From positions 1 to 64,000 of the forward strand of contig QIBA01000050.1 of the NCBI GenBank assembly GCA_003225175.1: a DNA stretch of 64,000 nucleotides. The letters are read 5' to 3'. The first letter of the stretch is position 1, and every line of letters begins with the position of its first letter. Positions 1-64,000 of the stretch are shown here, piece by piece. The position numbers and the translations under genes were made by a program. The notes beneath the pieces were generated by a model that saw only the letters and a program-made list of their open reading frames with translations, had not been told where the DNA came from and searched no databases. This DNA is from Acidobacteriota bacterium. GTDB taxonomy: Bacteria > Acidobacteriota > Terriglobia > Terriglobales > Acidobacteriaceae.

Positions 1-1
1 C

Positions 2-322
2 AAGAAAAAAACGCGGCGCGAAGATTCGCCTGTCATGGTCGATGCCAGTGGAGAAGAGCACAGCCTGTTGGACCAGGTCGCCGACGATCGAGCTGGAGCC
101 AATCCCGAGCGCAACCTTATGCGGCGTGAACTGGGTGGCAAGATTGGCAAAGCCTTGCAGCAACTCACGCCGCGTGAGCGGATGGTATTTGAGTTGAAGC
201 ATTATCAGGGACTGAAGTTGAGAACGATTGGCGAGATGTTGAACACAACGGAAGAGACGGCAAAGAACACGCTGTTCCGCGCCACGCAAAAGCTGCGAGG
301 AACACTGGCGCCGATGCGCTGA
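2..322 (+). CDS. ECF-type RNA polymerase sigma factor, C-terminal part
   Basis: The reading frame is open to the left edge of the window, so the true start and region 2 lie outside. What remains is a linker and a sigma-70 region 4 helix-turn-helix. The core LTPRERMVFELKHYQGL is followed by an IGEMLNTTEETAKNTLFRA recognition helix, the usual signature of ECF sigma factors that bind the -35 element. It is followed after about 125 bp by a zinc-finger membrane anti-sigma factor on the same strand, the standard arrangement of a sigma factor and its own inhibitor. The target promoters cannot be deduced; the downstream DUF4097 and PDZ genes suggest an envelope regulon, which is inference. An internal ATG at 35 is not the start. 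Confidence 0.9.
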   Translation, partial: KKKTRREDSPVMVDASGEEHSLLDQVADDRAGANPERNLMRRELGGKIGKALQQLTPRERMVFELKHYQGLKLRTIGEMLNTTEETAKNTLFRATQKLRGTLAPMR

Positions 323-447
323 AGGTTTGAGTTTGCAAGCAACTTCGAACTCCGAATAGCTCTGGCAAGTTCGAAGAGAAGTTAAGGTTGTGAGGCCGAA
401 GGCCGAGTGCCGAAAGCCGACAGCCGGTCTTAGAAAGTGTGGCAATT

Positions 448-1386
448 ATGAACTGTGAATGGACGCGGGCGAACGTTGCCCTGTATGTCTATGACGAATT
501 GAAGGACGACGAGCGCTACGAGCTCGAGCGGCATGTGGAGCGTTGCTCGACCTGCCAGTCCGAACTCGAGGCCACGCGCGGCTTCCGCCTGGCAATGTCG
601 GCGAGCCCAGTACCCGATCCTTCGCCGAACCTGCTGACTAGTTCGCGAATGCGGCTCTCTGAAGCGCTGGAGTCCGAACAACCACATCGCGGCTGGCATC
701 GTTTCACCTTCGATCTTGCCGGCTGGCTGCAATCGATGAAGTTTGCTCCGGCGCTCACGGCGGCTTTGCTGATGGTTGGTTTCGCGGCAGGCGTCCTCAC
801 AACGTGGCAGGTAGCACAAAAGCCCGCTCAAGTGGCAGAGATCCAAAAGGGCGGCATGCCACCCGTCGATTCAGCTGCAATCGCAAGCATTCGCGGCATT
901 ACGCAGGACCCCGGCAGCGATCAGGTAAAGATTCAGTACGACAAAGTCCTTCCCGATCAGGCACAAGGATCAATCAACGACCCGAAAATCCAACAGCTTC
1001 TCCTCTTCGCCGCGCGCAACAACATGAACTCCGGTCTTCGCTTAGACTCTGTCGATTTGCTGGCGAAGAGCCCGGATGACAGCCGTGTGCGCGAAGCTTT
1101 GATTTTTGCCCTGCACTATGATCGCAACCCCGGTGTTCGCTTGAAGGCTCTCGATGGACTGCGCTCCTACGTGAAGGACGACCAGAAGGTGCGCGACGCC
1201 GTGCTCGAGGCACTGCTGCAGGATCCCAATCCCGGTGTGCGTACACAAGCGATCTCGTTGCTGGAATCGGTGAAGAACGACAGCAGTGTGCGGCAGGCTT
1301 TCGCCGCACTGGCGCTGGGAGACAAAGATAAGTACATCCAGGAGGAGTCGAAGCGTATGCTTTCCAACCTCCCGGATTTCGAGTAA
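448..1386 (+). CDS. Zinc-finger anti-sigma factor with C-terminal HEAT repeats
   Basis: The N-terminus carries a ZAS-type zinc-binding motif: an early Cys (MNCEW) followed by H-x3-C-x2-C in HVERCSTC. Proteins with this motif hold ECF sigma factors at the membrane. A single hydrophobic helix follows at about residues 100-120 (FAPALTAALLMVGFAAGVL). The part beyond the membrane, from about residue 190 to the end, consists of at least three HEAT-type helical repeats recognisable by the repeated pattern NPGVRLKALDGL / NPGVRTQAISLL / DKYIQEESKRML. A HEAT domain is a protein-binding scaffold and may be the sensory or docking module here (inference). ATG at 448 is taken as the start; a GTG at 439 in the same frame is an alternative. 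The gene lies directly downstream of the sigma factor. Confidence 0.85.
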   Translation: MNCEWTRANVALYVYDELKDDERYELERHVERCSTCQSELEATRGFRLAMSASPVPDPSPNLLTSSRMRLSEALESEQPHRGWHRFTFDLAGWLQSMKFAPALTAALLMVGFAAGVLTTWQVAQKPAQVAEIQKGGMPPVDSAAIASIRGITQDPGSDQVKIQYDKVLPDQAQGSINDPKIQQLLLFAARNNMNSGLRLDSVDLLAKSPDDSRVREALIFALHYDRNPGVRLKALDGLRSYVKDDQKVRDAVLEALLQDPNPGVRTQAISLLESVKNDSSVRQAFAALALGDKDKYIQEESKRMLSNLPDFE

Positions 1387-1423
1387 CAGAACGTCTTGTG
1401 CTCATGCGCTGGCTGATTTCGCT

Positions 1424-1580
1424 TTAGGGAAACGCACGGATTCAAGCCGTGCCGGTAAGATCGGGAATTTGATTTTTTGGGCTTCAGCCCCTGCGGGTGT
1501 TTGTGGGTGAGTCCCCTCACCGGCTAAAGCCGAGCAATATTTGAGGGCTTGGACGGCACGGCTGAAGCCGGTGCTCTCCT
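1424..1580. repeat. REP-like composite palindromic repeat, copy 1
   Basis: The gap between the anti-sigma gene and the DUF4097 gene holds several short palindromes built on variants of GGCTTCAGCC / CGGCTAAAGCCG / CACGGCTGAAGCCG. The same modules occur in the same order at 43340-43559: a TTAGGGAAA start, an imperfect CACG..CGTG hairpin, a (G)CTTCAGC(C) hairpin with a following run of G, a CGGCTRAAGCCG hairpin, and a terminal GGACGGCACGGCTGAAGCC. This is therefore a dispersed repeat and not a gene-specific terminator. No coding potential is evident. Confidence 0.75.
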
Positions 1581-1640
1581 TAAAGCTTCTGCAGGACTTA
1601 AGGCTCTGGACAACGCGCATAGAAATAGAGGAACAACGAT

Positions 1641-2849
1641 TTGGTAGTGATTCGCAATAAATTCGCGCTTCCGACTCTGATGCTGGCGCTCGCCACTCTC
1701 GGCGTAGCCCAGACGGATAGCGCATCCAAGGTCTACCGCGACGGGAACTCCTGGGTGGAAGAGCTTACCGGGACGATGCCTGCGTCGCGCTATATCAAAA
1801 TTCATACCAATACCGGCAGCGTGAGCGTCACCGGTTCTCAGCAATCAAACATTACCTATACGATTCGCAAACGTCTGACCGGCTATTCCGAAGAGAGCGC
1901 ACGTAAGAACTTCGAGAATCTGCGAGTCATAGCTACTCGTCAGGGCGAGGCCGCCTACTTCGGCGGCGAAGGTCCCGGAAATTGGCGACGCGGCTCGGTT
2001 GAGTTCAACATCACTGCCCCGCGATCCGTGGAGGTGATCAAAGCCAAGACGGACGGAGGCGGCCTGCAGTTCTTCCACCTTAACGGGCGCGTGGACGCCG
2101 AGTCTGGGGGCGGTTCCGTAAGTCTCGACGATATCGATGGAAACGTCACTAGCAGCACGGGTGGCGGCTCGATCAAGGTCGGCACAGTGAATGCCGATTT
2201 GGGAATCCGCACAGGTGGCGGTCAGGTGAATATCACTTCCGTGGGAGGACAACTGAAAACCTCGACCGGTGGCGGGAATGTCTATCTGGAGACAGCGAAG
2301 CACGACGCCATTGTTGAAACCGGCGGTGGCAACATTTCAGTGCAGAGCGTCGGCGGGGATCTGCGCGGATCCACCGGTGGCGGCAATATCGAGGTTGGCA
2401 ATGTCGCTGGAACCATGGATGTAGAAACCGGCGGCGGCAGCATTCGCCTTACTGGGGGCGGCAATGGTGCAATTAAGGCGCAAACCGGCAGCGGCAGCAT
2501 CCATTGTGTCCGGATAGGCAGCAGTGTCCGCGCGGAGACCGGCGCTGGGGGAATCACTGCTGAGTTCATGACCATGAACGGCAAGTTCAGCGACTCCACA
2601 CTCGAGACTGGCGTTGGTGACATCATTGTGTATCTTCCGTCTGACTTGAAGGTCAGCGTTCATGCCAGCATCGATGTCGCTACCAGCAGAGACGCCATTC
2701 GCAGCGAACTTCCCGGAATTCGGATCTCGTCCGAAGGCGATTATGGGCCGCGCGAAATGTCGGCCGAAGGCGATCTGAATGGCGGCGGGCCGACGCTGAA
2801 GCTGCATACCTCGACGGGAAAGATTCAATTCATCGCGCTGAAGAAATAA
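1641..2849 (+). CDS. Exported DUF4097-type beta-repeat protein
   Basis: The first 24 residues form a signal peptide (basic start, hydrophobic stretch LPTLMLALATLGVAQ), so the protein is exported. The body matches the DUF4097/putative-adhesin type: a right-handed beta-solenoid-like protein with short strands separated by TGGG or SGGG turns. At least eight such turns are spaced about 18-20 residues apart between residues 150 and 300. The start is a TTG with GAGG nine bases upstream; a GTG at 1647 is possible. The stop overlaps the first base of an ATG of the next frame, and the real start of the PDZ gene lies 27 bp further on, so the two are almost certainly cotranscribed. In acidobacteria this family often follows ECF sigma/anti-sigma genes. 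Its molecular function is unknown. Confidence 0.8.
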   Translation: MVVIRNKFALPTLMLALATLGVAQTDSASKVYRDGNSWVEELTGTMPASRYIKIHTNTGSVSVTGSQQSNITYTIRKRLTGYSEESARKNFENLRVIATRQGEAAYFGGEGPGNWRRGSVEFNITAPRSVEVIKAKTDGGGLQFFHLNGRVDAESGGGSVSLDDIDGNVTSSTGGGSIKVGTVNADLGIRTGGGQVNITSVGGQLKTSTGGGNVYLETAKHDAIVETGGGNISVQSVGGDLRGSTGGGNIEVGNVAGTMDVETGGGSIRLTGGGNGAIKAQTGSGSIHCVRIGSSVRAETGAGGITAEFMTMNGKFSDSTLETGVGDIIVYLPSDLKVSVHASIDVATSRDAIRSELPGIRISSEGDYGPREMSAEGDLNGGGPTLKLHTSTGKIQFIALKK

Positions 2850-2875
2850 TGGGCACAGCTGCCCGGGGAACTTCG

Positions 2876-4057
2876 ATGAGACGTATTTATTTGATTGGAA
2901 TTGCGCTTCTGGCGCTCGCGGCAATGCCGCTCATTGCGCAGAAGGCCACTACGAAAGTTCGTCATTTTGCTACTCCTGTAACTGTCGAGTTCGAAGGCGC
3001 GGCCAGCCGTTCGTATCTCGGTGTGGGTGTTGCCGATGTTGGCGCCGAGCGCGTGCAGGCCCTCAAGCTAAAAGACGACCGTGGTGTCGAGATCGTTCAA
3101 ATCGATCAGGACGCTCCAGCGGGCAAAGCTGGGCTGAAGGAGCACGATGTCATCGTGAGCTTCAACGGCACGCCGGTGGAGAGCCAGGAGCAATTCAAGC
3201 GTCTCATGCGGGAAACTCCGCCTGGACGAACTGTTTCGCTCGACATCATGCGTGAGGGGCAGCCGCAGAACATCAAAGTCCAGCTCGCTGACCGCAAAAA
3301 GCTGGAGTCGTCAGTTTGGCCTCACGAGCCTGAAGATTTTGCTTTAGCAATGCCGCCCCCTCCTCCTGTTCCTGCGATGCCGGATTTCCCACGCGCGTGG
3401 ACGGACCAAAGCTACACTCGGATTCGTTCCACCGCCGGCGTAACTCTCGAGAGTTTGACGCCGCAACTCGGCGACTACTTTGGCGTGAAAAACGGTGAGG
3501 GCTTGCTGGTGCGCTCGGTGCAGAAGGGTAGTACCGCCGACACTGCGGGTCTGCGCGCTGGCGATGTCATCGTAAAAGTCGGCGATCAGAAGATCTCTGA
3601 TAATTCGGATTGGCGTGAGGCTTTGCGTACCGGCAAGAACGGCAAAATATCAATAGTCATTGTGCGCGATAAAAAGGAGCAGACGCTCTCCATGTCAGTA
3701 CCCGCGCGTCGAGGATCAGACAGCTCGGCACTGACACCCGAGGGATTGCCGGAAGCAGAACTAGCGATTGCATCCGCGGCTGAGGCTCTCGAGAGAGTGG
3801 AGCCGCTCATCGACGATGGAGAACTCACCACGAGCGATGTGCTCATCGATGGCTCCGAAATCAATCGCGCTATGCGAAAAGCCATGGAAAAACTTCACCG
3901 AGAGCTGATCGATAATCGCAGTAATCTCAACCGGAGTATCTCCGGGTCCATGAAGCTGCTGTCTGTCCAATTAAAGGCACACGGAGCAGAACTGCGTAAA
4001 GCAATGCAGGAAGCAAGTCGCGTTTTTGCCATGCAGTGTGGTTCTGAGATGCTGTAG
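2876..4057 (+). CDS. Exported protein with two PDZ domains
   Basis: A signal peptide (MRRIYLIGIALLALAAMPLIAQ) opens the protein when the ATG at 2876 is used. This ATG is preceded by GGGGAA at a good distance, and I prefer it over the in-frame ATG at 2849. Two PDZ domains follow, at about residues 45-135 (YLGVGVADVG ... AGKAGLKEHDVIVSFNG) and 190-280 (GVTLESLTPQLGDYFG ... ADTAGLRAGDVIVKVGDQ). Both have the carboxylate-binding loop and the AGL-x2-(G/H)D core of HtrA-type PDZ domains. There is no trypsin-like protease domain, so this is not DegP itself. A helical C-terminal tail of about 100 residues is unassigned. As the last gene of the sigma/anti-sigma cassette it is probably a periplasmic substrate-binding or sensing factor (inference). 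Confidence 0.8.
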   Translation: MRRIYLIGIALLALAAMPLIAQKATTKVRHFATPVTVEFEGAASRSYLGVGVADVGAERVQALKLKDDRGVEIVQIDQDAPAGKAGLKEHDVIVSFNGTPVESQEQFKRLMRETPPGRTVSLDIMREGQPQNIKVQLADRKKLESSVWPHEPEDFALAMPPPPPVPAMPDFPRAWTDQSYTRIRSTAGVTLESLTPQLGDYFGVKNGEGLLVRSVQKGSTADTAGLRAGDVIVKVGDQKISDNSDWREALRTGKNGKISIVIVRDKKEQTLSMSVPARRGSDSSALTPEGLPEAELAIASAAEALERVEPLIDDGELTTSDVLIDGSEINRAMRKAMEKLHRELIDNRSNLNRSISGSMKLLSVQLKAHGAELRKAMQEASRVFAMQCGSEML

Positions 4058-4094
4058 GGATCGGCAATTAGTCATTTAGCAATAAGCGGGAAAC

Positions 4095-4128
4095 AAAGCC
4101 TTGTCCGAAGACGAGGCTTTTCTATTTC
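4095..4128 (+). terminator. Rho-independent terminator after the PDZ gene
   Basis: An 11-bp stem (4095-4105 with 4110-4120, one T-G wobble) closes a CGAA tetraloop and runs into a T-rich tail (TTTTCTATTT). It lies 38 bp after the stop codon and ends the sigma/anti-sigma/DUF4097/PDZ transcription unit. Confidence 0.85.
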
Positions 4129-4185
4129 GAGATTGGACAGGGCTTGATTGCTCCAATATGTTGATTCTTGGAGAAAGTTTCATCA

Positions 4186-4599
4186 GTGAGTAGGGCATTC
4201 CTGTTCGTGATTCTGCTCGTGGTTAGTTCGGCTGGCCAAGCTACGTCGCCAGGCGGTTCCGCTTCTTCTGCATCGTCTAAGTCCCACCGCGGTGTTGCCC
4301 CCGGAGGTGAGCGCTCCATGAAGGGGTGTCTAACACAGGACGAGAGCGGCACGTATTTTCTTCAAACGCAACGTAGCGCCAAAGTGAAACTCGAAAGTGC
4401 CGAAGATTTGAGTTCACGTATCGGGCGGTTTGTTAGAGTCACAGGCGCATTCGTGGATACTCATCCCCCGATTGGCGATGGCACGTCAGCCGCTAATGGG
4501 TACCCTAAGAACTCTTCTGCACAGTCTCATTCCGTTCGAGCGTTTCGCGTCTTCAAGACAGATGTGCTCTCGCAGACGTGCGCTATCCGCAGGAAGTAA
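4186..4599 (+). CDS. Small secreted protein of unknown function
   Basis: A short reading frame with a plausible signal peptide (SRAFLFVILLVVSSAGQA) followed by a Ser/Gly-rich stretch and a beta-rich C-terminal half containing MKGCLTQDESGTYFL and VKLESAEDLSSRIGRFVRVTGAF. The second half resembles the small OB-like exported domains common in acidobacteria, but I do not recognise a named family. The GTG at 4186 has GGAG 12 bases upstream; a TTG at 4168 in frame would add six residues. It stands alone between a terminator and a convergent membrane-protein gene. Confidence 0.55.
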   Translation: MSRAFLFVILLVVSSAGQATSPGGSASSASSKSHRGVAPGGERSMKGCLTQDESGTYFLQTQRSAKVKLESAEDLSSRIGRFVRVTGAFVDTHPPIGDGTSAANGYPKNSSAQSHSVRAFRVFKTDVLSQTCAIRRK

Positions 4600-4625
4600 G
4601 CGACACTCCTGGGCGGTTCCGAGGG

Positions 4626-4880
4626 CTACAAGCTCAACCAGATGTGAGCGATGGAAAAAAGCGACATAAACAAGCCCAGACAGAAATAAATGTTGTGGGC
4701 CGTCGCCTGGCTAGGAGGTTCTGGGAAATGTACGCCCTGGCGACGAAAGAAGGCGTCCAGGGAATGCTCGCGTTCCAGAATGAAATTCGCAATCGGCCGA
4801 TGGAAGAGCGCCACAAGCAGTCCGAGAACCAGATTGGTGAAATCCGCGATCATCAAAATCGAGTTTAGCAAGCCCTGCAT
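4626..4880 (-). CDS. Probable small two-helix membrane protein
   Basis: Read from ATG at 4880 this gives 84 residues with two clear hydrophobic segments, MQGLLNSILMIADFTNLVLG continuing into LLVALF, and IYFCLGLFMSLFSIAHIW near the C-terminus, joined by a polar loop. The pattern is unlikely for a shadow frame, and the competing plus-strand frame here is strongly polar and unremarkable. A GGAAGG lies only one base before the ATG, too close for a normal ribosome site; a TTG three codons upstream is an alternative start. It lies 106 bp downstream of the sugar-transporter gene on the same strand. No family recognised. Confidence 0.45.
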   Translation of the reverse strand: MQGLLNSILMIADFTNLVLGLLVALFHRPIANFILEREHSLDAFFRRQGVHFPEPPSQATAHNIYFCLGLFMSLFSIAHIWLSL

Positions 4881-4986
4881 GCCTTCCAATCGGGCGAAAA
4901 ACCTAGTACCTGCAGGCTTCTTTGTTGGGGAGAACTGATAGTTGCCCTTCTCTGGCAGCTGTTCTTGTCGATCCTTCTGAAAATTC

Positions 4987-6333
4987 TCACAAGTGTGCTG
5001 CGACCCTCGAACCTTCAAGCCGCTTCTGCATGTCCTCGAGCGTGATTCCTTTTGTCTCCGGGTAAGTGAAGAGGACAACAAAGAATTGCGCGACCATCAT
5101 CAGGCAAAAGAACATAAACGGGTAAGCTCCGGACCGCGCTGCTAGAAGAGGGAAGATAAGGGAGATGAGAGCATTCATCGCCCAATGCGTGGAGCTCCCC
5201 AGGCTTTGTCCTTTGGCGCGTACCACATTGGGAAAGATCTCACTAATATAAACCCAAATGACCGCCCCCTGCGAGACGGCGAAGAAAGCGATGTAGCCGA
5301 TGAGCAGCCAGACCAGAAACTCTTCATGACGATGAGTTGCGAAAACCGCCGAAACTCCGGCAAGACAAAGCATCGTACCCACCGAGCCTATCAACAGCAG
5401 AGTTTTGCGTCCGATCTTGTCGATCAGTGACATTGCAATCATGGTGAAGGCAAGGTTCGTTGCACCGATCGCGACTGCCTGCAAATTTCCGGACACTTTG
5501 CCGAAGCCGGCGCGGGCAAAGACGTCATTCAGGTAGTAGAGAATGGCGTTGATGCCGGAGAGTTGGTTGAAAGCACCGATCGAGATTGCTAGAAACACAG
5601 GCAGAGCGTAGCGCCTTTGGAAGAGAGCTTCCTTACCCAGAGCCTTCGCCTGGGCGATGGAATCGACGATCTCCCGCAAGCGCTGTTCATAGTTCTCTTC
5701 GCCAATTAGCTGCAACACGGCGCGCGCCTCATCAGCTCTGTCGACTTCCGCGAGCCAGCGCGGGCTGCGAGGAATTCCAAATAGCATCAGGAAAAACAGG
5801 AACGCTGGAATTGCAGTTACGCCTAGCTCCCAGCGCCATTCAGCGGTGCCAAAACCAACCATGCTGAGAAGGTAATTCGACAAATACGCCAGCAGGATTC
5901 CGAACACCACGTTGAACTGAAAGAATCCCACCAATCGTCCGCGCCATGCTGCTGGCGCGATCTCGGCGATGTACATAGGGCCTAGGACTGAAGAACCTCC
6001 AATTCCCAGCCCTCCGACAAATCGGAAAAGAACCAGCGCCGGCCAGTTCCAGGCAAAGGCGCAACCGAGCGCCGAGATGAGGTAAAGAATCGCCATGACG
6101 CGCAAACTATCTCGGCGCCCATAGCGATCCCCAGGGATTGCAGCGACAGCCGCGCCGATCAGCGTGCCCACCAAGGCACTGGCAACGGTGATCCCCAGAG
6201 ACTTGGGTGAGAGGTGATATTGATCCGTGAGTCCGCGCGTGGTGCCTGAGATTACTGCAGTATCAAATCCGAACAGGAGGCCGCCAAGCGCGGCTACGAT
6301 CGTGCTTTTGAAGAGAGAAGGGCTGAGTTTCAT
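4987..6333 (-). CDS. MFS sugar:proton symporter (sugar porter family)
   Basis: Inner-membrane transporter of the sugar porter branch of the major facilitator superfamily, related to XylE/GalP/AraE. Motifs visible: GGLLFGFDTAVISGT in helix 1, GDRYGRRDSL in the loop between helices 2 and 3, a run matching PESPRWL (IPRSPRWLAEVDR) after helix 6, GAFNQLSGINAILYYLNDVF in helix 7 (the sugar-binding QLSGINA), IDKIGRKTLLLIG between helices 8 and 9, and the C-terminal PETKGITLEDM. Twelve helices fit the length. The frame extends to a GTG at 6417, but the stretch before MKLSPSLF is Arg-rich and unlike the family, so ATG 6333 is preferred. The substrate is probably a pentose or hexose; the sequence does not settle which. 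Confidence 0.88.
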   Translation of the reverse strand: MKLSPSLFKSTIVAALGGLLFGFDTAVISGTTRGLTDQYHLSPKSLGITVASALVGTLIGAAVAAIPGDRYGRRDSLRVMAILYLISALGCAFAWNWPALVLFRFVGGLGIGGSSVLGPMYIAEIAPAAWRGRLVGFFQFNVVFGILLAYLSNYLLSMVGFGTAEWRWELGVTAIPAFLFFLMLFGIPRSPRWLAEVDRADEARAVLQLIGEENYEQRLREIVDSIAQAKALGKEALFQRRYALPVFLAISIGAFNQLSGINAILYYLNDVFARAGFGKVSGNLQAVAIGATNLAFTMIAMSLIDKIGRKTLLLIGSVGTMLCLAGVSAVFATHRHEEFLVWLLIGYIAFFAVSQGAVIWVYISEIFPNVVRAKGQSLGSSTHWAMNALISLIFPLLAARSGAYPFMFFCLMMVAQFFVVLFTYPETKGITLEDMQKRLEGSRVAAHL

Positions 6334-6433
6334 ATCGTGAGAGCGAGGGCGGATGCTTTCCGGATCAGAACCAGTGTAAAGGCGCGGCAATCGTAGCCGT
6401 GCGCCTGCAGTGTCCACAAGAGGAATATCGCCG

Positions 6434-6461
6434 TTGACAGACTCAGCCCTATGTGTAGAAT
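6434..6461 (+). promoter_or_regulatory. Sigma70 promoter for the metB-metC-like pair
   Basis: TTGACA at 6434-6439 is followed after 16 bp by TAGAAT at 6456-6461, a near-consensus promoter reading towards the transsulfuration genes. Transcription would begin near 6468. Confidence 0.65.
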
Positions 6462-6467
6462 CACCTA

Positions 6468-6669
6468 ATCCCGTTACCAGCGGGCTAAGTCAATGACTCC
6501 TCTCAATCGGACCCGAATGTATATGGCCATGTGCACCCCGGGCGGTGTACTGTCCACATCGGGAGCTTGAGAGTCGAGTAACAAATCTTCCTGATCGTGA
6601 ACGGCCGCCTGGGGTTCCCGGCGGTCTTCGTATTTTCAGCCTAAATTCAGCTCACGCAGGAGGATTCAA
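6468..6669 (+). other. Long untranslated leader upstream of the metB-like gene
   Basis: The predicted transcript carries about 200 nt before the ATG at 6670. It contains at least one hairpin candidate (GCCGCC at about 6605 pairing with GGCGGT about 10 nt later) and ends in a strong AGGAGG. I could not match it to a known SAM or SAH riboswitch consensus by eye. No open frame with a ribosome site is evident. Confidence 0.4.
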
Positions 6670-7869
6670 ATGTCTTCGCATACCCGCGGTATTCATACCC
6701 GTACTATTCACGGCAATCTTTCGCCCGATCCCGCCACCGGGGCCATTCTCACACCCATTTATCAGACGACGACCTACGTGCAGGAAGCTGTTGGCGTGCA
6801 CAAGGGGTTTACTTACTCCCGGGCGGCGAATCCCACCGTTTCGGCACTCGAGGACGTGCTGGGATCTCTCGAGGGTGCGCCAACTTTATGTTTTTCAACC
6901 GGAATGGCCGCGATTACGACGCTGTTCCTGTCGATCCTGAAACAGGACGACCACGCCATCATCTCTGAGGTAGTTTATGGCGGGACCGTTCGCCTGTTTC
7001 GCCAGGTGCTTGAGGGCGTGGGCGTACGCGCAAGCTTTGTGGATACATCTGACATCGGTGCCGTCTCTGAGGCAATTGAGCCGCGCACCAAATTGATCTT
7101 CATTGAGACGCCTGCAAACCCGACGCTTAAGCTCACGGACATTGCTGCGGTTTCGCGCGTGACCCGCAAAGCGGGCGTGCTGCTTGCGGTCGATAATACA
7201 TTTCTGACGGCGGCGCTTCAGCCAGTGTTTGAGCTTGGGGCTGACATCAGCGTGCTCTCGACGACCAAGTACATCGAAGGCCACAATGCCACAGTAGGCG
7301 GGTCGCTCGCGACCAAAGACGAAGCGCTCCTGGAGCGCTTTCGACTGGTACGTAAAACGATCGGCTGCATTCAATCTCCGCTCGAGTCCTGGCTTACGTT
7401 ACGCGGGCTGAAGACGCTCAGCATGCGTCTTGAGCGGCACTCTGATAACGCTTTGGCGGTGGCGAGCTGGCTGGAGAAACATCCAACCGTCTCGCGAGTG
7501 TTTTATCCCGGATTGGCGTCGTTCCCACAATACGACTTGGCATGTCGCCAGCATGGCGCTCACGGAGGAATGCTCTCGTTTGAAGTGACAGGCGCAACTC
7601 CCGCAGCCCTGGAGCTGATGAAGTCAGTCAAGCTCTGTGCATTGGCAGAAAACCTGGGAGCGGCGGAAACACTTATTACACATCCGGCGAGCATGACTCA
7701 CGCGGACATTCCCCCAGAGACGCGTGAAGCGCTCGGCATCCCTGACGGATTGATTCGGCTTTCTGTCGGGCTTGAAGATCCGGCAGACATCATCGCCGAT
7801 CTCGAGCAGGCACTCGGCAAAGCCGAGGCTTGTAGCAGCACTGCATATATCGCGAGCGTGGCGTCATGA
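6670..7869 (+). CDS. Cystathionine gamma-synthase-like PLP enzyme
   Basis: Cys/Met-metabolism PLP-dependent enzyme of fold type I. Diagnostic parts: GAILTPIYQTTTYVQE, YSRAANPTVSALE (phosphate-binding Tyr and Arg), the VDNTF motif with the PLP aspartate, and STTKYIEGHN, whose Lys binds PLP. Length (399) is normal. The family includes cystathionine gamma-synthase, O-acetylhomoserine sulfhydrylase, and cystathionine and methionine gamma-lyases, and these cannot be told apart safely by motif. The partner gene looks like a cystathionine beta-lyase, so the forward transsulfuration role (activated homoserine plus cysteine to cystathionine) is the best guess. AGGAGG lies seven bases before ATG. The stop overlaps the next ATG (ATGA). 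Confidence 0.85.
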   Translation: MSSHTRGIHTRTIHGNLSPDPATGAILTPIYQTTTYVQEAVGVHKGFTYSRAANPTVSALEDVLGSLEGAPTLCFSTGMAAITTLFLSILKQDDHAIISEVVYGGTVRLFRQVLEGVGVRASFVDTSDIGAVSEAIEPRTKLIFIETPANPTLKLTDIAAVSRVTRKAGVLLAVDNTFLTAALQPVFELGADISVLSTTKYIEGHNATVGGSLATKDEALLERFRLVRKTIGCIQSPLESWLTLRGLKTLSMRLERHSDNALAVASWLEKHPTVSRVFYPGLASFPQYDLACRQHGAHGGMLSFEVTGATPAALELMKSVKLCALAENLGAAETLITHPASMTHADIPPETREALGIPDGLIRLSVGLEDPADIIADLEQALGKAEACSSTAYIASVAS

Positions 7870-9038
7870 AAATCGATACCAAAATTGTTCAAGCGAATGG
7901 CTGTCCTGGTGATCCACATCGGGCAATTTCGACCCCCATCTATCAGACTGCGACCTTCGAGCAGGAGGGAGCGCTTGGGTTCAGCGAATACGATTATTCG
8001 CGCAGTGGCAATCCAACGCGTACCGTTCTGGAACAGCAGCTTGCAGAGCTGGAGCGTGGCATCCGAGCATTCGCATTCGCCAGCGGATTGGCAGCGCTCA
8101 CTGCAGTCACCAGGTTGCTCAAGCCCGGCGATGAGATTGTCGTCATCGATGATGTCTATGGCGGAACCTGTCGACTCTTCTCCAAGATCCTGAAGCGATC
8201 GCAAGTCACTGTCCGCTATGTTCATGGATCGGGGGTGGAAGATTTTGCCCGTGCATGCAGCCAGCGTACTCGGCTCATTCACATCGAAACACCAACAAAC
8301 CCACTGTTAAAAGTTGTGGATATCGCAGCTGTGGCCAAGCTGGCTCACGAGAACGATGCGCTTCTGTGCGTCGACAACACGATGCTGTCGCCCTACTTGC
8401 AGAACCCGCTGACACTTGGCGCAGACATCGTGATCCACTCCGCTACAAAATTTCTTTGCGGACATAGCGATGTCGTTGCGGGAGCGGTGATCGTGCGCGA
8501 TCCGCAACTCGCGGAAGAGTTTTACCTGATCCAAAACGGGGAGGGAGCCGTACTCGGACCATTTGATTCCTACTTGCTCTTGCGAGGAATCAAGACGCTG
8601 GCTCTCCGAGTCGAGCGCCAACAAGAAAACGCCGAGCGCATCGCCGATTTTCTTTCCAACCACTCCGCCGTCCGGCAGACATATTACCCATCGTTGCTGG
8701 ACAAGAAGAATTTCAGCCTCCACTCTGCTCAGGCTCGCGGAAATGGTGCGGTGGTCAGCTTCGAAACCGGTTCGCTCGGCCTCTCGCGGCAGATCGTGGA
8801 ATCCCTCAAACTCTTTCCCATTACGGTGAGCTTCGGGGGGCTACAATCATCTGTAAGCTTACCGGGACGGATGTCACACGCAAGCGTGCCGCCGCAGGTT
8901 GCAGCCGAACGGCGGTTGCCGCAGGACTTGATTCGCCTGTCGGTTGGAATCGAGGATGCGGAAGATCTGATTGCCGATCTGGCGGACGCCTTGGAAGTCG
9001 CGGAGAGCGTGTCTGAGTTGCGTGCGTCGGTCGGTTAG
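7866..9038 (+). CDS. Cystathionine beta-lyase-like PLP enzyme
   Basis: A second, divergent member of the same PLP family, translationally coupled to the first through a four-base ATGA overlap. It has YDYSRSGNPTR, CVDNTM and SATKFLCGHSDVVAG with the PLP lysine. The block GPFDSYLLLRGIKTLALR resembles Bacillus MetC/YjcJ-type cystathionine beta-lyases, which split cystathionine to homocysteine, pyruvate and ammonia. Cystathionine gamma-lyase is the main alternative, which would make the pair a reverse transsulfuration route. Length 390 is typical. Having two adjacent paralogues argues for consecutive steps on cystathionine. Confidence 0.82.
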   Translation: MKIDTKIVQANGCPGDPHRAISTPIYQTATFEQEGALGFSEYDYSRSGNPTRTVLEQQLAELERGIRAFAFASGLAALTAVTRLLKPGDEIVVIDDVYGGTCRLFSKILKRSQVTVRYVHGSGVEDFARACSQRTRLIHIETPTNPLLKVVDIAAVAKLAHENDALLCVDNTMLSPYLQNPLTLGADIVIHSATKFLCGHSDVVAGAVIVRDPQLAEEFYLIQNGEGAVLGPFDSYLLLRGIKTLALRVERQQENAERIADFLSNHSAVRQTYYPSLLDKKNFSLHSAQARGNGAVVSFETGSLGLSRQIVESLKLFPITVSFGGLQSSVSLPGRMSHASVPPQVAAERRLPQDLIRLSVGIEDAEDLIADLADALEVAESVSELRASVG

Positions 9039-9121
9039 GGTTCGATGGTACGAAGCTACGCAACTTTTTGTGCATCTAATGCGGGAAGCTTCGTTCAATC
9101 GCCGAGGAGGCCGTACATCGC

Positions 9122-9775
9122 ATGTCGAAGGGTCCATCGAGCAATAGGCGTTCAAGCCTGGCATCATTTAAAACACACCGCTGGACGCTAGTGTCGTTGC
9201 TTCTCTTGGCAGCGTTCGCTGTGAGCTGTGGGAAATTCTTTCCGGATGCGAATAGTTTGGTCGCCATTTCGGTTACGCCTTCAAATGCTTCCTTACAATT
9301 GACCAAAACGCAGCAGTTCACTGCGATAGGCAGCTTCGGCGATGGCACTAGCAAAGACATCTCGTCATCAGCTAGTTGGGGTTCCTCCGATGCCACCGTC
9401 GCGACGATCAACAGCTCGGGCCTCGCGAGTGCCATCAAGACAGGAACTACAACCATCACGGCAAGCCAAAGTGGACAAAGTGGCAGCACCACTCTCACTG
9501 TAACTACGGGCGGTGGAGGCAATCTCACAATTTCATGTACCGCCGGTTGTACTTCGACTTCTGGCACCTCGTTTACAGCATCTGTCGGCTCCACTCTTAC
9601 GTTCCGGGCACAGGACAGCTCCGGGCAGACAGTCAATGCTACGTGGACCTCTTCAAACCCAAATATCCCCATTACCGCCAACACGGGGATCATTACTAAT
9701 GCGGCGAGCGGGACGACAACGATTACAGCCACCGCCAACGGAATCACAGGTACCGGAACGCTGACCGTGCAGTAG
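9122..9775 (+). CDS. Lipoprotein with bacterial Ig-like (BIG2) domains
   Basis: A basic start, a hydrophobic stretch (LVSLLLLAAF) and a lipobox-like AVSC at about residue 38 indicate an exported lipoprotein. Residues 45-130 form a BIG2 Ig-like domain recognised by LVAISVTPSNASLQLTKTQQF, SWGSSDATVATINSSGLASA and TTTITASQSGQSGSTTLTV. A second, degenerate copy fills residues 135-217 (WTSSNPNIPITANTGIITN ... TTITATANGITGTGTLTV). Acidobacterial genomes carry many such surface proteins, involved in adhesion or as spacers. The stop falls 58 bp before the convergent leuD end. No partner gene is evident. Confidence 0.78.
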   Translation: MSKGPSSNRRSSLASFKTHRWTLVSLLLLAAFAVSCGKFFPDANSLVAISVTPSNASLQLTKTQQFTAIGSFGDGTSKDISSSASWGSSDATVATINSSGLASAIKTGTTTITASQSGQSGSTTLTVTTGGGGNLTISCTAGCTSTSGTSFTASVGSTLTFRAQDSSGQTVNATWTSSNPNIPITANTGIITNAASGTTTITATANGITGTGTLTVQ

Positions 9776-9833
9776 TTAGTCAGTCGAGGCGCAACATGCC
9801 GGGTTTCTACCTCGGATGAGAGTGATGCTCGGG

Positions 9834-10433
9834 TTACCAGGCCCGGTTGGCGATCCGACTCTCATAGGCAGCGACTTCGGATTCGTGTTTCAAAGTGAGT
9901 CCAATCTCATCAAGTCCCTCGAGCAGGCAGGTGCGACGGAACTCGTCGATATCGAAGCGTGCTCCGAAGCCCTGGTCGTCTTGAACCCTCTTGTCTAGTA
10001 ACGAAACATGCAGTTTGTAACAAGGAATTTGCCCAGCGTGATCGAGCAATGTAGAGATTTGTTGCTCGGGGAGCCTCACAAGCAGCAATCCATTGTTGCC
10101 GGCGTTGGTCGCGAAAATATCAGCGAAACTGGGCGCGATAATCACGCGAAAACCGTAGTCCGATAGAGCCCACGCAGCATGTTCGCGTGACGATCCACAT
10201 CCGAAATTTTTCCCTGCGATCAGGATTGAAGCTCCGGCGAACTGAGGCTGATTCAATACGAAATCCGCTCGCGGCTCGCCATCGCCGGTGTAACGCCAGT
10301 CGAAGAAGAGGAACTCTCCGTAACCAGTACGCTCGATTCGTTTCAGGAACTGCTTGGGGATGATCTGGTCCGTATCGATGCTGCTGCGATCGAGCGGCGC
10401 CACGATGCCGGTATGTTCGCGGAAAGGCCTCAT
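9834..10433 (-). CDS. leuD: 3-isopropylmalate dehydratase small subunit
   Basis: Aconitase-swivel subunit of isopropylmalate isomerase, which works with LeuC to convert 2- to 3-isopropylmalate in leucine synthesis. Seen: [48 protein letters not shown] and the C-terminal [21 protein letters not shown], all typical. The frame extends to 10460, but the ATG at 10433 overlaps the leuC stop as ATGA and gives 199 residues, the family's usual length, so that start is chosen. It is the last gene of leuA-leuB-leuC-leuD. Confidence 0.95.
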
Positions 10434-11857
10434 GCGGATTGCGCCTCTTTGAAACGCCATTTACGGACATCGGTGAAGTGCCCAGTAATGGCTGCTGCGG
10501 CTGCCATTGGCGGGCTGACCAGATGAGTGCGTCCACCACGGCCCTGCCGACCTTCAAAGTTACGATTGGAGGTGGATGCGCAGCGCTCTCCCGGCTGCAG
10601 TATGTCCGGATTCATTCCGAGACACATCGAGCATCCAGATTCGCGCCAATCGAAGCCGGCAGCGCGGAAGATGCGATCCAGTCCCTCCGCCTCGGCCGCA
10701 TGCTTCACTTGCTGCGATCCCGGCACCACCATTGCGCGCACTCCTGGATGCACGTGATATCCACGGACAAGCTCAGCCGTAGCACGCAGATCCTCAATGC
10801 GAGCGTTCGTGCACGAGCCGATAAAAACGCGATCAATCGCGATGTCCTCGATCGCGCTTCCAGGCTTCAGATCCATGTACTCCAAAGCGCGAGCGGCAGC
10901 CGCGCGTTCCGTCTCCGAAGCCGCCGAGCTCGGGTCGGGAACTCGGCCGCTAATGGGAACTACCATTCCTGGATTGGTACCCCAGGTAACGTAAGGCTCG
11001 AGATCGGCGGCGTTGATTCTGACGGTCGCATCAAAACGCGCCTCATCGTCCGACTGGAGCGTCTGCCAATGTGCGAGCGCCTTCTCGAAATTCTTGGGCG
11101 CAAAGCGGCGTCCGCAAACATAGCGGAATGTAGTTTCGTCGGGCGCAATCATCCCGGCGCGGGCGCCAGCCTCGATGCTCATGTTGCAGACCGTCATCCG
11201 GCCTTCCATGCTGAGAGCGCGAATGGCAGCGCCGCGATATTCGATTGCGTATCCGGTCGCTCCGTCGGAGCCAATGCGGCCGATGATTCCAAGAGCAATG
11301 TCCTTCGCCGTGGCGCCCAGCGGTAGCGCGCCATCGACGACGATCTGCATCGTCTTCGGCTTCTTCTGCCACAGGCACTGAGAGGCAAGTACGTGTTCGA
11401 CTTCAGACGTTCCGATACCGAATGCGAGCGCCCCGAACGCTCCGTGTGTGCTCGTGTGGCTATCTCCGCAGACGATCGTCTTTCCCGGCTGTGTAAGCCC
11501 AAGCTCCGGACCAATTACGTGCACAATGCCCTGCTCTGATGAATCGATATCGAACAGCTGCACGCCAAAGTCATGACAATTTCGGCGCAGAGTCTCGATC
11601 TGCTGTGCGGCGATCGGATCGGAAATGATGTGGCGATTCGGAGTCGTGGGAACGTTGTGGTCAACCGTCGCTATGGTTAGGTCGGGGCGGCGCACGCGAA
11701 GGTTGTTAAGGCGCAGCCCCTCGAACGCCTGCGGTGATGTGACCTCATGCACGAGATGCAGATCGATATAGAGGAGCGCGCGTCCGTCAGGATCCTGGTG
11801 GACGATGTGCTGCTCCCAAAGCTTTTCGAAAAGTGTCTTAGCCAACATCTCCATCAC
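10430..11857 (-). CDS. leuC: 3-isopropylmalate dehydratase large subunit
   Basis: Iron-sulphur subunit of isopropylmalate isomerase. [20 protein letters not shown] carries the substrate-binding His/Thr region. The [4Fe-4S] ligands are the Cys of [13 protein letters not shown] and the two Cys of [12 protein letters not shown]. Length 475 is standard. The first codons after the leuB stop are GTG-ATG-GAG-ATG, so the start may be GTG 11857, ATG 11854 or ATG 11848. All sit directly against leuB with no gap, implying translational coupling. Confidence 0.95.
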
Positions 11858-12961
11858 TCATACCGCGTGGTACGCTTGCCGTCGGATGATCGCTGCCGTA
11901 AGCGCCTCTTCGACGAGGCTTCCCATCTCCGTGGTTGAAACCTGCTGTTCGCTCGGCGAGCGATGAATGTCCGCGGTTCTGTATCCCTGCGCGAGCACAC
12001 TGCGAGTGGCAGCTTCCATCTCGTCGGCTTCGCGATGTAGAGTCGCGGTATAACGCAACATCATTGCTGCTGACGCAATCGCGCCCAGTGGGTTTGCAAG
12101 ATTTCGTCCCGCGATGTCGGGCGCTGAGCCGTGCACCGGCTCATAAAGATTCACCGCGCCGCCCACGGTGGCCGACGGCAGCATGCCCAGAGAGCCTGTG
12201 ATCGCGGCCGCTTCGTCCGAAAGAATGTCGCCAAACAGGTTCTCTGTGAGAACCACGTCGAAGCGCTGAGGATTCGTTACCAGGTGCATGGCAAATGCGT
12301 CGACATAAATGTGTTCGAGCGCTACATCCGGATAAGACTGAGCGACACGGGTTACCACGCTACGCCATAGCTGCGAAGTCTCAAGTACGTTCGCCTTGTC
12401 AACGGATGTGACCTTGGACTTCCGCTGCCGAGCTTGCTCGAACGCCACCCGCGCGACGCGCTCAATCTCAGATTCGCTATAGCGCATGGTGTTGAATGCG
12501 GAGTGAGTGGCAGCGTCGATACCGCGAGGTTCGCCGAAATAGAGTCCACCGAGCAGTTCTCGGACGAAAAGAATATTGGCGTCTGCAACGATCGCTGCGC
12601 GCAATGGAGAACATTCAGTGAGAGAGCTGTATGCCACTGCGGGTCGCAAATTCGCGAATCCGCCGAGCGCGATGCGCAGTTGAAGCAGTCCCGCTTCGGG
12701 ACGGCGGTTCTGGGGGAGGGAATCGAATTTTGATGATCCGACGGCGCCGAGTAGAACGGCATCGCTCTCTAAGCAGGCATCGAGTGTCGTCTTGGGAAGC
12801 GGAAATCCGGTTACGTCCAGCGCCGCGCCACCAATTGGATATTCCTGGGCCTGAAGCTCGAATCCGCTGATATCGGCCAGGGTGCGAAGTACTTTTGTGG
12901 CTACCTTCATCACCTCAGGCCCAATGCCATCACCGGGCAAAATCGCAACTTTAAGCCGCAT
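11858..12961 (-). CDS. leuB: 3-isopropylmalate dehydrogenase
   Basis: NAD-dependent oxidative decarboxylation of 3-isopropylmalate in the leucine pathway. Seen: [11 protein letters not shown] at the N-terminus, the substrate-binding Arg cluster in [14 protein letters not shown] and [17 protein letters not shown], the [17 protein letters not shown] block, the metal aspartates in [20 protein letters not shown], and [13 protein letters not shown] for NAD binding. Length 367 is normal. A run of seven A follows the GAGG ribosome site immediately before the ATG. Only 18 bp separate it from leuA. Confidence 0.95.
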
Positions 12962-12979
12962 TTTTTTTGCCTCGACCTA

Positions 12980-14182
12980 TTATCTGAAACTTGGCGCGCC
13001 GACATCGGGGGCAGTGGCAGCCGCGCGGCTGGAACGACGCTCGATCGGCAGCAGGGAAACCAGATCCTGGTCATAAACGTTCTTCTTGCGATCTGCCAAG
13101 TCGATGAACCTTGTGTAAGTCTCCTGCAGTTCACTCGGGCTCAGCTGATATCCAAGCTCGGTATACCGAGCCTGCAATGCATGACGGCCGGAGTGTTTTC
13201 CCAAAACGAGCTTTGTTCCCGGAGCGCCAACGGATTCAGGAGTCATGATTTCGTAGCAGAGTGGATTCGAGAGCATGCCATGCTGGTGAATGCCGGCGGC
13301 GTGCGCAAACGCATTTTCGCCAACCACCGGCTTGTTTGGCTGCGGCCCGAAACTGATCATTCCCGCCAACTGCCGACTGGCCGCGTAAAGCAGTTTTGTT
13401 TCGATGCCGGTTTGGTACTGCAGACGATCGCTGCGAACTCGCATCACCATCGCGATTTCTTCGAGAGCTGCATTGCCTGCGCGCTCGCCGATGCCGTTGA
13501 TCGTGCACTCCACCTGGCGTGCGCCAGCGTCAACGCCAGCCAGAGTATTGGCCACCGCGAGTCCCAGGTCGTCGTGGCAGTGCACAGAGACTACCGCCTT
13601 ATCGATGTTGCGCACTTTCTTGCAGAGGTTCGCGATGAGGGCGCCGTACTCTGCCGGCAGCGTGTACCCGACCGTATCGGGAATGTTCAACGTCGTAGCT
13701 CCAGCCTCGATCGCGGCCTCCAAAACCTCGCAAAGAAAGTCAAAGTCTGACCGGGTGGCATCTTCCGGAGAAAACTCGATGTCATCGCAATGCGACTTGG
13801 CGAGCGACACCACTTCGCGAGCCTGCTGAAGCGCCTCGGCACGCGTGATCTTCAGCTTGTATTCGAGATGAATGTCGGAGGTAGCCAGGAATGTGTGGAT
13901 ACGGGGACGCTCGGCGTCCCGAACCGCCTCCCATGCGCGCTCCACGTCCTCACGCTTGCAGCGAGCTAACGCCGCAATGCCTGGTCTCCGAATGTCTCGG
14001 GCAATCAACTCAACAGCCGCGAAGTCTCCGTGGGAGGCAATCGGAAAGCCAGCCTCAATCACGTCGACTCCAAGTGCATCGAGCGTCTGCGCCAGGCGCA
14101 GCTTTTCGCTGATGTTCATACTGCATCCGGGAGACTGCTCACCGTCGCGTAGGGTGGTGTCGAAGATCGTGATTCGTTCCAT
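12980..14182 (-). CDS. leuA: 2-isopropylmalate synthase, short form without regulatory domain
   Basis: Condenses acetyl-CoA with 2-oxoisovalerate, the first committed step to leucine. The TIM-barrel catalytic part is complete: [13 protein letters not shown] with the metal Asp and base Arg, [26 protein letters not shown] with the metal HxH, and [17 protein letters not shown]. The linker subdomains with [17 protein letters not shown] and [11 protein letters not shown] are also present. Known LeuA proteins run to about 510 residues and end in a roughly 120-residue allosteric leucine-binding domain. This one stops at 400 just after [10 protein letters not shown], with a short Arg/Ala-rich tail, and leuB begins 18 bp later, so the domain is absent. 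Feedback inhibition by leucine is expected to be lost (inference). A GAGGAGAG ribosome site precedes the ATG. Confidence 0.93.
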
Positions 14183-14244
14183 GGCTCTCCTCTATGATCT
14201 AAGGGAAACAACCATTTTCAAGCTCCGCTCGCCTATAATCCAAG

Positions 14245-14308
14245 CTTATAATTGTTATGGAATCATAAGGTAGAGTGCTAATATATCTTTTGCTTATGGC
14301 TCTATAAG
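14245..14308. promoter_or_regulatory. AT-rich divergent operator region between leuA and the LysR gene
   Basis: The 144-bp divergent gap is far more AT-rich than its surroundings and holds three dyads of LysR-box type (T-N11-A). CTTAT (14245-14249) faces ATAAG (14265-14269), with TTATG-gaat-CATAA nested at 14255-14268. A further CTTAT-N6-ATAAG lies at 14293-14308. Binding by the adjacent LysR protein to control leuA, itself or both is inferred from position. Confidence 0.6.
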
Positions 14309-14326
14309 TTTCGCTCAGCAGCGGAA

Positions 14327-15238
14327 ATGGACCTTTTTCAACTCCAGACGTTCATGGCTGTAGTGCAGGAAGGTAGCTTCTCACGGGCTGCCCAGAAACT
14401 CCATCGCAGCCAGCCCGCCATCAGCCAAACCATTCGCAAGCTGGAGGAGCATCTAGGGGAGCCGCTCCTGGATCGGTCTTCCCGTGATGGCACGCTCACC
14501 GATGCCGGCAGAGTAGTTTACGAATACGCGCAGAAAATGGTGAACCTGCGGACGGAGGCCGAGGGAGCACTTACGGAGCTGCGCCAGCTCTATCGCGGTA
14601 AGCTGAGCATCGCGGCCAACGAGTTCACATGCCTGTATTTGCTGCCCGTGCTCGATGAGTTTCGTAGACTGTATCCGACGATCAAAATCACCGTCCTGCG
14701 TTCCTTAGCCAGCCGTATTCCGGACGATCTGCTGAATCACAACGCCGAATTGGGCGTGATTTCCTTCCGCCCAAATTCTCTGGACTTGCAGTCGATCTGC
14801 GTTTACAGCGACCAGCTGACGTTCATCGTTCATCGCAAGCATCCCCTTAGCGGACAATCGCGCGTAAAAATCCAACAACTCGGCGCCGAGGTGTTCATCG
14901 CTCATAACGTGCAATCCCCGTATCGATTAAAGGTCATCGACGCTTTTCGCCGATCAAAGACGCCGCTTAACATGAACGTGGAGCTTCCGACGATCGAGTC
15001 GATCAAGAAGTTCGTCGCCATGGGAAATGGCGTAGCTCTGCTGCCGCGCATTTCCGTACAGGAAGAACTTGGGCCCAAACTGGTCAGCATTCCTGTGCCC
15101 GAGCTGCAGTTTGAACGCAAACTTCGAATCGTCTATCGCAAACGCTCAAAGCTCTCGCACGCAGCGAAAGCCTTTCTTAAGGTCGCGCAATCATTCGCCC
15201 AAACACGCGAAGATTACATGTATGCGGTAGAACGATGA
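14327..15238 (+). CDS. LysR-family transcriptional regulator
   Basis: The N-terminal winged helix-turn-helix is complete (MDLFQLQTFMAVVQEGSFSR, AAQKLHRSQPAISQTIRKLE), followed by a linker helix and a two-lobed substrate-binding domain (residues about 90-295; KLSIAANEFTCLYLLPVL, GVALLPRISVQEEL). Length 303 is typical. It is transcribed away from the leu operon across an AT-rich gap with LysR-type dyads. A leucine or branched-chain intermediate co-inducer is likely but not shown; the inducer-binding lobe alone does not reveal the ligand. A CysB/Cbl-type or general LysR role cannot be excluded. Confidence 0.88.
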   Translation: MDLFQLQTFMAVVQEGSFSRAAQKLHRSQPAISQTIRKLEEHLGEPLLDRSSRDGTLTDAGRVVYEYAQKMVNLRTEAEGALTELRQLYRGKLSIAANEFTCLYLLPVLDEFRRLYPTIKITVLRSLASRIPDDLLNHNAELGVISFRPNSLDLQSICVYSDQLTFIVHRKHPLSGQSRVKIQQLGAEVFIAHNVQSPYRLKVIDAFRRSKTPLNMNVELPTIESIKKFVAMGNGVALLPRISVQEELGPKLVSIPVPELQFERKLRIVYRKRSKLSHAAKAFLKVAQSFAQTREDYMYAVER

Positions 15239-15328
15239 AAGAAGACCCACGGACAACGTGGTTCCGGCCGCCCTCGGTCGGTCGCAGTCCAGGATGAATA
15301 CAATGTAGACATAGAAAAGGAGCTCAGA

Positions 15329-15478
15329 ATGTCTTTAATCAATGGCGACAAGTCCCGCGACAATCGCAGGCACAAGCAGGTTGTGAAGATGCGTGAGAAG
15401 CGCGAGGCACTGAAAAACAAACTGACTGGAGCCCCGCCGGCCAAGCCGAAAGCTTCGAAAGAAGCGCGGCTAGAGTAG
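15329..15478 (+). CDS. 49-residue highly basic protein of unknown function
   Basis: A short frame that starts with MSLINGDKSRDNRRHKQVVK and continues Lys/Arg-rich to a Pro/Ala/Lys tail ending in SKEARLE. AAAAGGAG stands eight bases before the ATG, an excellent ribosome site, and the composition (about a third Lys+Arg, Ala/Pro-rich end) resembles nucleic-acid-binding small proteins. No Cys, no hydrophobic segment. It lies 90 bp after the LysR gene and may have its own promoter. Family not recognised. Confidence 0.6.
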   Translation: MSLINGDKSRDNRRHKQVVKMREKREALKNKLTGAPPAKPKASKEARLE

Positions 15479-15587
15479 TCCCTGGAATTCCTCGACCGTC
15501 AATCCTGCTTGGCGAATCAGCGCGGCTGCCGCGCGCCTCGCTGCGGGGTTCGCGTGTCCGCTGAGTACCGGCGGCCGACGGTACTGC

Positions 15588-16103
15588 CTAAGCTCGCAAG
15601 GCGGACAACGGAACCTGGATATCCTCCAGCTTCACCGGCGTCACCTTGGGCAACGAGCCACGGTACATTGCGACTTCATCGCAAGCGTGCAGGCGCGGGC
15701 ATTTCAGACAATCTTTATAGATCTTGTCCGGCAGCACCTCGCGACTGGCGAATTCAAATCCGAACTTCGCAAAGAAGTCTGGAATCCGCGTAAACAGACA
15801 CACACACGTGATCTTGTGATGTTCAGCCTCTTTGAGCAGCGCGTCGATCAGAACGCGGCCGGCCCCTTTGCCCTTGTGCGTCGGGTGAACGGCGATGGAG
15901 CGGATTTCAGTCAAATGCCGTCCATAGAAGTGCAGCGCGCCGCAGCCGATGATCTCGTTCTCGTTTTCGACTACGACGAAGTCGCGCACATTCTCCGACA
16001 ATTCCGCGAGTGTGCGCGGCAGCAGCGTGCCATCGGGTGAATATTCGCCGATGAGTTTGTGGATCTGCTCAACGTCCGGCAGGATGGCTCTACGCGTGAG
16101 CAT
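15588..16103 (-). CDS. argA: GNAT N-acetyltransferase, probable short-type N-acetylglutamate synthase
   Basis: A stand-alone GNAT domain of 171 residues. The acetyl-CoA loop is visible as IRSIAVHPTHKGKGAGRVLIDALL, and VCLFTRIPDFFAKFGFEF is the typical GNAT C-terminal strand-helix. It lacks the amino-acid-kinase half of classical ArgA, like the short acetylglutamate synthases known from actinobacteria and acidobacteria. A three-Cys segment (KDCLKCPRLHACDE) lies near the end. ATG 16103 overlaps the last 14 bases of argH and has AGGAGG nine bases upstream; the longer frame to 16244 is only argH in another frame. Position as last gene of the arg operon supports acetylation of glutamate as the pathway entry. 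Confidence 0.82.
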   Translation of the reverse strand: MLTRRAILPDVEQIHKLIGEYSPDGTLLPRTLAELSENVRDFVVVENENEIIGCGALHFYGRHLTEIRSIAVHPTHKGKGAGRVLIDALLKEAEHHKITCVCLFTRIPDFFAKFGFEFASREVLPDKIYKDCLKCPRLHACDEVAMYRGSLPKVTPVKLEDIQVPLSALRA

Positions 16104-17493
16104 GGAGTGCCTCCTGGAGCGCGCGAACGCGCTGTTCGAGATTTTCAAGAGCCGCTCGCACCTGTGCGGGAGCGGTACCGCCTGGAACATCATGACAACC
16201 AAGGACAGCTTCCAGCGTGATCGCGGAATAAAAATCGCGGTCAAACGCCGGATTGAACTGCTTCAAATCCTCCAAACTCAAATCAGCCAACTCACAGCCA
16301 CGATCGAGGCAGAAGCTCACGGCCTTGCCGCTGCACTCGTGGGCTGTGCGGAAGGGAACGCCCTTCGCTGCAAGATATGTTGCAGCGGACATAGCATTCA
16401 TAAAGCCACACTCGGCAGCAGTGCCCATGCGAGCGAAGTCGAAGTCGCAGTCGCGCAAGAAGCCGATCGCAGTCTGTACGCATTGCAGCGATGTATCGGC
16501 CGCATCGAACACCGGCTCCTGCGTCTCCTGCAGATCTTTGTTGTAGGCAAGAGGCAGGCCTTTTACGGTCATCAACAATGAAGTTGCCGCTCCGGCAAGC
16601 CTTCCCGATTTGCCGCGGATTAGCTCCAGCGCATCGGGATTCATCTTCTGCGGCATTGCGCTGCTGCCGGTGGAGTACGTTTCGGGAAGTCGCACGAATC
16701 CGAACTCACGTGTGGAGAAGAGGATCATCTCTTCCGCCCACCGGCTCAGGTGGATGCCGAGCAATGAAGCGGACTGTACGAACTCAATCGCAAAGTCACG
16801 ATCACTAGTCGCGTCAATGCTATTAGCCGTAGGACCGGTGAAACCGAGTTCTGCAGCCATCGCCTGCCGATCCAAAGGCAGCGTGGCTCCGGCGACTGCT
16901 CCGGATCCCAAAGGACAGAAGTTCAACCGCTCGCGACAATCCTGCAAACGCGAGTGATCGCGCAGCAGCATCTCCGCGTATGTGAGCAGCCAGTGCGCGA
17001 CCAGCACTGGCTCCGCGGCTTGCAGATGCGTGTGTGCCGGCATCGCCGATTGTCCGGCAGCCTTGGCTTTATCGAGGATTGCATCCACGAATTCGACGAG
17101 CTTCATACCAAGCTGATCGATCGCGTCACGCACAAACAAGCGCAGATCGGTAGCGATCTGCTCATTGCGGCTGCGGCCTGCATGCAGTTTCAGGCCAACA
17201 TCCCCGGCGAGTTCAACCAGCCTGCGCTCGAGGAAATGGTGAACGTCCTCGGCTTCGCTGTCTTCGAGAAATCGTCGATCGCTCTCAACCGCATGCTTCA
17301 CATGGGCAAGGGCGTCGAGCAGCGACTTCAGCTCCGCTGCGGAGAGCACGCCCACTCCGGCAAGCGCACGAGCGTGTGCGCTGCTGGCAGCCATCTCCTG
17401 CGGCAGAAGTCGTTTGTCAAAAGGAAACGACCGCTGCCACTGCTCGAATTCCGGATTCAGCGGCCGGCGGAACCGGCCCGACCACATCTTCAC
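16090..17493 (-). CDS. argH: Argininosuccinate lyase
   Basis: Fumarase/aspartase superfamily enzyme that releases fumarate from argininosuccinate to give arginine. Seen: the conserved opening MWSGRFRRPLNPEFEQW, AGRSRNEQIATDLRLF, TPAHTHLQ-like PAHTHLQAAEPVL, and the signature loop GSSAMPQKMNPDALELIRGK with the catalytic Ser. Length 467 is normal. The start is GTG 17493 overlapping the argG stop as GTGA; an ATG two codons on is possible. Confidence 0.95.
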   Translation of the reverse strand: MKMWSGRFRRPLNPEFEQWQRSFPFDKRLLPQEMAASSAHARALAGVGVLSAAELKSLLDALAHVKHAVESDRRFLEDSEAEDVHHFLERRLVELAGDVGLKLHAGRSRNEQIATDLRLFVRDAIDQLGMKLVEFVDAILDKAKAAGQSAMPAHTHLQAAEPVLVAHWLLTYAEMLLRDHSRLQDCRERLNFCPLGSGAVAGATLPLDRQAMAAELGFTGPTANSIDATSDRDFAIEFVQSASLLGIHLSRWAEEMILFSTREFGFVRLPETYSTGSSAMPQKMNPDALELIRGKSGRLAGAATSLLMTVKGLPLAYNKDLQETQEPVFDAADTSLQCVQTAIGFLRDCDFDFARMGTAAECGFMNAMSAATYLAAKGVPFRTAHECSGKAVSFCLDRGCELADLSLEDLKQFNPAFDRDFYSAITLEAVLGCHDVPGGTAPAQVRAALENLEQRVRALQEALHAHA

Positions 17494-18713
17494 GCCGACA
17501 CAGCCTCCTCTTCAGGAGTAGCTTTGCGCAGGATGGCGCGTGAACGCGCAGGTAGTCCGAGAATGCGGATGAAGCCGGCGGCGTCCTTCTGGTCGTAGCT
17601 TTCGCCCATGGTGAACGACGACAGATCAGTTCTGTAGAGCGAGTACTCCGACGTGCGCGCGGTGACGGAGACATTGCCCTTATAGAGGCTAAGGCCTACC
17701 GTACCGGTGACTTCCTTCTGCGTGCTGCTAACGAAAGCATCGAGCGATTCGCGCAACGGTGTGAACCAAAGTCCGAAGTAAACGAGTTCCGCGTATTTAA
17801 GCGCGAGATGCTGTTTGAAGTGCATCAGATCGCGATCGAGGCACAAGGCTTCGAGTTCGCGATGAGCGGTGAGCAGGAGCGTGCCGCCAGGGGTCTCATA
17901 ACATCCCCGCGACTTGATGCCCACGAAGCGATTCTCGACCAGATCCACGCGCCCCACGGCGTTACGGGCAGCTATGTCGTTCAGCTTCTCAAGCAGTGCG
18001 ACCGGAGTCATGCTCTTCCCATTTACGGAAACGGGCACACCATGCGCGAATCCGATCTCCACCAGTTCTGCCTTGTCAGGCGCCGCCTGCGGAGCATTTG
18101 TCCACTGCCATGTCGTCTCAAGTGGTGCATTGGCTGGATCTTCGAGTTCGCCGCCTTCATGACTGATGTGCAGCAGGTTGCGATCGCGGCTATGGATCTT
18201 CTCGCGACTGGCGGCTACCGGGATTCCGCGGCTTTCGGCATACGCGAGACAGTCTTCACGCGACTTCAGGTTCCATTCACGCCACGGAGCGATGACCTTT
18301 AGCTGCGGGGCGAGCGCCTGGTATGCATGCTCAAAGCGTACTTGGTCATTGCCCTTGCCAGTACAGCCATGCGCAACCGCGGTCGCCTTTTCTTGGAGCG
18401 CAACTTCCACCTGGTGCTTAGCAATCACTGGTCGGGCGAGCGACGTACCCAGCAGGTACTTGTGCTCATACACCGCGCCGGCCGCGATCGCCGCAAAGAC
18501 ATACTCGGTGAGGAACTCCTCACGCATATCGCGCACGACAACTTTCGAGGCGCCAGTCTTGTACGCCTTGACGACCACTGAATCTAAATCTTCGCCCTGT
18601 CCTACATCTGCCACCATGGCGATCACGTCGCAGGAGTAGTTCTCCTTGAGCCAGGGAATGATGATGGAAGTGTCGAGTCCTCCGGAATAAGCGAGTACAA
18701 CTTTCTCAGGCAT
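17490..18713 (-). CDS. argG: Argininosuccinate synthase
   Basis: ATP-dependent ligation of citrulline and aspartate. The N-terminal PP-loop AYSGGLDTSIIIPWL is intact, as are HGCTGKGNDQVRFE, SREKIHSRDRNLLHISHEGG and FVGIKSRGCYETPGGTLL, the citrulline and aspartate-binding regions. Length 407 is typical. AAGGAG lies seven bases before the ATG. The gene overlaps argF upstream by eight bases and argH downstream by four. Confidence 0.95.
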   Translation of the reverse strand: MPEKVVLAYSGGLDTSIIIPWLKENYSCDVIAMVADVGQGEDLDSVVVKAYKTGASKVVVRDMREEFLTEYVFAAIAAGAVYEHKYLLGTSLARPVIAKHQVEVALQEKATAVAHGCTGKGNDQVRFEHAYQALAPQLKVIAPWREWNLKSREDCLAYAESRGIPVAASREKIHSRDRNLLHISHEGGELEDPANAPLETTWQWTNAPQAAPDKAELVEIGFAHGVPVSVNGKSMTPVALLEKLNDIAARNAVGRVDLVENRFVGIKSRGCYETPGGTLLLTAHRELEALCLDRDLMHFKQHLALKYAELVYFGLWFTPLRESLDAFVSSTQKEVTGTVGLSLYKGNVSVTARTSEYSLYRTDLSSFTMGESYDQKDAAGFIRILGLPARSRAILRKATPEEEAVSA

Positions 18714-19731
18714 GAATTCTCCTTGGTTTCTTCTGGCCCGCAGAAATGCGCGGCGCGTTTCCGCCGAGCAGCATCAGCATGATGGCTTTTTGTACATGCA
18801 GCCGGTTCTCGGCCTGGTCGAAGACTACGGAACGAGGTGAATCGATCACCGCATCGGTAACTTCTTCTCCGCGATGCGCGGGCAAGCAATGCATGAAGAT
18901 CGCGTGCGGAGCGGCTTGGGCGAAGAGCTTGTCGTTCACCTGATAGCCGCCGAATATCTGTTTGCGGGACGCCGCCTCGTTTTCCTGGCCCATGCTCGCC
19001 CACACGTCCGTGTAGATCACGTCGGCACCATTCGCCGCTTTCTGCACATCGGTGAGAACCTGGACGGTCGCCCCGGTTGTGGCCGCAATTTTCTTCGACT
19101 GCTTTATGATTTCCAGCTTTGGACCGTAGCCCTCGGGAGTAGCCACTCTGATCGTGCTTCCCAGGCATGCTGCAGCCAGCATCAACGAGTGCGCCACATT
19201 ATTACCGTCACCTACGTAAGCGAGGGTTACGTTGCGCAGGTCGCCGAAATTTTCCTGAAGCGTCAGGTAGTCAGCCAGCGCCTGGCAGGGATGTTCGAGC
19301 TCGCTGAGCGCATTGATCACAGGAATGCTCGCGTGCTCCGCCATTCCCGTTACTGTCGCGTGAGCGAAGGTGCGCAGTACTACGCCATCGACCCAGCGCT
19401 CGAGGTTGTGAGCGATGTCGCTAAGCTTTTCGCGCGCGTCGATGCGCGAGGCGGTCTGGTCGACAAAGAACGCGTGTCCGCCCATGCTGGTGATACCAGC
19501 CTCGAAAGTAAGCCGCGTTCGCAACGAGGGCTTTTCGAAGAACATCACTAGCTGCTTGCCGGCAAGTGCTCCGCGAAAATCTACGGGGCGAGCCTTGAGC
19601 AATGCGGCAAGATCAAGTACGGAGCTGATTCCCGACGGACCGAGATCGTTGATGGAGATCAGGTCCTCACACCACGACTGCATCTGTGGCATCGGGCTTA
19701 CTGGAACCTGGGTTACGGATCGAGTGCTCAA
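18706..19731 (-). CDS. argF: Ornithine carbamoyltransferase
   Basis: Transfers the carbamoyl group to ornithine to make citrulline. Carbamoyl-phosphate site FFEKPSLRTRLTFEAG, substrate motifs SELEHPCQALADYLT and IFMHCLPAHRGEEVTDAVID identify a true ornithine enzyme and not the acetylornithine variant. Length 341 includes about 30 extra N-terminal residues compared with minimal family members. The start is a TTG overlapping the argD stop (TTGA); a good GGGAG seven bases upstream supports it. The last residues after MLMLLGGNAPR are Lys/Arg-rich and poorly conserved. Confidence 0.94.
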   Translation of the reverse strand: MSTRSVTQVPVSPMPQMQSWCEDLISINDLGPSGISSVLDLAALLKARPVDFRGALAGKQLVMFFEKPSLRTRLTFEAGITSMGGHAFFVDQTASRIDAREKLSDIAHNLERWVDGVVLRTFAHATVTGMAEHASIPVINALSELEHPCQALADYLTLQENFGDLRNVTLAYVGDGNNVAHSLMLAAACLGSTIRVATPEGYGPKLEIIKQSKKIAATTGATVQVLTDVQKAANGADVIYTDVWASMGQENEAASRKQIFGGYQVNDKLFAQAAPHAIFMHCLPAHRGEEVTDAVIDSPRSVVFDQAENRLHVQKAIMLMLLGGNAPRISAGQKKPRRIHA

Positions 19732-21005
19732 TGTGTGCTCCCTTGCGCAACCAGCTCGCCTTCCGGCGAGACAGGCGCTTCTTTCTGGATGTAGTGCTTC
19801 TCGAGCTGCTTGAGTGTTGTATCCAACGATTTCACTACTTCATCAATGTGTTTCTTCATGATGATGTATGCGGGCAGAAAGCGCAGCGTAGTTTCGTGCG
19901 TGCGATTGATGATCGCGCCACGCTCCAGCATTGCCGGAACTACTGCTTTGGCCAGATCGGCGGAATCGAGTTCGGCCGCGACCATCAAGCCCAGACCGCG
20001 CACGTCGCGAATTGACTTGTGCTTTTTCTTAAGTGCTTCGAGCTTCTTGACGAAGTACTTGCCCAACTCGCGGTTGGACTTGATCAGCTTCCGCGTCTCA
20101 ATCTGATCGATCACGGTGCAAGCAACTGCACACGCTAGCGGACCACCGCCGAACGTAGTGCCGTGCATGCCTGGCTTCAGCGCGCTTGCGGCTTCGTTGG
20201 TGGTAAGCAACGCGCCAAGCGGCAAGCCGCCAGCAATTGGCTTCGCGATGGCGACGATGTCTGGCGTGATTCCGTAGTGTTGATAGGCGAACCACCGCCC
20301 GGTGCGCCCTAGCCCGCTCTGGATCTCGTCGATCAGGAGCAGCGCACCACTACCCGCGGTGAGAGCACGCGCGGTCTCCAGAAATTCGCTCGAGACGATC
20401 TGAATGCCGCCCTCGCCTTGGACCGTCTCGATTGCCACCGCGCAAACGCTGTCGTTGAATTTCTGCTTCAGGTCTTCAACGTCATTGAAGGTGACAAACT
20501 CAATGCCAGGAAGAACAGGCGCGTACGGATCACGGTACTTTGCCTGGCCTGTGGTCGAGAGCGATCCATAAGTGCGGCCGTGGAAAGAGTTCTCCATCGC
20601 CAGCACACGCCACTTCGGCTCCGATCCGGCGGGAGCTTTCTTCTTCGCGTACGCGCGAGCGATCTTGAGCGCACCCTCCCACGCCTCGGTGCCGCTGTTC
20701 GAGAGGAATACCCGATCGAGCCCCGAAATTCGTGTCAACCGTTCCGCAAGCGGCGTTGTGAACTCGTGGTAGAAGAGGTTTGAAGAGTGGATCAAACGCG
20801 CGGACTGCTTGGCGATCGTCTTCAGCACCGCGCGATCGCCGTATCCCAAGGCATTCACGCCGATGCCAGTGATGAAGTCGAGATACTTGCGGCCATCGGC
20901 GTCGTACAGATAGACGTCTTTGCCGCGCTCGAGCAGCAGCGGAACGCGATCGTACGTAGGCAGCAGAAGCTGCGCTTCTTTCTGTTTTGCCTCAGTCAGT
21001 TTCAT
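19728..21005 (-). CDS. argD: Acetylornithine aminotransferase
   Basis: Class-III PLP aminotransferase converting N-acetylglutamate semialdehyde to N-acetylornithine. Seen: YDADGRKYLDFITGIGVNALGY, SNSGTEAWEGALKIARAY, LLIDEIQSGLGRTGRWFAYQ and DIVAIAKPIAGGLPLGALLT, whose Lys carries PLP. ATG 21005 forms an ATGA overlap with the argB stop, so the frame extension to 21041 is rejected. Length 425; the C-terminal tail (QKEAPVSPEGELVAQG) is unusual and longer than in most ArgD proteins. It may also serve lysine synthesis (DapC activity is common in this family). Confidence 0.93.
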   Translation of the reverse strand: MKLTEAKQKEAQLLLPTYDRVPLLLERGKDVYLYDADGRKYLDFITGIGVNALGYGDRAVLKTIAKQSARLIHSSNLFYHEFTTPLAERLTRISGLDRVFLSNSGTEAWEGALKIARAYAKKKAPAGSEPKWRVLAMENSFHGRTYGSLSTTGQAKYRDPYAPVLPGIEFVTFNDVEDLKQKFNDSVCAVAIETVQGEGGIQIVSSEFLETARALTAGSGALLLIDEIQSGLGRTGRWFAYQHYGITPDIVAIAKPIAGGLPLGALLTTNEAASALKPGMHGTTFGGGPLACAVACTVIDQIETRKLIKSNRELGKYFVKKLEALKKKHKSIRDVRGLGLMVAAELDSADLAKAVVPAMLERGAIINRTHETTLRFLPAYIIMKKHIDEVVKSLDTTLKQLEKHYIQKEAPVSPEGELVAQGSTH

Positions 21006-21790
21006 GCCACCATCACCTCGGTGCCGCAGTCGATCTTGCACGTGTAGAAATCCGGGAGCAGCCCAGCTTCGCTTGCCGGAAGAATGCGCACTCGACCTAC
21101 TCCTCGCCGCAACGCCTCTTGGCAGGCTTCCAATTTAGGAAGCATGCCGCCGCGGATTACGGATGTCTTTACGAGGTCTTCGATCTGCTTTATCTGCAGC
21201 CAGCGGATCACGGAACCATCGGCGCTCTTCACGCCAGGCACGTCAGTAAGGAAGATGAGTGCATGTGCCCGGCATGCGACGGCGCAAGCGGCAGCAGTCT
21301 GGTCCGCATTCACGTTGTAGTACTGACCGTCGGTACCCAGTGCGACGCTGGAGATCACGGGAATTCCGCCCGCGTTCCAAATGGATTCGATCCAGCGTGG
21401 ATCGGCGGAGCAGATTTCTCCTACAAATCCCAGATCGCAGCCGTTTGTTTTCTTCTTGCGCGCGCGGAAGCTGAGACCATCGGCCCCGCACATCCCAATC
21501 GCCGGCTTGCCTAGCGCCGCGATTCCGGCGACCAGAGCTTTATTCACCTTACCGGCCAAAACCATCAGAGCTACATCACGCGTTTCCGAATCAGTAACGC
21601 GTAGACCGTTTATGAAATTGCTTTCCTTGCCCAGCTGATGAAGGGTTCGCGTAAGCTCCGTGCCGCCACCGTGCACGACAGCAACCTGGTGATGGTTGCT
21701 GTCGGCAAGGTCCACAATGGCGCGCGCACACTTGTGCGCGAGCTCCTTGTTATCCAGGGCGGCACCGCCGATCTTTACTACGACTCTCAA
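21002..21790 (-). CDS. argB: Acetylglutamate kinase
   Basis: Amino-acid-kinase family enzyme phosphorylating N-acetylglutamate. Seen: VVVKIGGAALDNK, VAVVHGGGTELTRTL, GLRVTDSETRDVALMVLAGKVNKALV, YNVNADQTAAACAVA and IRGGMLPKLEACQEAL. The frame runs far upstream through argC, but the natural start is the TTG at 21790, which overlaps the argC stop as TTGA and places the first beta-strand (LRVVVKIGG) at residue 1, as in the family. The resulting 262 residues are the normal size. The same TTGA junction recurs between argD and argF. Confidence 0.93.
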   Translation of the reverse strand: MRVVVKIGGAALDNKELAHKCARAIVDLADSNHHQVAVVHGGGTELTRTLHQLGKESNFINGLRVTDSETRDVALMVLAGKVNKALVAGIAALGKPAIGMCGADGLSFRARKKKTNGCDLGFVGEICSADPRWIESIWNAGGIPVISSVALGTDGQYYNVNADQTAAACAVACRAHALIFLTDVPGVKSADGSVIRWLQIKQIEDLVKTSVIRGGMLPKLEACQEALRRGVGRVRILPASEAGLLPDFYTCKIDCGTEVMVA

Positions 21791-22824
21791 TTCAGCCCGT
21801 CCTTTTCGTCGAAGCCGAACATCACGTTCATGTTCTGCACCGCCTGGCCGGCAGCGCCTTTCATGAGGTTGTCCAGGCACGAGACCACAACCAGCCGTTT
21901 GCCATCGGCACTGAGATTGAAACCGAGATCGCAGTAGTTGGTGTGCAGCGAGTAGCGAATCTGCGGCAGCTTGCTGCCGAAGATCCGAACCCACGGGCGC
22001 CCAGCGTAGAACTTGGTAAAAATCGACCCGACCTCAGCCGAAGTCATCGCTTGCTCGAGCCGCACATAAATTGTGGAAAGGATTCCGCGAGGAATGGGAA
22101 GCAGATGCGGCGTGAACGTCAGTTCCTCGTCCTGCAGATTGAGCTGCTCGAGAATTTCTCCCAGATGCCGATGTGTGAAGACGCCATATGCGGAAAGATT
22201 GTCCGCCACTTCCACAAAATGAGTCGTAGCCGTTGGCTGCTTGCCTGCGCCCGAAACTCCCGATTTGGAATCGCAGACGATTCCGGCACTGCGATTGATC
22301 ACGCCTGCTGCAACCAGCGGAGCGAGTGCGACGATGATCGAGGTGGCATAGCAGCCCGGATTTGCGATCAGCGTCGATCCCGAGATCTGTTTCGAGCGCA
22401 GTTCCGGCAAGCCGTACACGGCTTTGCCGGCCACGCTGTTAGCCAAGTTCGGATCAGCATCGTGAAAACCGTAGATCGCGCGATGAGCTTCGTGCTTGAG
22501 TCGCCACGCACCGCTGAGGTCGATCACGCGCATGCCGCGCTTCAGCGCCTCAGGAGCCCACTCGCGCGAGGTCTCATGTGGCGTGGCAAGGAAGAGCAGA
22601 TCGACTTTGCTTTCGCCCAGCTTCTGCCAATCGAAGGGATGCACTCGCAGCTGCCCATTGCCGAGCACGTGCGGGTAGTACTCAGTGAGATCGGCGGAGT
22701 TTCCAGACTCGCGAGAGAACAGTAGTGGTCTGCTAAGCCGGGGATGTCGTCCGAGAATGCGCGCGAGTTCAAATCCGGCATAACCGGTCGCGCCAACGAC
22801 CGCCGTTTGGAGTTGCGCGTTCAC
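21787..22824 (-). CDS. argC: N-acetyl-gamma-glutamyl-phosphate reductase
   Basis: NADPH-dependent reduction of acetylglutamyl phosphate. The dinucleotide loop VVGATGYAGFELARIL opens the protein and the active-site Cys is in LIANPGCYATSIIVAL. KSGVSGAGKQPTATTHF and HRHLGEILEQL are further family blocks. Length 345 fits. It starts with GTG at 22824, sharing one base with the argR stop codon (TAGTG). Confidence 0.94.
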   Translation of the reverse strand: MNAQLQTAVVGATGYAGFELARILGRHPRLSRPLLFSRESGNSADLTEYYPHVLGNGQLRVHPFDWQKLGESKVDLLFLATPHETSREWAPEALKRGMRVIDLSGAWRLKHEAHRAIYGFHDADPNLANSVAGKAVYGLPELRSKQISGSTLIANPGCYATSIIVALAPLVAAGVINRSAGIVCDSKSGVSGAGKQPTATTHFVEVADNLSAYGVFTHRHLGEILEQLNLQDEELTFTPHLLPIPRGILSTIYVRLEQAMTSAEVGSIFTKFYAGRPWVRIFGSKLPQIRYSLHTNYCDLGFNLSADGKRLVVVSCLDNLMKGAAGQAVQNMNVMFGFDEKDGLN

Positions 22825-23264
22825 TAAGCAAGCATCTCCCTTATGCGGTTGGCCATACGCTCTGCGTGGTGTTTGTTCTCGCAGATGATCAGGATGGTGT
22901 CGTCGCCGGCGATCGTCCCCAGCATCTCCTCCCAGCCTTCGGCATCAAGCGCCGCCGCCACCGGCTGTGCGCTGCCAACGCTGGTTTTCAGCACAAGCTG
23001 GTTCTGCGCCTCACGGACGCTCAACACAAACTCCCGAACCAGCCGCTCGGCGGAGGGAAGTCCAGCCTCTCCGGCTGCCTGCGCCGCCACCACATAACCA
23101 TTCGCGGTCTTAACGATGCCAAGGTCATGGATGTCGCGCGAGAGCGTAGCCTGAGTGACCTGGTGTCCCTGGCGGGCAAGACCGCGCCTCAGGTCCTCCT
23201 GATTTGCTACGTTCCCGTTTTCAATCAGCTGCAATATCAATTGCTGCCTCGTGAGCTTCGACAT
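22824..23264 (-). CDS. argR: Arginine repressor
   Basis: ArgR/AhrC family repressor. The N-terminal winged helix (KLTRQQLILQLIENGNVANQ, QVTQATLSRDIHDLGIVK) binds ARG boxes. The C-terminal domain with GTIAGDDTILIICENKH is the hexamerisation and arginine-binding half, including the GDD motif whose Asp residues contact arginine. Length 146 is normal. It heads the arg operon and two ARG-box-like sites lie just upstream, overlapping its own promoter, so arginine-dependent autoregulation of the whole operon is expected. No Shine-Dalgarno is evident and the predicted leader is very short. Confidence 0.94.
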   Translation of the reverse strand: MSKLTRQQLILQLIENGNVANQEDLRRGLARQGHQVTQATLSRDIHDLGIVKTANGYVVAAQAAGEAGLPSAERLVREFVLSVREAQNQLVLKTSVGSAQPVAAALDAEGWEEMLGTIAGDDTILIICENKHHAERMANRIREMLA

Positions 23265-23270
23265 GATGCA

Positions 23271-23315
23271 TGAATATGCATTCTTATGTATAAATATTCA
23301 ACCCGCCCCTGTCAA
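23271..23315 (-). promoter_or_regulatory. arg operon promoter overlapped by two ARG boxes
   Basis: On the minus strand TTGACA (23315-23310) and TATACA (23292-23287) are spaced by exactly 17 bp, a near-consensus sigma70 promoter. Two sites of ARG-box form lie here: TGTATAAATATTCA at 23287-23300, covering the -10, and TGAATATGCATTCT at 23271-23284, covering the expected start point. Their centres are 16 bp apart. ArgR bound here would block RNA polymerase. The argR ATG is at 23264, only about 15 nt after the predicted start. Confidence 0.8.
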
Positions 23316-23459
23316 ATAGTTTTCGAAGATTTTTGGTACTTCCGGTGCGTAGCTAGGTTCGTTTAAGTCCCGGCTCAGCTGTGGCTTGTATGTACTTCAG
23401 AAGGAAACTGGCGTATCCTGCGGCAGCTCTCAATAGACGAAAAACAGGAGACTCAACGC

Positions 23460-23903
23460 ATGGCGACGCCCGGACCGGAAACCGCCCAGGAGAAGCGAAG
23501 TTCACCTCGGAAGGAGCTAAAAATTCCTGCTAAGGTGCATGTCGATGGGAACAACATTTCGGCAGAGGCGAAGAACCTTAGCCAATCCGGCATCTTCCTT
23601 GAGTGCTCGACCAAAGTGAGCGAAGGCAGCCCGGTAGATATCGTGATGATCTTGCCCAAGGAAATCACCGGGGAGGCCGCAAGATGGGTCTGCTGCCGTG
23701 CAACTGTCAATCGCGTCGAAGACCAAAGATCACAGGGACGCTACGGCGTTGCCGCCACGGTGGATCGCATCCAGGTTATGCCCGAACTTACGTGGCCCGA
23801 GGTCGACCGCCGCATCAGTGAGCGCCGATCCGGTGAACGCAGGACGGTCGCACGCGCGGGAGAAAACAGACGGCGGAGTGAACGGCGAAGCCCTTCCAAG
23901 TAG
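23460..23903 (+). CDS. PilZ-domain protein
   Basis: The first 115 residues form a PilZ domain: RSSPR gives the RxxxR motif and NLSQSGIF gives the (D/N)xSxxG motif, the two elements that bind cyclic di-GMP. Beta-strand pattern and spacing are as expected. The last 35 residues are extraordinarily Arg/Glu/Ser-rich (ISERRSGERRTVARAGENRR), which could be a nucleic-acid- or membrane-binding tail. No partner enzyme is adjacent. It probably acts as a cytoplasmic c-di-GMP receptor affecting motility or surface traits; target unknown. Confidence 0.82.
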   Translation: MATPGPETAQEKRSSPRKELKIPAKVHVDGNNISAEAKNLSQSGIFLECSTKVSEGSPVDIVMILPKEITGEAARWVCCRATVNRVEDQRSQGRYGVAATVDRIQVMPELTWPEVDRRISERRSGERRTVARAGENRRRSERRSPSK

Positions 23904-24087
23904 CGAACTTCTTAGGGAACACCGCGCGCCTTCGCGCGGCAGTCCTGAAACAAACCCTCGACTTCAACCAGCAACCGCTGTACTCAAGTAACCACCGCAA
24001 TGAATCCTTTTCAGCTGAGTTAAGTACAACTCCTTATTCCAAGCTCCTGTTGCGCAGCTCACAATTGCGTTAGCTCCTGGAGCTTCT

Positions 24088-24825
24088 TTGAGCGCCATAT
24101 CTGTAGCTTTGGATCTGCAAGTAGCGGCTGCACCACTGACGTGCGCTGAAACGAGACCGAAGCCTCGCGAGCGGTTCGTGCGATTCTCAAGACCGCTCTT
24201 TTGGATCGCGATTGCCGTCGTTTTCATCTTCTCGTTCGTTCTTGATCTCGGCATGGTACCCACTGCCTCTATGGAAAGAACGGTGCTCGTGGGCGACCAC
24301 CTTCTAATGTTTAAGTTGCCTTATGGTCCGCGGGTACCGTTTACCCAGCTCCGACTGCCGCAGCTGCGTACTCCACACCCTGGGGAAATTGTTGCCTTCC
24401 GTAGCCCTTTTGAACCGGGCGAGATCTACCTCAAGCGTGTAATCGCCGAAGCCGGAGATGTTGTTGCTCTTCACGGCGGGGTGCTTTATGTAAACGGCAT
24501 CCGCTGGCGAGAGAGTTATGCCCGTGTGCGTCCCAGCCGCCGTTGGACTTGGCAGGAAAACATCGGACCCTATCGCGTGCCTGCGGGAATGCTGTTTGTG
24601 CTCGGCGACAACCGCGACAACTCCGAAGACAGCCGCTACTGGGGACCGATACAGGCAGAGAGTGTCATCGGCGAGCCGCTGGTAGTGTTCTGGTCCTACG
24701 ATGCGCCGAGTTCGGCATGGCTCGACCCGAACTGGCTACACCAAGTGGGCCTCTACGCATCATCAGTGAGTCACATGACACAGATTCGCTGGCGCCGGAC
24801 CGGCATGCTTCTCTGCCTCAAGTGA
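24088..24825 (+). CDS. lepB: Signal peptidase I
   Basis: Membrane-bound serine protease that cuts signal peptides outside the inner membrane. One helix at about residues 37-58 (LFWIAIAVVFIFSFVL) precedes the catalytic serine in PTASMERTV (Ser61). The general-base lysine is in IYLKRVIAEAGD (Lys116), and LGDNRDNSEDSRYWG is the conserved box E. Length 245. The TTG at 24088 with GGAG six bases upstream is the only suitable start before the helix. The gene precedes purM by about 50 bp, without an obvious functional link. Confidence 0.9.
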   Translation: MSAISVALDLQVAAAPLTCAETRPKPRERFVRFSRPLFWIAIAVVFIFSFVLDLGMVPTASMERTVLVGDHLLMFKLPYGPRVPFTQLRLPQLRTPHPGEIVAFRSPFEPGEIYLKRVIAEAGDVVALHGGVLYVNGIRWRESYARVRPSRRWTWQENIGPYRVPAGMLFVLGDNRDNSEDSRYWGPIQAESVIGEPLVVFWSYDAPSSAWLDPNWLHQVGLYASSVSHMTQIRWRRTGMLLCLK

Positions 24826-24874
24826 TACACTTTTTCTTTCCCGTCCTCGCAAACCATCAGAAGGACCCGACTGC

Positions 24875-25933
24875 TTGGCCCAATCCTCAGCTCAGAAAAC
24901 CAATCGCCGTCCTATCACCTACTCTGATGCCGGCGTAGACATCAGCCGTGCCGATCGCGCCAAGAAGCGCATCAAGTACCTCGCGCAAAAGACTTTCAAT
25001 CGGAACGTTCTCAGCGACATCGGCAGCTTTGGCGGATTGTTTTCGCTGGGCCAGAAATACAAGGATCCCGTACTGGTCTCGAGCGCAGATGGCGTCGGCA
25101 CCAAGCTTAAGGTCGCCTTCGACATGAACCTGCATCACACGGTGGGAGCCGATCTTGTGAACCACTGCGTGAACGACATTTCGGTGCAAGGCGCTGCTCC
25201 GCTCTTCTTCCTTGACTACTTCGCCAGCGGCAAACTCGATCCGGAGGTGACGGAGAAAGTTGTCTCTGGCCTGGCAGACGCCTGCCGGCAGAACGGATGC
25301 GCGCTGATCGGTGGCGAGACCGCCGAGATGCCCGGATTTTATTCGGACGGCGAGTATGACATCGCGGGCTTCATCGTTGGGGTCGTCGAACGCGATCGCA
25401 TTATTACAGGCGAGCGTGTCGAGATGGGCGACGTGATCCTTGGCTTGCCCTCGAACGGACTTCATACGAATGGATACTCACTCGCTCGCAAGCTCTTCTT
25501 TGAAGTTGCGCGCTACACTCCGGAAACGTTTGTCAGCGAGATTAAGAACAAGGCAGGCGCAGAGTTGATGCGTACGCACAAGAGCTATTGGCCGATCGTG
25601 CGCCGCCTGCTTGAGTCCGACGCGGTCGTAGCCATCGCCCACATTACGGGCGGAGGCATCACCGAGAACCTGCCTCGGGTTTTGCCGAAAGGAGCGGCGG
25701 CAAACATTCAACTTGGATCGTGGCCGGTGCTACCAGTCTTTCAACATCTGCAGAAGCTCGGCAACGTGGATCAGGAGGAGATGATGCGCACATTTAATAT
25801 GGGAATTGGCATGATCCTTGTCGTGCCGCCGAACAAGTTCAAGCGTGTGCAGAGCATCCTGGACCGCATCAATGAGAAGGGTTATACGATTGGGCGGATT
25901 GTTAAAGGCGATCGTCGCGTTGTCTACTCTTGA
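24875..25933 (+). CDS. purM: Phosphoribosylformylglycinamidine cyclo-ligase
   Basis: AIR synthetase, fifth step of purine synthesis. Seen: YSDAGVDISRADRAKKRIK at the start, VSSADGVGTKLKVAFDM, HCVNDISVQGAAPLFFLDYFA, CALIGGETAEMPGFY and HITGGGITENLPRVLP. Length 352 is normal. It starts with TTG at 24875, with AGAAGGA about eight bases upstream. purN follows after a 216-bp gap that contains an inverted-repeat element, so the two genes may or may not share a transcript. Confidence 0.95.
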   Translation: MAQSSAQKTNRRPITYSDAGVDISRADRAKKRIKYLAQKTFNRNVLSDIGSFGGLFSLGQKYKDPVLVSSADGVGTKLKVAFDMNLHHTVGADLVNHCVNDISVQGAAPLFFLDYFASGKLDPEVTEKVVSGLADACRQNGCALIGGETAEMPGFYSDGEYDIAGFIVGVVERDRIITGERVEMGDVILGLPSNGLHTNGYSLARKLFFEVARYTPETFVSEIKNKAGAELMRTHKSYWPIVRRLLESDAVVAIAHITGGGITENLPRVLPKGAAANIQLGSWPVLPVFQHLQKLGNVDQEEMMRTFNMGIGMILVVPPNKFKRVQSILDRINEKGYTIGRIVKGDRRVVYS

Positions 25934-25954
25934 TTGCTTCGTGGGCGTCGCCCT

Positions 25955-26132
25955 GTCGTTCCGAACCTCCGATTTGTGGCGGGAGGAATCCCTATGAACT
26001 GCTAAACGGTAAGGTACAAGCCAAACGTCCTATTTTTTGTTGTGAGCATAACTATTAATAAGAGTGGACCGAGCAAACAGGGTAGCAGCCCGTAGGGATT
26101 CCTCCCGCCAAAACGCGGCGGTTCGGAATGAC
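25955..26132. repeat. Small element with 40-bp terminal inverted repeats between purM and purN
   Basis: The left arm (25955-25994) and the reverse complement of the right arm (26093-26132) match over 40 bases with only about six differences. Both read inward from TTCCGAACC to GGCGGGAGGAATCCCTA. The 98-bp centre is AT-rich and has no open frame. The shape is that of a non-autonomous miniature element or a large REP/BIME unit. It lies inside what would otherwise be a purM-purN operon. Confidence 0.8.
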
Positions 26133-26149
26133 AAAAGAAAAACAAAAGT

Positions 26150-26779
26150 ATGAAACGTCTCGGCATTCTCCTTTCCGGACGCGGCTCCAACTTCATCGCC
26201 ATCGCCGACAACATTGCGGCAGGAAAAATCCCCGGCGCTGAGATCGCAGTCGTGATCTCCAACATGCCCTATGCTCCGGGCCTGCAAGCTGCCGAGCAGC
26301 GCGAGCTCAATGCACATGTAATCCAGAGTAAAGGACTCCCCCGCGCAGAGCACGATGCCGCGGTCGTCGCTTGTCTGCGCGAGCACAAAGTCGATCTTGT
26401 CTGCCTCACGGGATACATGCGCCTAATCTCGCCGGTGTTTCTCGAAGCATTTCCCAATCGGGTATTGAACATCCATCCCTCGCTCTTACCCGCGTTCCCC
26501 GGACTCGAGGCGCAGCGCCAGGCACTTGAATACGGCGTCCAGGTCAGCGGATGCACGGTGCACTTCGTTGATGAGAATCTCGACCATGGCGTGATCATCA
26601 CGCAACGTTCAGTTCCTGTGCTGCCCGACGATGACGAGCACAGTCTTGCGGAGCGGATCCTGGAACAGGAGCATGTAGCCTATAGCGAAGCCATTCGCAT
26701 GGTACTCGGTGGCGATCATGAGATTCGCGGGCGACGTTACTTGAAGAAGACCACCTCGCTACAGAGCCGCGTTTCCTAA
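26150..26779 (+). CDS. purN: Phosphoribosylglycinamide formyltransferase
   Basis: Formyl-tetrahydrofolate-dependent GAR transformylase, third step of purine synthesis. Seen: LGILLSGRGSNFIAIADNI for the phosphate loop, LVCLTGYMRLISPVFLEAF, LNIHPSLLPAFPGLEAQRQA with the catalytic Asn-His and GCTVHFVDENLDHGVII with the essential Asp. Length 209 fits. Its stop overlaps by four bases the end of the convergent, decayed chloride-channel gene. Confidence 0.94.
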   Translation: MKRLGILLSGRGSNFIAIADNIAAGKIPGAEIAVVISNMPYAPGLQAAEQRELNAHVIQSKGLPRAEHDAAVVACLREHKVDLVCLTGYMRLISPVFLEAFPNRVLNIHPSLLPAFPGLEAQRQALEYGVQVSGCTVHFVDENLDHGVIITQRSVPVLPDDDEHSLAERILEQEHVAYSEAIRMVLGGDHEIRGRRYLKKTTSLQSRVS

Positions 26780-28599
26780 GACGCACTCCCCTTCGAATCT
26801 TCGTCTTCCTGACCGCGAAACAGCAGGGGCACGCTCAACTGCAGAACTCGTTCGCGACGTTCTTCCGTCTCCTGTGCTGCACTTCGTGCCTTCAACAAGT
26901 CGGAAATGGAGATTATGCAGACAACCTCGTTAGGATGCTCGCGTTTGACGACAGGCAGCTTCGTGAACCCACTGCTAGCCATTCGCTGAACAGCGGTCGT
27001 CAGGCGCTCGTCGCTATAGGCAGTGACGGGAGTTTCGATGATCAGCGCTGCGAGCGAGGTCCCTTTCTTCCGGTAACGAACTGCTCGAGATCCCAGCGAG
27101 GGATTACGCCGATCATCTTCCCATTATGGTCCTCGACCGGAAATAGTCGTTGTACCCCAAGGCTGTCATTCACCTGCAAAGCCTGGTGAAGCTGATCGAG
27201 GGTCGCGCCGGGAATGAGTCTGGCGATCTGCGTCCGCATCACTTCTTCGACCGCGAGGCTCTCCATGGGATCGACAATGTATTCGCGCGAGAGGTGATAG
27301 CCACGGCGGCTCAGTTTTTCTGTGAGGATCGACCTGGGCAAGGTCAGCACAACCAGACCGTACGACACTAACGCAGAAATCAGGAGCGGCAGCAATACGC
27401 CCGGATCATGTGTGAGCTCGAAGCCGAAGACCACTGCTGTAAGAGGTGCGCCCAGAGCGCCTGCAAGGACTGCTGCCATGCTGACCAGAGGCCATAAACC
27501 AGTTCCGTAGTGAGGGAGGAAACGAGCTTCGAGACCTCCGAGCGCGCCACCCATCATCAGGAGCGGAGCGAGAACGCCGCCAGAAGTTCCGGATCGGAGC
27601 GAAACTGACCAGATAATGCCTTGACCAGGAAAATGCCAATCAGAGCTTTCAGGGTCAGGTCATGGTCAAGCAGCGAGGCAATGACGTCGTATCGACGCCG
27701 AGAGCTTGGGGAAAGAAATAGCCGCCGATTCCTACCACCGCGGCGCCAATTGCCGGCCACCACATCCAATGGATGGGCAGGTGCGCGAAGCCGTCCTCCA
27801 CCACGTAAATAGCTGAGCTCAGGGCGGCAGCCGGCAGCCCCGCCAGCAGCCCCACGAGCATGCATGAGGCTAATCCGACAGCGTCCACGGCAATGTGGTG
27901 TTCCGGAATGGGAAACAAGGGACCAAGGCCCAGCAAGTAGTGTCTCGCCGCCGCTGCAGTGGCGCTTGCCATGGCTACGGGAATCAGGCTGCGCGGCTCC
28001 CATTCAAACAGCAGTAACTCAACGGCCAGCAGAACAGCAGAAATCGGAGCCGCGAAAGTTGCCGACATTCCTGCCGCGGCTCCAGCAACCAGCAGTGTTT
28101 TGCGTTCCGCGCTGCTCATATGGAAGAGCTGCGCAATCAGCGATCCGACGGCTCCGCCCGTCATGATGATTGGTCCTTCGGCCCCGAACGGTCCGCCGGA
28201 GCCGATAGCGATCGCAGCAGAAACCGGTTTAAAAACTGCGACCCGCGGTTCCACTTTTGCTCCGCGCAACAGAATCGCTTCGATAGCTTCGGGAATTCCG
28301 TGTCCGCGAATGCGTTCCGAACCGAAGCGCGCCATGATGCCAACGATCAAACCGCCCACAATGGGAACTAGAATCACGAAAATCCCCAGTGTGTTCTGAG
28401 CCGGAGAATTAAATTCGAAGCTCCAGCGATGAAAGAAGAACAGGTTAGTGAAAAGATAAATAAGCTTCAGCAGAATCAGAGCCAGAAATGCGCCAACTAC
28501 GCCGATACCAATGCAGATAATGGAGAGAGGAATTACCCGAAGGTCGGTGGTGAAATCGGCCAAACTGGAAGCGCGAGCAGCAGAGTGAGTCGTCGACAT
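26776..28599 (-). pseudogene. ClC chloride channel/transporter with CBS domains, disrupted by three frameshifts
   Basis: The N-terminal two thirds (28599 to about 27696) is a clear ClC protein: RGHGIPEAIEAI, GSGGPFGAEGPIIMTGGAVG with the gating glutamate, and GYFFPQALGVG. The frame then changes at about 27696, where GVGYDV needs one more base. It changes again at about 27617 (before IIWSVSLRSGTSGGVLAPLL) and at about 27054 (before TSLAALIIETPVT in the second CBS region). Each junction is repaired by adding a single base, so the gene carries three independent one-base deletions. The restored product would be about 607 residues: a ClC domain followed by two CBS domains. The frame upstream runs to 28638. 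Neighbouring genes are intact, so random poor sequence quality is less likely, but read-level errors cannot be excluded. Confidence 0.85.
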
Positions 28600-28796
28600 G
28601 GGCCCGAGGGTGACGTCAGATTCCGCGACCAGAGTCATCAGTCCGGGAACGGTTAACGCCGCCTGAATATCCAGTTTAGCGCACCGCGAAGCGTGCTTCG
28701 GGCTAGTTCGCGCGAACCTGAGGTTCTGGGCTATTCTTCTTTGTCGCTCTTACAGACAGAAAGTCGCGCCAGCGGCGCGGTTGGAGACTTCCAAGC

Positions 28797-30128
28797 TTGA
28801 TTGCGAGATACACGCGGTCCGAAATGGGGCGTATTTGGAGCGAACAGAACCGCTTTCGAGGATGGTTAAAAGTGGAGGTTGCGGCGACAGAAACTCTCGC
28901 TGAAGCCGGTATGGTCCCCCTGTCGGCAGCGAAAGCTATTCGCGAACGCGGCGACTTCGATCTGGAGCGTATCCAGGCCATCGAATCCGAGGTCAAGCAC
29001 GATGTCGTTGCATTTACAACGGCGGTAGCGGAAAAAGTCGGACTAGAGTCGCGCTGGCTGCACTTCGGCCTCACTTCCAACGACGTCGTCGACACGGCAC
29101 AGGCCCTCCAGATTCACGAGGCTTCGCTGATCATCCGTAACGATCTCGAGGCACTCAAGACCGTCCTCAAGCGGCGCGCACTTGAATTCCAGAACACGCC
29201 CATCATTGGAAGAACGCACGGCGTTCATGCTGAGCCGACAACATTTGGATTGAAGTTAGCGAACTGGTATTCGGAGATCGAGCGCAACATCGAACGCTTT
29301 GAGCACGCAGCTGAAGATATGCGCGTGGGAAAGATTTCCGGTGCAGTAGGGACGCTTGCGCACTTAACTCCCGAACTGGAAGAAAAAATCTGCGGGCGGC
29401 TTGGATTAAAAGTAGCCGCGATCTCCAGCCAGGTCATTCAGCGCGATCGGCACGCCTTTTTCATTGCGACTCTGGCGGTAATTGCCAGCACTTTGGACAA
29501 GATCGCCGTCGAGATCCGCCACTTGCAGCGTACGGAAGTGCGTGAGGCAGAAGAATACTTCAGCGAAAAACAAAAGGGCTCTTCAGCCATGCCGCACAAG
29601 CGCAATCCGATCACATGCGAACAGATCAGCGGACTGGCACGCGTAGTGCGCTCGAATGCGCAGGCAGCACTGGAGAATGTCCCACTGTGGCACGAGCGCG
29701 ACATCTCGCATTCGTCGGTTGAGCGAATTGTTCTTCCCGATTCGACAATTCTCATGGATTACCTGCTGCACAAAACCACTCGCCTGATCGACACACTCCT
29801 GGTTTATCCGGATCGCATGTTGAAGAACCTCGAGAGCAGCGGCGGCCTGATTTTCAGCGGACAGCTCCTCCTCGATCTCGCAGAGTCCGGCATGTCGCGC
29901 GAAGACGCATATCGCCTGGTGCAGAAGCATGCGATGGAGGCCTGGAAGAACGGCAACAACTTTCGCGACGCGGTGCGCAGCGATGCCGAAATTCGCAGCA
30001 AACTCTCCGAGCAGCAGATGGAACGGGCATTTGATTTGAAGCGCCAGCTCGGCAACGTGGATGCAATTTTCAAGCGCGTCTTTTCCCAGCGTCAGGGCGG
30101 GGAAGCTGAGAGATCCGGGAGCGCTTAG
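28797..30128 (+). CDS. purB: Adenylosuccinate lyase
   Basis: Fumarase superfamily enzyme acting twice in purine synthesis (SAICAR and adenylosuccinate cleavage). Seen: LHFGLTSNDVVDTAQALQ, IIGRTHGVHAEPTTFGLKLA with the catalytic His, and the mobile loop KGSSAMPHKRNPITCEQISG with the catalytic Ser. Length 443 is normal. The start is TTG 28797 after GGAG. The C-terminal tail after RVFSQRQGG is short and variable. ubiX follows after nine bases. Confidence 0.95.
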   Translation: MIARYTRSEMGRIWSEQNRFRGWLKVEVAATETLAEAGMVPLSAAKAIRERGDFDLERIQAIESEVKHDVVAFTTAVAEKVGLESRWLHFGLTSNDVVDTAQALQIHEASLIIRNDLEALKTVLKRRALEFQNTPIIGRTHGVHAEPTTFGLKLANWYSEIERNIERFEHAAEDMRVGKISGAVGTLAHLTPELEEKICGRLGLKVAAISSQVIQRDRHAFFIATLAVIASTLDKIAVEIRHLQRTEVREAEEYFSEKQKGSSAMPHKRNPITCEQISGLARVVRSNAQAALENVPLWHERDISHSSVERIVLPDSTILMDYLLHKTTRLIDTLLVYPDRMLKNLESSGGLIFSGQLLLDLAESGMSREDAYRLVQKHAMEAWKNGNNFRDAVRSDAEIRSKLSEQQMERAFDLKRQLGNVDAIFKRVFSQRQGGEAERSGSA

Positions 30129-30137
30129 CCCAACGTG

Positions 30138-30740
30138 ATGCCGGAAACCGTTCAAAACCTCACCGTCGCAGCGACTGGAGCAAGCGGAGCGATTTTTGCG
30201 CGGGAGCTGCTGCGCGTAGTCGAAGGCGATCCGCGAATTACCACCGTCAATTTCATCGCGTCAGACAATGCGCTGCGGGTGTTTGCCGAGGAGCTGAAGA
30301 TCCGTGGACGTAGCGATCTCGTAGCCCAGCTGTTAGGCATGAAGAGCAAGAAAATTCAAGAGCAAGGAAACAACGACATCGGCGCGAACGTTGCAAGCGG
30401 TTCGTACCCCACAGACGCGATGATCGTTTTGCCCTGTAGTATGGGAACTCTGGCGCAGGTAGCGAATGGTTTGGCGGGAAACCTCATTGAGCGTGCCGCC
30501 GACGTTTGTCTGAAAGAAAGGCGTCCACTGGTACTGTGCGTGCGCGAGACGCCGCTGAACAAGATCCATATCAGGAATATGTATCGTGCTGCCGACGGCG
30601 GAGCCACCGTGTACCCGCTGATTCCGACTTTTTATAATCTCCCTGCATCGCTGGAGGAGATGGCTCGGCAGTTCGCTTGCCGGGTGCTGGCGCATATTGG
30701 GCTGCAGCAGGAGGGAGCATATCGGTGGAAGAATGAGTAG
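30138..30740 (+). CDS. ubiX: Flavin prenyltransferase UbiX
   Basis: UbiX-type flavoprotein that makes prenylated FMN, the cofactor of UbiD decarboxylases. Seen: VAATGASGAIFARELLRVV with the phosphate-binding loop, SYPTDAMIVLPCSMGTLAQVANGLAGNLIERAAD in pieces, and RRPLVLCVRETPLNKIHIRNM. Length about 200. The ATG at 30138 is preferred; a GTG one codon earlier is possible. It follows purB by about ten bases and is likely cotranscribed. No UbiD is seen in the window. Confidence 0.92.
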   Translation: MPETVQNLTVAATGASGAIFARELLRVVEGDPRITTVNFIASDNALRVFAEELKIRGRSDLVAQLLGMKSKKIQEQGNNDIGANVASGSYPTDAMIVLPCSMGTLAQVANGLAGNLIERAADVCLKERRPLVLCVRETPLNKIHIRNMYRAADGGATVYPLIPTFYNLPASLEEMARQFACRVLAHIGLQQEGAYRWKNE

Positions 30741-30775
30741 CGCCTTCGCATCGCGATCATGCCCTATTGGAGAAT

Positions 30776-32131
30776 TCATTCCTTCACGGAAATTCCCAGG
30801 GCCTTCATCTTGCGATAAAGATGACTGCGTTCCAAACCGAGAATCTCTGCTGCGCGGCTGATGTTTCCTTTACTTTCGTCGAGCTTCTTCAGAATGTAGT
30901 CGCGCTCATAGGCGGAGCGCGCCTGCTGCAGCGAAGAGAATTCTGGAGTGGCGCTGCGGCGCGAACCGTCACGATAGACGAGGGGCGGCAGGTGCTTCCG
31001 CTCCAGCTTTGTTGCCCCAGGATTCATGATCACAATGCGCTCGATCATATTACGCAGTTCGCGCACATTACCGGGCCAGGAATACTTCATAAGAATGTCA
31101 GTGGCGTCATCTGCAATTTCCCTGGTCCGGCGACTGTAGCGCGCAGAGAATTCTTTGAGGAAGTGCTTGACCAAAAGAGGAACGTCCTCAATCCGTTCCC
31201 GCAATGGAGGAACATAAAAGGGAATCACGTTCAGCCGATAGAAGAGATCTTCGCGAAAGTTGCCGCTCGCGATCTCTTCTTCGAGATTCTTGTTTGTGGA
31301 GGCGATTACCCGCACATCGACCGTGACCGGCTCAGCAGCCCCGACCGGCGTGAATCGCTGCTCGTCCAGTGTGCGCAGCACCTTGGATTGAGTCTTCAGA
31401 CTCATGTCCCCGACTTCGTCCAGGAACAGCGTGCCTCCATCGGCGCGTTCAAACGTCCCGATCTTCTCGGCTGAGTCGCCCGATACCGCAGAGTTCCGAT
31501 ATCCGAATAATTCGGGCTCAATGAAGTCCTCCGGAATCGCAGCGCAATTGACCTCGGTGAATACGTTGTCGCGACGCAGGCTCTGGTTGTGAATCGCCCG
31601 CGCCACCAGCTCCTTTCCCGTTCCGGACTCGCCGTAGATCAGCACGCGTCCATTAGTAGGAGCCATGAGACTGATTTGTTGCCGCAACGCCTTAGTCGGG
31701 ACGCTCTCGCCGACGATGATGCTCTTCGCCTCGAGCTGCCTGCGGAATTCGCGGTTTTCCCCGCGCAGCCTCCGCGCCTCCATAGCGTTCTTAATAAGGA
31801 TGAGCAACCGCTCAAGCGACAGCGGCTTCTCCAGAAAGTCGAATGCTCCCAGCTTAGTAGCCCGAACGGCAGTCTCGATCGTGCCGTGCCCGGAGATGAT
31901 AATCACCTCCGGAGGATCCTGGTGTTCTTTAATCTTCTCCAGCGTCTCCAGCCCATCGATGCCAGGCAGCCAGATATCCAGCAGGATGACATCATAAGAT
32001 CGCGTGTTTAGCGCCTCAAGACAAGCCTCGCCGCTGTCAGCCGTACCGACCTTGAACCCTTCGTCCTCAAGGGCACCGCGCAGCGACTTGCGAATGTCGG
32101 TCTCGTCGTCGACTACAAGGATGGAGTTCAT
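30776..32131 (-). CDS. NtrC-type response regulator with an altered GAFTGA loop
   Basis: Three domains in order: a receiver (residues 1-120, phospho-Asp52 in VILLDIWLPG, Lys102), an AAA+ domain (about 135-370) and a Fis-type HTH (about 405-448, GNISRAAEILGLERSHLYRKM). The ATPase motifs are intact: Walker A GESGTGKE (167-174), Walker B GGTLFLDEV and the R-finger region FREDLFYRLNVIPFYVPPLRER. However, the loop that touches sigma54, normally GAFTGA, reads SAVSGD (residues 214-219; confirmed in the DNA at 31475-31492). This loop is nearly invariant in sigma54 activators. Loss of sigma54 contact is therefore likely, with a role as a sigma70-type activator or repressor (inference). No histidine kinase is adjacent. 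The sequence is closest to the NtrX-like group. Confidence 0.9.
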   Translation of the reverse strand: MNSILVVDDETDIRKSLRGALEDEGFKVGTADSGEACLEALNTRSYDVILLDIWLPGIDGLETLEKIKEHQDPPEVIIISGHGTIETAVRATKLGAFDFLEKPLSLERLLILIKNAMEARRLRGENREFRRQLEAKSIIVGESVPTKALRQQISLMAPTNGRVLIYGESGTGKELVARAIHNQSLRRDNVFTEVNCAAIPEDFIEPELFGYRNSAVSGDSAEKIGTFERADGGTLFLDEVGDMSLKTQSKVLRTLDEQRFTPVGAAEPVTVDVRVIASTNKNLEEEIASGNFREDLFYRLNVIPFYVPPLRERIEDVPLLVKHFLKEFSARYSRRTREIADDATDILMKYSWPGNVRELRNMIERIVIMNPGATKLERKHLPPLVYRDGSRRSATPEFSSLQQARSAYERDYILKKLDESKGNISRAAEILGLERSHLYRKMKALGISVKE

Positions 32132-32202
32132 CGGATGAATGATTTTACCGTCTCATCATCCATGTGATCTCGCTCTCCAGAAGGTTGCGACGACTTGCCG
32201 TA

Positions 32203-32532
32203 TTACTTCACGATCAGCGTAGCCGTTCCTAAGCGGATGATGTTGTTTACGACTGCGCGAGAATCGGCCGCATAGGGCAGAATCCGCTTGGACTCATTAC
32301 TGAGTGGCAGACCCACATCCGAGGCCTTCGCACCCCTAAGCTGTCCGCCAAGTAGCTCGTTCTTAATTGGGTCCAGCTCTTGTGGGAAGTGACGGTAAAT
32401 GACTGAGGGAGTTTCCTGCAGGATCCCGAGAAGAAGATGTTGTGACTCGATACGAGTCGCGCCAGCGTTGCTTGCGTGTTGACGAGCAAACAACAAAACT
32501 CTCCGACCCTCCTCGGCATAGAGTTCAAACAT
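32203..32532 (-). CDS. Solo Clp-N-type domain protein
   Basis: A 109-residue protein whose first 70 residues resemble the N-terminal repeat of ClpC/ClpA: EEGRRVLLFARQHASNAGA followed by RIESQHLLLGILQETPSVIYR. Known full-length Clp proteins continue with AAA+ domains; here there are none. Such isolated Clp-N proteins recur in acidobacteria and could act as adaptors or decoys for Clp proteases, which is inference. The start ATG at 32532 gives the domain its natural beginning; the frame extends to 32592. It sits 70 bp after the TPR gene on the same strand. Confidence 0.65.
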   Translation of the reverse strand: MFELYAEEGRRVLLFARQHASNAGATRIESQHLLLGILQETPSVIYRHFPQELDPIKNELLGGQLRGAKASDVGLPLSNESKRILPYAADSRAVVNNIIRLGTATLIVK

Positions 32533-32602
32533 GCTGATGATCGTAGTTCCAGAAGGGCAGCATTCCGGCAAACCACCTCGCCGGTATGGCATTACTGCGC
32601 GC

Positions 32603-33931
32603 TCAGTTGTGGCTCAGTGTGCCAACAAGATTGGATGTCGGAACGCCTGTCCAGGCGCGGGCTTCATTGGCATACAGCACATGAAATTCAGGATTGATTT
32701 TGAGAGCCTTCTGCGCGAACTCTGAAGCGTGCGGGTTTCCTAGCTTGCGCTCAATTGCCGCGGCGTGGAAGAACAGGATTGGATCTCGCGTGCCGGCAGC
32801 GAGCGCCTTCTGGATGGCTTCTTGAGCATCCTGAGGGCGATTGTTTTTCAACAGCGCCCACGCCAGCGTGTCCCATGTGTAAACGTCGTGCCGCGCCTCG
32901 AGTTCTTTTCGGGCCAGCGCCAAGGCCTCACTCAGGTGACGATCATGATCGGCAAAGAACAACGCCAACTCGCGGTTGTAGACCTGCTTATTTAGTGCCC
33001 CCAACTGCCCGATGTATTCCACGAGTGCGTACTCCTTCTCTGCCTCCGTGTCTTTCTTTTGACGCTTATAGACATCCCCGAGAGCACTCGCATAAATCGG
33101 CAGCGGAATAACGGCGATTGCGCGCTGGTAGAAATCAGCAGCCTCGGAGAAACGAAGTTGAGCGGCGCGAATCTGTCCCATACCTGCCAGAGCGCGATGA
33201 TAGAAGGGGAAGACTCGGAGCGCATAATTCATTTCCTTTTCAGCCTCTGCCAAATTTCCGGACTGAAACAATTGCTCGCCAAGCATAAAATGTGTCCATG
33301 CCACGTTCTCGGCGGGTAAGTGCGCTTGCTGGGAGAGAGCGCATGCCTGCTTCATCAGCAACATCGAGTTTTCAATATCACCGCGCATCCACGCCAGCGA
33401 AGCCTCACGCGTAGCTCTCAAGTACTCCTGACCAGTATGGGGACGTCCATCGTTTCGAGGGACAAGCTGTACAAACCATGCCTCAGCTTTTGCGTAGTTC
33501 CCCATTTCGAGCTGCGCGTCACCGGCGAGCGCCAGGGCCGCTGGATCGTGAGAGAGTTTCAACGCATGTTCGGCATTCGAAGCCGCTTCTGGAAAACGAT
33601 GTTCTGCGAATTGAATTGCGCCCAATTGCCCGTACGCGGCCGCGGCTTCCTCGTGCTGGGATTCCAACTCGAGCGATTTCTGAATCACTCTTTCAGCGAG
33701 GTCGTAGTAGCTGATGTCTCCGGTTTCGCGCCCCTTCAATGAATAAGCGCCGGCCAAACGGTTGTAATTCACGTAATAGTCGGGATCCCGCGAGAGTTGT
33801 GCCTGGAAGAAGCGAATGCGCTCGTCGGTGGCGTGCGATGCGACCGCTTGGGGTGGCGTTTGAGCGCCGCAGACGAGTGCCAGCAGAACAATGGTAAAGA
33901 CGCAGGATGCTGCGTCTTTACTTGGGATCAC
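32603..33931 (-). CDS. Exported TPR-repeat protein
   Basis: A probable signal peptide (VFTIVLLALVCGAQ) is followed by tetratricopeptide repeats through most of the 442 residues, for example YNRLAGAYSLKGRETG, AAYGQLGAIQFAEHRFPEA, HFMLGEQLFQSGNLAEAEKE and ALAGMGQIRAAQLRFSEA. TPRs are protein-binding scaffolds. The start is GTG 33931, overlapping the stop of the DUF4331 gene as GTGA. The very start of the coding region carries a 12-bp perfect hairpin (33894-33921), which encodes part of the signal peptide. Pairing with a DUF4331 gene recurs in acidobacteria; the joint function is unknown. Confidence 0.8.
   Translation of the reverse strand: MIPSKDAASCVFTIVLLALVCGAQTPPQAVASHATDERIRFFQAQLSRDPDYYVNYNRLAGAYSLKGRETGDISYYDLAERVIQKSLELESQHEEAAAAYGQLGAIQFAEHRFPEAASNAEHALKLSHDPAALALAGDAQLEMGNYAKAEAWFVQLVPRNDGRPHTGQEYLRATREASLAWMRGDIENSMLLMKQACALSQQAHLPAENVAWTHFMLGEQLFQSGNLAEAEKEMNYALRVFPFYHRALAGMGQIRAAQLRFSEAADFYQRAIAVIPLPIYASALGDVYKRQKKDTEAEKEYALVEYIGQLGALNKQVYNRELALFFADHDRHLSEALALARKELEARHDVYTWDTLAWALLKNNRPQDAQEAIQKALAAGTRDPILFFHAAAIERKLGNPHASEFAQKALKINPEFHVLYANEARAWTGVPTSNLVGTLSHN
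33894..33921. repeat. Perfect 12-bp hairpin of the GACGCAG..CTGCGTC type
   Basis: GTAAAGACGCAG (33894-33905), loop GATG, then CTGCGTCTTTAC (33910-33921). Palindromes of this form are common in acidobacterial intergenic DNA. Here the hairpin lies at codons 4-13 of the TPR gene, close to its GTG start. Confidence 0.7.
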
Positions 33932-35361
33932 TGCTGCACCGGGAATCCTATTGTGCCGGTTTCGCCGGGAAGCGGATGCGGCAGCGCCAGAAACGGAAAC
34001 GTGGCTAGAAATGGCCGATCGTTTCCGACCACCGTGAAGTCGGTCAGCTGTGCATCCGGCTTATTGAAAGTCGTTCCCTGCACTACGACTAATACGCGAC
34101 GATCCTGACAACTCGGGAAGGCCGAGCACTCCAGGGCGGCGCGACTGCCTAACGGGCCTCCACCGGTCACACCCGATGGGAAATGGACATCCGCAAGCTG
34201 ACGCAAGAGTTGCAGTGCAATGTCGATCGCGGGATCGTTCAACCGCCGGCCATTCTGCAGTCCGAATTGCCCAATTGCAGGATTGCTGGCAGGCAGATCC
34301 AAATCGAAACGCAAAACATCCGGCAAAAGAGCTACGCGCAGTAAATTCTTATTCGTGTTCGCAAACGTCCCCGGCAGGAGAAGCGGAGCGCCGTTCGGCA
34401 GCGTTGTGAGTCCGAGCGCGGTCAGCAGATTTGCCCTGCCTTGGATTGTGTTCCCCGTGCCGTCGGTGTCAGCCGTGGTCAGCGCGTCCGGGATCAGCCC
34501 CGAATAGTTTGCCACATCATGTTCTGGGATTTCGGCATTCTCCGCGTCACGGGGCGCGCCTTTCGGGATGAATACGGTAGCGAAGCCTTGTTGGCCCATG
34601 CGCTCAAATTGCGTATAAACCCGGCCTTGACTGCGCCGATCGGGAACTCTCTCGCTCACCGTGGCCCACACGTTTACCTTGGAAGTGCTGCCTCGAATCA
34701 TGGACTTCGGCAGCGACACTACGATAGAAGTCACATCAAAGCCGCCAAAGCCATCGACTCCACTGGTTCCGTCGGAGCGCACTGCACGCCCTCGGAAACT
34801 GGTGCCGATCTGTCGAAACACATCTTGTGTGTTGTTCAAAATGCGGAAGAACTGCCCAACATCAAAGACGAATGGATCGTCGCGCATGCCGACGAATGCC
34901 TGTACTCCACCGGCGCTCCCAAATATGGTTCCGAACGTTCCTTGAGCCGAGGGAGATGAATTGAGCAGGATGTTGCGGGCTCCGGTAAGGGAAGGCGCGG
35001 CTGGGCCAAGCACGCGGATAGTCTGTCCCTGCCCAGAAATATCGGCGACGATTTGAATTACGACGTCCTCCCGGGCATCGCCGGTGTTGTCGATTTTGAA
35101 CTGGTAGAGCAAATCGGGAGACAGTGAATAGCTCGGGAGTTCAGCTGGGACACTGAACGGATTGACGTTCATGACCATTACGACTCGAGTTGCATCGTTA
35201 GGGTCGGTGAAGAGGTAAACGTCGGTGATATCACCTTCCGGGATCCCGTCCACAATGGGAGCCTCGCGATGATCAGCCGCGAAGACAGGAGTGGTTCCGA
35301 AGATCGTGCCCAGCACCAGGCAGAGCATCGCAATCTTTAACACTAGACTTTGGCCCTTCAT
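33928..35361 (-). CDS. DUF4331-family exported protein
   Basis: A signal peptide ending in TTPVFAADHREAP is followed by the DUF4331 hallmark: HREAPIVDG near the N-terminus, then DITDVYLFTDPNDATRVVMVMNVNPFS. The 477-residue body is beta-rich and ends with ATFPFLALPHPLPGETGTIG. The family is exported in many bacteria; its biochemical role is unknown. It is 36 bp downstream of a lipoprotein gene and overlaps the TPR gene, so the three probably form one transcript. Confidence 0.86.
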   Translation of the reverse strand: MKGQSLVLKIAMLCLVLGTIFGTTPVFAADHREAPIVDGIPEGDITDVYLFTDPNDATRVVMVMNVNPFSVPAELPSYSLSPDLLYQFKIDNTGDAREDVVIQIVADISGQGQTIRVLGPAAPSLTGARNILLNSSPSAQGTFGTIFGSAGGVQAFVGMRDDPFVFDVGQFFRILNNTQDVFRQIGTSFRGRAVRSDGTSGVDGFGGFDVTSIVVSLPKSMIRGSTSKVNVWATVSERVPDRRSQGRVYTQFERMGQQGFATVFIPKGAPRDAENAEIPEHDVANYSGLIPDALTTADTDGTGNTIQGRANLLTALGLTTLPNGAPLLLPGTFANTNKNLLRVALLPDVLRFDLDLPASNPAIGQFGLQNGRRLNDPAIDIALQLLRQLADVHFPSGVTGGGPLGSRAALECSAFPSCQDRRVLVVVQGTTFNKPDAQLTDFTVVGNDRPFLATFPFLALPHPLPGETGTIGFPVQQ

Positions 35362-35397
35362 ACTCGCCTCCCAACAAAGTACCGCCGCAACCGCGGC

Positions 35398-36147
35398 TTA
35401 CTGCTTTGTCGCGGTCCCATAAATGAGCGTGGTGTCCTCTAGTCCAGCAAGAACAATTTGCGTTTGAGAAATTGCGTAGTAGCTGAACACGTCGGCGCCG
35501 ATCACCGCCGTTCCTCGGCCGCCGCTAAACATCGGGCTGAGCGTTCCATTCAGGGCCGAATTATTGCGCGCGAAGGCCCCATCAGACAGGTTCTCGGCTC
35601 CAGCAGTGAAGCTTCCGGCCGCATTCGTCGTGAAGCTTCCCGATCCGGTAACTGTGCCTTCCCCTTGGCCGTTGAGTGTGAATGCAAATGTGCCGAGATT
35701 GGTGAAGCCGCTAGTGTTCTGCGCTTGAACTGTCCCGCTGCCAGTGCCGTCATAGCTGAGTTTGGCGGCCACAGATCCGCTGGGAATGGGAAAAGTGAAA
35801 AAGGTAGGCACGCCTGTGCCGTCAGAGATTGTGACCGAGACACTTCCCGCGGAATCAACCTGGTACGTACCCGTAAACGAGACGTTACTGTCAACGCCCG
35901 ATCCAAGATTCAAGTCTTCGATCCCCGTTAGTCCGCCCTTGCCGTCCGCGGTAAAGCTACCAGCGACAAAGTAACTGCCATCGGCCGGATCGGTTCCGTT
36001 GGCAGAGAAGACGAAGCTTCCATTCAGCTTGGTTGCAGGAATGGCATTGCCGCTTTGCGAGTTATTGTTGTTTCCGCCACCGCAGGAAGAAAACAATCCC
36101 GCGATTGCGAGCACAGCAATCGAGCAAAAAGAAGGCTTGAACTTCAT
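35398..36147 (-). CDS. Acidobacterial-type lipoprotein of unknown function
   Basis: A lipoprotein signal ends at SSCGGGNNNN (lipobox LFSSC, with Cys at about residue 22), followed by an Asn/Gly/Ser-rich linker. The body (residues 40-249) is made of beta-hairpin repeats of the form GSFTADGKGGLTGIEDLNLG and GSGSFTTNAAGSFTAGAENL. Proteins of this kind occur in many copies in acidobacteria. No catalytic motif is seen. First gene of the probable lipoprotein-DUF4331-TPR unit. Confidence 0.75.
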   Translation of the reverse strand: MKFKPSFCSIAVLAIAGLFSSCGGGNNNNSQSGNAIPATKLNGSFVFSANGTDPADGSYFVAGSFTADGKGGLTGIEDLNLGSGVDSNVSFTGTYQVDSAGSVSVTISDGTGVPTFFTFPIPSGSVAAKLSYDGTGSGTVQAQNTSGFTNLGTFAFTLNGQGEGTVTGSGSFTTNAAGSFTAGAENLSDGAFARNNSALNGTLSPMFSGGRGTAVIGADVFSYYAISQTQIVLAGLEDTTLIYGTATKQ

Positions 36148-36321
36148 GGCTCGACCTCGGCCAGGAATAGGAATCTAGCTTGCTTTGGTACGGAGAGCCC
36201 AATGGAACGGATTTAATGCAATCCGAAAACGTCAGTTGGGGGAACTGAGGCTCAGAAGGCTATCACTATGACCGGCCGCTTGCAACAAGAGAAATCCATA
36301 GTTACAGGAGAGAATTGGCGC

Positions 36322-37257
36322 TTACAGCCCCTCTTCCTCCAGAAATCTCTCAGCTTCCATGGCCGCCATGCACCCGGTTCCGGCGGCGGAGATCGCCTGC
36401 CGGTACCGCCGGTCCTGTACGTCGCCAGAGGCGAAGACTCCGGGCACTTTTGTGAACACGTAGTTCTTGGTGACCAAATAACCATCCAGATCGCTATCGA
36501 GCTGTCCTTTGGCCCATTTGGTGTTTGGCTCATGGCCAATGCCCAGGAACATGGCACTGGTGGGGAAGTCCCATTCCGCCCCGGTCTTTAAATTGCGGAG
36601 CCGTAGACCTGTGACTTCCTTTTTCTGCACATCGTAAACGTCGTGGACAACAGTATCGGTAAGAAATTCAATTTTGGGATGCTGGCGTGCGCGCTGAAGC
36701 ATGATCTTCGAGGCACGAAAACTATCGCGACGATGGATGATGCTTACTTTATTCGCAAAACGCGTAAGGAAAAGCGCCTCCTCCATCGCCGAATCACCGC
36801 CACCGATGACGGTGATGTCCTTGCCGCCAAAGAAGAACCCATCACAGGTGGCGCACGATGAAACCCCGTGTCCGATCAGTGCTTGCTCGTTGGGAATACC
36901 CAGCCAACGGGCCGAGGCTCCGCTGGCCACAATCAACGTGCGCGTCAGCAGCTTTTTGTTACCGAAGTTCAGCACGAAAGGACGCTTGGTGAAATCCGCG
37001 CTGACCAAATGCCCGATCATGTATTCAGCGCCAAAACGGGCCGCCTGCTTCTTCATGTTCTCAATCAACTCAGGACCCTGAATACCCTCCGGGAATCCCG
37101 GGAAGTTTTCGACCAGCGTAGTAATGCTGAGCTGTCCTCCTGGCTCATGCCCCTCGATCACCAAGGGCTTCAGGTTTGCGCGAGCAGCGTAGATAGCAGC
37201 GGTTAATCCGGAGCATCCCGAGCCGAGAATCACCACATTGCGTACAGAATTTTCCAT
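36322..37257 (-). CDS. trxB: Thioredoxin reductase
   Basis: FAD/NADPH-dependent reductase that keeps thioredoxin reduced in the cytoplasm. FAD loop ILGSGCSGLTAAIYAARANL, redox pair CATC (Cys135/Cys138), NADPH loop ITVIGGGDSAMEEALFLTRF, and the C-terminal FAD block GVFASGDVQDRRYRQAISAAGTG (read in two pieces) are all present. Length 311 is typical. It stands alone, with a 174-bp gap downstream in which I see nothing beyond low-complexity sequence. Confidence 0.94.
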   Translation of the reverse strand: MENSVRNVVILGSGCSGLTAAIYAARANLKPLVIEGHEPGGQLSITTLVENFPGFPEGIQGPELIENMKKQAARFGAEYMIGHLVSADFTKRPFVLNFGNKKLLTRTLIVASGASARWLGIPNEQALIGHGVSSCATCDGFFFGGKDITVIGGGDSAMEEALFLTRFANKVSIIHRRDSFRASKIMLQRARQHPKIEFLTDTVVHDVYDVQKKEVTGLRLRNLKTGAEWDFPTSAMFLGIGHEPNTKWAKGQLDSDLDGYLVTKNYVFTKVPGVFASGDVQDRRYRQAISAAGTGCMAAMEAERFLEEEGL

Positions 37258-37342
37258 AGTCCGTAGAGATTGGATTCAGTACTCCCGCAGGAAGACTCAG
37301 GCGCGCGATTCAGGAAAACACATTGTACCCGCCACACCGTGG

Positions 37343-38065
37343 CTAGTGTGGTCCAGCCGGTGACGTCGGAGGCTCTTCAGATTTCTTGGTCCTAGCTGAG
37401 CGGTCCGTGTGTGTGGATGGTCCGGACGTTGAGCTCGAATTGAACCAGGCAATATCGCCGGCCAGCATCGTCCGCAGCCTCAGGAATCGGCGGTAATCAG
37501 CCAGTGTTGCAGATGCTTGCGCGAAAATGGGTTCGTACAGGGATTGATCTACACCCTCACAGCGGGCGAGACCCAGGGTTGTTTTTCCCGCTCGCTCCAC
37601 GCGCAGCCGAGATGCCGGCGTGTCAGTCTGAATCACGGTTGAAGGCTTGCTGACCGACGTGGACAGTTTATCTTCGATCGAGAGCGCCAGGAGATCTTTC
37701 ACATTCCGCCCGCGAAAGACTAGTGTCTCAATCGTGTTCTCCGCGTCGGAGCTCAGGGAATATTGAATGGTTTGCAGTGGGGAGTCGTTCTTGAACTCGC
37801 GGCGCAGCCGAACGTACTTTGCGGTTTTGCCTTCCTCGACGGTCGAAACACCACGCGAGATTTCGTAGTCGCTTACAAACGCAGGAGCCTTTGGCAATCG
37901 AGCCAGCGCGGATTTCATCTCCTGCTGTTCCTCGGTTCCGGGGGTGCATACATTGAGGATGTTTACTTTTAGAGGAGGGCCCTGCTCCTGCTTCGCTGGC
38001 TTGTCCTGAGAGCTTTGCGCGGAGACCGCGGACGAGCACAGAAGAATGAAGTGGAGAACTCGCAC
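37343..38065 (-). CDS. Exported protein of unknown function
   Basis: Read from the GTG at 38065 the protein opens with a short signal peptide (MRVLHFILLCSSAVSAQ) and continues with a Lys/Gln-rich linker, a mixed alpha/beta central domain with a Cys in ILNVCTPGTEEQQEM, a second Cys in LARCEGVDQ, and a disordered Ser/Thr-rich C-terminus. The frame extends to a TTG at 38104 that lacks a ribosome site. No family recognised. It is 85 bp upstream of trxB on the same strand and divergent from a small gene. Confidence 0.65.
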   Translation of the reverse strand: MRVLHFILLCSSAVSAQSSQDKPAKQEQGPPLKVNILNVCTPGTEEQQEMKSALARLPKAPAFVSDYEISRGVSTVEEGKTAKYVRLRREFKNDSPLQTIQYSLSSDAENTIETLVFRGRNVKDLLALSIEDKLSTSVSKPSTVIQTDTPASRLRVERAGKTTLGLARCEGVDQSLYEPIFAQASATLADYRRFLRLRTMLAGDIAWFNSSSTSGPSTHTDRSARTKKSEEPPTSPAGPH

Positions 38066-38136
38066 GAAGCGGATTGTAGAACAGACAAGCCAGAGGCGCA
38101 GCAATGCAGCCTCATTACCTTCGTTACACTACTTAT

Positions 38137-38337
38137 ATGGCGAATCTCACACTCGTGTATGGCATGCGATTACTGCCATCTGACGAAATCAAATCCGTAG
38201 GCGACGCTCCCGTGCAATTAAAAAATGGACATACAGCGCGCGTCACCATGCATGTGCTCGAAGGGAGCAAAGAGGAGATCGAGGCTCAACTACGAAACAG
38301 CGTGGAGGCATTCTTCGATATTTATCCGGAGATATGA
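38137..38337 (+). CDS. Small conserved-looking protein of unknown function
   Basis: Sixty-six residues from ATG 38137 (MANLTLVYGMRLLPSDEIKS). The pattern is beta-beta-beta-alpha with a final acidic helix (EEIEAQLRNSVEAFFDIYPE). It has no signal peptide, no Cys and no His cluster. The upstream extension to 38104 is rejected because MANLTLVYG makes the better start. It is divergent from the exported-protein gene and convergent with the S9 peptidase gene. Function unknown. Confidence 0.6.
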   Translation: MANLTLVYGMRLLPSDEIKSVGDAPVQLKNGHTARVTMHVLEGSKEEIEAQLRNSVEAFFDIYPEI

Positions 38338-38352
38338 ACTACCCGCTCCAGA

Positions 38353-40458
38353 TCATTCACCTCTCGTAGCCTGGGTTGCCCGGGAACCCTTGACCCATTG
38401 ATCTACCCAATCCCCCACTATCTTGTACCAAAGCTGGCTGTTCTGCGGCTTCAAGACCCAGTGCCCCTCATCGGGGAAATAGAGCATTTTCGATGGGACT
38501 TTCAGCAGTTGAAGCGTCGTGAACAGCTGAAACCCTTCGGAGATATCGAGCCTGTAATCCAGTTGCCCGTGCACGACCAGCGTGGGTGTCTTGAATTTGC
38601 TGACGTATTGATTCGGAGACCATTTTTTGTATGCAGTGGGATTCGTCCATGGAGTTCCTTTGAACTCCCAGACGTTGAACCACAGCTCTTCCGTCGTTCC
38701 AAAAGCGGAGACGGTGTTGAACATACCATCGTGCGAGACCATGCACTTGAAGCGTGTGGTGTGACCAAGCAACCAGTCGATGGCGTATCCGCCATAGGAC
38801 GCGCCCAGCGCACACTCACGCTCTTTATCTATGAACGGATACGTCTTCTCGACATAATCCAGGCCATTCATCAGGTCCATAATGGGCTTACCGCCCCAGT
38901 CCCCATTGATCTCATCAATGAATTTCTGCCCGTAACCGGTCGAGCCGCGTGGATTAATCAGGACTACAACATAACCGCTTGCCGCCATTAGCTCTGCATT
39001 CCAGCGGTACGACCATTCCTCTCCCCACTGTCCTTGTGGGCCGCCATGGATCAGAAACTTCACTGGATACTTCTGCCCAACGTTAAAACCGGGCGGTCTC
39101 AGGAGGAAGCCCTGAACTTTTGTCTTCTCCGCGCCTGTGAATTCAAACGATTCAATCGGAGACATGGCGATTTGCGACAACACGGCATCGTTAAGATGAG
39201 TTAATTGCTGCGCCTCAGCCGTTCCGTTTTGAACTATGGATGCTGTGTAGATCTCATTTGGTGCCATTACAGACTGCCGAGTAAAGACGATAGTCTTGCC
39301 GTCAGGACTGATAGCCGGCTCATCATTAGTGCCGGCAATCGCTTTTTCAGGGTCTCCGCCGCTAGCTTTTACGCGCCATATAGGCGCTCCTCCGTGCTCT
39401 TCGCCTGCGAAATAAATCGCGGATGAATCCGGAGTCCATGCGAAAGCCTCCACCCAAAGATCGAAATTCTTTGTCAGATCGGTCGTCATTCCGCTCTTAC
39501 ACTCGAACAAAAGCAGGCGAAAGCGGTCGCTTTCATATCCGGCACGGACTTGTGAACGATACGCAATGTAACGCCCATCAGGTGAATACAGCGGAGTAGA
39601 GTCGCTACCCGGGCTGGTCGATATCTTCCTCGGCGTTCCTCCCGTAATGGGAACGATGAAGACGTCATTATTTGTACTCGTGGCTTCGACTTCATCAATA
39701 TTGCTGGTAAATGCCACCTCCTGCCCGTCCGGAGAGATGGCATAGAGGTCCTGGCCACCGAGATTGAAGGGCGGAACATCGTGATCTCCCGGCGTGATGT
39801 CGACTGGAATGCCTCCTTCAGGGGCAACAACGAACAGATGGCTGCGCTTAAAGCGCGTGTAACTCGACCAATGGCGGTAAAAAAGACGCGTAAATGTCTT
39901 CGCTTTCACCTTGGATTTAGCATTTTCTTCGTCACGAACCTTGTTACAAGCGTCATCTTTGCAGTCGGGATACACCTCAGAGACGAACAAAATGTGCTTG
40001 CCATCGCGCGCCCAAACCGCTCCATCAGCCTCTGTGGACAGCGAAGTAAGCTGACGGGCCTGCCCAGATGGCGCTCCGGAAGCGCTATCGAAGCCTTCAA
40101 TCCATATTTGCGAGCCGCCAACAGCGCTTGATGTGTACGAAAAACTCTTTCCATCGGGCGAAAAACGTCCGCGATTCTCGCCGGCTTCGCCGCTCGTAAC
40201 CTGCTTTGCGTCGCCTCCAGCGGCGGAAATAAGCCAAAGGTGAGGCTTACGGGTGTTCTCTGTGAGGCTTACATCGACGGCTGAGAACATGATCCAGCGC
40301 CCATCTGGCGACACTTGGGGGTCGCCTATGCGCTTTAACGCCATCATGTCTGCGAAGGTAAATGGACGTTTTTGGCCCATTGCGGCAGGATTTTGCCGTG
40401 CATTCTGCGCGACAAAGACGCTAGCCGACGCTATTAAGAACGCAAGAATACGGCGCAT
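38353..40458 (-). CDS. S9-family prolyl oligopeptidase-type exopeptidase
   Basis: A signal peptide (RRILAFLIASASVFVAQ) indicates export. Residues about 30-410 form a WD40-like beta-propeller with repeated DPQVSPDGRWIMFSAVD, FSPDGKSFSYTSS, AISPDGQEVAFTS and YSPDGRYIAYRSQ blades. The C-terminal alpha/beta hydrolase has the nucleophile Ser in GASYGGYAIDW, the Asp in VVHGQLDYRLD and the His in DEGHWVLKP. This is the acylaminoacyl-peptidase/dipeptidyl-peptidase group. Length 701. It probably trims peptides in the periplasm. The same family is abundant in acidobacteria. Confidence 0.92.
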   Translation of the reverse strand: MRRILAFLIASASVFVAQNARQNPAAMGQKRPFTFADMMALKRIGDPQVSPDGRWIMFSAVDVSLTENTRKPHLWLISAAGGDAKQVTSGEAGENRGRFSPDGKSFSYTSSAVGGSQIWIEGFDSASGAPSGQARQLTSLSTEADGAVWARDGKHILFVSEVYPDCKDDACNKVRDEENAKSKVKAKTFTRLFYRHWSSYTRFKRSHLFVVAPEGGIPVDITPGDHDVPPFNLGGQDLYAISPDGQEVAFTSNIDEVEATSTNNDVFIVPITGGTPRKISTSPGSDSTPLYSPDGRYIAYRSQVRAGYESDRFRLLLFECKSGMTTDLTKNFDLWVEAFAWTPDSSAIYFAGEEHGGAPIWRVKASGGDPEKAIAGTNDEPAISPDGKTIVFTRQSVMAPNEIYTASIVQNGTAEAQQLTHLNDAVLSQIAMSPIESFEFTGAEKTKVQGFLLRPPGFNVGQKYPVKFLIHGGPQGQWGEEWSYRWNAELMAASGYVVVLINPRGSTGYGQKFIDEINGDWGGKPIMDLMNGLDYVEKTYPFIDKERECALGASYGGYAIDWLLGHTTRFKCMVSHDGMFNTVSAFGTTEELWFNVWEFKGTPWTNPTAYKKWSPNQYVSKFKTPTLVVHGQLDYRLDISEGFQLFTTLQLLKVPSKMLYFPDEGHWVLKPQNSQLWYKIVGDWVDQWVKGSRATQATRGE

Positions 40459-40663
40459 TCCGTTCTCCTAAGCACAAACCGGACAGTGTAACAAGCCTGA
40501 AATGCACAATAAGGACGCAAATAGACGCATTGTGCCGGACCTTTCCGGCGATTAACGAGCCGGTTTTGGTGCGTGTTTTACACCTGCCGGGAGGATTTTG
40601 GCTTACTTTTGTGTGACTTGCTGGAGCCAATTAGCGGCTACAATGTCAGTCCGGGAATACAGA

Positions 40664-41578
40664 ATGCGGTCATTTAAACAGCTTTCAACCACACTTTTTG
40701 CAGCTTTCGCGTCACTTTTTTGGCTTTCCGGAGCCACTCAGGCGCAGTTTACGATCGGATCCGGCAATGCCCAGCAGATTCCCGACATCGCAAATGAGGG
40801 CTCCGGACCCATAGATCCGGCGCAACCGAAGGCCATTTCCGTCCAGGAAATCATCCAAAAATTCACCGCAAAGGAAGACGAATTCAAGCAAGCGCGCGAC
40901 CATTACACCTGGACCGAGGACGTAAAGTACCAGCAAGTCGACGGCATCAGCGTCGTCGGAGAGTTCCGCCAGGTATCGGACATCATCTATGACGACCGCG
41001 GCCGCCGGCTGGAGAAGGTGAAATTCGCTCCGCAAGTCAGTCTCTACATCACCAAAGAAGATATCGACGACCTGCGCAAACGAACCGCCTTTTCGCTCAC
41101 CACCGAAGAAATTCCCAAGTACCAGATCCTTTATGTAGGCCAACAGAAGGTAGACGAGCTGCAGACGTACGTCTTTGACGTCGCGCCCAAGACCATCGAG
41201 AAAGGACAGCGCTACTTCCAGGGTCGCATATGGGTCGATAACCAGGACCTGCAGATCGTCAAGACCTATGGAAAAGGCGTTCCCGATATAGGATTCAACC
41301 TGAGCCCCAAAAGGAAAAAGAAGCATCCGGAAGAAGAACAGCTCTTCCCGCACTTCGTGACCTATCGAGAACAGATCGAGGGCAAGTACTGGTTCCCAAC
41401 TTACAGCAAAGCCGATGAAGTACTTCACTTCACCGGTAGCGACGCTCACGTAAAAGCCATCGTCAAGTACAGCGATTACAAACGCTTCGGCTCAAACGTA
41501 AACATCATCTACGGCAACGTCACCAAGAATAACGATCCGCAGAATCCTGGAGCGAAGCAGGGCCCACAGCCGAAATAG
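40664..41578 (+). CDS. Outer-membrane lipoprotein-sorting-like protein
   Basis: After a signal peptide (TLFAAFASLFWLSGATQAQF) the protein shows a LolA/LolB-like half barrel: YTWTEDVKYQQVDGISVVGE, VSDIIYDDRGRRLEKVKFAP, YVFDVAPKTIEKGQRYFQGR and IWVDNQDLQIVKTYGKG. The last motif type is the DUF4292/outer-membrane lipoprotein sorting pattern. ATG 40664 is chosen because GGGAA precedes it by eight bases; an ATG at 40643 is an alternative. A compact hairpin (GCCGGA/TCCGGC at 40534-40549) lies in the divergent gap. Lipid or lipoprotein binding in the periplasm is inferred. Confidence 0.7.
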   Translation: MRSFKQLSTTLFAAFASLFWLSGATQAQFTIGSGNAQQIPDIANEGSGPIDPAQPKAISVQEIIQKFTAKEDEFKQARDHYTWTEDVKYQQVDGISVVGEFRQVSDIIYDDRGRRLEKVKFAPQVSLYITKEDIDDLRKRTAFSLTTEEIPKYQILYVGQQKVDELQTYVFDVAPKTIEKGQRYFQGRIWVDNQDLQIVKTYGKGVPDIGFNLSPKRKKKHPEEEQLFPHFVTYREQIEGKYWFPTYSKADEVLHFTGSDAHVKAIVKYSDYKRFGSNVNIIYGNVTKNNDPQNPGAKQGPQPK

Positions 41579-41608
41579 CTCGTTCGAGACGTGAGGTCCT
41601 CATAGCAC

Positions 41609-41854
41609 TCAGGCGGACAGTCGCCATCGCAGGCCCTCGAAGCGCGCATAATCCCGGTCCAAGGTAATCCACTCACAGCCTGATTCGATCGCTAAGGCAG
41701 CGTACCAGGCATCGGCGACGAGGTTCCCGCGCGCATCGGCTTCTTTGCATAGCCTTATGAAAATCTCCCAGTGCTGCGCTCCTGGATGAGGAATAACAAA
41801 TCTTTCTCTTTTCGCTACTCGTAGTAGTCTGTGATCTCGCGTTTCGAACCGGTA
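41609..41854 (-). pseudogene. 5'-truncated VapC-type PIN-domain toxin remnant
   Basis: On the minus strand the frame from 41854 to the stop at 41609-41611 encodes the C-terminal part of a PIN-domain ribonuclease: RVAKRERFVIPHPG, HWEIFIRLCKEADARGNLVA, DAWYAALAIESGCEWITLDR, and RFEGLRW. These match the second half of VapC toxins, including the Asp of VADAWYAALA and the Asp of LDRDYARF. A stop codon (41855-41857) closes the frame upstream, no ATG/GTG/TTG start lies before the domain, and the N-terminal half and the antitoxin are missing. The MATE gene begins only 37 bp beyond. This is a dead toxin-antitoxin remnant. Confidence 0.75.
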
Positions 41855-41890
41855 TCAAGTAATGAGTAATCATTCGGCAAGGTCAATCCT

Positions 41891-43306
41891 GTGAGCACCC
41901 CAGCCACCGCACACGAAGAACGCATCACCTGGTGGACCGTCGTACGCGATGCCGTTCGCGGCACACATCACGATTACACCTCTGGACCAATTGCGCGGGC
42001 GGTCGTGCTTCTCGCCATCCCGATGATTCTCGAGATGATGATGGAGTCGGTCTTCGCAGTTTGCGATGTTTTCTTCGTTTCCCGTCTCGGACCTGACGCC
42101 ACTGCGACCGTCGGCCTCACCGAGTCGATGCTCACGATTGTGTACACCGTGGCCATCGGACTCTCAATCGGCGTAGCGGCAACGGTCGCTCGGCGCATAG
42201 GGGAGAAGCGACCTGCGGCTGCGGCCGAAGCTGCGGTGCAAGGCATCGCGCTGGGACTCGGCGTGGCTGCGATCGTCGCCTTTCTCGGCGTGACTCTTGC
42301 TCCGCGCCTGCTGGCCATCATGGGAGCGTCATCTTCCGTGAGAGCGATCGGATCGAGCTACACGCGCGTAATGCTCGGCGGAAGCGCAAGCGTTCTTCTG
42401 CTCTTCCTGATCAACGCGATCTTCCGTGGCGCAGGTGATGCCGCGATCGCGATGCGGGTGCTATGGCTCGCCAATGCCATCAATATCGTGCTGGGCCCAT
42501 GCCTCATCTTCGGCCTTGGTCCTTTCCCGCATCTCGGAGTCACCGGCGCGGCGGTTGCGACGACGATCGGACGCAGTACTGGAGTGCTCTTTCAGCTCTA
42601 CCGTCTCGCGCGTGGCGACGCTCGAGTAACGGTAACGCGAATGAATCTTGCCCTGCGACCAGCGGTCATGGCCAATTTGGTCCGGCTTTCCGGATCGGGA
42701 ACATTCCAGGTGTTAGTAGGAACGGCGAGCTATGTCGGCCTCGTGCGAATCCTCTCCACCTTCGGCAGTAACGCCGTCGCCGGCTACACCATCGCCATAC
42801 GACTCGTAATCTTCTGGATGTTGCCGTCGTGGGGACTGTCGAACGCAGCCGCCACAATGGTGGGCCAATCACTCGGCGCCAAGGACCCCGATCGCGCCGA
42901 GCGGGCTGTCTGGATCGCCGCCAAGTACAACATGGCCGTACTCGGCTCCGTGGGATTCTTATTCATCGCGTTCGCAGGACCAATCGTCGGAGTGTTCACG
43001 CATCATCCTGAGGCAGCCTCCATCGGCGCGCAGGCGCTGCGCACGATGAGCTATGGCTTCGTCTTCTATGCCCTGGGAATGGTGCTCACACAATCGTTTA
43101 ACGGCGCAGGCGATACCTGGACTCCCACCTGGATCAACCTCTTCTGCTTCTGGCTATGGGAGATTCCGCTCGCTTATGTTCTGGCGCGAATCCTGAACTT
43201 TGGACCGCTTGGCGTCTTCCTCGCAATCATGATCGGCTATTCGACACTTGCTCTCATAAGCACGGTCCTTTTCCGCCGCGGAGCGTGGAAGGTGCAGAAG
43301 GTGTAG
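41891..43306 (+). CDS. MATE-family multidrug/Na+ antiporter
   Basis: About twelve transmembrane helices in two halves, with MATE-type motifs such as PMILEMMMESVFAVCDVFFVSRLG, FLINAIFRGAGDAAIAM, ATTIGRSTGVLFQLY, AAATMVGQSLGAKDPDRA and LTQSFNGAGDTWTPTWIN (given as pieces). Exports drugs or organic cations in exchange for Na+ or H+. It starts with GTG at 41891. Length 471 is normal. The neighbouring toxin remnant overlaps its promoter region. Confidence 0.9.
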   Translation: MSTPATAHEERITWWTVVRDAVRGTHHDYTSGPIARAVVLLAIPMILEMMMESVFAVCDVFFVSRLGPDATATVGLTESMLTIVYTVAIGLSIGVAATVARRIGEKRPAAAAEAAVQGIALGLGVAAIVAFLGVTLAPRLLAIMGASSSVRAIGSSYTRVMLGGSASVLLLFLINAIFRGAGDAAIAMRVLWLANAINIVLGPCLIFGLGPFPHLGVTGAAVATTIGRSTGVLFQLYRLARGDARVTVTRMNLALRPAVMANLVRLSGSGTFQVLVGTASYVGLVRILSTFGSNAVAGYTIAIRLVIFWMLPSWGLSNAAATMVGQSLGAKDPDRAERAVWIAAKYNMAVLGSVGFLFIAFAGPIVGVFTHHPEAASIGAQALRTMSYGFVFYALGMVLTQSFNGAGDTWTPTWINLFCFWLWEIPLAYVLARILNFGPLGVFLAIMIGYSTLALISTVLFRRGAWKVQKV

Positions 43307-43339
43307 GGGGTGTGTCGTTCGCTGCCGACGAAACCAGAC

Positions 43340-43559
43340 GTAGGGAGGGGCACCGGCTTTAGCCGTGCCGCCAACAGAAAAGATTTAGGGAAAGGCACGA
43401 CTTTAGTCGTGCCGGCAAGAGGCAAGGCTGTTCGTTTTGCGCTTTAGCGCCTGAAGGGGGCTGCCTTACCTTGAGAGAAAACAAGTTACCGCAGCGGCTG
43501 AAGCCGAACTAAAAGGAATCTAAGGACGGCACGGCTGAAGCCGATGCCGCTCCCTAAAG
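43340..43559. repeat. REP-like composite repeat, copy 2, with terminal inverted repeats
   Basis: The two ends are inverted copies of each other: TAGGGAGGGGCACCGGCTTT and what follows at the left, and the reverse complement of the end at about 43530-43559, agree over about 32 bases with few changes. Internal palindromes (CACGACTTTAGTCGTG at 43394-43409 and GCGCTTTAGCGC) fill the centre. The module order matches copy 1 at 1424-1580. It occupies most of the gap between the MATE and TonB-receptor genes. Confidence 0.8.
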
Positions 43560-43627
43560 CACCGCCTTCGACGCGCAATGGATTTTTGTCGACTTAACCT
43601 TGTTCCTGTTTGAAACGTCAACCCCCT

Positions 43628-46600
43628 TCAGTAGTAAAGCTTCAACGCAAACTGCAACTGCCGTGGAGCGTAGCCCGGAGCCATCTGGTTCACCACGCCA
43701 AAATTGGCGCCATCGCTGCTGATGTTTGAGCGCGGCGCTCCCCAGATCGGCGAATTGGTCAAGTTAAATGCTTCTGACCGGAACTCCATTCGAGTTCGTT
43801 CCGTAATAGGGAAATTGCGGAAGACGGAGAAGTCGAAATTGGCCCTGCCATCGGAGCGCAAGACATTGCGACTGAAGCTTCCGAAGGTGAACTGCGCCGG
43901 GATATTAAAGGCAGAAGTGTTGAACCAGCAGTTCCGAGTTCCCACCGCCGCCCCATTCGGACAAGTACCGGAATTGGGATCGCCCACGAGATTCGCCCGT
44001 TCCGATCCGCCGTTCACCGCGCCTACATTCGGGATACTGTTATCTGCGAGCACGTTGTAGAGGGTTCCCGAGTTGAAATTAGCGATGCCATTTACTTGCC
44101 AGCCGCCTACGATGGCGTTCAGCACGCGGTTGCCGGCGTCGAACTGCTTTCCCGGGCCGACGGGCAGTTCGTAGACCACATGCGCAGTAAAGATTTGCGG
44201 CAAGTCGAATCCCGCCAGCGCTTTTTCTACAGCGAGATTGTAAGGATTCTGTATGGAAGTGCCATTGCTGCCCGCGCTGAACCACTCATCAGAGCCGATG
44301 CTCAGCGTCTTCGACCAGGTGTAGGAGAGCAGGAAGCTCAGCCCGTGCGTTGTCTTCTTGTCCACCGAAGCCTGCAGAGCGTCATACCAGGATTTTCCAA
44401 CACTGGTGTCGTAGTGCGTGACTACCGAATATGGCAGCGGGAAACGCGCTTGCGAGACCAGCGTTGCCGAGCAGGTTGCCGACCGCAGACAGCTCGAAGT
44501 CGGGATCTGTCCTGGCCCCGGCGTAAGCGCCTGGTTCCCGTTGATGTTCACGTCGAGTCTGTGACCGCGCGACCCTACATAGTTCACCGTTACAGTGGTA
44601 TTCGATGGCAACGCCTGCTGCACGCCAAAGTTCCATTGATCGGAGTACGGGTTCTTCAGGTTGGGATCCACAAACCAGTTGTTCTGCTCAAACGGTGTCG
44701 GCGCCGGCGTTGTATTTGCGCCTTGCAGCGGATTCTCTGCGAAGACGGTGGGGACGCCGGTCTGATTCGGCGAGACGATCAGCTGATCGGTGCGTGGCCA
44801 CGTTCCCTGCTGGTTCTGCGCCATCTGAATCACAGCGGCCCAGTTGTCGTAGAAGCGGCCATACCCGGCGCGAAGCACCGAGGAGTTTCGCAGCCGATAT
44901 GCCACTCCCACTCTCGGTTGAATGTTGTCGTAGGCATTTGGCCAGAAGCGTCCGCCAAGCGGCGAGACAATGGTGTGTGCAGGCAGCGAGCCATCCGAAG
45001 TGGGAATACATGGAGGCTTGTTGCCGGTTGTGGCGCAGGAGGGAGGAACGAACTGTAGCTCGTAGTTTCCTGTGCGCAAGTTTAGATTGCCGATGGGAGC
45101 GTTCCCGTCCTTAATGCTTCCGTAAGTCGGAATGAAGGTCACATCGTAACGAGCGCCAAGGTTCAGTGTGAGCTTGTCAGTTAGGCGCCATTGATCCTGG
45201 AAATAAAATCCATCCACCCACCCACCGTGTTCTGTCTCAAATTCGTTGCGGTAGGTATCCCCTCCCGGAACTCCGAGCAGGAACGAGGCAACGCTGAATC
45301 CACCTTTGCCTGAAGAGGTCGCGCTCGCCGTCTGCGCCGAGCCGAAATCGAGGTGGTTCTGGTTAAAGGTTTGCTGAAAGCCGTTGCTGTTGAACTCGGC
45401 GCCCATGCTGAAGGTGTGCTTGCTGTGAGTCTTGGTGAAGTTGCCGCGCCATTGATAAATGTCAGCCACTATGGCGGGGCTGGTGCCTTCTTCCGGCGCG
45501 GAGTTTCCACTGCTGAATCCGCCGTTCGCAAAGCGAACTCCGTTGAAGTAGCACTTCCTCGGACCGAGCGTATAGCCGCAGGCAAAGCTCTGATCGTAAC
45601 CACCAGCCTGAATCAGTTGCTGCGAGAAGCTCTCAGAAAGCAGAACAGGATTTACCGAATATCCGTAGTTTCTCCCGAAATGGAGTGACAGGGCGGCGGT
45701 TGGACCGAAGGCGTAGTTCCATCCAATTCCCAGCTGATGCGCCCAATAATTGTTGAAGTTCGTCTGACCGAAGATCCCCGGCACATTTCGGGGAGCATTG
45801 ATATGGCTGAAGCGTCCAAAAATCGAGCTCTTATCGCCAAAATTCTGGTCGATACGGATGTTGTAGCTGTTCGGTTCCTGAGTATTGAGCAGCGTCTTGG
45901 CATAGTTTCCGGCCGAACTGTTGGCGTTCGGAGTCAGCGGTCCATATAGGAGCTGCGCCACCTTCTGCATGTTTGGATCGATCAGACCTCCCGGGATGAT
46001 GTTGCAAGCGGTAGTCCCGGCTGGAGCGGTTGTGGTTCCAGAAGGCGCCTGGAGCTTTGTCCCCGGAATAAGCGCTACTGGCGTGGTAGTCCCTGAGTTG
46101 CACAGGAACGGAGTGCGCGCACCTGACGAGGTCGTGCTGTACGGGTTATAGACTTGCGCGAGAGCCTTGCCGGTTGGATCCAGCGTGAAGTCACCGGCGA
46201 TCTCGGCTGGAGTGGGAATGAACAACAAGTTGGCATTGCCCTCATGGCGCCGAATTCCTTCGTAGCTGCCGAAGAAGAAGGTGTGATTGCGGCCGTTGTA
46301 GTGCGGCAGAAGGACTGGGCCGCCGATGTTGGCGCCGAACTGGTTTAGATGAAGCTCGTTAATGCCGGTAAGTGGATTTTTGGCGTCGAGAGCGCTGTTG
46401 CGGAAGAACTCCCAGGCCGCTCCGTGAAAGCTATTGGTTCCCGATTTGGTAACCACATTGATCACGCCCCCCAGCACGCCACCGAACTGCGCCTGATCAT
46501 TGTGCGAGTCCACCTTGAACTCCTGAATGTCATCAAGAATCGGCGGCACCGAATAAGTACTGGCGAAGCTTTCCTGATTGTTCACCTCATCCAGCAGGAA

Positions 46601-47230
46601 CAAATTGCTGCGGTTGGTCTGACCGTTGATCGATGGGAAGGAGAATGACCCAACCGTATTTCCGGCAAACTGCTGGTTGCTGCTGTTTTGCGAGGTGTTA
46701 ACGGCGCTTACGCCCGGAGTCAGGTTGAGGAGCTGCGTAAAGTTCCTGCCGTTCAGAGGCAGATCGTTTACGGAGCGCCGGTCGATCACCGTTCCCAATT
46801 CGGAAGTAGAAGTTTGCAATCCAGTCTCGGCAGCTTCGACCGTAACGCTCTCGACCGCGGATCCGACGTGCAGGCTGAAGTCCAGGGTTGAGGACTGGTT
46901 TACCTCCAGCGTGAACTCCGGGTGCGCGACCGTGCTGAATCCGTCTTTGTGAACCGTCAGCGTGTAGCGGCCGGGACTGATGTTCACCAGCACGTACTGT
47001 CCTGCGCTGTTGGTGTTCGTCGTGCGCTCTCCATTGGTGGCCACGTTCTTCAGATTGACCGTAGCGCCGGGTATGACCGCGCCGGAAGGATCGCTGACTG
47101 TGCCGTTGAGCGAGGCAGTCGCAATTTGGGCTTGAAGCATACCGCCGTTGAGGACCAGAAAGAATGCTGCAGAAAAAATCAGCCGGACCAGAATCCAGCA
47201 CGGATACTTCGCGGAAAGGCGGCACATCAT
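43628..47230 (-). CDS. Oar-like TonB-dependent outer-membrane receptor
   Basis: A 1200-residue outer-membrane protein. Order: signal peptide (LIFSAAFFLVLNGGMLQAQ), carboxypeptidase regulatory-like domain (TASLNGTVSDPSGAVIPGAT, GQYVLVNISPGRYTLTV), plug domain (LPLNGRNFTQLLNLTPGV, VNVVTKSGTNSFHGAAWEFF) and a long beta-barrel ending in an aromatic residue (LQFALKLYY). The final aromatic residue is the usual outer-membrane insertion signal. ATG 47230 has GGAGGGAG upstream; the frame runs to 47356. Acidobacteria carry many such receptors, probably for oligosaccharide or protein-derived substrates. The adjacent haem-protein and sugar-acid genes do not reveal its ligand. Confidence 0.92.
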   Translation of the reverse strand: MMCRLSAKYPCWILVRLIFSAAFFLVLNGGMLQAQIATASLNGTVSDPSGAVIPGATVNLKNVATNGERTTNTNSAGQYVLVNISPGRYTLTVHKDGFSTVAHPEFTLEVNQSSTLDFSLHVGSAVESVTVEAAETGLQTSTSELGTVIDRRSVNDLPLNGRNFTQLLNLTPGVSAVNTSQNSSNQQFAGNTVGSFSFPSINGQTNRSNLFLLDEVNNQESFASTYSVPPILDDIQEFKVDSHNDQAQFGGVLGGVINVVTKSGTNSFHGAAWEFFRNSALDAKNPLTGINELHLNQFGANIGGPVLLPHYNGRNHTFFFGSYEGIRRHEGNANLLFIPTPAEIAGDFTLDPTGKALAQVYNPYSTTSSGARTPFLCNSGTTTPVALIPGTKLQAPSGTTTAPAGTTACNIIPGGLIDPNMQKVAQLLYGPLTPNANSSAGNYAKTLLNTQEPNSYNIRIDQNFGDKSSIFGRFSHINAPRNVPGIFGQTNFNNYWAHQLGIGWNYAFGPTAALSLHFGRNYGYSVNPVLLSESFSQQLIQAGGYDQSFACGYTLGPRKCYFNGVRFANGGFSSGNSAPEEGTSPAIVADIYQWRGNFTKTHSKHTFSMGAEFNSNGFQQTFNQNHLDFGSAQTASATSSGKGGFSVASFLLGVPGGDTYRNEFETEHGGWVDGFYFQDQWRLTDKLTLNLGARYDVTFIPTYGSIKDGNAPIGNLNLRTGNYELQFVPPSCATTGNKPPCIPTSDGSLPAHTIVSPLGGRFWPNAYDNIQPRVGVAYRLRNSSVLRAGYGRFYDNWAAVIQMAQNQQGTWPRTDQLIVSPNQTGVPTVFAENPLQGANTTPAPTPFEQNNWFVDPNLKNPYSDQWNFGVQQALPSNTTVTVNYVGSRGHRLDVNINGNQALTPGPGQIPTSSCLRSATCSATLVSQARFPLPYSVVTHYDTSVGKSWYDALQASVDKKTTHGLSFLLSYTWSKTLSIGSDEWFSAGSNGTSIQNPYNLAVEKALAGFDLPQIFTAHVVYELPVGPGKQFDAGNRVLNAIVGGWQVNGIANFNSGTLYNVLADNSIPNVGAVNGGSERANLVGDPNSGTCPNGAAVGTRNCWFNTSAFNIPAQFTFGSFSRNVLRSDGRANFDFSVFRNFPITERTRMEFRSEAFNLTNSPIWGAPRSNISSDGANFGVVNQMAPGYAPRQLQFALKLYY

Positions 47231-47400
47231 TGTGACTCCCTCCAGAAAAATCGTTTGGCTGCCGAGTCCCAGCCCATTTGCGCAATTGAGCTGGCGAAAG
47301 GTGCGCAGGGCTGTTGACAGTCGCAGAACATACCTAAGAACAATCGTTGAATTCAAGATAAAAAATCTCTATTTCAAATACTGAAATATGCTGAGGCCTG

Positions 47401-47545
47401 CAAGGAGAACCGGCCGCCCCGGCCGTGTTTTCGTGTGGGACTGCGACGAGCGTGCGATCTTCTGAGAATCAGAGAATTGTGATCTTTGAAAACTTCCTAA
47501 GGAACGCAAACAGAAAAACACGGCCGAGGCGGCCGGTTCTCCTTG
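47401..47545. repeat. MITE-like element with 32-bp terminal inverted repeats, copy A
   Basis: Left end CAAGGAGAACCGGCCGCCCC and on to CGGCCGTGTTTTC; the right end is the same in reverse complement with two differences over 32 bases. The 80-bp centre is non-coding. Its first 45 bases and last 35 match the reverse complement of the element at 50876-51018. Element A and element B are therefore two inverted copies of one family, not a single stem-loop. Confidence 0.85.
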
Positions 47546-47603
47546 CTTTCTGAAAGTTTTGAAAATTTTCGAGAAGTAAGGCCTTGGACATGGAGCGGGG
47601 TCG

Positions 47604-49296
47604 TTACTGCCGGTTCTTTGTCTCAGGCGCGCACTGCTTCAGTAGTTCGCGGATCGAGTCGTCCTGGGGAAAGTTTTCATTCGCCTTCTTTAGCACCTGG
47701 CACGCCTCGCCCGTTTTCTGGAGGGACGAGTACGTCCTGTTTAACAGCCGATAAAGCTCGGCGTCGTAAGGAATGACTTCGATGCCCTGTCGCAACACTT
47801 CAAGCGCGCGCGGCTCCTGGTGAGTTGCGATCAGCATCTTTGCCAACTGCTCGAAATCTGCAGGCTGCGTCATGCCACGCTGCCGAGCACGATCAAGATA
47901 GGCGATTGCCGCATTCAGCCCTTCTTGAGTTCTCTGCTGCAGCGACAGGTCGGCTAGCCCTTGCAGCACCGCCACATGATTTGGTTCCGTCTTGTCTAGC
48001 TCCTGCGCGAGCCTCCAATACCGCGGCCGGTATTCCGGATGCGAAAGCATGATCTGCCGGTAGGCTTGCAAGAGAGTGAGCGGAGGCACAGCAACTGTTT
48101 TTCCCGGCTCTGCGCTCAAGTGAACGAGATCGGGCAGTTGTGGCGTGGTCATCTTGAAGGCGGCATTGGGAAACGGCTCCTGAGGCGTTCGGACCACCCG
48201 ATGATTTGTGAGCACCGAGTGCGAGATCGCTTTCACATCGCGCTTGGGCATATGGCAGCTAATGCAATTGTCCGCCGGCTTCTGCTTCTGCCGCTCGGCA
48301 AGCGGAACGGAGCAGCTTTGCTCCGTGTGGCAGGTCAGGCAGCGCTGGCGGAAGTAATCTGGCGCTTCCGTGGCGGTCGGCTGTGTATGCGGATCATGGC
48401 AGGTAATACACCTCAATCTGCCCGCGCTTTGGCGATAGCATTTGCTCAAGCGCATCGAGAGATAGTGTTCGAGCAGATCGTCCTGCGGCGGCGATTGCGC
48501 CGTGAATGGCACCATGAAGATGCTTAACGTGCTGTCGAGGGTCGAGCCCGGACGAAAATCGCTGTAGTCCTTGGCTGCGTGAAGTATGCGGGCATCGCCG
48601 GTCTGGTGACAGGGAAGGCACACGTTATCAGCCAGCCATGCGGAAAGTCTGGCCGGATTCACGATCGTCTCCCGCGAGGACTGCTTGGGGACGTCCGCTA
48701 TGGCAACTTGTGCATCCCGGCAAGATTGCACGGCTAAAGCCGTAATCGGCGTACTGATAACCTGGTGACAGCGCCCAGGCATTGACGTTCGAATAAAACG
48801 AGAGCGGCGTCTCGAACAGATAATCTGCGCGCTGGACGATACCGCCGAAGCCGTTTGCTCCAGCGCCGATGATCCAATCTACTTTATGCGTCTCGCGGAA
48901 GACCTCTTTGCCGTCGGCAGCGACCTCAAACTCGCTTTGATATAGAGCCCCGTCTTTCGTGTATTGCTCAAAATGCCGGTTCAGATGCTGATCGAAAACT
49001 GAGGCAGAGGTTGGGATTGTCTTCAGAAGGGCAGCATCCACCTTGACCATGGATCGGCCCATATCGGTCCGCGAGTACTTTTCGTAGATGTCGTTATGAC
49101 AGAGAGCGCATTCCTGAGAGCCGACGTAAGCATTCGTTGATGGTTTTGCGTGTTCGGGCGCCGGGTTCGACTGGCGCGCCTTGTTCTCGGAACTGGGCTG
49201 TGCCACAACTGCGCATAGAAGAACTAATACCGCGATCTGCGCTGCACGGCTAAACGCTCGTTCGAAGTTTCGCTCTGCGCAATGGCGGTGCTTCAT
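47604..49296 (-). pseudogene. Multihaem cytochrome c with TPR tail, frameshifted
   Basis: Two overlapping frames make one gene. Upstream frame, from ATG 49296: a hydrophobic signal (AAQIAVLVLLCAVVAQ), haem motif CALCH, then GCTSCHSGRPQAV. After about 48680 the frame changes, and the downstream frame continues with RETIVNPARLSAWLADNVC, CLPCH, CITCH, CLTCH and CISCH, and then a TPR-like C-terminus (AVLQGLADLSLQQRTQEGL, ALEVLRQGIEVIPYD). Six CxxCH sites remain. Relatives of this family usually have a further CxxCH followed by GPG between the second and third sites, and I see none, so a small deletion probably accompanied the frame change (inference). The gene is periplasmic by design but would not produce a full protein. 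Confidence 0.75.
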
Positions 49297-49480
49297 GCGA
49301 AGTATGATGTGAGTCTTTATATCGCAATTTGGAAATCGGCGAGCGCGCGATGTTGATGGCGCGTGGAGTTGAGGAACTTCATGCAGGAAGGCAAAAGCCA
49401 CAGCCGGCCGAGCGGGGTTCCCGGCAGACGCCGCGTTTGCGGCTGCTGGGGTGAGACGGCGGCCGGATCCATGGGATCGC

Positions 49481-50782
49481 ATGCGCATCGTTGAGCTGCG
49501 GGTTCACTCCATTGCCATCGCTGATCCACCCTTGCGGAGTTCGTATGGACTTCATGCTCCTTATGCTCTCAGGTCCATTCTGGAACTTGAGAGCGAGGAT
49601 GGAATTGTGGGAATCAGCGAGACTCACGGCGGGGATGCTATCGCACAAGGCTTTCAGCAACTTCGGGAAAAAATCGTTGGCGCAGATGCATATCTCTTAG
49701 CCGGGAACCTGCTGCCGATGATCGACGCCAGCGCCTCGGGAGATCGCTCGCAGACGTATTACCTTCCCGGCGAAAATCCACTCGACGCTGCTGCGCGACT
49801 TTACTCGGCGATCGAGATCGCCTGTCTTGATCTGATCGGCAAGTCAGTGGCAAAACCCGCTTGTGATCTGCTTGGCGGCCGCGCGCGCAGCGAGGTTCCG
49901 TTCTCCGCGTATCCGTTCTATAAGCAGGCCGGCGGGGGCGGCGAAGGCGACGACGCGCGCTCCGACGAATACGGCGAGGCATTAACTCCAAAGCAGTTGG
50001 TAGTGCAGGTAAAACTGATGTTTGCGAAGTATGGATTTCGCGAGATCAAGTTCAAGGCGGGAGTGCTCGATCCCGCGGAGGAGATCGAGACCGTGCGCCA
50101 GCTTCGCGCAGGATTTGGGCCGAAGGTGCCGATTCGCCTCGATCCGAACTGCGCCTGGTCTGTGGCGACTTCCGTTGAAATTGGAAGAGCGCTACGCGAA
50201 GAGCTGGGGAATGGCGGCTATCTCGAAGACCCGACCGCAAACATCTCCGGAATGGCGGCGGTACGAAAGCAACTCGTCTCCGCAGGAGTGGATACTCCAT
50301 TGGCCAGCAATGTGGCTGTGACCGGCTTTGCCGATCTGCCGGAAGCGATCAAGACTGACGCGGTGCAGGTTGTGCTTTGCGATCCGCACTATTGGGGAGG
50401 GATTCAGCAGGTGCAACATCTCGGCAAGCTTTGCCACACCTTTGGCCTGGGATTGTCGATGCATTCCAACTCACACCTTGGCGTGTCGCTCATGGCAATG
50501 GCACAGGCGGCTGCCGCGACTCCGCAGCTCACATATGCATGCGATACGCACTATCCGTGGCAGTCAGAAGAAGACGAAGTTGTGGCAGGCGGCCGTGTTC
50601 CCATTGTGAACGGCTGCGTGCAGATTCCGGAAAAGCCGGGCTTAGGAGTGGAACTCGATCAGGATCAGCTTGCTCGCGGGCGAGAGCGCTATCGCAAGTG
50701 CAAGTACCGCAAGCGGGATGACGAAGCAGAGATGCGAAAGCACGTGGATCCGAATTGGCGAAGGGTCTTGCCCAGGTGGTGA
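49481..50782 (+). CDS. gudD: Glucarate dehydratase-like enolase-superfamily enzyme
   Basis: Dehydrates glucarate (and often its epimer idarate) to 5-dehydro-4-deoxyglucarate. Enolase fold with capping domain (residues 1-135) and barrel. The KxK pair (Lys190, Lys192 in REIKFKAGV), metal ligands Asp221 (RLDPNCAW) and Glu249 (YLEDPTANI), the Asn277 region (TPLASNVAVTGF) and the catalytic His328 (SMHSNSHLGVSL) are all in place. Length 433 from ATG 49481 is close to the family norm; a GTG at 49451 is an alternative. The C-terminus matches the KYRKRDDEAEMRKH pattern of GudD. It faces the HpcH/HpaI aldolase gene pair, which could process its product. Confidence 0.88.
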   Translation: MRIVELRVHSIAIADPPLRSSYGLHAPYALRSILELESEDGIVGISETHGGDAIAQGFQQLREKIVGADAYLLAGNLLPMIDASASGDRSQTYYLPGENPLDAAARLYSAIEIACLDLIGKSVAKPACDLLGGRARSEVPFSAYPFYKQAGGGGEGDDARSDEYGEALTPKQLVVQVKLMFAKYGFREIKFKAGVLDPAEEIETVRQLRAGFGPKVPIRLDPNCAWSVATSVEIGRALREELGNGGYLEDPTANISGMAAVRKQLVSAGVDTPLASNVAVTGFADLPEAIKTDAVQVVLCDPHYWGGIQQVQHLGKLCHTFGLGLSMHSNSHLGVSLMAMAQAAAATPQLTYACDTHYPWQSEEDEVVAGGRVPIVNGCVQIPEKPGLGVELDQDQLARGRERYRKCKYRKRDDEAEMRKHVDPNWRRVLPRW

Positions 50783-50790
50783 CGAAGCAG

Positions 50791-50889
50791 GGCAAAGGAG
50801 AACAGGGCGCAAAGGAGAACAGGGCGCAAAGGAGAACGGGCGCAAAGGAGAACCGGCCGCAAAGGAGAATCGGCGCAAAGGAGAACCGG
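50791..50889 (+). repeat. Tandem array of a 16-17 bp unit
   Basis: Six near-identical copies of GCAAAGGAGAACNGG(GC) follow one another directly after the gudD stop (unit starts near 50791, 50807, 50824, 50840, 50857 and 50873). The unit repeats the outer end (CAAAGGAGAACCGG) of the MITE-like element, into which the last copy merges at 50876. Confidence 0.85.
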
Positions 50890-51018
50890 CCGCCCTCGGC
50901 CGTGTTTTCTGCTTTCGGTTCTTAGACGTCCTCCGAGAGCACGTCTTTCAATTCAGGAGATCGCATCCGTGTTAGCAGTCCCCCACGAAAACACGGCCGG
51001 GGCGGCCGGTTCTCCTTG
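50876..51018. repeat. MITE-like element, copy B, inverted relative to copy A
   Basis: Ends CAAAGGAGAACCGGCCGCC... and its reverse complement ...GGCGGCCGGTTCTCCTTG, with both inner halves containing CGGCCGTGTTTTC. The internal 75 bp are related to copy A at 47401-47545 when reversed, in particular ACTGC..TGCGATCT near one end and CAGAAAACACGGCCGAGG near the other. Confidence 0.85.
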
Positions 51019-51019
51019 C

Positions 51020-51165
51020 GCGTTCTCGTAGCGTTCTCCTGTGCGTTCTCGTAGCGTTCTCCTGTGCGTTCTCGTAGCGTTCTCCTGTGCATTCTCGTAG
51101 CGTTCTCCTGTGCGCTCTTATAGCGTTCTACGTGTGCGTTCTCCTGCGCATTCTCGTGTGCGTTT
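51020..51165 (+). repeat. Tandem array of a 23-bp unit
   Basis: About six copies of GCGTTCTCGTAGCGTTCTCC plus TGT, with period 23 (starts 51020, 51043, 51066, 51089, then diverging copies at 51112 and 51136). Each unit is itself two copies of GCGTTCTC(C/G)T(G/A). It is complementary in sense to the left array (AGGAGAAC). No spacers, so not a CRISPR. Confidence 0.85.
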
Positions 51166-51198
51166 CTCATTGCATTCCCATTTGCGCTTGGCCTGTAC

Positions 51199-52167
51199 TT
51201 ATCTGTTGTAAGCAGGAACAGGCCCACGCAACTCATTCCACACGTCATCGCACGCCTTCACGACTTCATCAGGAAGCGGCCCTTCCTTACACGCTGCCAG
51301 ATTCTCTGCGAGTTGCTCAGGACGCGATGCTCCCAGAATCACGCAGTCGCTCACCGTATGATGCAGCAGCCAGTTCAAAGCGAGACTCACAACGGAACGC
51401 CCGGCTTTCTTCGCGATCGACTGCAACTTCTCCACCGCAGCAAAGTCCTCCGGATGCCAGTAGCGGTCCTGGTACAACTTGTTATTGTCGAAGCGTGTGC
51501 CGGGTGTGACGGACTGGATGTGATGCTTGCCCGTGAGCAATCCGCCGGCGAGTGGGTTGTAGACGATGTTCGACAGGCCAAAGTGCTTCGTCATGGGAAG
51601 CCACTCCTGCTCGATTCCCCGCGCGAGCAGGTTGTACATCGGCTGCGTGATCACTGCGGGTTTGTAGCTCTTCTTCTCGGCAATACACAGCATTTCGGTT
51701 TGCTGCCACGCGGCGTAGTTGGAGGTGCCCGCATAACGAATCTTGCCCTGTCCGGCTAGAGACTCCAGCGCCTCCAGTGTTTCCTCAATTGGAACTGCAT
51801 AATCGGGAAAGTGGAGATAATAAATATCGACATAATCCGTCTGCAGCCGTTTGAGACTCTCATCGATTGCGCGATAGATAGCCCGCTTGGAGAGGCCGCT
51901 CTCGTCTAGACCCTCTCCCATTTTGAAGCGAACTTTCGTGGCCAGGATCTGCCTGTCGCGTTTCCCTTTTAAAGCCACCCCCAACATGCTTTCCGCCACG
52001 CCAACCTGGTACATATTGGCGGTGTCGAAGAAATTGATTTCTGCTTCGATGCATTGATCGACCATCCGATTGCAGGTCTGCTGATCGGCGGGCTTGCCGA
52101 AAGTCATGGTGCCGAAGCACAAGCGGGAAACTCTCAGATCAGTCCGGTTGAGCTGCTTGAAATCCAT
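51199..52167 (-). CDS. Aldo/keto reductase
   Basis: NADPH-dependent oxidoreductase of the AKR superfamily (TIM barrel). Catalytic tetrad: Asp in INFFDTANMY, Tyr in the same segment (Tyr after NM), Lys in ILATKVRF and His in IYYLHFPD. The cofactor region VSDCVILGASRPEQLAENL near the C-terminus is normal. Length 322. It shares one base with the aldolase gene stop and is cotranscribed with it. In this context it may reduce the aldehyde released by the aldolase, for example tartronate semialdehyde or a sugar aldehyde, but the substrate is not shown. Confidence 0.88.
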   Translation of the reverse strand: MDFKQLNRTDLRVSRLCFGTMTFGKPADQQTCNRMVDQCIEAEINFFDTANMYQVGVAESMLGVALKGKRDRQILATKVRFKMGEGLDESGLSKRAIYRAIDESLKRLQTDYVDIYYLHFPDYAVPIEETLEALESLAGQGKIRYAGTSNYAAWQQTEMLCIAEKKSYKPAVITQPMYNLLARGIEQEWLPMTKHFGLSNIVYNPLAGGLLTGKHHIQSVTPGTRFDNNKLYQDRYWHPEDFAAVEKLQSIAKKAGRSVVSLALNWLLHHTVSDCVILGASRPEQLAENLAACKEGPLPDEVVKACDDVWNELRGPVPAYNR

Positions 52168-52961
52168 TAGGCCGAAGTGCTCGCTTTCCGATTTTGAATG
52201 GCGGCGGTCGCCTGCTTGAGGATGGATTGGGCTCCGATCCGCAAACAGGCGACATCGTTGCCACAGAAAAGTATGTCCACGCCCTGATCGGCCCAGAACT
52301 GCACGTCAGGCAGCGGACTGCCGACTGCAATTAATTTTCCGTGCTGTCTGGCGCTGCGAATGCACGTCTGCGCTGCCGCGACGACTTTTGCGTGAGTCGT
52401 CTGGCCCGGGACTCCGAGACTTGAAGACAGATCGGCCGGTCCCAAGAAAATATCAATTCCCGGAATGGCACAGAGTTCATCGGCGCGAGCGACGGCTTCT
52501 GCGGTTTCAATCTGGATCATCAAGCTGAGTTCCGCATTCAGCTTCTGCTGCGCCTGGGGCAGGCTCTCGACCATGCCGTAGTCGAGTGCGCGGGGAACGC
52601 TGAAGTAACCGCGTGCGCCTTCTGGACGAAAGCGGGCGTGCTGGATGAAGTCATGGACAATCTCCGGCGAATCCGCCATTGGAAGATCGATCATGTCGGG
52701 CCCGCACTCCGCCGCTTTCAATACATTCTCGCGGCGGTTGTCAGCAATGCGGATCATCGTCAGCATGCCGCTTCCGGAAGCGATGCGGCAAAGATCGGCG
52801 GCTTGCGCAAAGGTGATGAAGGCATGCTCCATTTCGATCCAGAGCACACGAAAGCCGAGCTTAGCCGCGATCTCCACAAAAATTGGATCGTAGAAGTAGG
52901 CCGCAATACCCAACAACGGCGCGCCCTGCTCTTTCACCGCTCGCGCGATTCGCGGCATCAC
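52167..52961 (-). CDS. HpcH/HpaI-family aldolase
   Basis: Class-II pyruvate aldolase of the GarL/HpcH/RhmA type, which splits 2-keto-3-deoxy sugar acids into pyruvate and an aldehyde. Seen: WIEMEHAF with the catalytic His, an Arg in TMIRIAD, the metal Glu in LMIQIETAEAVARADEL and the metal Asp in IFLGPADLSSSLGVPGQ. Length 264 fits. First codons are GTG-ATG; the ATG at 52958 with AGGAG upstream is equally likely. A GarL role (5-keto-4-deoxyglucarate to pyruvate and tartronate semialdehyde) would link it to the GudD and GarD-type dehydratases nearby. Confidence 0.85.
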   Translation of the reverse strand: MMPRIARAVKEQGAPLLGIAAYFYDPIFVEIAAKLGFRVLWIEMEHAFITFAQAADLCRIASGSGMLTMIRIADNRRENVLKAAECGPDMIDLPMADSPEIVHDFIQHARFRPEGARGYFSVPRALDYGMVESLPQAQQKLNAELSLMIQIETAEAVARADELCAIPGIDIFLGPADLSSSLGVPGQTTHAKVVAAAQTCIRSARQHGKLIAVGSPLPDVQFWADQGVDILFCGNDVACLRIGAQSILKQATAAIQNRKASTSA

Positions 52962-53123
52962 TCAGCTCCTGAGATCATGATCGTCGACGCTGAGTGACAA
53001 GCAAAGCACGAATTGGTAATGTTCGATGCGCCTGAGATTGTTCGTTTCATTCAGTACAACCTGGCGATTCTTATGAGTAATTGCAGAGGATACAAGATTT
53101 AGTCACGAACTTACGTTCCCTAA

Positions 53124-54380
53124 ATGACCGAACAGCGGTGGTTGCGGATTCTCTCTATCTCATTCGTGATGTACACGATCGCCTATATTGATCGCACCAA
53201 TGTTTCCATGGCGCTGCCTGCGATGAGCGCCGAACTCCACATGGACCCGCGGCAGGCGGGCGACGCCGTGGGAGTTTTCTTCTGGGGATACCTGCTCCTG
53301 CAAATGCCCGCCGGATACCTGGCGCAACACTGGAGCGCGAAACGAGTCGTGGGGATTCTTCTGGTCGCGTGGGGCGTGTGCTCCGTCGCGACGGGCCTGG
53401 TTCAGTCAGCAGCGCAATTCTGGATGATGAGACTCGTGCTTGGACTGGCAGAAGGAGGAGTTTGGCCTGCGGTCCTTGTTCTGGTCGCGCACTGGTTTCC
53501 TCGTGCGGAACGAGCGCGGGCGAATGCTTACTGGATGCTGTGTCTTCCGCTCTCCGTTGTGATTTCGTCTCCGCTCTCCGGGTGGCTGCTTACGCATTGG
53601 AACTGGCGGGTGCTCTTGGTGGTCGAAGGCGCTTTGCCGTTCTTGTGGCTCCTCATCTGGTTGAGGACAATCGATGATTTCCCGAAGAAGGCAAAGTGGA
53701 TCTCTGCCGGGGAGCTGCAGTATCTCGAGCGAACGCTTGCCGCCGAGGCTGCCGATAGCAAGCCTCAGGAGCGAGTCAGCTATCTGGCAGCTCTGCTGTC
53801 GCCGCAGGTCTTGATTCTTACCGCGATTTATTTTCTCCGTAACTTTGGCAGTTATGGCTCGCTGTTCTGGCTTCCCACCGCTCTTAACAACACGAGGAAG
53901 CTCAGCGATCTGACGTTAGGCAACATAATCACGATTCCATATGTGCTGGCAGCGATCCTGATGGTTGCTGCAGCTAAGAGTTCTGACAGGACTGGCGAGC
54001 GGCGCGCTCACATGAGCCTCACGCTGATCGTTTCGGGAGTGTCGTTTTTGGCGGCTCTGGCTACTCAGCGATTCCCGTTCGTGTCATTTACTCTGATCAG
54101 TTTGGCAGTAGCGGCGGTGTATGCATCGCTCGGCCCATTTTGGGCATTGCCCACAGAGACGCTGCCGCTCAAGGTCGTTGCTACCGCCATGGGATTGATT
54201 AACGCAATTGGAAATCTTGGCGGATATTTCGGTCCGGTGGTCGTCGGACACTTCCTGAAGCAATCCGGCGGCTTTGTTTACGGATTTGGAAGTCTGGGCA
54301 TCGCGCTGATCATCGCGGCGGCGATGGCTTTCATGCTGCGTCCGGCACAGCCGGCGGTTGCGGCGACGGTGAGTTGTTGA
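53124..54380 (+). CDS. MFS transporter, anion:cation symporter type
   Basis: Twelve-helix major facilitator of the ACS group (glucarate/galactarate/tartrate-like carriers). Seen: AYIDRTNVSMALPAMSAEL in helix 1, GYLLLQMPAGYLAQHWSAKR, RLVLGLAEGGVWPAVLVLV, and NAIGNLGGYFGPVVVGHF in helix 11, all typical of GudP/GarP-like transporters. Length 418. It lies in the divergent gap after the aldolase genes and probably imports the sugar acid degraded here; the exact acid is not determined. Confidence 0.88.
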   Translation: MTEQRWLRILSISFVMYTIAYIDRTNVSMALPAMSAELHMDPRQAGDAVGVFFWGYLLLQMPAGYLAQHWSAKRVVGILLVAWGVCSVATGLVQSAAQFWMMRLVLGLAEGGVWPAVLVLVAHWFPRAERARANAYWMLCLPLSVVISSPLSGWLLTHWNWRVLLVVEGALPFLWLLIWLRTIDDFPKKAKWISAGELQYLERTLAAEAADSKPQERVSYLAALLSPQVLILTAIYFLRNFGSYGSLFWLPTALNNTRKLSDLTLGNIITIPYVLAAILMVAAAKSSDRTGERRAHMSLTLIVSGVSFLAALATQRFPFVSFTLISLAVAAVYASLGPFWALPTETLPLKVVATAMGLINAIGNLGGYFGPVVVGHFLKQSGGFVYGFGSLGIALIIAAAMAFMLRPAQPAVAATVSC

Positions 54381-54499
54381 GGTATGTCTAAAGCAAAGGC
54401 CGCGACGGCGGCCTGACAAACTGATACAAGGCGGCAGCGTCCTGCAGGCGCCGCAGGCTTCGACTTCGACTTCTTCCTTGTAAAAAGAAGTTCGCTTGC

Positions 54500-56209
<1,710 letters not shown>

Positions 56210-56246
56210 GAATCCAGATCCTCCACAGCTCTTTCCGCTAATTGTT

Positions 56247-57572
56247 TTACATCTGAAGAGTCTTTTCTCGCCGCCTCGGCGACACAGCGAGGACAAATCC
56301 GGCCGCCGCTACCGCCGAGAGAGAAAGATAAAGTACTCCAGCAGTAAATGAATGCGTAGCCTTGCTCAAGTGACCTACGACATAAGGACCGGCGAACCCA
56401 CCAAGATTGCCGATAGAATTAATCAAGCCAATCGAGACGGCTGCCGCCGTCCCACAAAGAAAGCTGCTGGGTATGGACCAGAAGCCGGGAAGATAACTAT
56501 ACAGTCCGGCTCCAGCCACACAGAACAGCAGCAGTGGCAGAAAGACTCCCTGCGGCCACAAACTCAGCGCCAGGCCGGTGGCGATCAGGAGCATGCTGAT
56601 TGCAGTGTGCCAGCGCCGTTCGCCAGTACGGTCCGAGGACCATCCGACCAGCAGCATTGATAAGAGTCCGACAGCGAAAGGCAACGAGGCCATAGTTGAG
56701 ACGAGAAGATTCGAAAAGCCTGACAATCTCTTCAGGATTGTGGGAAACCAGAAGGTAAATCCGAAGACACTGTTTGCCACGAAAAAATATGCCGTGCACA
56801 GAAAAACCACGTTCTTGTGCCGTATCGCCTGCCACAAGCTAACCGGATGATCGGCTCGTTTCGCCTCAATTTCTTTCTGAAGTTCTGAACTGATCCATCC
56901 CCGCTCCTCCGGAGAGAGCCACGCAGCCTGATGCGGCCAATCAGTCAAATAGAAGATCGTGATTATTCCAAATAGTACCGCCGGCAGACCTTCGAGGATG
57001 AAGAGCCAGCGCCATCCGGCAAGGCCGAACCAATGGATTCCCAAAAGCAATCCCGAAATTGGAGACCCTACCAGGTTGGAAATCGGCTGCGCGACGGTGA
57101 ATGCGGCCAGCGCTCGCGCACGGTCCTGGGGCCGCACCCAGTGACTCAAATAGACAATAATTCCCGGGAAGAAGCCTGCTTCTGCTACTCCCAAGAGAAA
57201 CCGAACCCAGTAGAACTGCACCGGAGTACGAATGAACCCTGTACACATCGCGATGATGCCCCAGGAGATCATGATGCGTGCAATCCATTTCCGTGCGCTC
57301 CACTTTTCAACGAGTATCGTTCCGGGAATCTCGAGCAACAAATATCCAACAAAGAAGATGCCGGCTCCGAAACCATAGATCTCTGGGCCGAACTTCAGAT
57401 CGTTGACCATCTCGAGTGCGGCATAGCCGACGTTCACCCTATCCAGGTAGGCGATGATGTACAGGAGCGTCACGTAAGGCAGAATCCGTTTGGCAATTCG
57501 ACGCCGCGTGCGTCGGATTATTGGGTCAGCCACGACTTCAAGGACCATTTCGGGATGTCGTGAGCTACTCAT
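56247..57572 (-). CDS. MFS transporter, ACS family
   Basis: A second ACS-type carrier, related to tartrate, phthalate or hexuronate transporters. Seen: AYLDRVNVGYAALEMVNDL in helix 1, GAGIFFVGYLLLEIPGTILV, RFLLGVAEAGFFPGIIVYL and GLINSIGNLGGFAGPYVVGHL. Length 441, twelve predicted helices. Its ATG overlaps the dgoK stop (ATGA), and it is 37 bp upstream of the IlvD/Edd gene. This suggests a dgoK-transporter-dehydratase operon for uptake, dehydration and phosphorylation of one sugar acid. Confidence 0.88.
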   Translation of the reverse strand: MSSSRHPEMVLEVVADPIIRRTRRRIAKRILPYVTLLYIIAYLDRVNVGYAALEMVNDLKFGPEIYGFGAGIFFVGYLLLEIPGTILVEKWSARKWIARIMISWGIIAMCTGFIRTPVQFYWVRFLLGVAEAGFFPGIIVYLSHWVRPQDRARALAAFTVAQPISNLVGSPISGLLLGIHWFGLAGWRWLFILEGLPAVLFGIITIFYLTDWPHQAAWLSPEERGWISSELQKEIEAKRADHPVSLWQAIRHKNVVFLCTAYFFVANSVFGFTFWFPTILKRLSGFSNLLVSTMASLPFAVGLLSMLLVGWSSDRTGERRWHTAISMLLIATGLALSLWPQGVFLPLLLFCVAGAGLYSYLPGFWSIPSSFLCGTAAAVSIGLINSIGNLGGFAGPYVVGHLSKATHSFTAGVLYLSLSAVAAAGFVLAVSPRRREKTLQM

Positions 57573-58612
57573 TCGTCAAAGCCCTTCTGAGAGGCATTGG
57601 CCTGAAGGCAGCGCGCCAGCAGAATGCGTTGCATGGCCTTGAGCAAAGCCATCTCAGCCTGCTGCTGGCTGACGAGTGTGGCTTGAATGTTTACTCGAGA
57701 TAGAGCTGTTTGCCATGCTTCTGAAATTGCCAAGTGTCCAACCAGAGCAACTTGCGTGTGCGTACCAATCAAACCTCGAGCCAGCAAAGCATCCAAATCC
57801 GACGCGATGAATGCCCCTACAACAAACGCCAGACGATCTTCGGGGCTGCCCTGATGTGTCAGGTCAAGAAGGCGCGCGCAAAACAAAGCCCGTGCCAGAC
57901 CCGATTGACGGTGCTCTGCCATGCCGGCTTCGATCCATTCTGGCGACAGTCTTGCTGGTCTTTCGCGAAGCACGGAACCGGCAATAATTGTGTGTAACTG
58001 CACCGCATGAATCAACTCGCCAGAAAGTGAAGTGACGCTTGCCCGAATTCTTCCGTTGCCATCCAGTTGAATCGCCTTCCAGTGCGACCCCAGATTCAGC
58101 ACAACTGCCGGTAATGCCATCGTTCCCAGCGTCACCAGGCCGGCGCAAACAGTTTCCTCTCCTCGCATTATGTCTACCTGGTTGATTGAGGTCGCATCGG
58201 GGCACGCAGGACCAGAGCGCACTCCGGGAATGAGAAGGAAAGGAAGATCCGAGATATCAGGGAAGTGACGCCATTGGGCCGCAGCCGCAAGGTCTGAAAT
58301 TCCCGCCGGAGCCTGAATATGCGGTACTTCTGCGAGTCCTAAATTAGAACCAATCATGCCGGTTGCCACGATGTAGCCGGGTGAATCACAAGGCACCGCT
58401 GTTCCTTCAGCCTCGCGGCATGCTTTCCTGATCAGCTCTTCCAAGCCTTTTCGAATTCCTTGTCCACCGTCGCATGTAGCGTCGCGGATTCCTATCTTTT
58501 CGCTTATTCTGGCGATAATCCGATCTCCGGACGTAAGCCAAACACGGGTATTCGTAGTGCCCATGTCGATGTACAGAGCGCAAAGAGCGACTTGATCTCC
58601 GGTTATATCCAC
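57569..58612 (-). CDS. dgoK: 2-dehydro-3-deoxygalactonokinase
   Basis: Phosphorylates 2-keto-3-deoxygalactonate at C6 using ATP, in the De Ley-Doudoroff route. Family blocks: LYIDMGTTNTRVWLTSGDRI (phosphate-binding), VATGMIGSNLGL, VDIMRGEETVCAG and LNLGSHWKAIQLDGNG. Length about 347. The start GTG 58612 follows AAGGA by six bases; the frame reaches a TTG at 58639 without a ribosome site. The matching KDPGal aldolase (DgoA) is not in the window. Confidence 0.87.
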   Translation of the reverse strand: MDITGDQVALCALYIDMGTTNTRVWLTSGDRIIARISEKIGIRDATCDGGQGIRKGLEELIRKACREAEGTAVPCDSPGYIVATGMIGSNLGLAEVPHIQAPAGISDLAAAAQWRHFPDISDLPFLLIPGVRSGPACPDATSINQVDIMRGEETVCAGLVTLGTMALPAVVLNLGSHWKAIQLDGNGRIRASVTSLSGELIHAVQLHTIIAGSVLRERPARLSPEWIEAGMAEHRQSGLARALFCARLLDLTHQGSPEDRLAFVVGAFIASDLDALLARGLIGTHTQVALVGHLAISEAWQTALSRVNIQATLVSQQQAEMALLKAMQRILLARCLQANASQKGFDE

Positions 58613-58754
58613 TCCTCGTTCCTTTTCGCGTCCCTGCAATATACGTCAGGAGAAAGAGATTCGTATGGTGAGATAAAACGCCTGTTTTTACGAACACTAG
58701 AGACTCATCATGCTGTGTCTCTGCCTGCGCGCTGCGTTGTAAGATGTGCTCGCG

Positions 58755-60206
58755 ATGAGCATTGAGCGAGCGGCGCCGCCGTACCTCCGAGTGCATGAGG
58801 TGGATAACGTTGGGATTGTTGTCGACCCGAACGGACTTCGGGCCGGCACGCAACTCCTGAGCGGCCTTACACTGCGCGAGAGCATTCCGCAAGCACACAA
58901 AATCGCGCTGGAGGCGGTCGATCCCGGCGCACCTGTGGTTCGTTACGGGCAAACGATTGCTTTCGCTAAGCCGCAGCCTCCACTCACAGGGCAGAGCTTC
59001 GAGGGCTTTCGTAATCCGGATGGCAGCGTTGGAACCAAGAACATCCTGGGCATCACCACGACGGTGCAATGTGTCGCGCCTACAGTCGACTACGCTGTTC
59101 GGAGAATCAAAAGCGAACTGCTTCCTCGATTCCCAAATGTGGACGACGCCGTTGCGATTACGCACACTTATGGATGCGGAGTCGCGCTTGAAGCTCCAGG
59201 CGCGGAGATTCCGATCCGCACACTTCGGCATATTGGTACACACCCCAATCTCGGAGCGGCGCCGCTGGTCGTGAGCCTGGGATGCGAGAAGCTTCAGCCT
59301 GACCGTCTGTTCCCCGATCACAACTTCGTACGATTACCCATTTTGGAAAATGATCCTCTTGTAGTCCGCATGCAAGATGAGCACGGGTTTGCCGAAGTGG
59401 TTGCCGCGATCCTGCGGGCGGCTGAGAAGCGACTGGAGCAACTGAATCGCCGGCAGCGCGAGACGGTGCCCGCATCAGAGCTGGTTGTCGGCCTGCAATG
59501 CGGAGGCAGTGATGCATTTTCAGGCGTAACCTGCAATCCTGCGGTTGGGTTCGCTGCCGATCTTCTTGTGCGTGCCGGCGCGACCGTGATGTTTTCCGAA
59601 GTCACCGAAGTACGCGACGCAGTGCATCTGCTCACTCCGCGCGCGGCCAGCAAGCAGGTTGCGCTGGACCTGATCCGCGAGATGCGTTGGTACGACGAGT
59701 ATCTCGCTCGAGGCGCAACTGATCGAACTGCCAATCCCACGCCGGGCAACAAGCGCGGCGGCCTCGCCAATGTTGTGGAGAAGGCACTGGGATCTATTGC
59801 GAAAGCCGGAACATCGGCTCTTGCAGCGGTTGCAACCCATGGAGAGCGCGTCAATACTAAAGGCCTTGTGTTCGCGGCAACGCCGGCCAGCGATTTCATC
59901 TGCGGCACGCAACAACTAGCCTCGATGAACGTCCACATCTTCACCACAGGTGAGGGGAGTCCCTATGGACTTGCCATGGTTCCGGTGATCAAAGTCTCGT
60001 CTCGCACTGCCCTCGCTGAACGGTGGCCTGACCTCATCGACATCGATGCCGGTCGTATCGCCACCGGGTCCGCGACGATCGAAGATGTGGGATGGCAGAT
60101 CTTCCAATTCGTTCTTGACGTTGCCAGCGGCCGCAAACGCACTTGGGCCGATCATTGGGGCTTACACAACAGTTTGGCTCCTTTCAACCCAGGTCCAGTG
60201 ACCTAA
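58755..60206 (+). CDS. garD: Galactarate/altronate dehydratase (GarD/UxaA family)
   Basis: Iron-dependent dehydratase for galactarate or a related aldarate. An N-terminal SAF-like domain ([17 protein letters not shown]) is followed by the catalytic domain with [56 protein letters not shown] and [20 protein letters not shown]. The GCEKLQP block is the GarD form, whereas UxaA has a different one, so galactarate is the favoured substrate. ATG 58755 is preferred over GTG 58746. It is divergent from the dgoK operon. Its product equals that of glucarate dehydratase, so the aldolase could serve both. Confidence 0.85.
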
Positions 60207-60334
60207 ACGCCTCTGAAGGTCACTTCCAAGTCCGAGCCGACCGATGTTGGGCCGATTCGCCCCTACCGAATTGTTGCTGTGGGTAGCTGCAGAGTTTAGT
60301 TTTCGTACACTATTGCAGGAGATTTCCCTCTTCA

Positions 60335-61012
60335 ATGCAGCGGATTCTGGTGATCGAAGACGATCCAAAGGTCCAGAAATCAATGAGTCGGCTATTTGAG
60401 CCCGAGGGATTCGCCGTTGAGATCGCCGGCGACGGGCTTAGCGGTGTACAGGCTTTTTCAGCTCGGCCTGCGAACGTCGTGCTTCTCGATTTGCGGATGC
60501 CGGGAATGGGCGGAAGAGACGTGTGTCGCGAGATTAAGCGGCTGTCGACATCCGTTCCGATCATCGTCGTGAGCGCGACCTCCGACGAAACGGATAAAGT
60601 GCTCCTGCTGGAACTCGGGGCTGACGACTACGTCACCAAGCCGTTTTCGCCCCGCGAGTTGCTGGCGCGAGTACGGGCCGCGTTGCGTCGCTCGGGAAGG
60701 GCGCCACTCGAGGAACGTTTCGTCTTTGGTCAGGTGGACGTCGATTTCACGCGCATGCAACTCTCCCGTTCTGGTGAGCCGATTCCGTTAACGGCGCAGG
60801 AATTTAAGGTGCTCAGGTTCATGGTTGAGAATCGTGAGCGCGTAATTTCGCGCGACGAGCTGCTCAACGAGGTTTGGGGATACAGCGATTATCCCAGCAC
60901 ACGAACGGTGGACAACCACATCATGAAACTCCGGCAAAAGCTGGAGGCGGAACCGGCCAATCCGGCGCACTTTCTCACTGTGCACGGAGTTGGATATCGC
61001 TTTGTTCCCTAG
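60335..61012 (+). CDS. OmpR-family response regulator
   Basis: Receiver domain (residues 1-118) with acidic pocket EDD, phospho-Asp52 in VVLLDLRMPG and Lys in DYVTKPFSPREL; then a winged-helix DNA-binding domain (about 128-225) with ISRDELLNEVWGYSDYPSTR and TVDNHIMKLRQKLEAEP, ending in TVHGVGYRFV. Length 225 is standard; closest in style to KdpE/PhoB-like regulators. Nine bases separate it from the histidine kinase gene, so they form a pair. Confidence 0.92.
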   Translation: MQRILVIEDDPKVQKSMSRLFEPEGFAVEIAGDGLSGVQAFSARPANVVLLDLRMPGMGGRDVCREIKRLSTSVPIIVVSATSDETDKVLLLELGADDYVTKPFSPRELLARVRAALRRSGRAPLEERFVFGQVDVDFTRMQLSRSGEPIPLTAQEFKVLRFMVENRERVISRDELLNEVWGYSDYPSTRTVDNHIMKLRQKLEAEPANPAHFLTVHGVGYRFVP

Positions 61013-61021
61013 TACAAATTT

Positions 61022-62785
61022 GTGACCCTGCGTGCAAAATTCCTGCTTGCCTTGCTGCTGATCTCCGGTGGCCTCACCACCGCGAGCCTGGTGGTCGTCA
61101 GGCGTGTGGTCACGAGCCACATACGCGCGCAGATTGTTCAAGACCTGCAGAACTCCGTTGCGACCTTCCAAAACGTACAGCGCCAGCGAGAGAGCACGCT
61201 CGCACACTCCGGTGATTTGATAGCCGACCTGCCAATTGTGCGGGCGCTTATGACCACGCAGCACGCAGTCACGATCCAGGACGTTTCCACGGGAATTTGG
61301 CGGACTTCGGGCAGTGATTTGCTCGTGCTCGCCGATGCAAATGGAAAAGTAATTGCGATTCAGGCGAATTCGATCGACATTCCGCTCGCCGAAACTCAAC
61401 AGCAACTGTCGCAATCCATGTCTTCATCGAGCCCCACGCTTTGGTGGAGCTGTGGAAGACATTTGTTTGAGGTTGCCGTCCGCCCAATTTACCTGGGGCC
61501 GAAAGAGTTAAACCGAGTAGTTGGTTTTCTGGCGTTAGGCTCCGAGATCGATGAGAAGGTTACCCGCGAATTAAGCGAGGTTGCCGCCAGCGAAGTCGTC
61601 TTTCGGGCAGACGATCGGTTTATGCAAACCACTCTGACTGCCATTCAGGAGACAGAGTTGGAGAGAAACCGCTCCGCGGCTTTTGCGGCGGTAAAAGCGC
61701 AGCAGATTCAGCTGAACAACGAACGCTTCCTGGCGAGGGAGGTTCAACTTTCCACCGTCCCGGTTGCAGTGCGGCTGACCGTCCTTAAATCGCTCGACCA
61801 GTCGAGCTGGTTCATAAGCCACCTCGATCGGGTTCTCGTCCTTCTTGGGGGTATCGCGCTCCTGCTTGGCGCCGGGCTGGTGTGGATCATCTCGCGAACG
61901 ATTACGCAGCCGCTGAGATCGCTCGTCGCAGGTGTGCGTGCCCTGGGAAAGTCGGACTTCGAGTTTCCGGTGACGCCCTACGGTGGAGACGAGGTTGCAC
62001 AACTGACGTCAGCGTTCGCAAGAATGCGGGCCGATCTGCAGCAGAGTCAGCGCCAGCTGATTGATAGTGAACGCCTCGCGACCATCGGTCGCATGGCCAG
62101 CTCCATATCGCACGACCTGAGACACCACTTATCTGCGATCATTGCGAACGCGGAATTCTTGAGCGATGATCGCCGCAGAAGTTCAGAACGGGAAGAGCTG
62201 TACCTGGAGATTCAAACCGCCGTTCATCAGATGAACGAACTGATCGATTCACTGCTGGAGTTTTCCCGGACGCGAGAGTCGCTTCGTCTCAACCCTTCAC
62301 ATCCCGAACAGGCGGTCCGTTCCGCGATCAATACCATCCGTATGCGATCGGAATTCCGTGATATCAGTATCGAAATGGGAGCGAACGGAACTTCAGAAGG
62401 AGCCTATGACATCAGGAAGCTGGAAAGGGTATTTCATAACCTGCTGCTGAATGCGTGCGAGGCGGTGTCGCCCAGCACCGGGAAAATCAGCGTCGACCTG
62501 CTGGAAAACAGGAACAACATCGAAATCCGCGTTACAGATAACGGACGCGGCATCCCGGACTATCTGCAGCACAGGATCTTTGAGCCGTTCTTCACTCAGG
62601 GAAAAGCCAATGGAACCGGATTAGGTTTAACCGTGGCGCAGAAGATCGTTGAGGACCACAGCGGAGACTTGCTTCTTGAAAGCAGCTCCGCAAAAGGAAC
62701 TACCTTCCTTGTCATGCTGCCACTTGGTCCCAGGAAACCGAGTGTGAGCTTTGGGACCAGCAACACCGCCGCCGTGACCCCGTAG
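61022..62785 (+). CDS. Sensor histidine kinase with HAMP domain
   Basis: Domains: an N-terminal helix (residues 7-27), a periplasmic sensor of about 240 residues, a second helix (270-290), a HAMP linker (290-343, ISRTITQPLRSLVAGVRALG), a HisKA dimerisation domain with phospho-His364 in ASSISHDLRHHLSA, and an ATPase domain with FHNLLLNACEAVS, DNGRGIPDYLQ and GTGLGLTVAQKIVEDHSGD. Length 587. The start is GTG 61022. The periplasmic part has a PAS/Cache-like pattern (LLVLADANGKVIAIQ) suggesting a small-molecule ligand. It is followed by a porin-like gene, so the pair may control outer-membrane uptake. Confidence 0.9.
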   Translation: MTLRAKFLLALLLISGGLTTASLVVVRRVVTSHIRAQIVQDLQNSVATFQNVQRQRESTLAHSGDLIADLPIVRALMTTQHAVTIQDVSTGIWRTSGSDLLVLADANGKVIAIQANSIDIPLAETQQQLSQSMSSSSPTLWWSCGRHLFEVAVRPIYLGPKELNRVVGFLALGSEIDEKVTRELSEVAASEVVFRADDRFMQTTLTAIQETELERNRSAAFAAVKAQQIQLNNERFLAREVQLSTVPVAVRLTVLKSLDQSSWFISHLDRVLVLLGGIALLLGAGLVWIISRTITQPLRSLVAGVRALGKSDFEFPVTPYGGDEVAQLTSAFARMRADLQQSQRQLIDSERLATIGRMASSISHDLRHHLSAIIANAEFLSDDRRRSSEREELYLEIQTAVHQMNELIDSLLEFSRTRESLRLNPSHPEQAVRSAINTIRMRSEFRDISIEMGANGTSEGAYDIRKLERVFHNLLLNACEAVSPSTGKISVDLLENRNNIEIRVTDNGRGIPDYLQHRIFEPFFTQGKANGTGLGLTVAQKIVEDHSGDLLLESSSAKGTTFLVMLPLGPRKPSVSFGTSNTAAVTP

Positions 62786-62831
62786 TAAAAAAGTTCTTCT
62801 CTTCGCTCATTCAGAAAAGGAGTTCAAGTCT

Positions 62832-64000
62832 ATGGATGCGCAGATTACCCGGCTCTTGATCACTATCCTCCTCGCTTGCGGGACGACTGTGGCTCAACAA
62901 GCGCCGCCCGCAAATCCTTCTAATTCAGAAGCGCAATTGGCCAGTGTCGTTCAAGAGCTGCAAAGGCAAATTGCGAGGCTGGAAACCTCGGTTGAGGAGC
63001 TGCGCGGCGAAGCGAGTCGCTACCGTGAGGAGACGACAGAACTCAAGCGGCGGCTGGAACTGATCTCGAATGCGGAAGCGCGATCAGAACTTCCACCAGC
63101 GGCAGCCGAGACTGCTGCAACGAATCAAGAACCGGATCAGACATCCGGCAGATCGGCGTCTGCAAAATTGTCGAAGCTGGAAGAGCAGTATGAACTGCTT
63201 ACCGGGAAGGTCGATGATCAATATCAAACCAAAGTGGAGAGCGGATCGAGATATCGCGTTCGCCTCTCCGGCTTGGCGATGCTGAATATGTTCAGCAATC
63301 GTGGAGTGCCCTACAGTGTGGACAGTCCCGGCATCGCGCCACCAACAAGTATCTCGTATGGTGGCGGTTCGTTTGCGGGAACGCTGCGGCAATCGCAGCT
63401 TGGTGTTGAAGCTTTTGGCCCGGAATGGGCAGGGGCTCGGGTTTCGGGGGACCTCAGATTCGATTTTGCAGGTGGATTTCCCAATACGGCAGATGGGGCT
63501 ACATTCGGCCTTATGCGCCTGCGCACGGGAAACGTGCGCCTGAATTGGTCGCGCACTTCGTTGAGCGCCGGACAGGATTCCCCATTATTCTCGCCGCTGT
63601 CGCCGACATCGCTCATTTCACTCGCGCAACCCGAATTCTCCTACAGCGGAAATCTTTGGACCTGGACGCCACAAATCCAGGTACAGCACTGGTTCGACTT
63701 GCCAGATTCGCAACGACTAACACTGGCTGCGAGTGTGCTTGATGCACTCACTGGAGAGCCCCCAAGCTCACAGTTCGAGCGCTTGCCTCAAGCCGGCGAA
63801 GCTTCAAGGCAGCCTGGGTACGCGGCCCGCATTGGTTGGTCACGATCGGTCGATGAAGACCGGCCGCTCTCAATTGGCGCAAGCGGGTACTTCAACCGCC
63901 AGAATTGGGGAGCAAATCACGGGGTTGATGGCTGGGCCGCGACTTCCGACTGGCAGGTTCCTCTGGTTCGCCGCCTCAGTATCAAGGGTGAGTTCTATCG
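62832..64000 (+). CDS. Outer-membrane porin-like protein, 3' end outside the window
   Basis: The frame opens with ATG 62832 after AAGGAG, has a signal peptide (RLLITILLACGTTVAQQ), then a coiled-coil stretch (about residues 35-80: LQRQIARLETSVEELRGE, ELKRRLELI) and a beta-barrel beginning near YRVRLSGLAMLNMFSNRGV, with alternating strands such as VSGDLRFDFAGGFPN and VRLNWSRTSLSAGQD. The start of the barrel resembles carbohydrate-selective or OprO-like porins. The frame is open to the window end, with 389 codons seen. It follows the histidine kinase by 46 bp on the same strand and may be its target. Confidence 0.75.
   Translation, partial: MDAQITRLLITILLACGTTVAQQAPPANPSNSEAQLASVVQELQRQIARLETSVEELRGEASRYREETTELKRRLELISNAEARSELPPAAAETAATNQEPDQTSGRSASAKLSKLEEQYELLTGKVDDQYQTKVESGSRYRVRLSGLAMLNMFSNRGVPYSVDSPGIAPPTSISYGGGSFAGTLRQSQLGVEAFGPEWAGARVSGDLRFDFAGGFPNTADGATFGLMRLRTGNVRLNWSRTSLSAGQDSPLFSPLSPTSLISLAQPEFSYSGNLWTWTPQIQVQHWFDLPDSQRLTLAASVLDALTGEPPSSQFERLPQAGEASRQPGYAARIGWSRSVDEDRPLSIGASGYFNRQNWGANHGVDGWAATSDWQVPLVRRLSIKGEFY

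Follow-up and report, generated by a model that had tools for sequence, protein, structure and literature searches.

Three single-base losses in a ClC-CBS gene of an acidobacterial draft genome, a possible very recent pseudogene

Prokaryotic ClC channels and transporters with CBS domains (PF00654 together with PF00571) are the closest described counterparts of the gene studied here. The gate motif of ClC proteins is GxEGP, and the gene shares with these proteins both their domains and a GAEGP gate; it differs from them in that its reading frame is broken three times. The best NCBIfam model, PRK01862 ('ClcB-like'), remained below its cut-off even for an intact orthologue (211 versus 482 bits), and we therefore withhold a subfamily name. 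By its profile matches the gene belongs to the ClC channel/transporter family, with chloride movement as its putative function. In bacterial pseudogenes, short frameshifting indels rank with the most frequent changes, and homopolymer sequencing errors yield erroneous pseudogene annotations (Kuo and Ochman 2010, PMC2916853). That study describes the youngest pseudogenes as carrying a single inactivating mutation, whereas the ClC gene carries three, without a measurable neutral phase.

The stretch of DNA analysed, hereafter the window, covers positions 1 to 64,000 of contig C50 (122,749 bp) in the draft genome G000, an assembly of 5.73 Mb in 268 contigs that is 98.9% complete. We compared it with five other genomes of the genus (G001, G002, G003, G004 and G005). 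The orthologue comparison with these close relatives showed the ClC-CBS gene whole in four of the five (G001, G002, G003 and G005), where it forms a single open frame of 608-625 codons (608, 609, 608 and 625). In G004, which is 99% complete, the orthologue was not found, and only a distant ClC type (28% identity) was detected.

The ClC-CBS gene of the window extends over 26776..28599 on the minus strand, as delimited by tblastn pieces and by Pfam matches to Voltage_CLC and CBS. The 608-residue protein of G001 (L006) aligned by tblastn with the window as four minus-strand pieces lying in three frames. Piece 1 (27700..28599, frame -2) covers roughly residues 1-300 of the unbroken protein, holds the GAEGP gate motif in its translation and matched G001 residues 1-302 with 91% identity (Voltage_CLC, E 9.1e-47). 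Piece 2 (27626..27691, frame -1) corresponds to about residues 304-325 and aligned with residues 304-329 at 81% identity across 26 residues, while piece 3 (27070..27614, frame -3) contains the end of the membrane part and the first CBS domain (residues 327-515, 92% identity; Voltage_CLC E 1.9e-17, CBS E 2e-5). Piece 4 (26776..27051), with the second CBS domain and the C terminus (residues 512-604, 84% identity; CBS E 5.3e-8), is again in frame -2 because the three one-base losses total three bases. Stops between the pieces are present in the list of open reading frames. Pieces 1 and 3 scored 160 and 64 bits against PF00654 (cut-off 24.8); the Voltage_CLC match contains two of these frame changes, the third lying outside it, and no continuous frame runs through the membrane domain.

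The frame changes are located at 27691..27700, 27614..27626 and 27051..27070 on the minus strand, and each appears as a gap relative to all four intact relatives, the third between 27070 and 27058. In the blastn alignment with G001, single-base gaps follow 27694, 27624 and 27058, and the coding part is otherwise gapless save for a 3-base pair near 27820-27833 that is balanced. Alignments with the remaining intact relatives, three in number, yielded three net one-base gaps at 27694-27696, 27618-27621 and 27061-27070; they also hold balanced gaps in poorly conserved stretches, and that of G005 shows one further gap four bases from the alignment edge. The inactivating changes are absent from all four, whose frames are open throughout. 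Thus, tblastn and blastn confirmed what a preliminary description of this DNA had stated, namely a ClC/CBS gene spread over three minus-strand frames by three net one-base losses, with recognisable gate residues and CBS domains, and its break positions (about 27696, 27617 and 27054) agree within about 16 bases with the alignment gaps. The same description had extended the gene to 28638; the start common with G001 is at 28599 instead. The frame changes are genuine features of the sequence as given. Under the favoured reading we infer that the organism itself carries the losses and that its broken product would be non-working: only about the first 300 residues are readable in frame, so that no working ClC pore would be expected.

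Inspection of the sequence placed the frame-change sites outside long homopolymer runs, and mismatch bins showed a steady base identity to G001 around them. Phase variation via long homopolymers was rejected on inspection of the sequence. We also considered that the breaks are read through or purposeful, either by programmed frameshifting or with the pieces working separately. Conservation of the pieces as protein and the return of the summed shifts to the original frame would suit such an arrangement; however, the four relatives with the gene have it uninterrupted at these sites, long slippery runs are lacking there, and three separate events would be required in one gene. We regard this explanation as extremely improbable.

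The gene is flanked by two intact plus-strand neighbours, purN (26150..26779; TIGR00639 above cut-off), which lies tail to tail with it, and purB (28797..30128; TIGR00928 above cut-off), which lies head to head. Family matches spanning nearly the full profile were obtained for purN, purB, purM and a UbiX-like gene. For these genes the earlier statement that the neighbours are intact holds, but it does not extend to a multihaem cytochrome/TPR gene on the minus strand (window 47604..49488), in which a 98-bp out-of-frame gap at about 48672 deletes a CxxCH stretch. The counterpart of this gene in G004 (contig C34) is one open frame of 623 codons from stop to stop. In G004, an ORF of 746 codons (G004:C60:63247-65487) adjoins purB at the place where G001, G003 and the window carry the ClC gene.

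Selection on the gene was examined with a codon model of 594 codons, with each piece aligned on its own and an assumed tree of ((own,G001),G005,(G002,G003)). Omega (dN/dS) was 0.040 on the own branch versus 0.047 on the other branches, a difference of 0.14 log units, and forcing omega = 1 on the own branch, which is about 2.3 neutral substitutions per codon long, cost 13 log units. The control gene purB gave 0.034 on the own branch versus 0.037 on the others, using four of the five relatives (G003 was left out, the ORF picked there, L129, not being purB). When the own branch was allowed to end in a neutral period, a length of zero fitted best among the values tried; periods of 0.02, 0.04 and 0.06 substitutions per codon changed the fit by -0.4, -1.3 and -2.7 log units, respectively, so that short periods are allowed and those above about 0.05 are disfavoured by about 2 log units. 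Purifying selection equal to that in the relatives, together with a neutral time of zero, implies that the gene was maintained for nearly its whole history. Its loss, if it occurred at all, would be very recent.

The preliminary description had instead suggested unusual decay or a pseudogene of old date. The presence of three inactivating changes within a single gene would fit this view, as would two unusual glycine replacements in the own copy. G562C introduces a residue found in 0 of 105 family members at a column that is otherwise invariant, and G336R one found in 0 of 110 at a column at least 90% conserved; in the four genus relatives, columns with 90% conservation or more showed no comparable replacement. 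The own copy departs from one otherwise invariant column, compared with a mean of 0.17 and a maximum of 3 among 110 family members (the alignment omits L044, which has the same sequence as L009); a single departure of this kind is thus unremarkable for the family and speaks against giving the replacements much weight. Nevertheless, the low omega over so long a branch, the rejection of omega = 1, the cost of any longer neutral period and the 81-92% identity of the pieces to G001 argue against great age, and we consider an old pseudogene very improbable.

To gauge how noisy the assembly is, 190 own stretches (195 kb) were set against open reading frames from relatives, chiefly G004; the reverse comparison took in 195 pairs (197 kb). 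The own DNA sampled amounts to 1.18 of 5.73 Mb and is non-random, contigs C50 and C49 having been chosen for their ClC genes and the others according to contig number and synteny. The window ClC gene lies outside the 190, but its span contains two of the pairs, both of them antisense frames, which means that the 190 include some non-genes. Moreover, the ClC breaks were measured against G001, G002, G003 and G005 and the other genes mainly against G004, so that detection may differ. Uncompensated single-base gaps numbered four in own DNA (190 pairs) versus four in the relatives (195 pairs), several of them located in short frames or close to where a frame begins. At a uniform rate with four elsewhere, three such gaps in one 1.8-kb gene have a probability of 2.7e-5, rising to 0.005 when multiplied by the 191 genes. 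Because single-base shifts are equally rare in the own genome and in the relatives, uniform sequencing noise poorly explains the ClC cluster.

A different picture emerged for larger gaps. Five out-of-frame internal gaps were present in own DNA among the 190 pairs, of 55 bp (C53:1496), 74 bp (C49:26383), 97 bp (C20:15196), 98 bp (C50:48672) and 109 bp (C66:67437), versus none of 55-109 bp in the relatives among 195 pairs. This excess has a Fisher P of 0.028, or 0.058 when a ClC-CBS paralogue on C49, which lacks a direct counterpart in the relatives, is removed. The 97-, 109- and 55-bp gaps hit conserved genes. In-frame gaps of at least 15 residues were likewise found in own DNA (three, in two genes) and not in the relatives. 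The 55-bp gap was found by base-level alignment alone; the 74- and 98-bp gaps missed the flank filter of that scan and rest on separate alignments. Multi-frame genes made up 8 of the 190 own cases, of which four show a clean gap of 74-109 bp that is out of frame; C57:142121-144278, C51:49467-50052, C51:57189-57777 and C50:87259-87592 were not counted, as they resemble upstream extensions or short doubtful frames. The reverse comparison gave three of 195, namely an apparent tandem copy in adjacent DNA, a stretch of weak conservation and the same C51 site. Many same-strand frame switches, mostly ordinary overlapping neighbours, were reported by a hidden Markov scan for coding frames, which covered C50 and C49 of the own genome as well as contigs of relatives; it was trained on long ORFs from the scanned contigs and is of low sensitivity. 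A switch at 48714 led to the break in the cytochrome/TPR gene, while those at C50:109694-111451 and C50:114523-116864 were set aside as different proteins, judging from their translations. A literature search on frameshifts and local misassembly in metagenome-assembled genomes returned nothing pertinent. The one-sided large gaps suggest faulty joins, possibly systematic, although true deletions are also possible.

These observations bear on the explanation that the gene is intact in the organism and that a local sequencing or assembly fault dropped three bases from the consensus in a poorly supported stretch. Full purifying selection on the pieces with a best neutral time of zero is what this would predict, and the one-sided gaps, both out of frame and in frame, and the draft state of the assembly point the same way. 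On the other hand, the other breaks differ in type (55-109 bp versus one base), single-base gaps elsewhere are at par with the relatives, the sites lie away from long homopolymer runs, and identity to G001 is undiminished near them. We regard a local fault as a serious contender that falls somewhat short of being probable. The preliminary description had rated an assembly error as less likely; given the other suspicious local breaks in the assembly, though of another type, it deserves weight almost equal to that of a young pseudogene.

Contig C49 of G000 carries two further ClC genes. The first is the ClC-CBS paralogue (L002, G000:C49:23905-27888, 1144..2998), which is 64% identical to the window gene and is broken by the 74-bp out-of-frame gap between its membrane part and its CBS domains; no second copy of the ClC-CBS type was seen in any of the five genus relatives. 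The second is of a distant type and forms an open frame of 591 codons. Both ClC-CBS copies might have been independently and recently lost, with the type not found at all in the relative G004; the lineage of G000 would then be abandoning this ClC type and keeping only the distant 591-codon ClC. We consider this unlikely, and the one-sided large gaps weaken arguments that rest on the broken C49 paralogue.

Taken together, we slightly favour a young pseudogene over a local error: an ordinary ClC-CBS gene of the genus that was, by a narrow measure, probably inactivated very recently in its own lineage by small deletions. The points counted for a young pseudogene are the gaps relative to four intact relatives, the rarity of single-base gaps elsewhere, G562C and G336R, and the remaining open 591-codon ClC; those counted against it are the lack of measurable relaxation and the 55-109-bp gaps of the own assembly. 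Within the genus the gene looks dispensable, since G004 shows only the distant ClC type and has another ORF beside purB. A dispensable ClC-CBS gene would lose its selective value, a first single-base loss would disrupt the reading frame, and more losses would arrive before point substitutions build up. If one indel occurs per roughly ten substitutions, three losses would be expected to come with about 30 neutral substitutions, at a cost of about 2 log units (the neutral-time cost is -1.3 log units at 24 substitutions and -2.7 at 36). Three small losses within so brief a period are a strain on the young-pseudogene reading.

The finding is ordinary whether it reflects a fresh loss or an assembly fault, and there is no sign of a new system. 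It serves mainly as a caution that a triple break without any sign of relaxed selection indicates either a very fresh loss or a mis-assembly, and the other 55-109-bp out-of-frame gaps of this assembly would be annotated as pseudogenes as well. If the break is real, it would document that an acidobacterium has recently lost a ClC-CBS gene.

Follow-up and report, generated by a model that had tools for sequence, protein, structure and literature searches.

REPINs are among the commonest repeats of bacterial genomes. They are defined as inverted doublets of REP sequences that are copied by RAYTs (PMC3116915, PMC8049555), and the RAYTs themselves have been described as mostly single-copy and without evidence of mobility (PMC8266576). 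In standard searches, a REP is recognised as a GTAG or GTGG tetranucleotide located 0–2 nt 5' of a 7–20 bp stem (PMC6006769). A derivation of REPINs from REPs flanking an IS200-like ancestor is merely suggested by Bertels and Rainey (PMC3116915).

Here we consider two elements, W1 and W2, in a stretch of 64,000 nt from a soil-dwelling Acidobacteriota bacterium (contig QIBA01000050.1, positions 1 to 64,000; hereafter the window). From our point of view, these elements are most probably REPINs (rough probability 0.9, judged from sequence), namely non-autonomous DNA on which a RAYT encoded elsewhere in the genome would act in trans. With the REPINs and BIMEs of Pseudomonas and E. coli and their RAYT (TnpA-REP) (PMC3116915, PMC8266576), they share the hairpin-forming inverted REP doublet, the extragenic position, the presence of REPs around the RAYT gene and a species-specific REP, but they differ from them by GGAG in place of GTAG/GTGG, by a low copy number and by a spacer between the REPs that spans ~40–105 nt across the family and is probably in part RAYT-derived in one subfamily. 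The head-head dimers of the GTAG superfamily of REPs (PMC3733652) likewise have their tags outside, lie 20–100 bp apart and include a REPtron beside the transposase, whereas no GTAG tag is found here. Class 3 TnpA-Y1 of Acidobacteria, with its CnGA-tagged structures (PMC6006769), is also an HUH transposase flanked by multicopy tagged hairpins; the RAYT described below has, however, the class 2-like Y motif YIKMNP and not Y....Q, and the tag is GGAG. Finally, IS200/IS605 elements (IS608, ISDra2) combine an HUH/Y1 transposase with subterminal hairpins and a 5' guide tetranucleotide, whereas the units described here are mostly without a gene and have near-identical inverted ends. Since the anatomy is that of a REPIN but the canonical GT[AG]G tag is replaced by GGAG at a distance of 3 nt from a 6-bp stem, we speak of a variant REPIN and not of a GTAG REP. 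What is found is a REPIN/RAYT system, variant by its tag, and not an unrelated new MITE class.

Two REP doublets and their family

The features that the following description draws on are:

about 47400 to 47546, no strand: REPIN copy W1, two REPs with tags outward and a spacer of ~80 nt
47402 to 47432, + strand: REP of W1 (AAGGAGAACCGGCCGCCCCGGCCGTGTTTTC), tag GGAG, stem CGGCCG/CGGCCG
47514 to 47544, - strand: inverted REP of W1
50792 to 50886, + strand: tandem array left of W2, 17-nt unit GCAAAGGAGAACAGGGC, in which the tag word of the REP occurs
about 50877 to 51018, no strand: REPIN copy W2
50878 to 50908, + strand: REP of W2, 31/31 nt identical to the REP that neighbours the RAYT gene of contig C38
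50987 to 51017, - strand: inverted REP of W2
51009 to 51164, + strand: tandem array with a 23-nt unit that includes GTTCTCC; it mirrors the left array imperfectly, in inverted orientation
contig C38, 61396 to 61881: RAYT gene (protein P0001), flanked by copies of the window REP

Both window copies are ~143 bp long, with 32-bp inverted ends and a common inner flank of 45 nt, and the true edge of the unit is AAGGAG...CTCCTT. In inverted orientation, W1 and W2 agree by 98% over 45 nt at one end and by 75% over 48 nt at the other, and the internal inverted arms of W1 (37 nt) are 92% complementary. Folded as single-stranded DNA, W1 reaches -49.4 kcal/mol (z -8.9 vs shuffles) and W2 -48.2 kcal/mol (z -9.8). 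An earlier note on this DNA had proposed two related elements with inverted ends and common internal sequence, which the inverted alignment, the folding and the genome-wide repeats bear out, and its description of them as MITE-like, mobile or formerly mobile and about 145 bp long was right. The GGAG word, which it had likened to a Shine-Dalgarno sequence, is better read as a REP tag because it faces outward at both ends. An Rfam search of the window gave no match.

Each end is laid out as a tag (A)AGGAG, 3 nt, a stem CGGCCG, a loop of ~3–4 nt (CCCT-type) and a second stem CGGCCG, with few single-base variants; it is thus a REP palindrome, and two facing REPs form a REPIN doublet. With up to 1 mismatch allowed, the genome (5.73 Mb) has 27 matches (15+12) to the 17-nt end AAGGAGAACCGGCCGCC, compared to 0 for the reversed-pattern control; with 2 mismatches it has 30, compared to 3. 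Nearly all of these matches form tag-outward doublets of 105–171 bp, which amounts to some 11 inverted pairs spread over 8 contigs (C32, C38 with 2–3, C42, C50 with W1 and W2, C54, C64, C73 and C90); their ends are sharply defined across copies. In 99 related genomes, the same sequence never exceeds 2 matches per genome, the five congeners having at most 1 each. The position is largely extragenic: a long ORF overlaps none of the 10 REPIN loci tested and short ORFs (93 and 109 aa) occur at two. The genome search for the element end, run with the 17-nt end, hence returned dispersed copies with defined ends and not a sequence confined to the window. The family postulated by the earlier note is real, but its description as new is only partly right: in anatomy the elements are REP doublets, or REPINs, for which an IS200-like RAYT is the presumed mobiliser. 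On contig C132 (L030, around 435), a REP-like core lies within a long imperfect nested palindrome with arms unlike those of other copies.

Surroundings of the copies

W1 has a broken cytochrome gene on one side and the gene of a TonB-type receptor on the other, at a synteny break relative to the congener, and W2 lies between the convergent gudD-like and aldo-keto reductase genes. The multihaem cytochrome/TPR gene (47604–49488) runs in two overlapping frames and misses ~98 nt compared to a single 598-aa ORF in the congener G001, in agreement with the decay noticed before. A second family of palindromic repeats (CGGCCGAGCGGGGTTCCCGGC...GGGGTGAGACGGCGGCCG, 49404–49471) is located immediately before the start codon of the gudD-like gene, with relatives on several contigs of the same genome (twice within the REP loop on C90) and in four congeners.

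The interval between the gudD-like and the aldo-keto reductase gene measures 423 bp with W2 in the window and 199 bp without a REPIN in G001, where the intergenic DNA is too diverged for exact insertion junctions or target duplications of W2. This site bears on the idea that the elements are immobile and are kept because they serve the host, as bidirectional terminators of transcription or as hairpins for RNA processing. Their extragenic position and the location of W2 between convergent genes would fit such a role; the dispersal of nearly identical copies, the occurrence of another REP in the congeners examined and the empty syntenic site make it very improbable, although REPINs could have secondary effects on the host.

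The two strongest tandem arrays of the window flank W2 and repeat its tag word (GGAGAAC/GTTCTCC). Across the genome, tandem repeats within 200 bp are found at 7 of 11 REPIN loci and at 17 of 98 intergenic controls (p = 0.002); replication slippage at the hairpin and an insertion preference are both possible explanations. On contig C90, the copy C90c (L041, 6200–6596) is centred in a perfect 115-nt flanking inverted repeat, an unusually long palindrome that could also be an assembly product. Flanking palindromy was dismissed as a general feature of REPIN loci, since besides this perfect case only W2 displays it, and weakly so (p about 0.03).

A RAYT gene surrounded by REPs of the family

A PF01797 profile search of the genome yielded ten Y1 transposase matches, one of which (C38:61525–61722) sits exactly between the family members at 61226–61351 and 61913–62158. 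The encoded protein P0001 carries the HUH motif EHVH as well as YIKMNP, with the catalytic Tyr in a YIxxNP context. Its best profile is REP_Tyr_transpos (NF047646, NCBIfam REP-associated tyrosine transposase; 79 bits, E = 3e-22, curated cut-off 80), PF01797 scores 21.7 bits at a curated cut-off of 23, and the sole PDB match is 4ER8, TnpA-REP (E = 0.017). The transposase gene overlooked by the earlier note is found on C38, where the RAYT lies between copies of the same REP. That the window lacks a transposase, as stated before, stands uncontradicted, but the genome does encode this RAYT and has a frameshifted IS200-like transposase on C90. The bases right beside the C38 RAYT (GAGTCATGGC...) stand in place of a REP core, and the REPs there therefore belong to neighbouring REPINs; a second full copy of the C38 RAYT DNA was not found in the genome.

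RAYT orthologs of relatives share 63% (G004) and 57% (G005) identity, and at most RAYT loci examined, a REP specific to the species occurs as an inverted pair near the gene. G005 has a compact unit, consisting of a REP, ~25 nt, a GTG start, the gene up to its stop codon and an inverted REP. Two congeners have the REP tags AAGGAC or AGGAC. For comparison, we anchored 13 RAYT-associated REPs on the loop by hand; they come from the genome itself, from congeners and from RAYT loci that are more distant. Stem pairing occurs in 94% of cells, a percentage that is partly circular because the 20-mers were chosen by palindrome; the diversity of stems with complementarity kept is still informative, with 26 double-sided changes vs 8.6 in shuffles and slid controls all far below.

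These data also speak to the notion that the elements are MITEs of a classical insertion sequence with a DDE transposase, having true terminal inverted repeats and target-site duplications and being unrelated to REP/RAYT. A length of ~145 bp with 32-bp inverted ends is what such an element could look like, but each end is itself palindromic with an outside tag, the ends surround a Y1/HUH transposase gene and the transposases found beside them with PF01797 are HUH/Y1, the stems covary across RAYT loci, and inspection of the copy edges by eye gave no consistent direct duplication. We thus regard a DDE origin as extremely improbable.

The C38 RAYT is the probable rather than the proven mobiliser, since a second, IS200-like transposase on C90 (L041, ~6834–7279) also adjoins four REPIN or part-REPIN copies. 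As these lie directly upstream of it, one could speculate that this enzyme, and not the C38 RAYT, is the mobiliser. However, its frame is shifted near 6940, a further repeat interrupts the adjacent REP, it is the ends of the C38 RAYT that the spacers match (see below) and congeneric REPs flank orthologs of the C38 RAYT, so that we consider the C90 enzyme unlikely in this role and infer that the C38 RAYT acts on these copies.

A REPIN in the proposed mechanism would be a non-autonomous mobile DNA, with a spacer enclosed by two REP palindromes in inverted orientation, which as single-stranded DNA (e.g. lagging-strand template) may fold into a long hairpin; movement would then presumably include a single-stranded step. 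The C38 RAYT, an HUH/Y1 transposase, would recognise the tag and stem-loop at each end, nick beside them and copy or move the unit to new, mostly intergenic sites. The observed defined ends, dispersed copies, RAYT among the same REPs, stem covariation and element-free syntenic site in a congener support the REPIN reading, whereas the non-canonical tag and its spacing, a RAYT just under two curated cut-offs, the low copy number (~11 doublets), the missing REP core right beside the C38 RAYT, the W1 and W2 spacers without a match to any RAYT found and the C90 transposase next to copies count against it.

Two further loci carry transposases of this kind. A second RAYT on C38 (36930–37376; L038, 1340–2032), 44% identical and with one stop codon within the aligned stretch, has 83-nt inverted repeats on its flanks and a different REP (GTGGCACAGCCGCCCTCGGCTGTGG). 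On C71 (L031, 1310–2740), an IS200-like transposase has its own palindromic repeats, and a truncated copy lies nearby between the same repeats.

Spacers and the origin of the doublets

REPIN interiors, with the REPs removed, were compared to the 60 nt at the start and the 60 nt at the end of the RAYT coding region, order being required. Matches were obtained for C90a (z 9.1), C90c (7.4), C38a (7.3) and C73 (6.1), and further for C38b (5.0), C90b (4.9), C64 (4.1) and C38c (3.2), i.e. for about half of the copies. In C90a/b/c, C73 and C64, the spacer matches the RAYT 3' end and then the 5' end, both ends being clear in the three C90 copies (TATTCTTGAACGTCCTGCT, 3' end; TTCAAGCGTCGAAGCATA, 5' end), while in C38a/b/c essentially the 5' end alone matches. 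The spacers of W1, W2, C32, C42 and C54 gave no match to the RAYT ends in this test, and those of W1 and W2 nothing significant against all RAYT loci found. In addition, the spacer of C38a finds a match in the G005 RAYT, in its leader and around the start codon (0 of 300 shuffles as good), which argues for the direction from RAYT to REPIN.

The sister species G004 possesses a full REPIN-RAYT-REPIN composite (C87:35191–36014) and, 3 kb away (38633–39127), a second copy of it with a clean internal deletion of ~337 bp, the catalytic core being gone; the similarity of the two copies ends at the outer REPs. The truncated copy on C71 is a possible parallel. In five standard REPINs of G004 and G005 tested, RAYT traces were undetectable (z at most 1.6), and the claim of origin is therefore limited to one subfamily and the G004 deletion copy. 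As such, the derivation of at least one spacer subfamily (the C38 and C90 copies) from a RAYT unit by internal deletion is, by sequence comparison, well supported, whereas such an origin of REPINs in general is unproven.

One could go further and propose that in this acidobacterial genus REPINs repeatedly arise by internal deletion from a RAYT unit bounded by REPs, a unit mobile now or until recently, with an early product (the G004 RAYT without catalytic core) and late products (spacers of the genome studied here that retain just ~20–30 nt of the gene's 3' and 5' ends) both preserved; we give this proposal roughly even odds. We found no open-access paper joining RAYT, REP sequences and internal deletion.

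Overall, the present case describes a REP/RAYT system with a non-GTAG tag in an acidobacterial lineage. The spacers bearing RAYT ends, together with the core-deleted REP-bounded RAYT, make the proposed origin of REPINs directly testable. If repeated internal deletion proves true, it would provide sequence evidence for that origin and would contradict the view that RAYTs never move.
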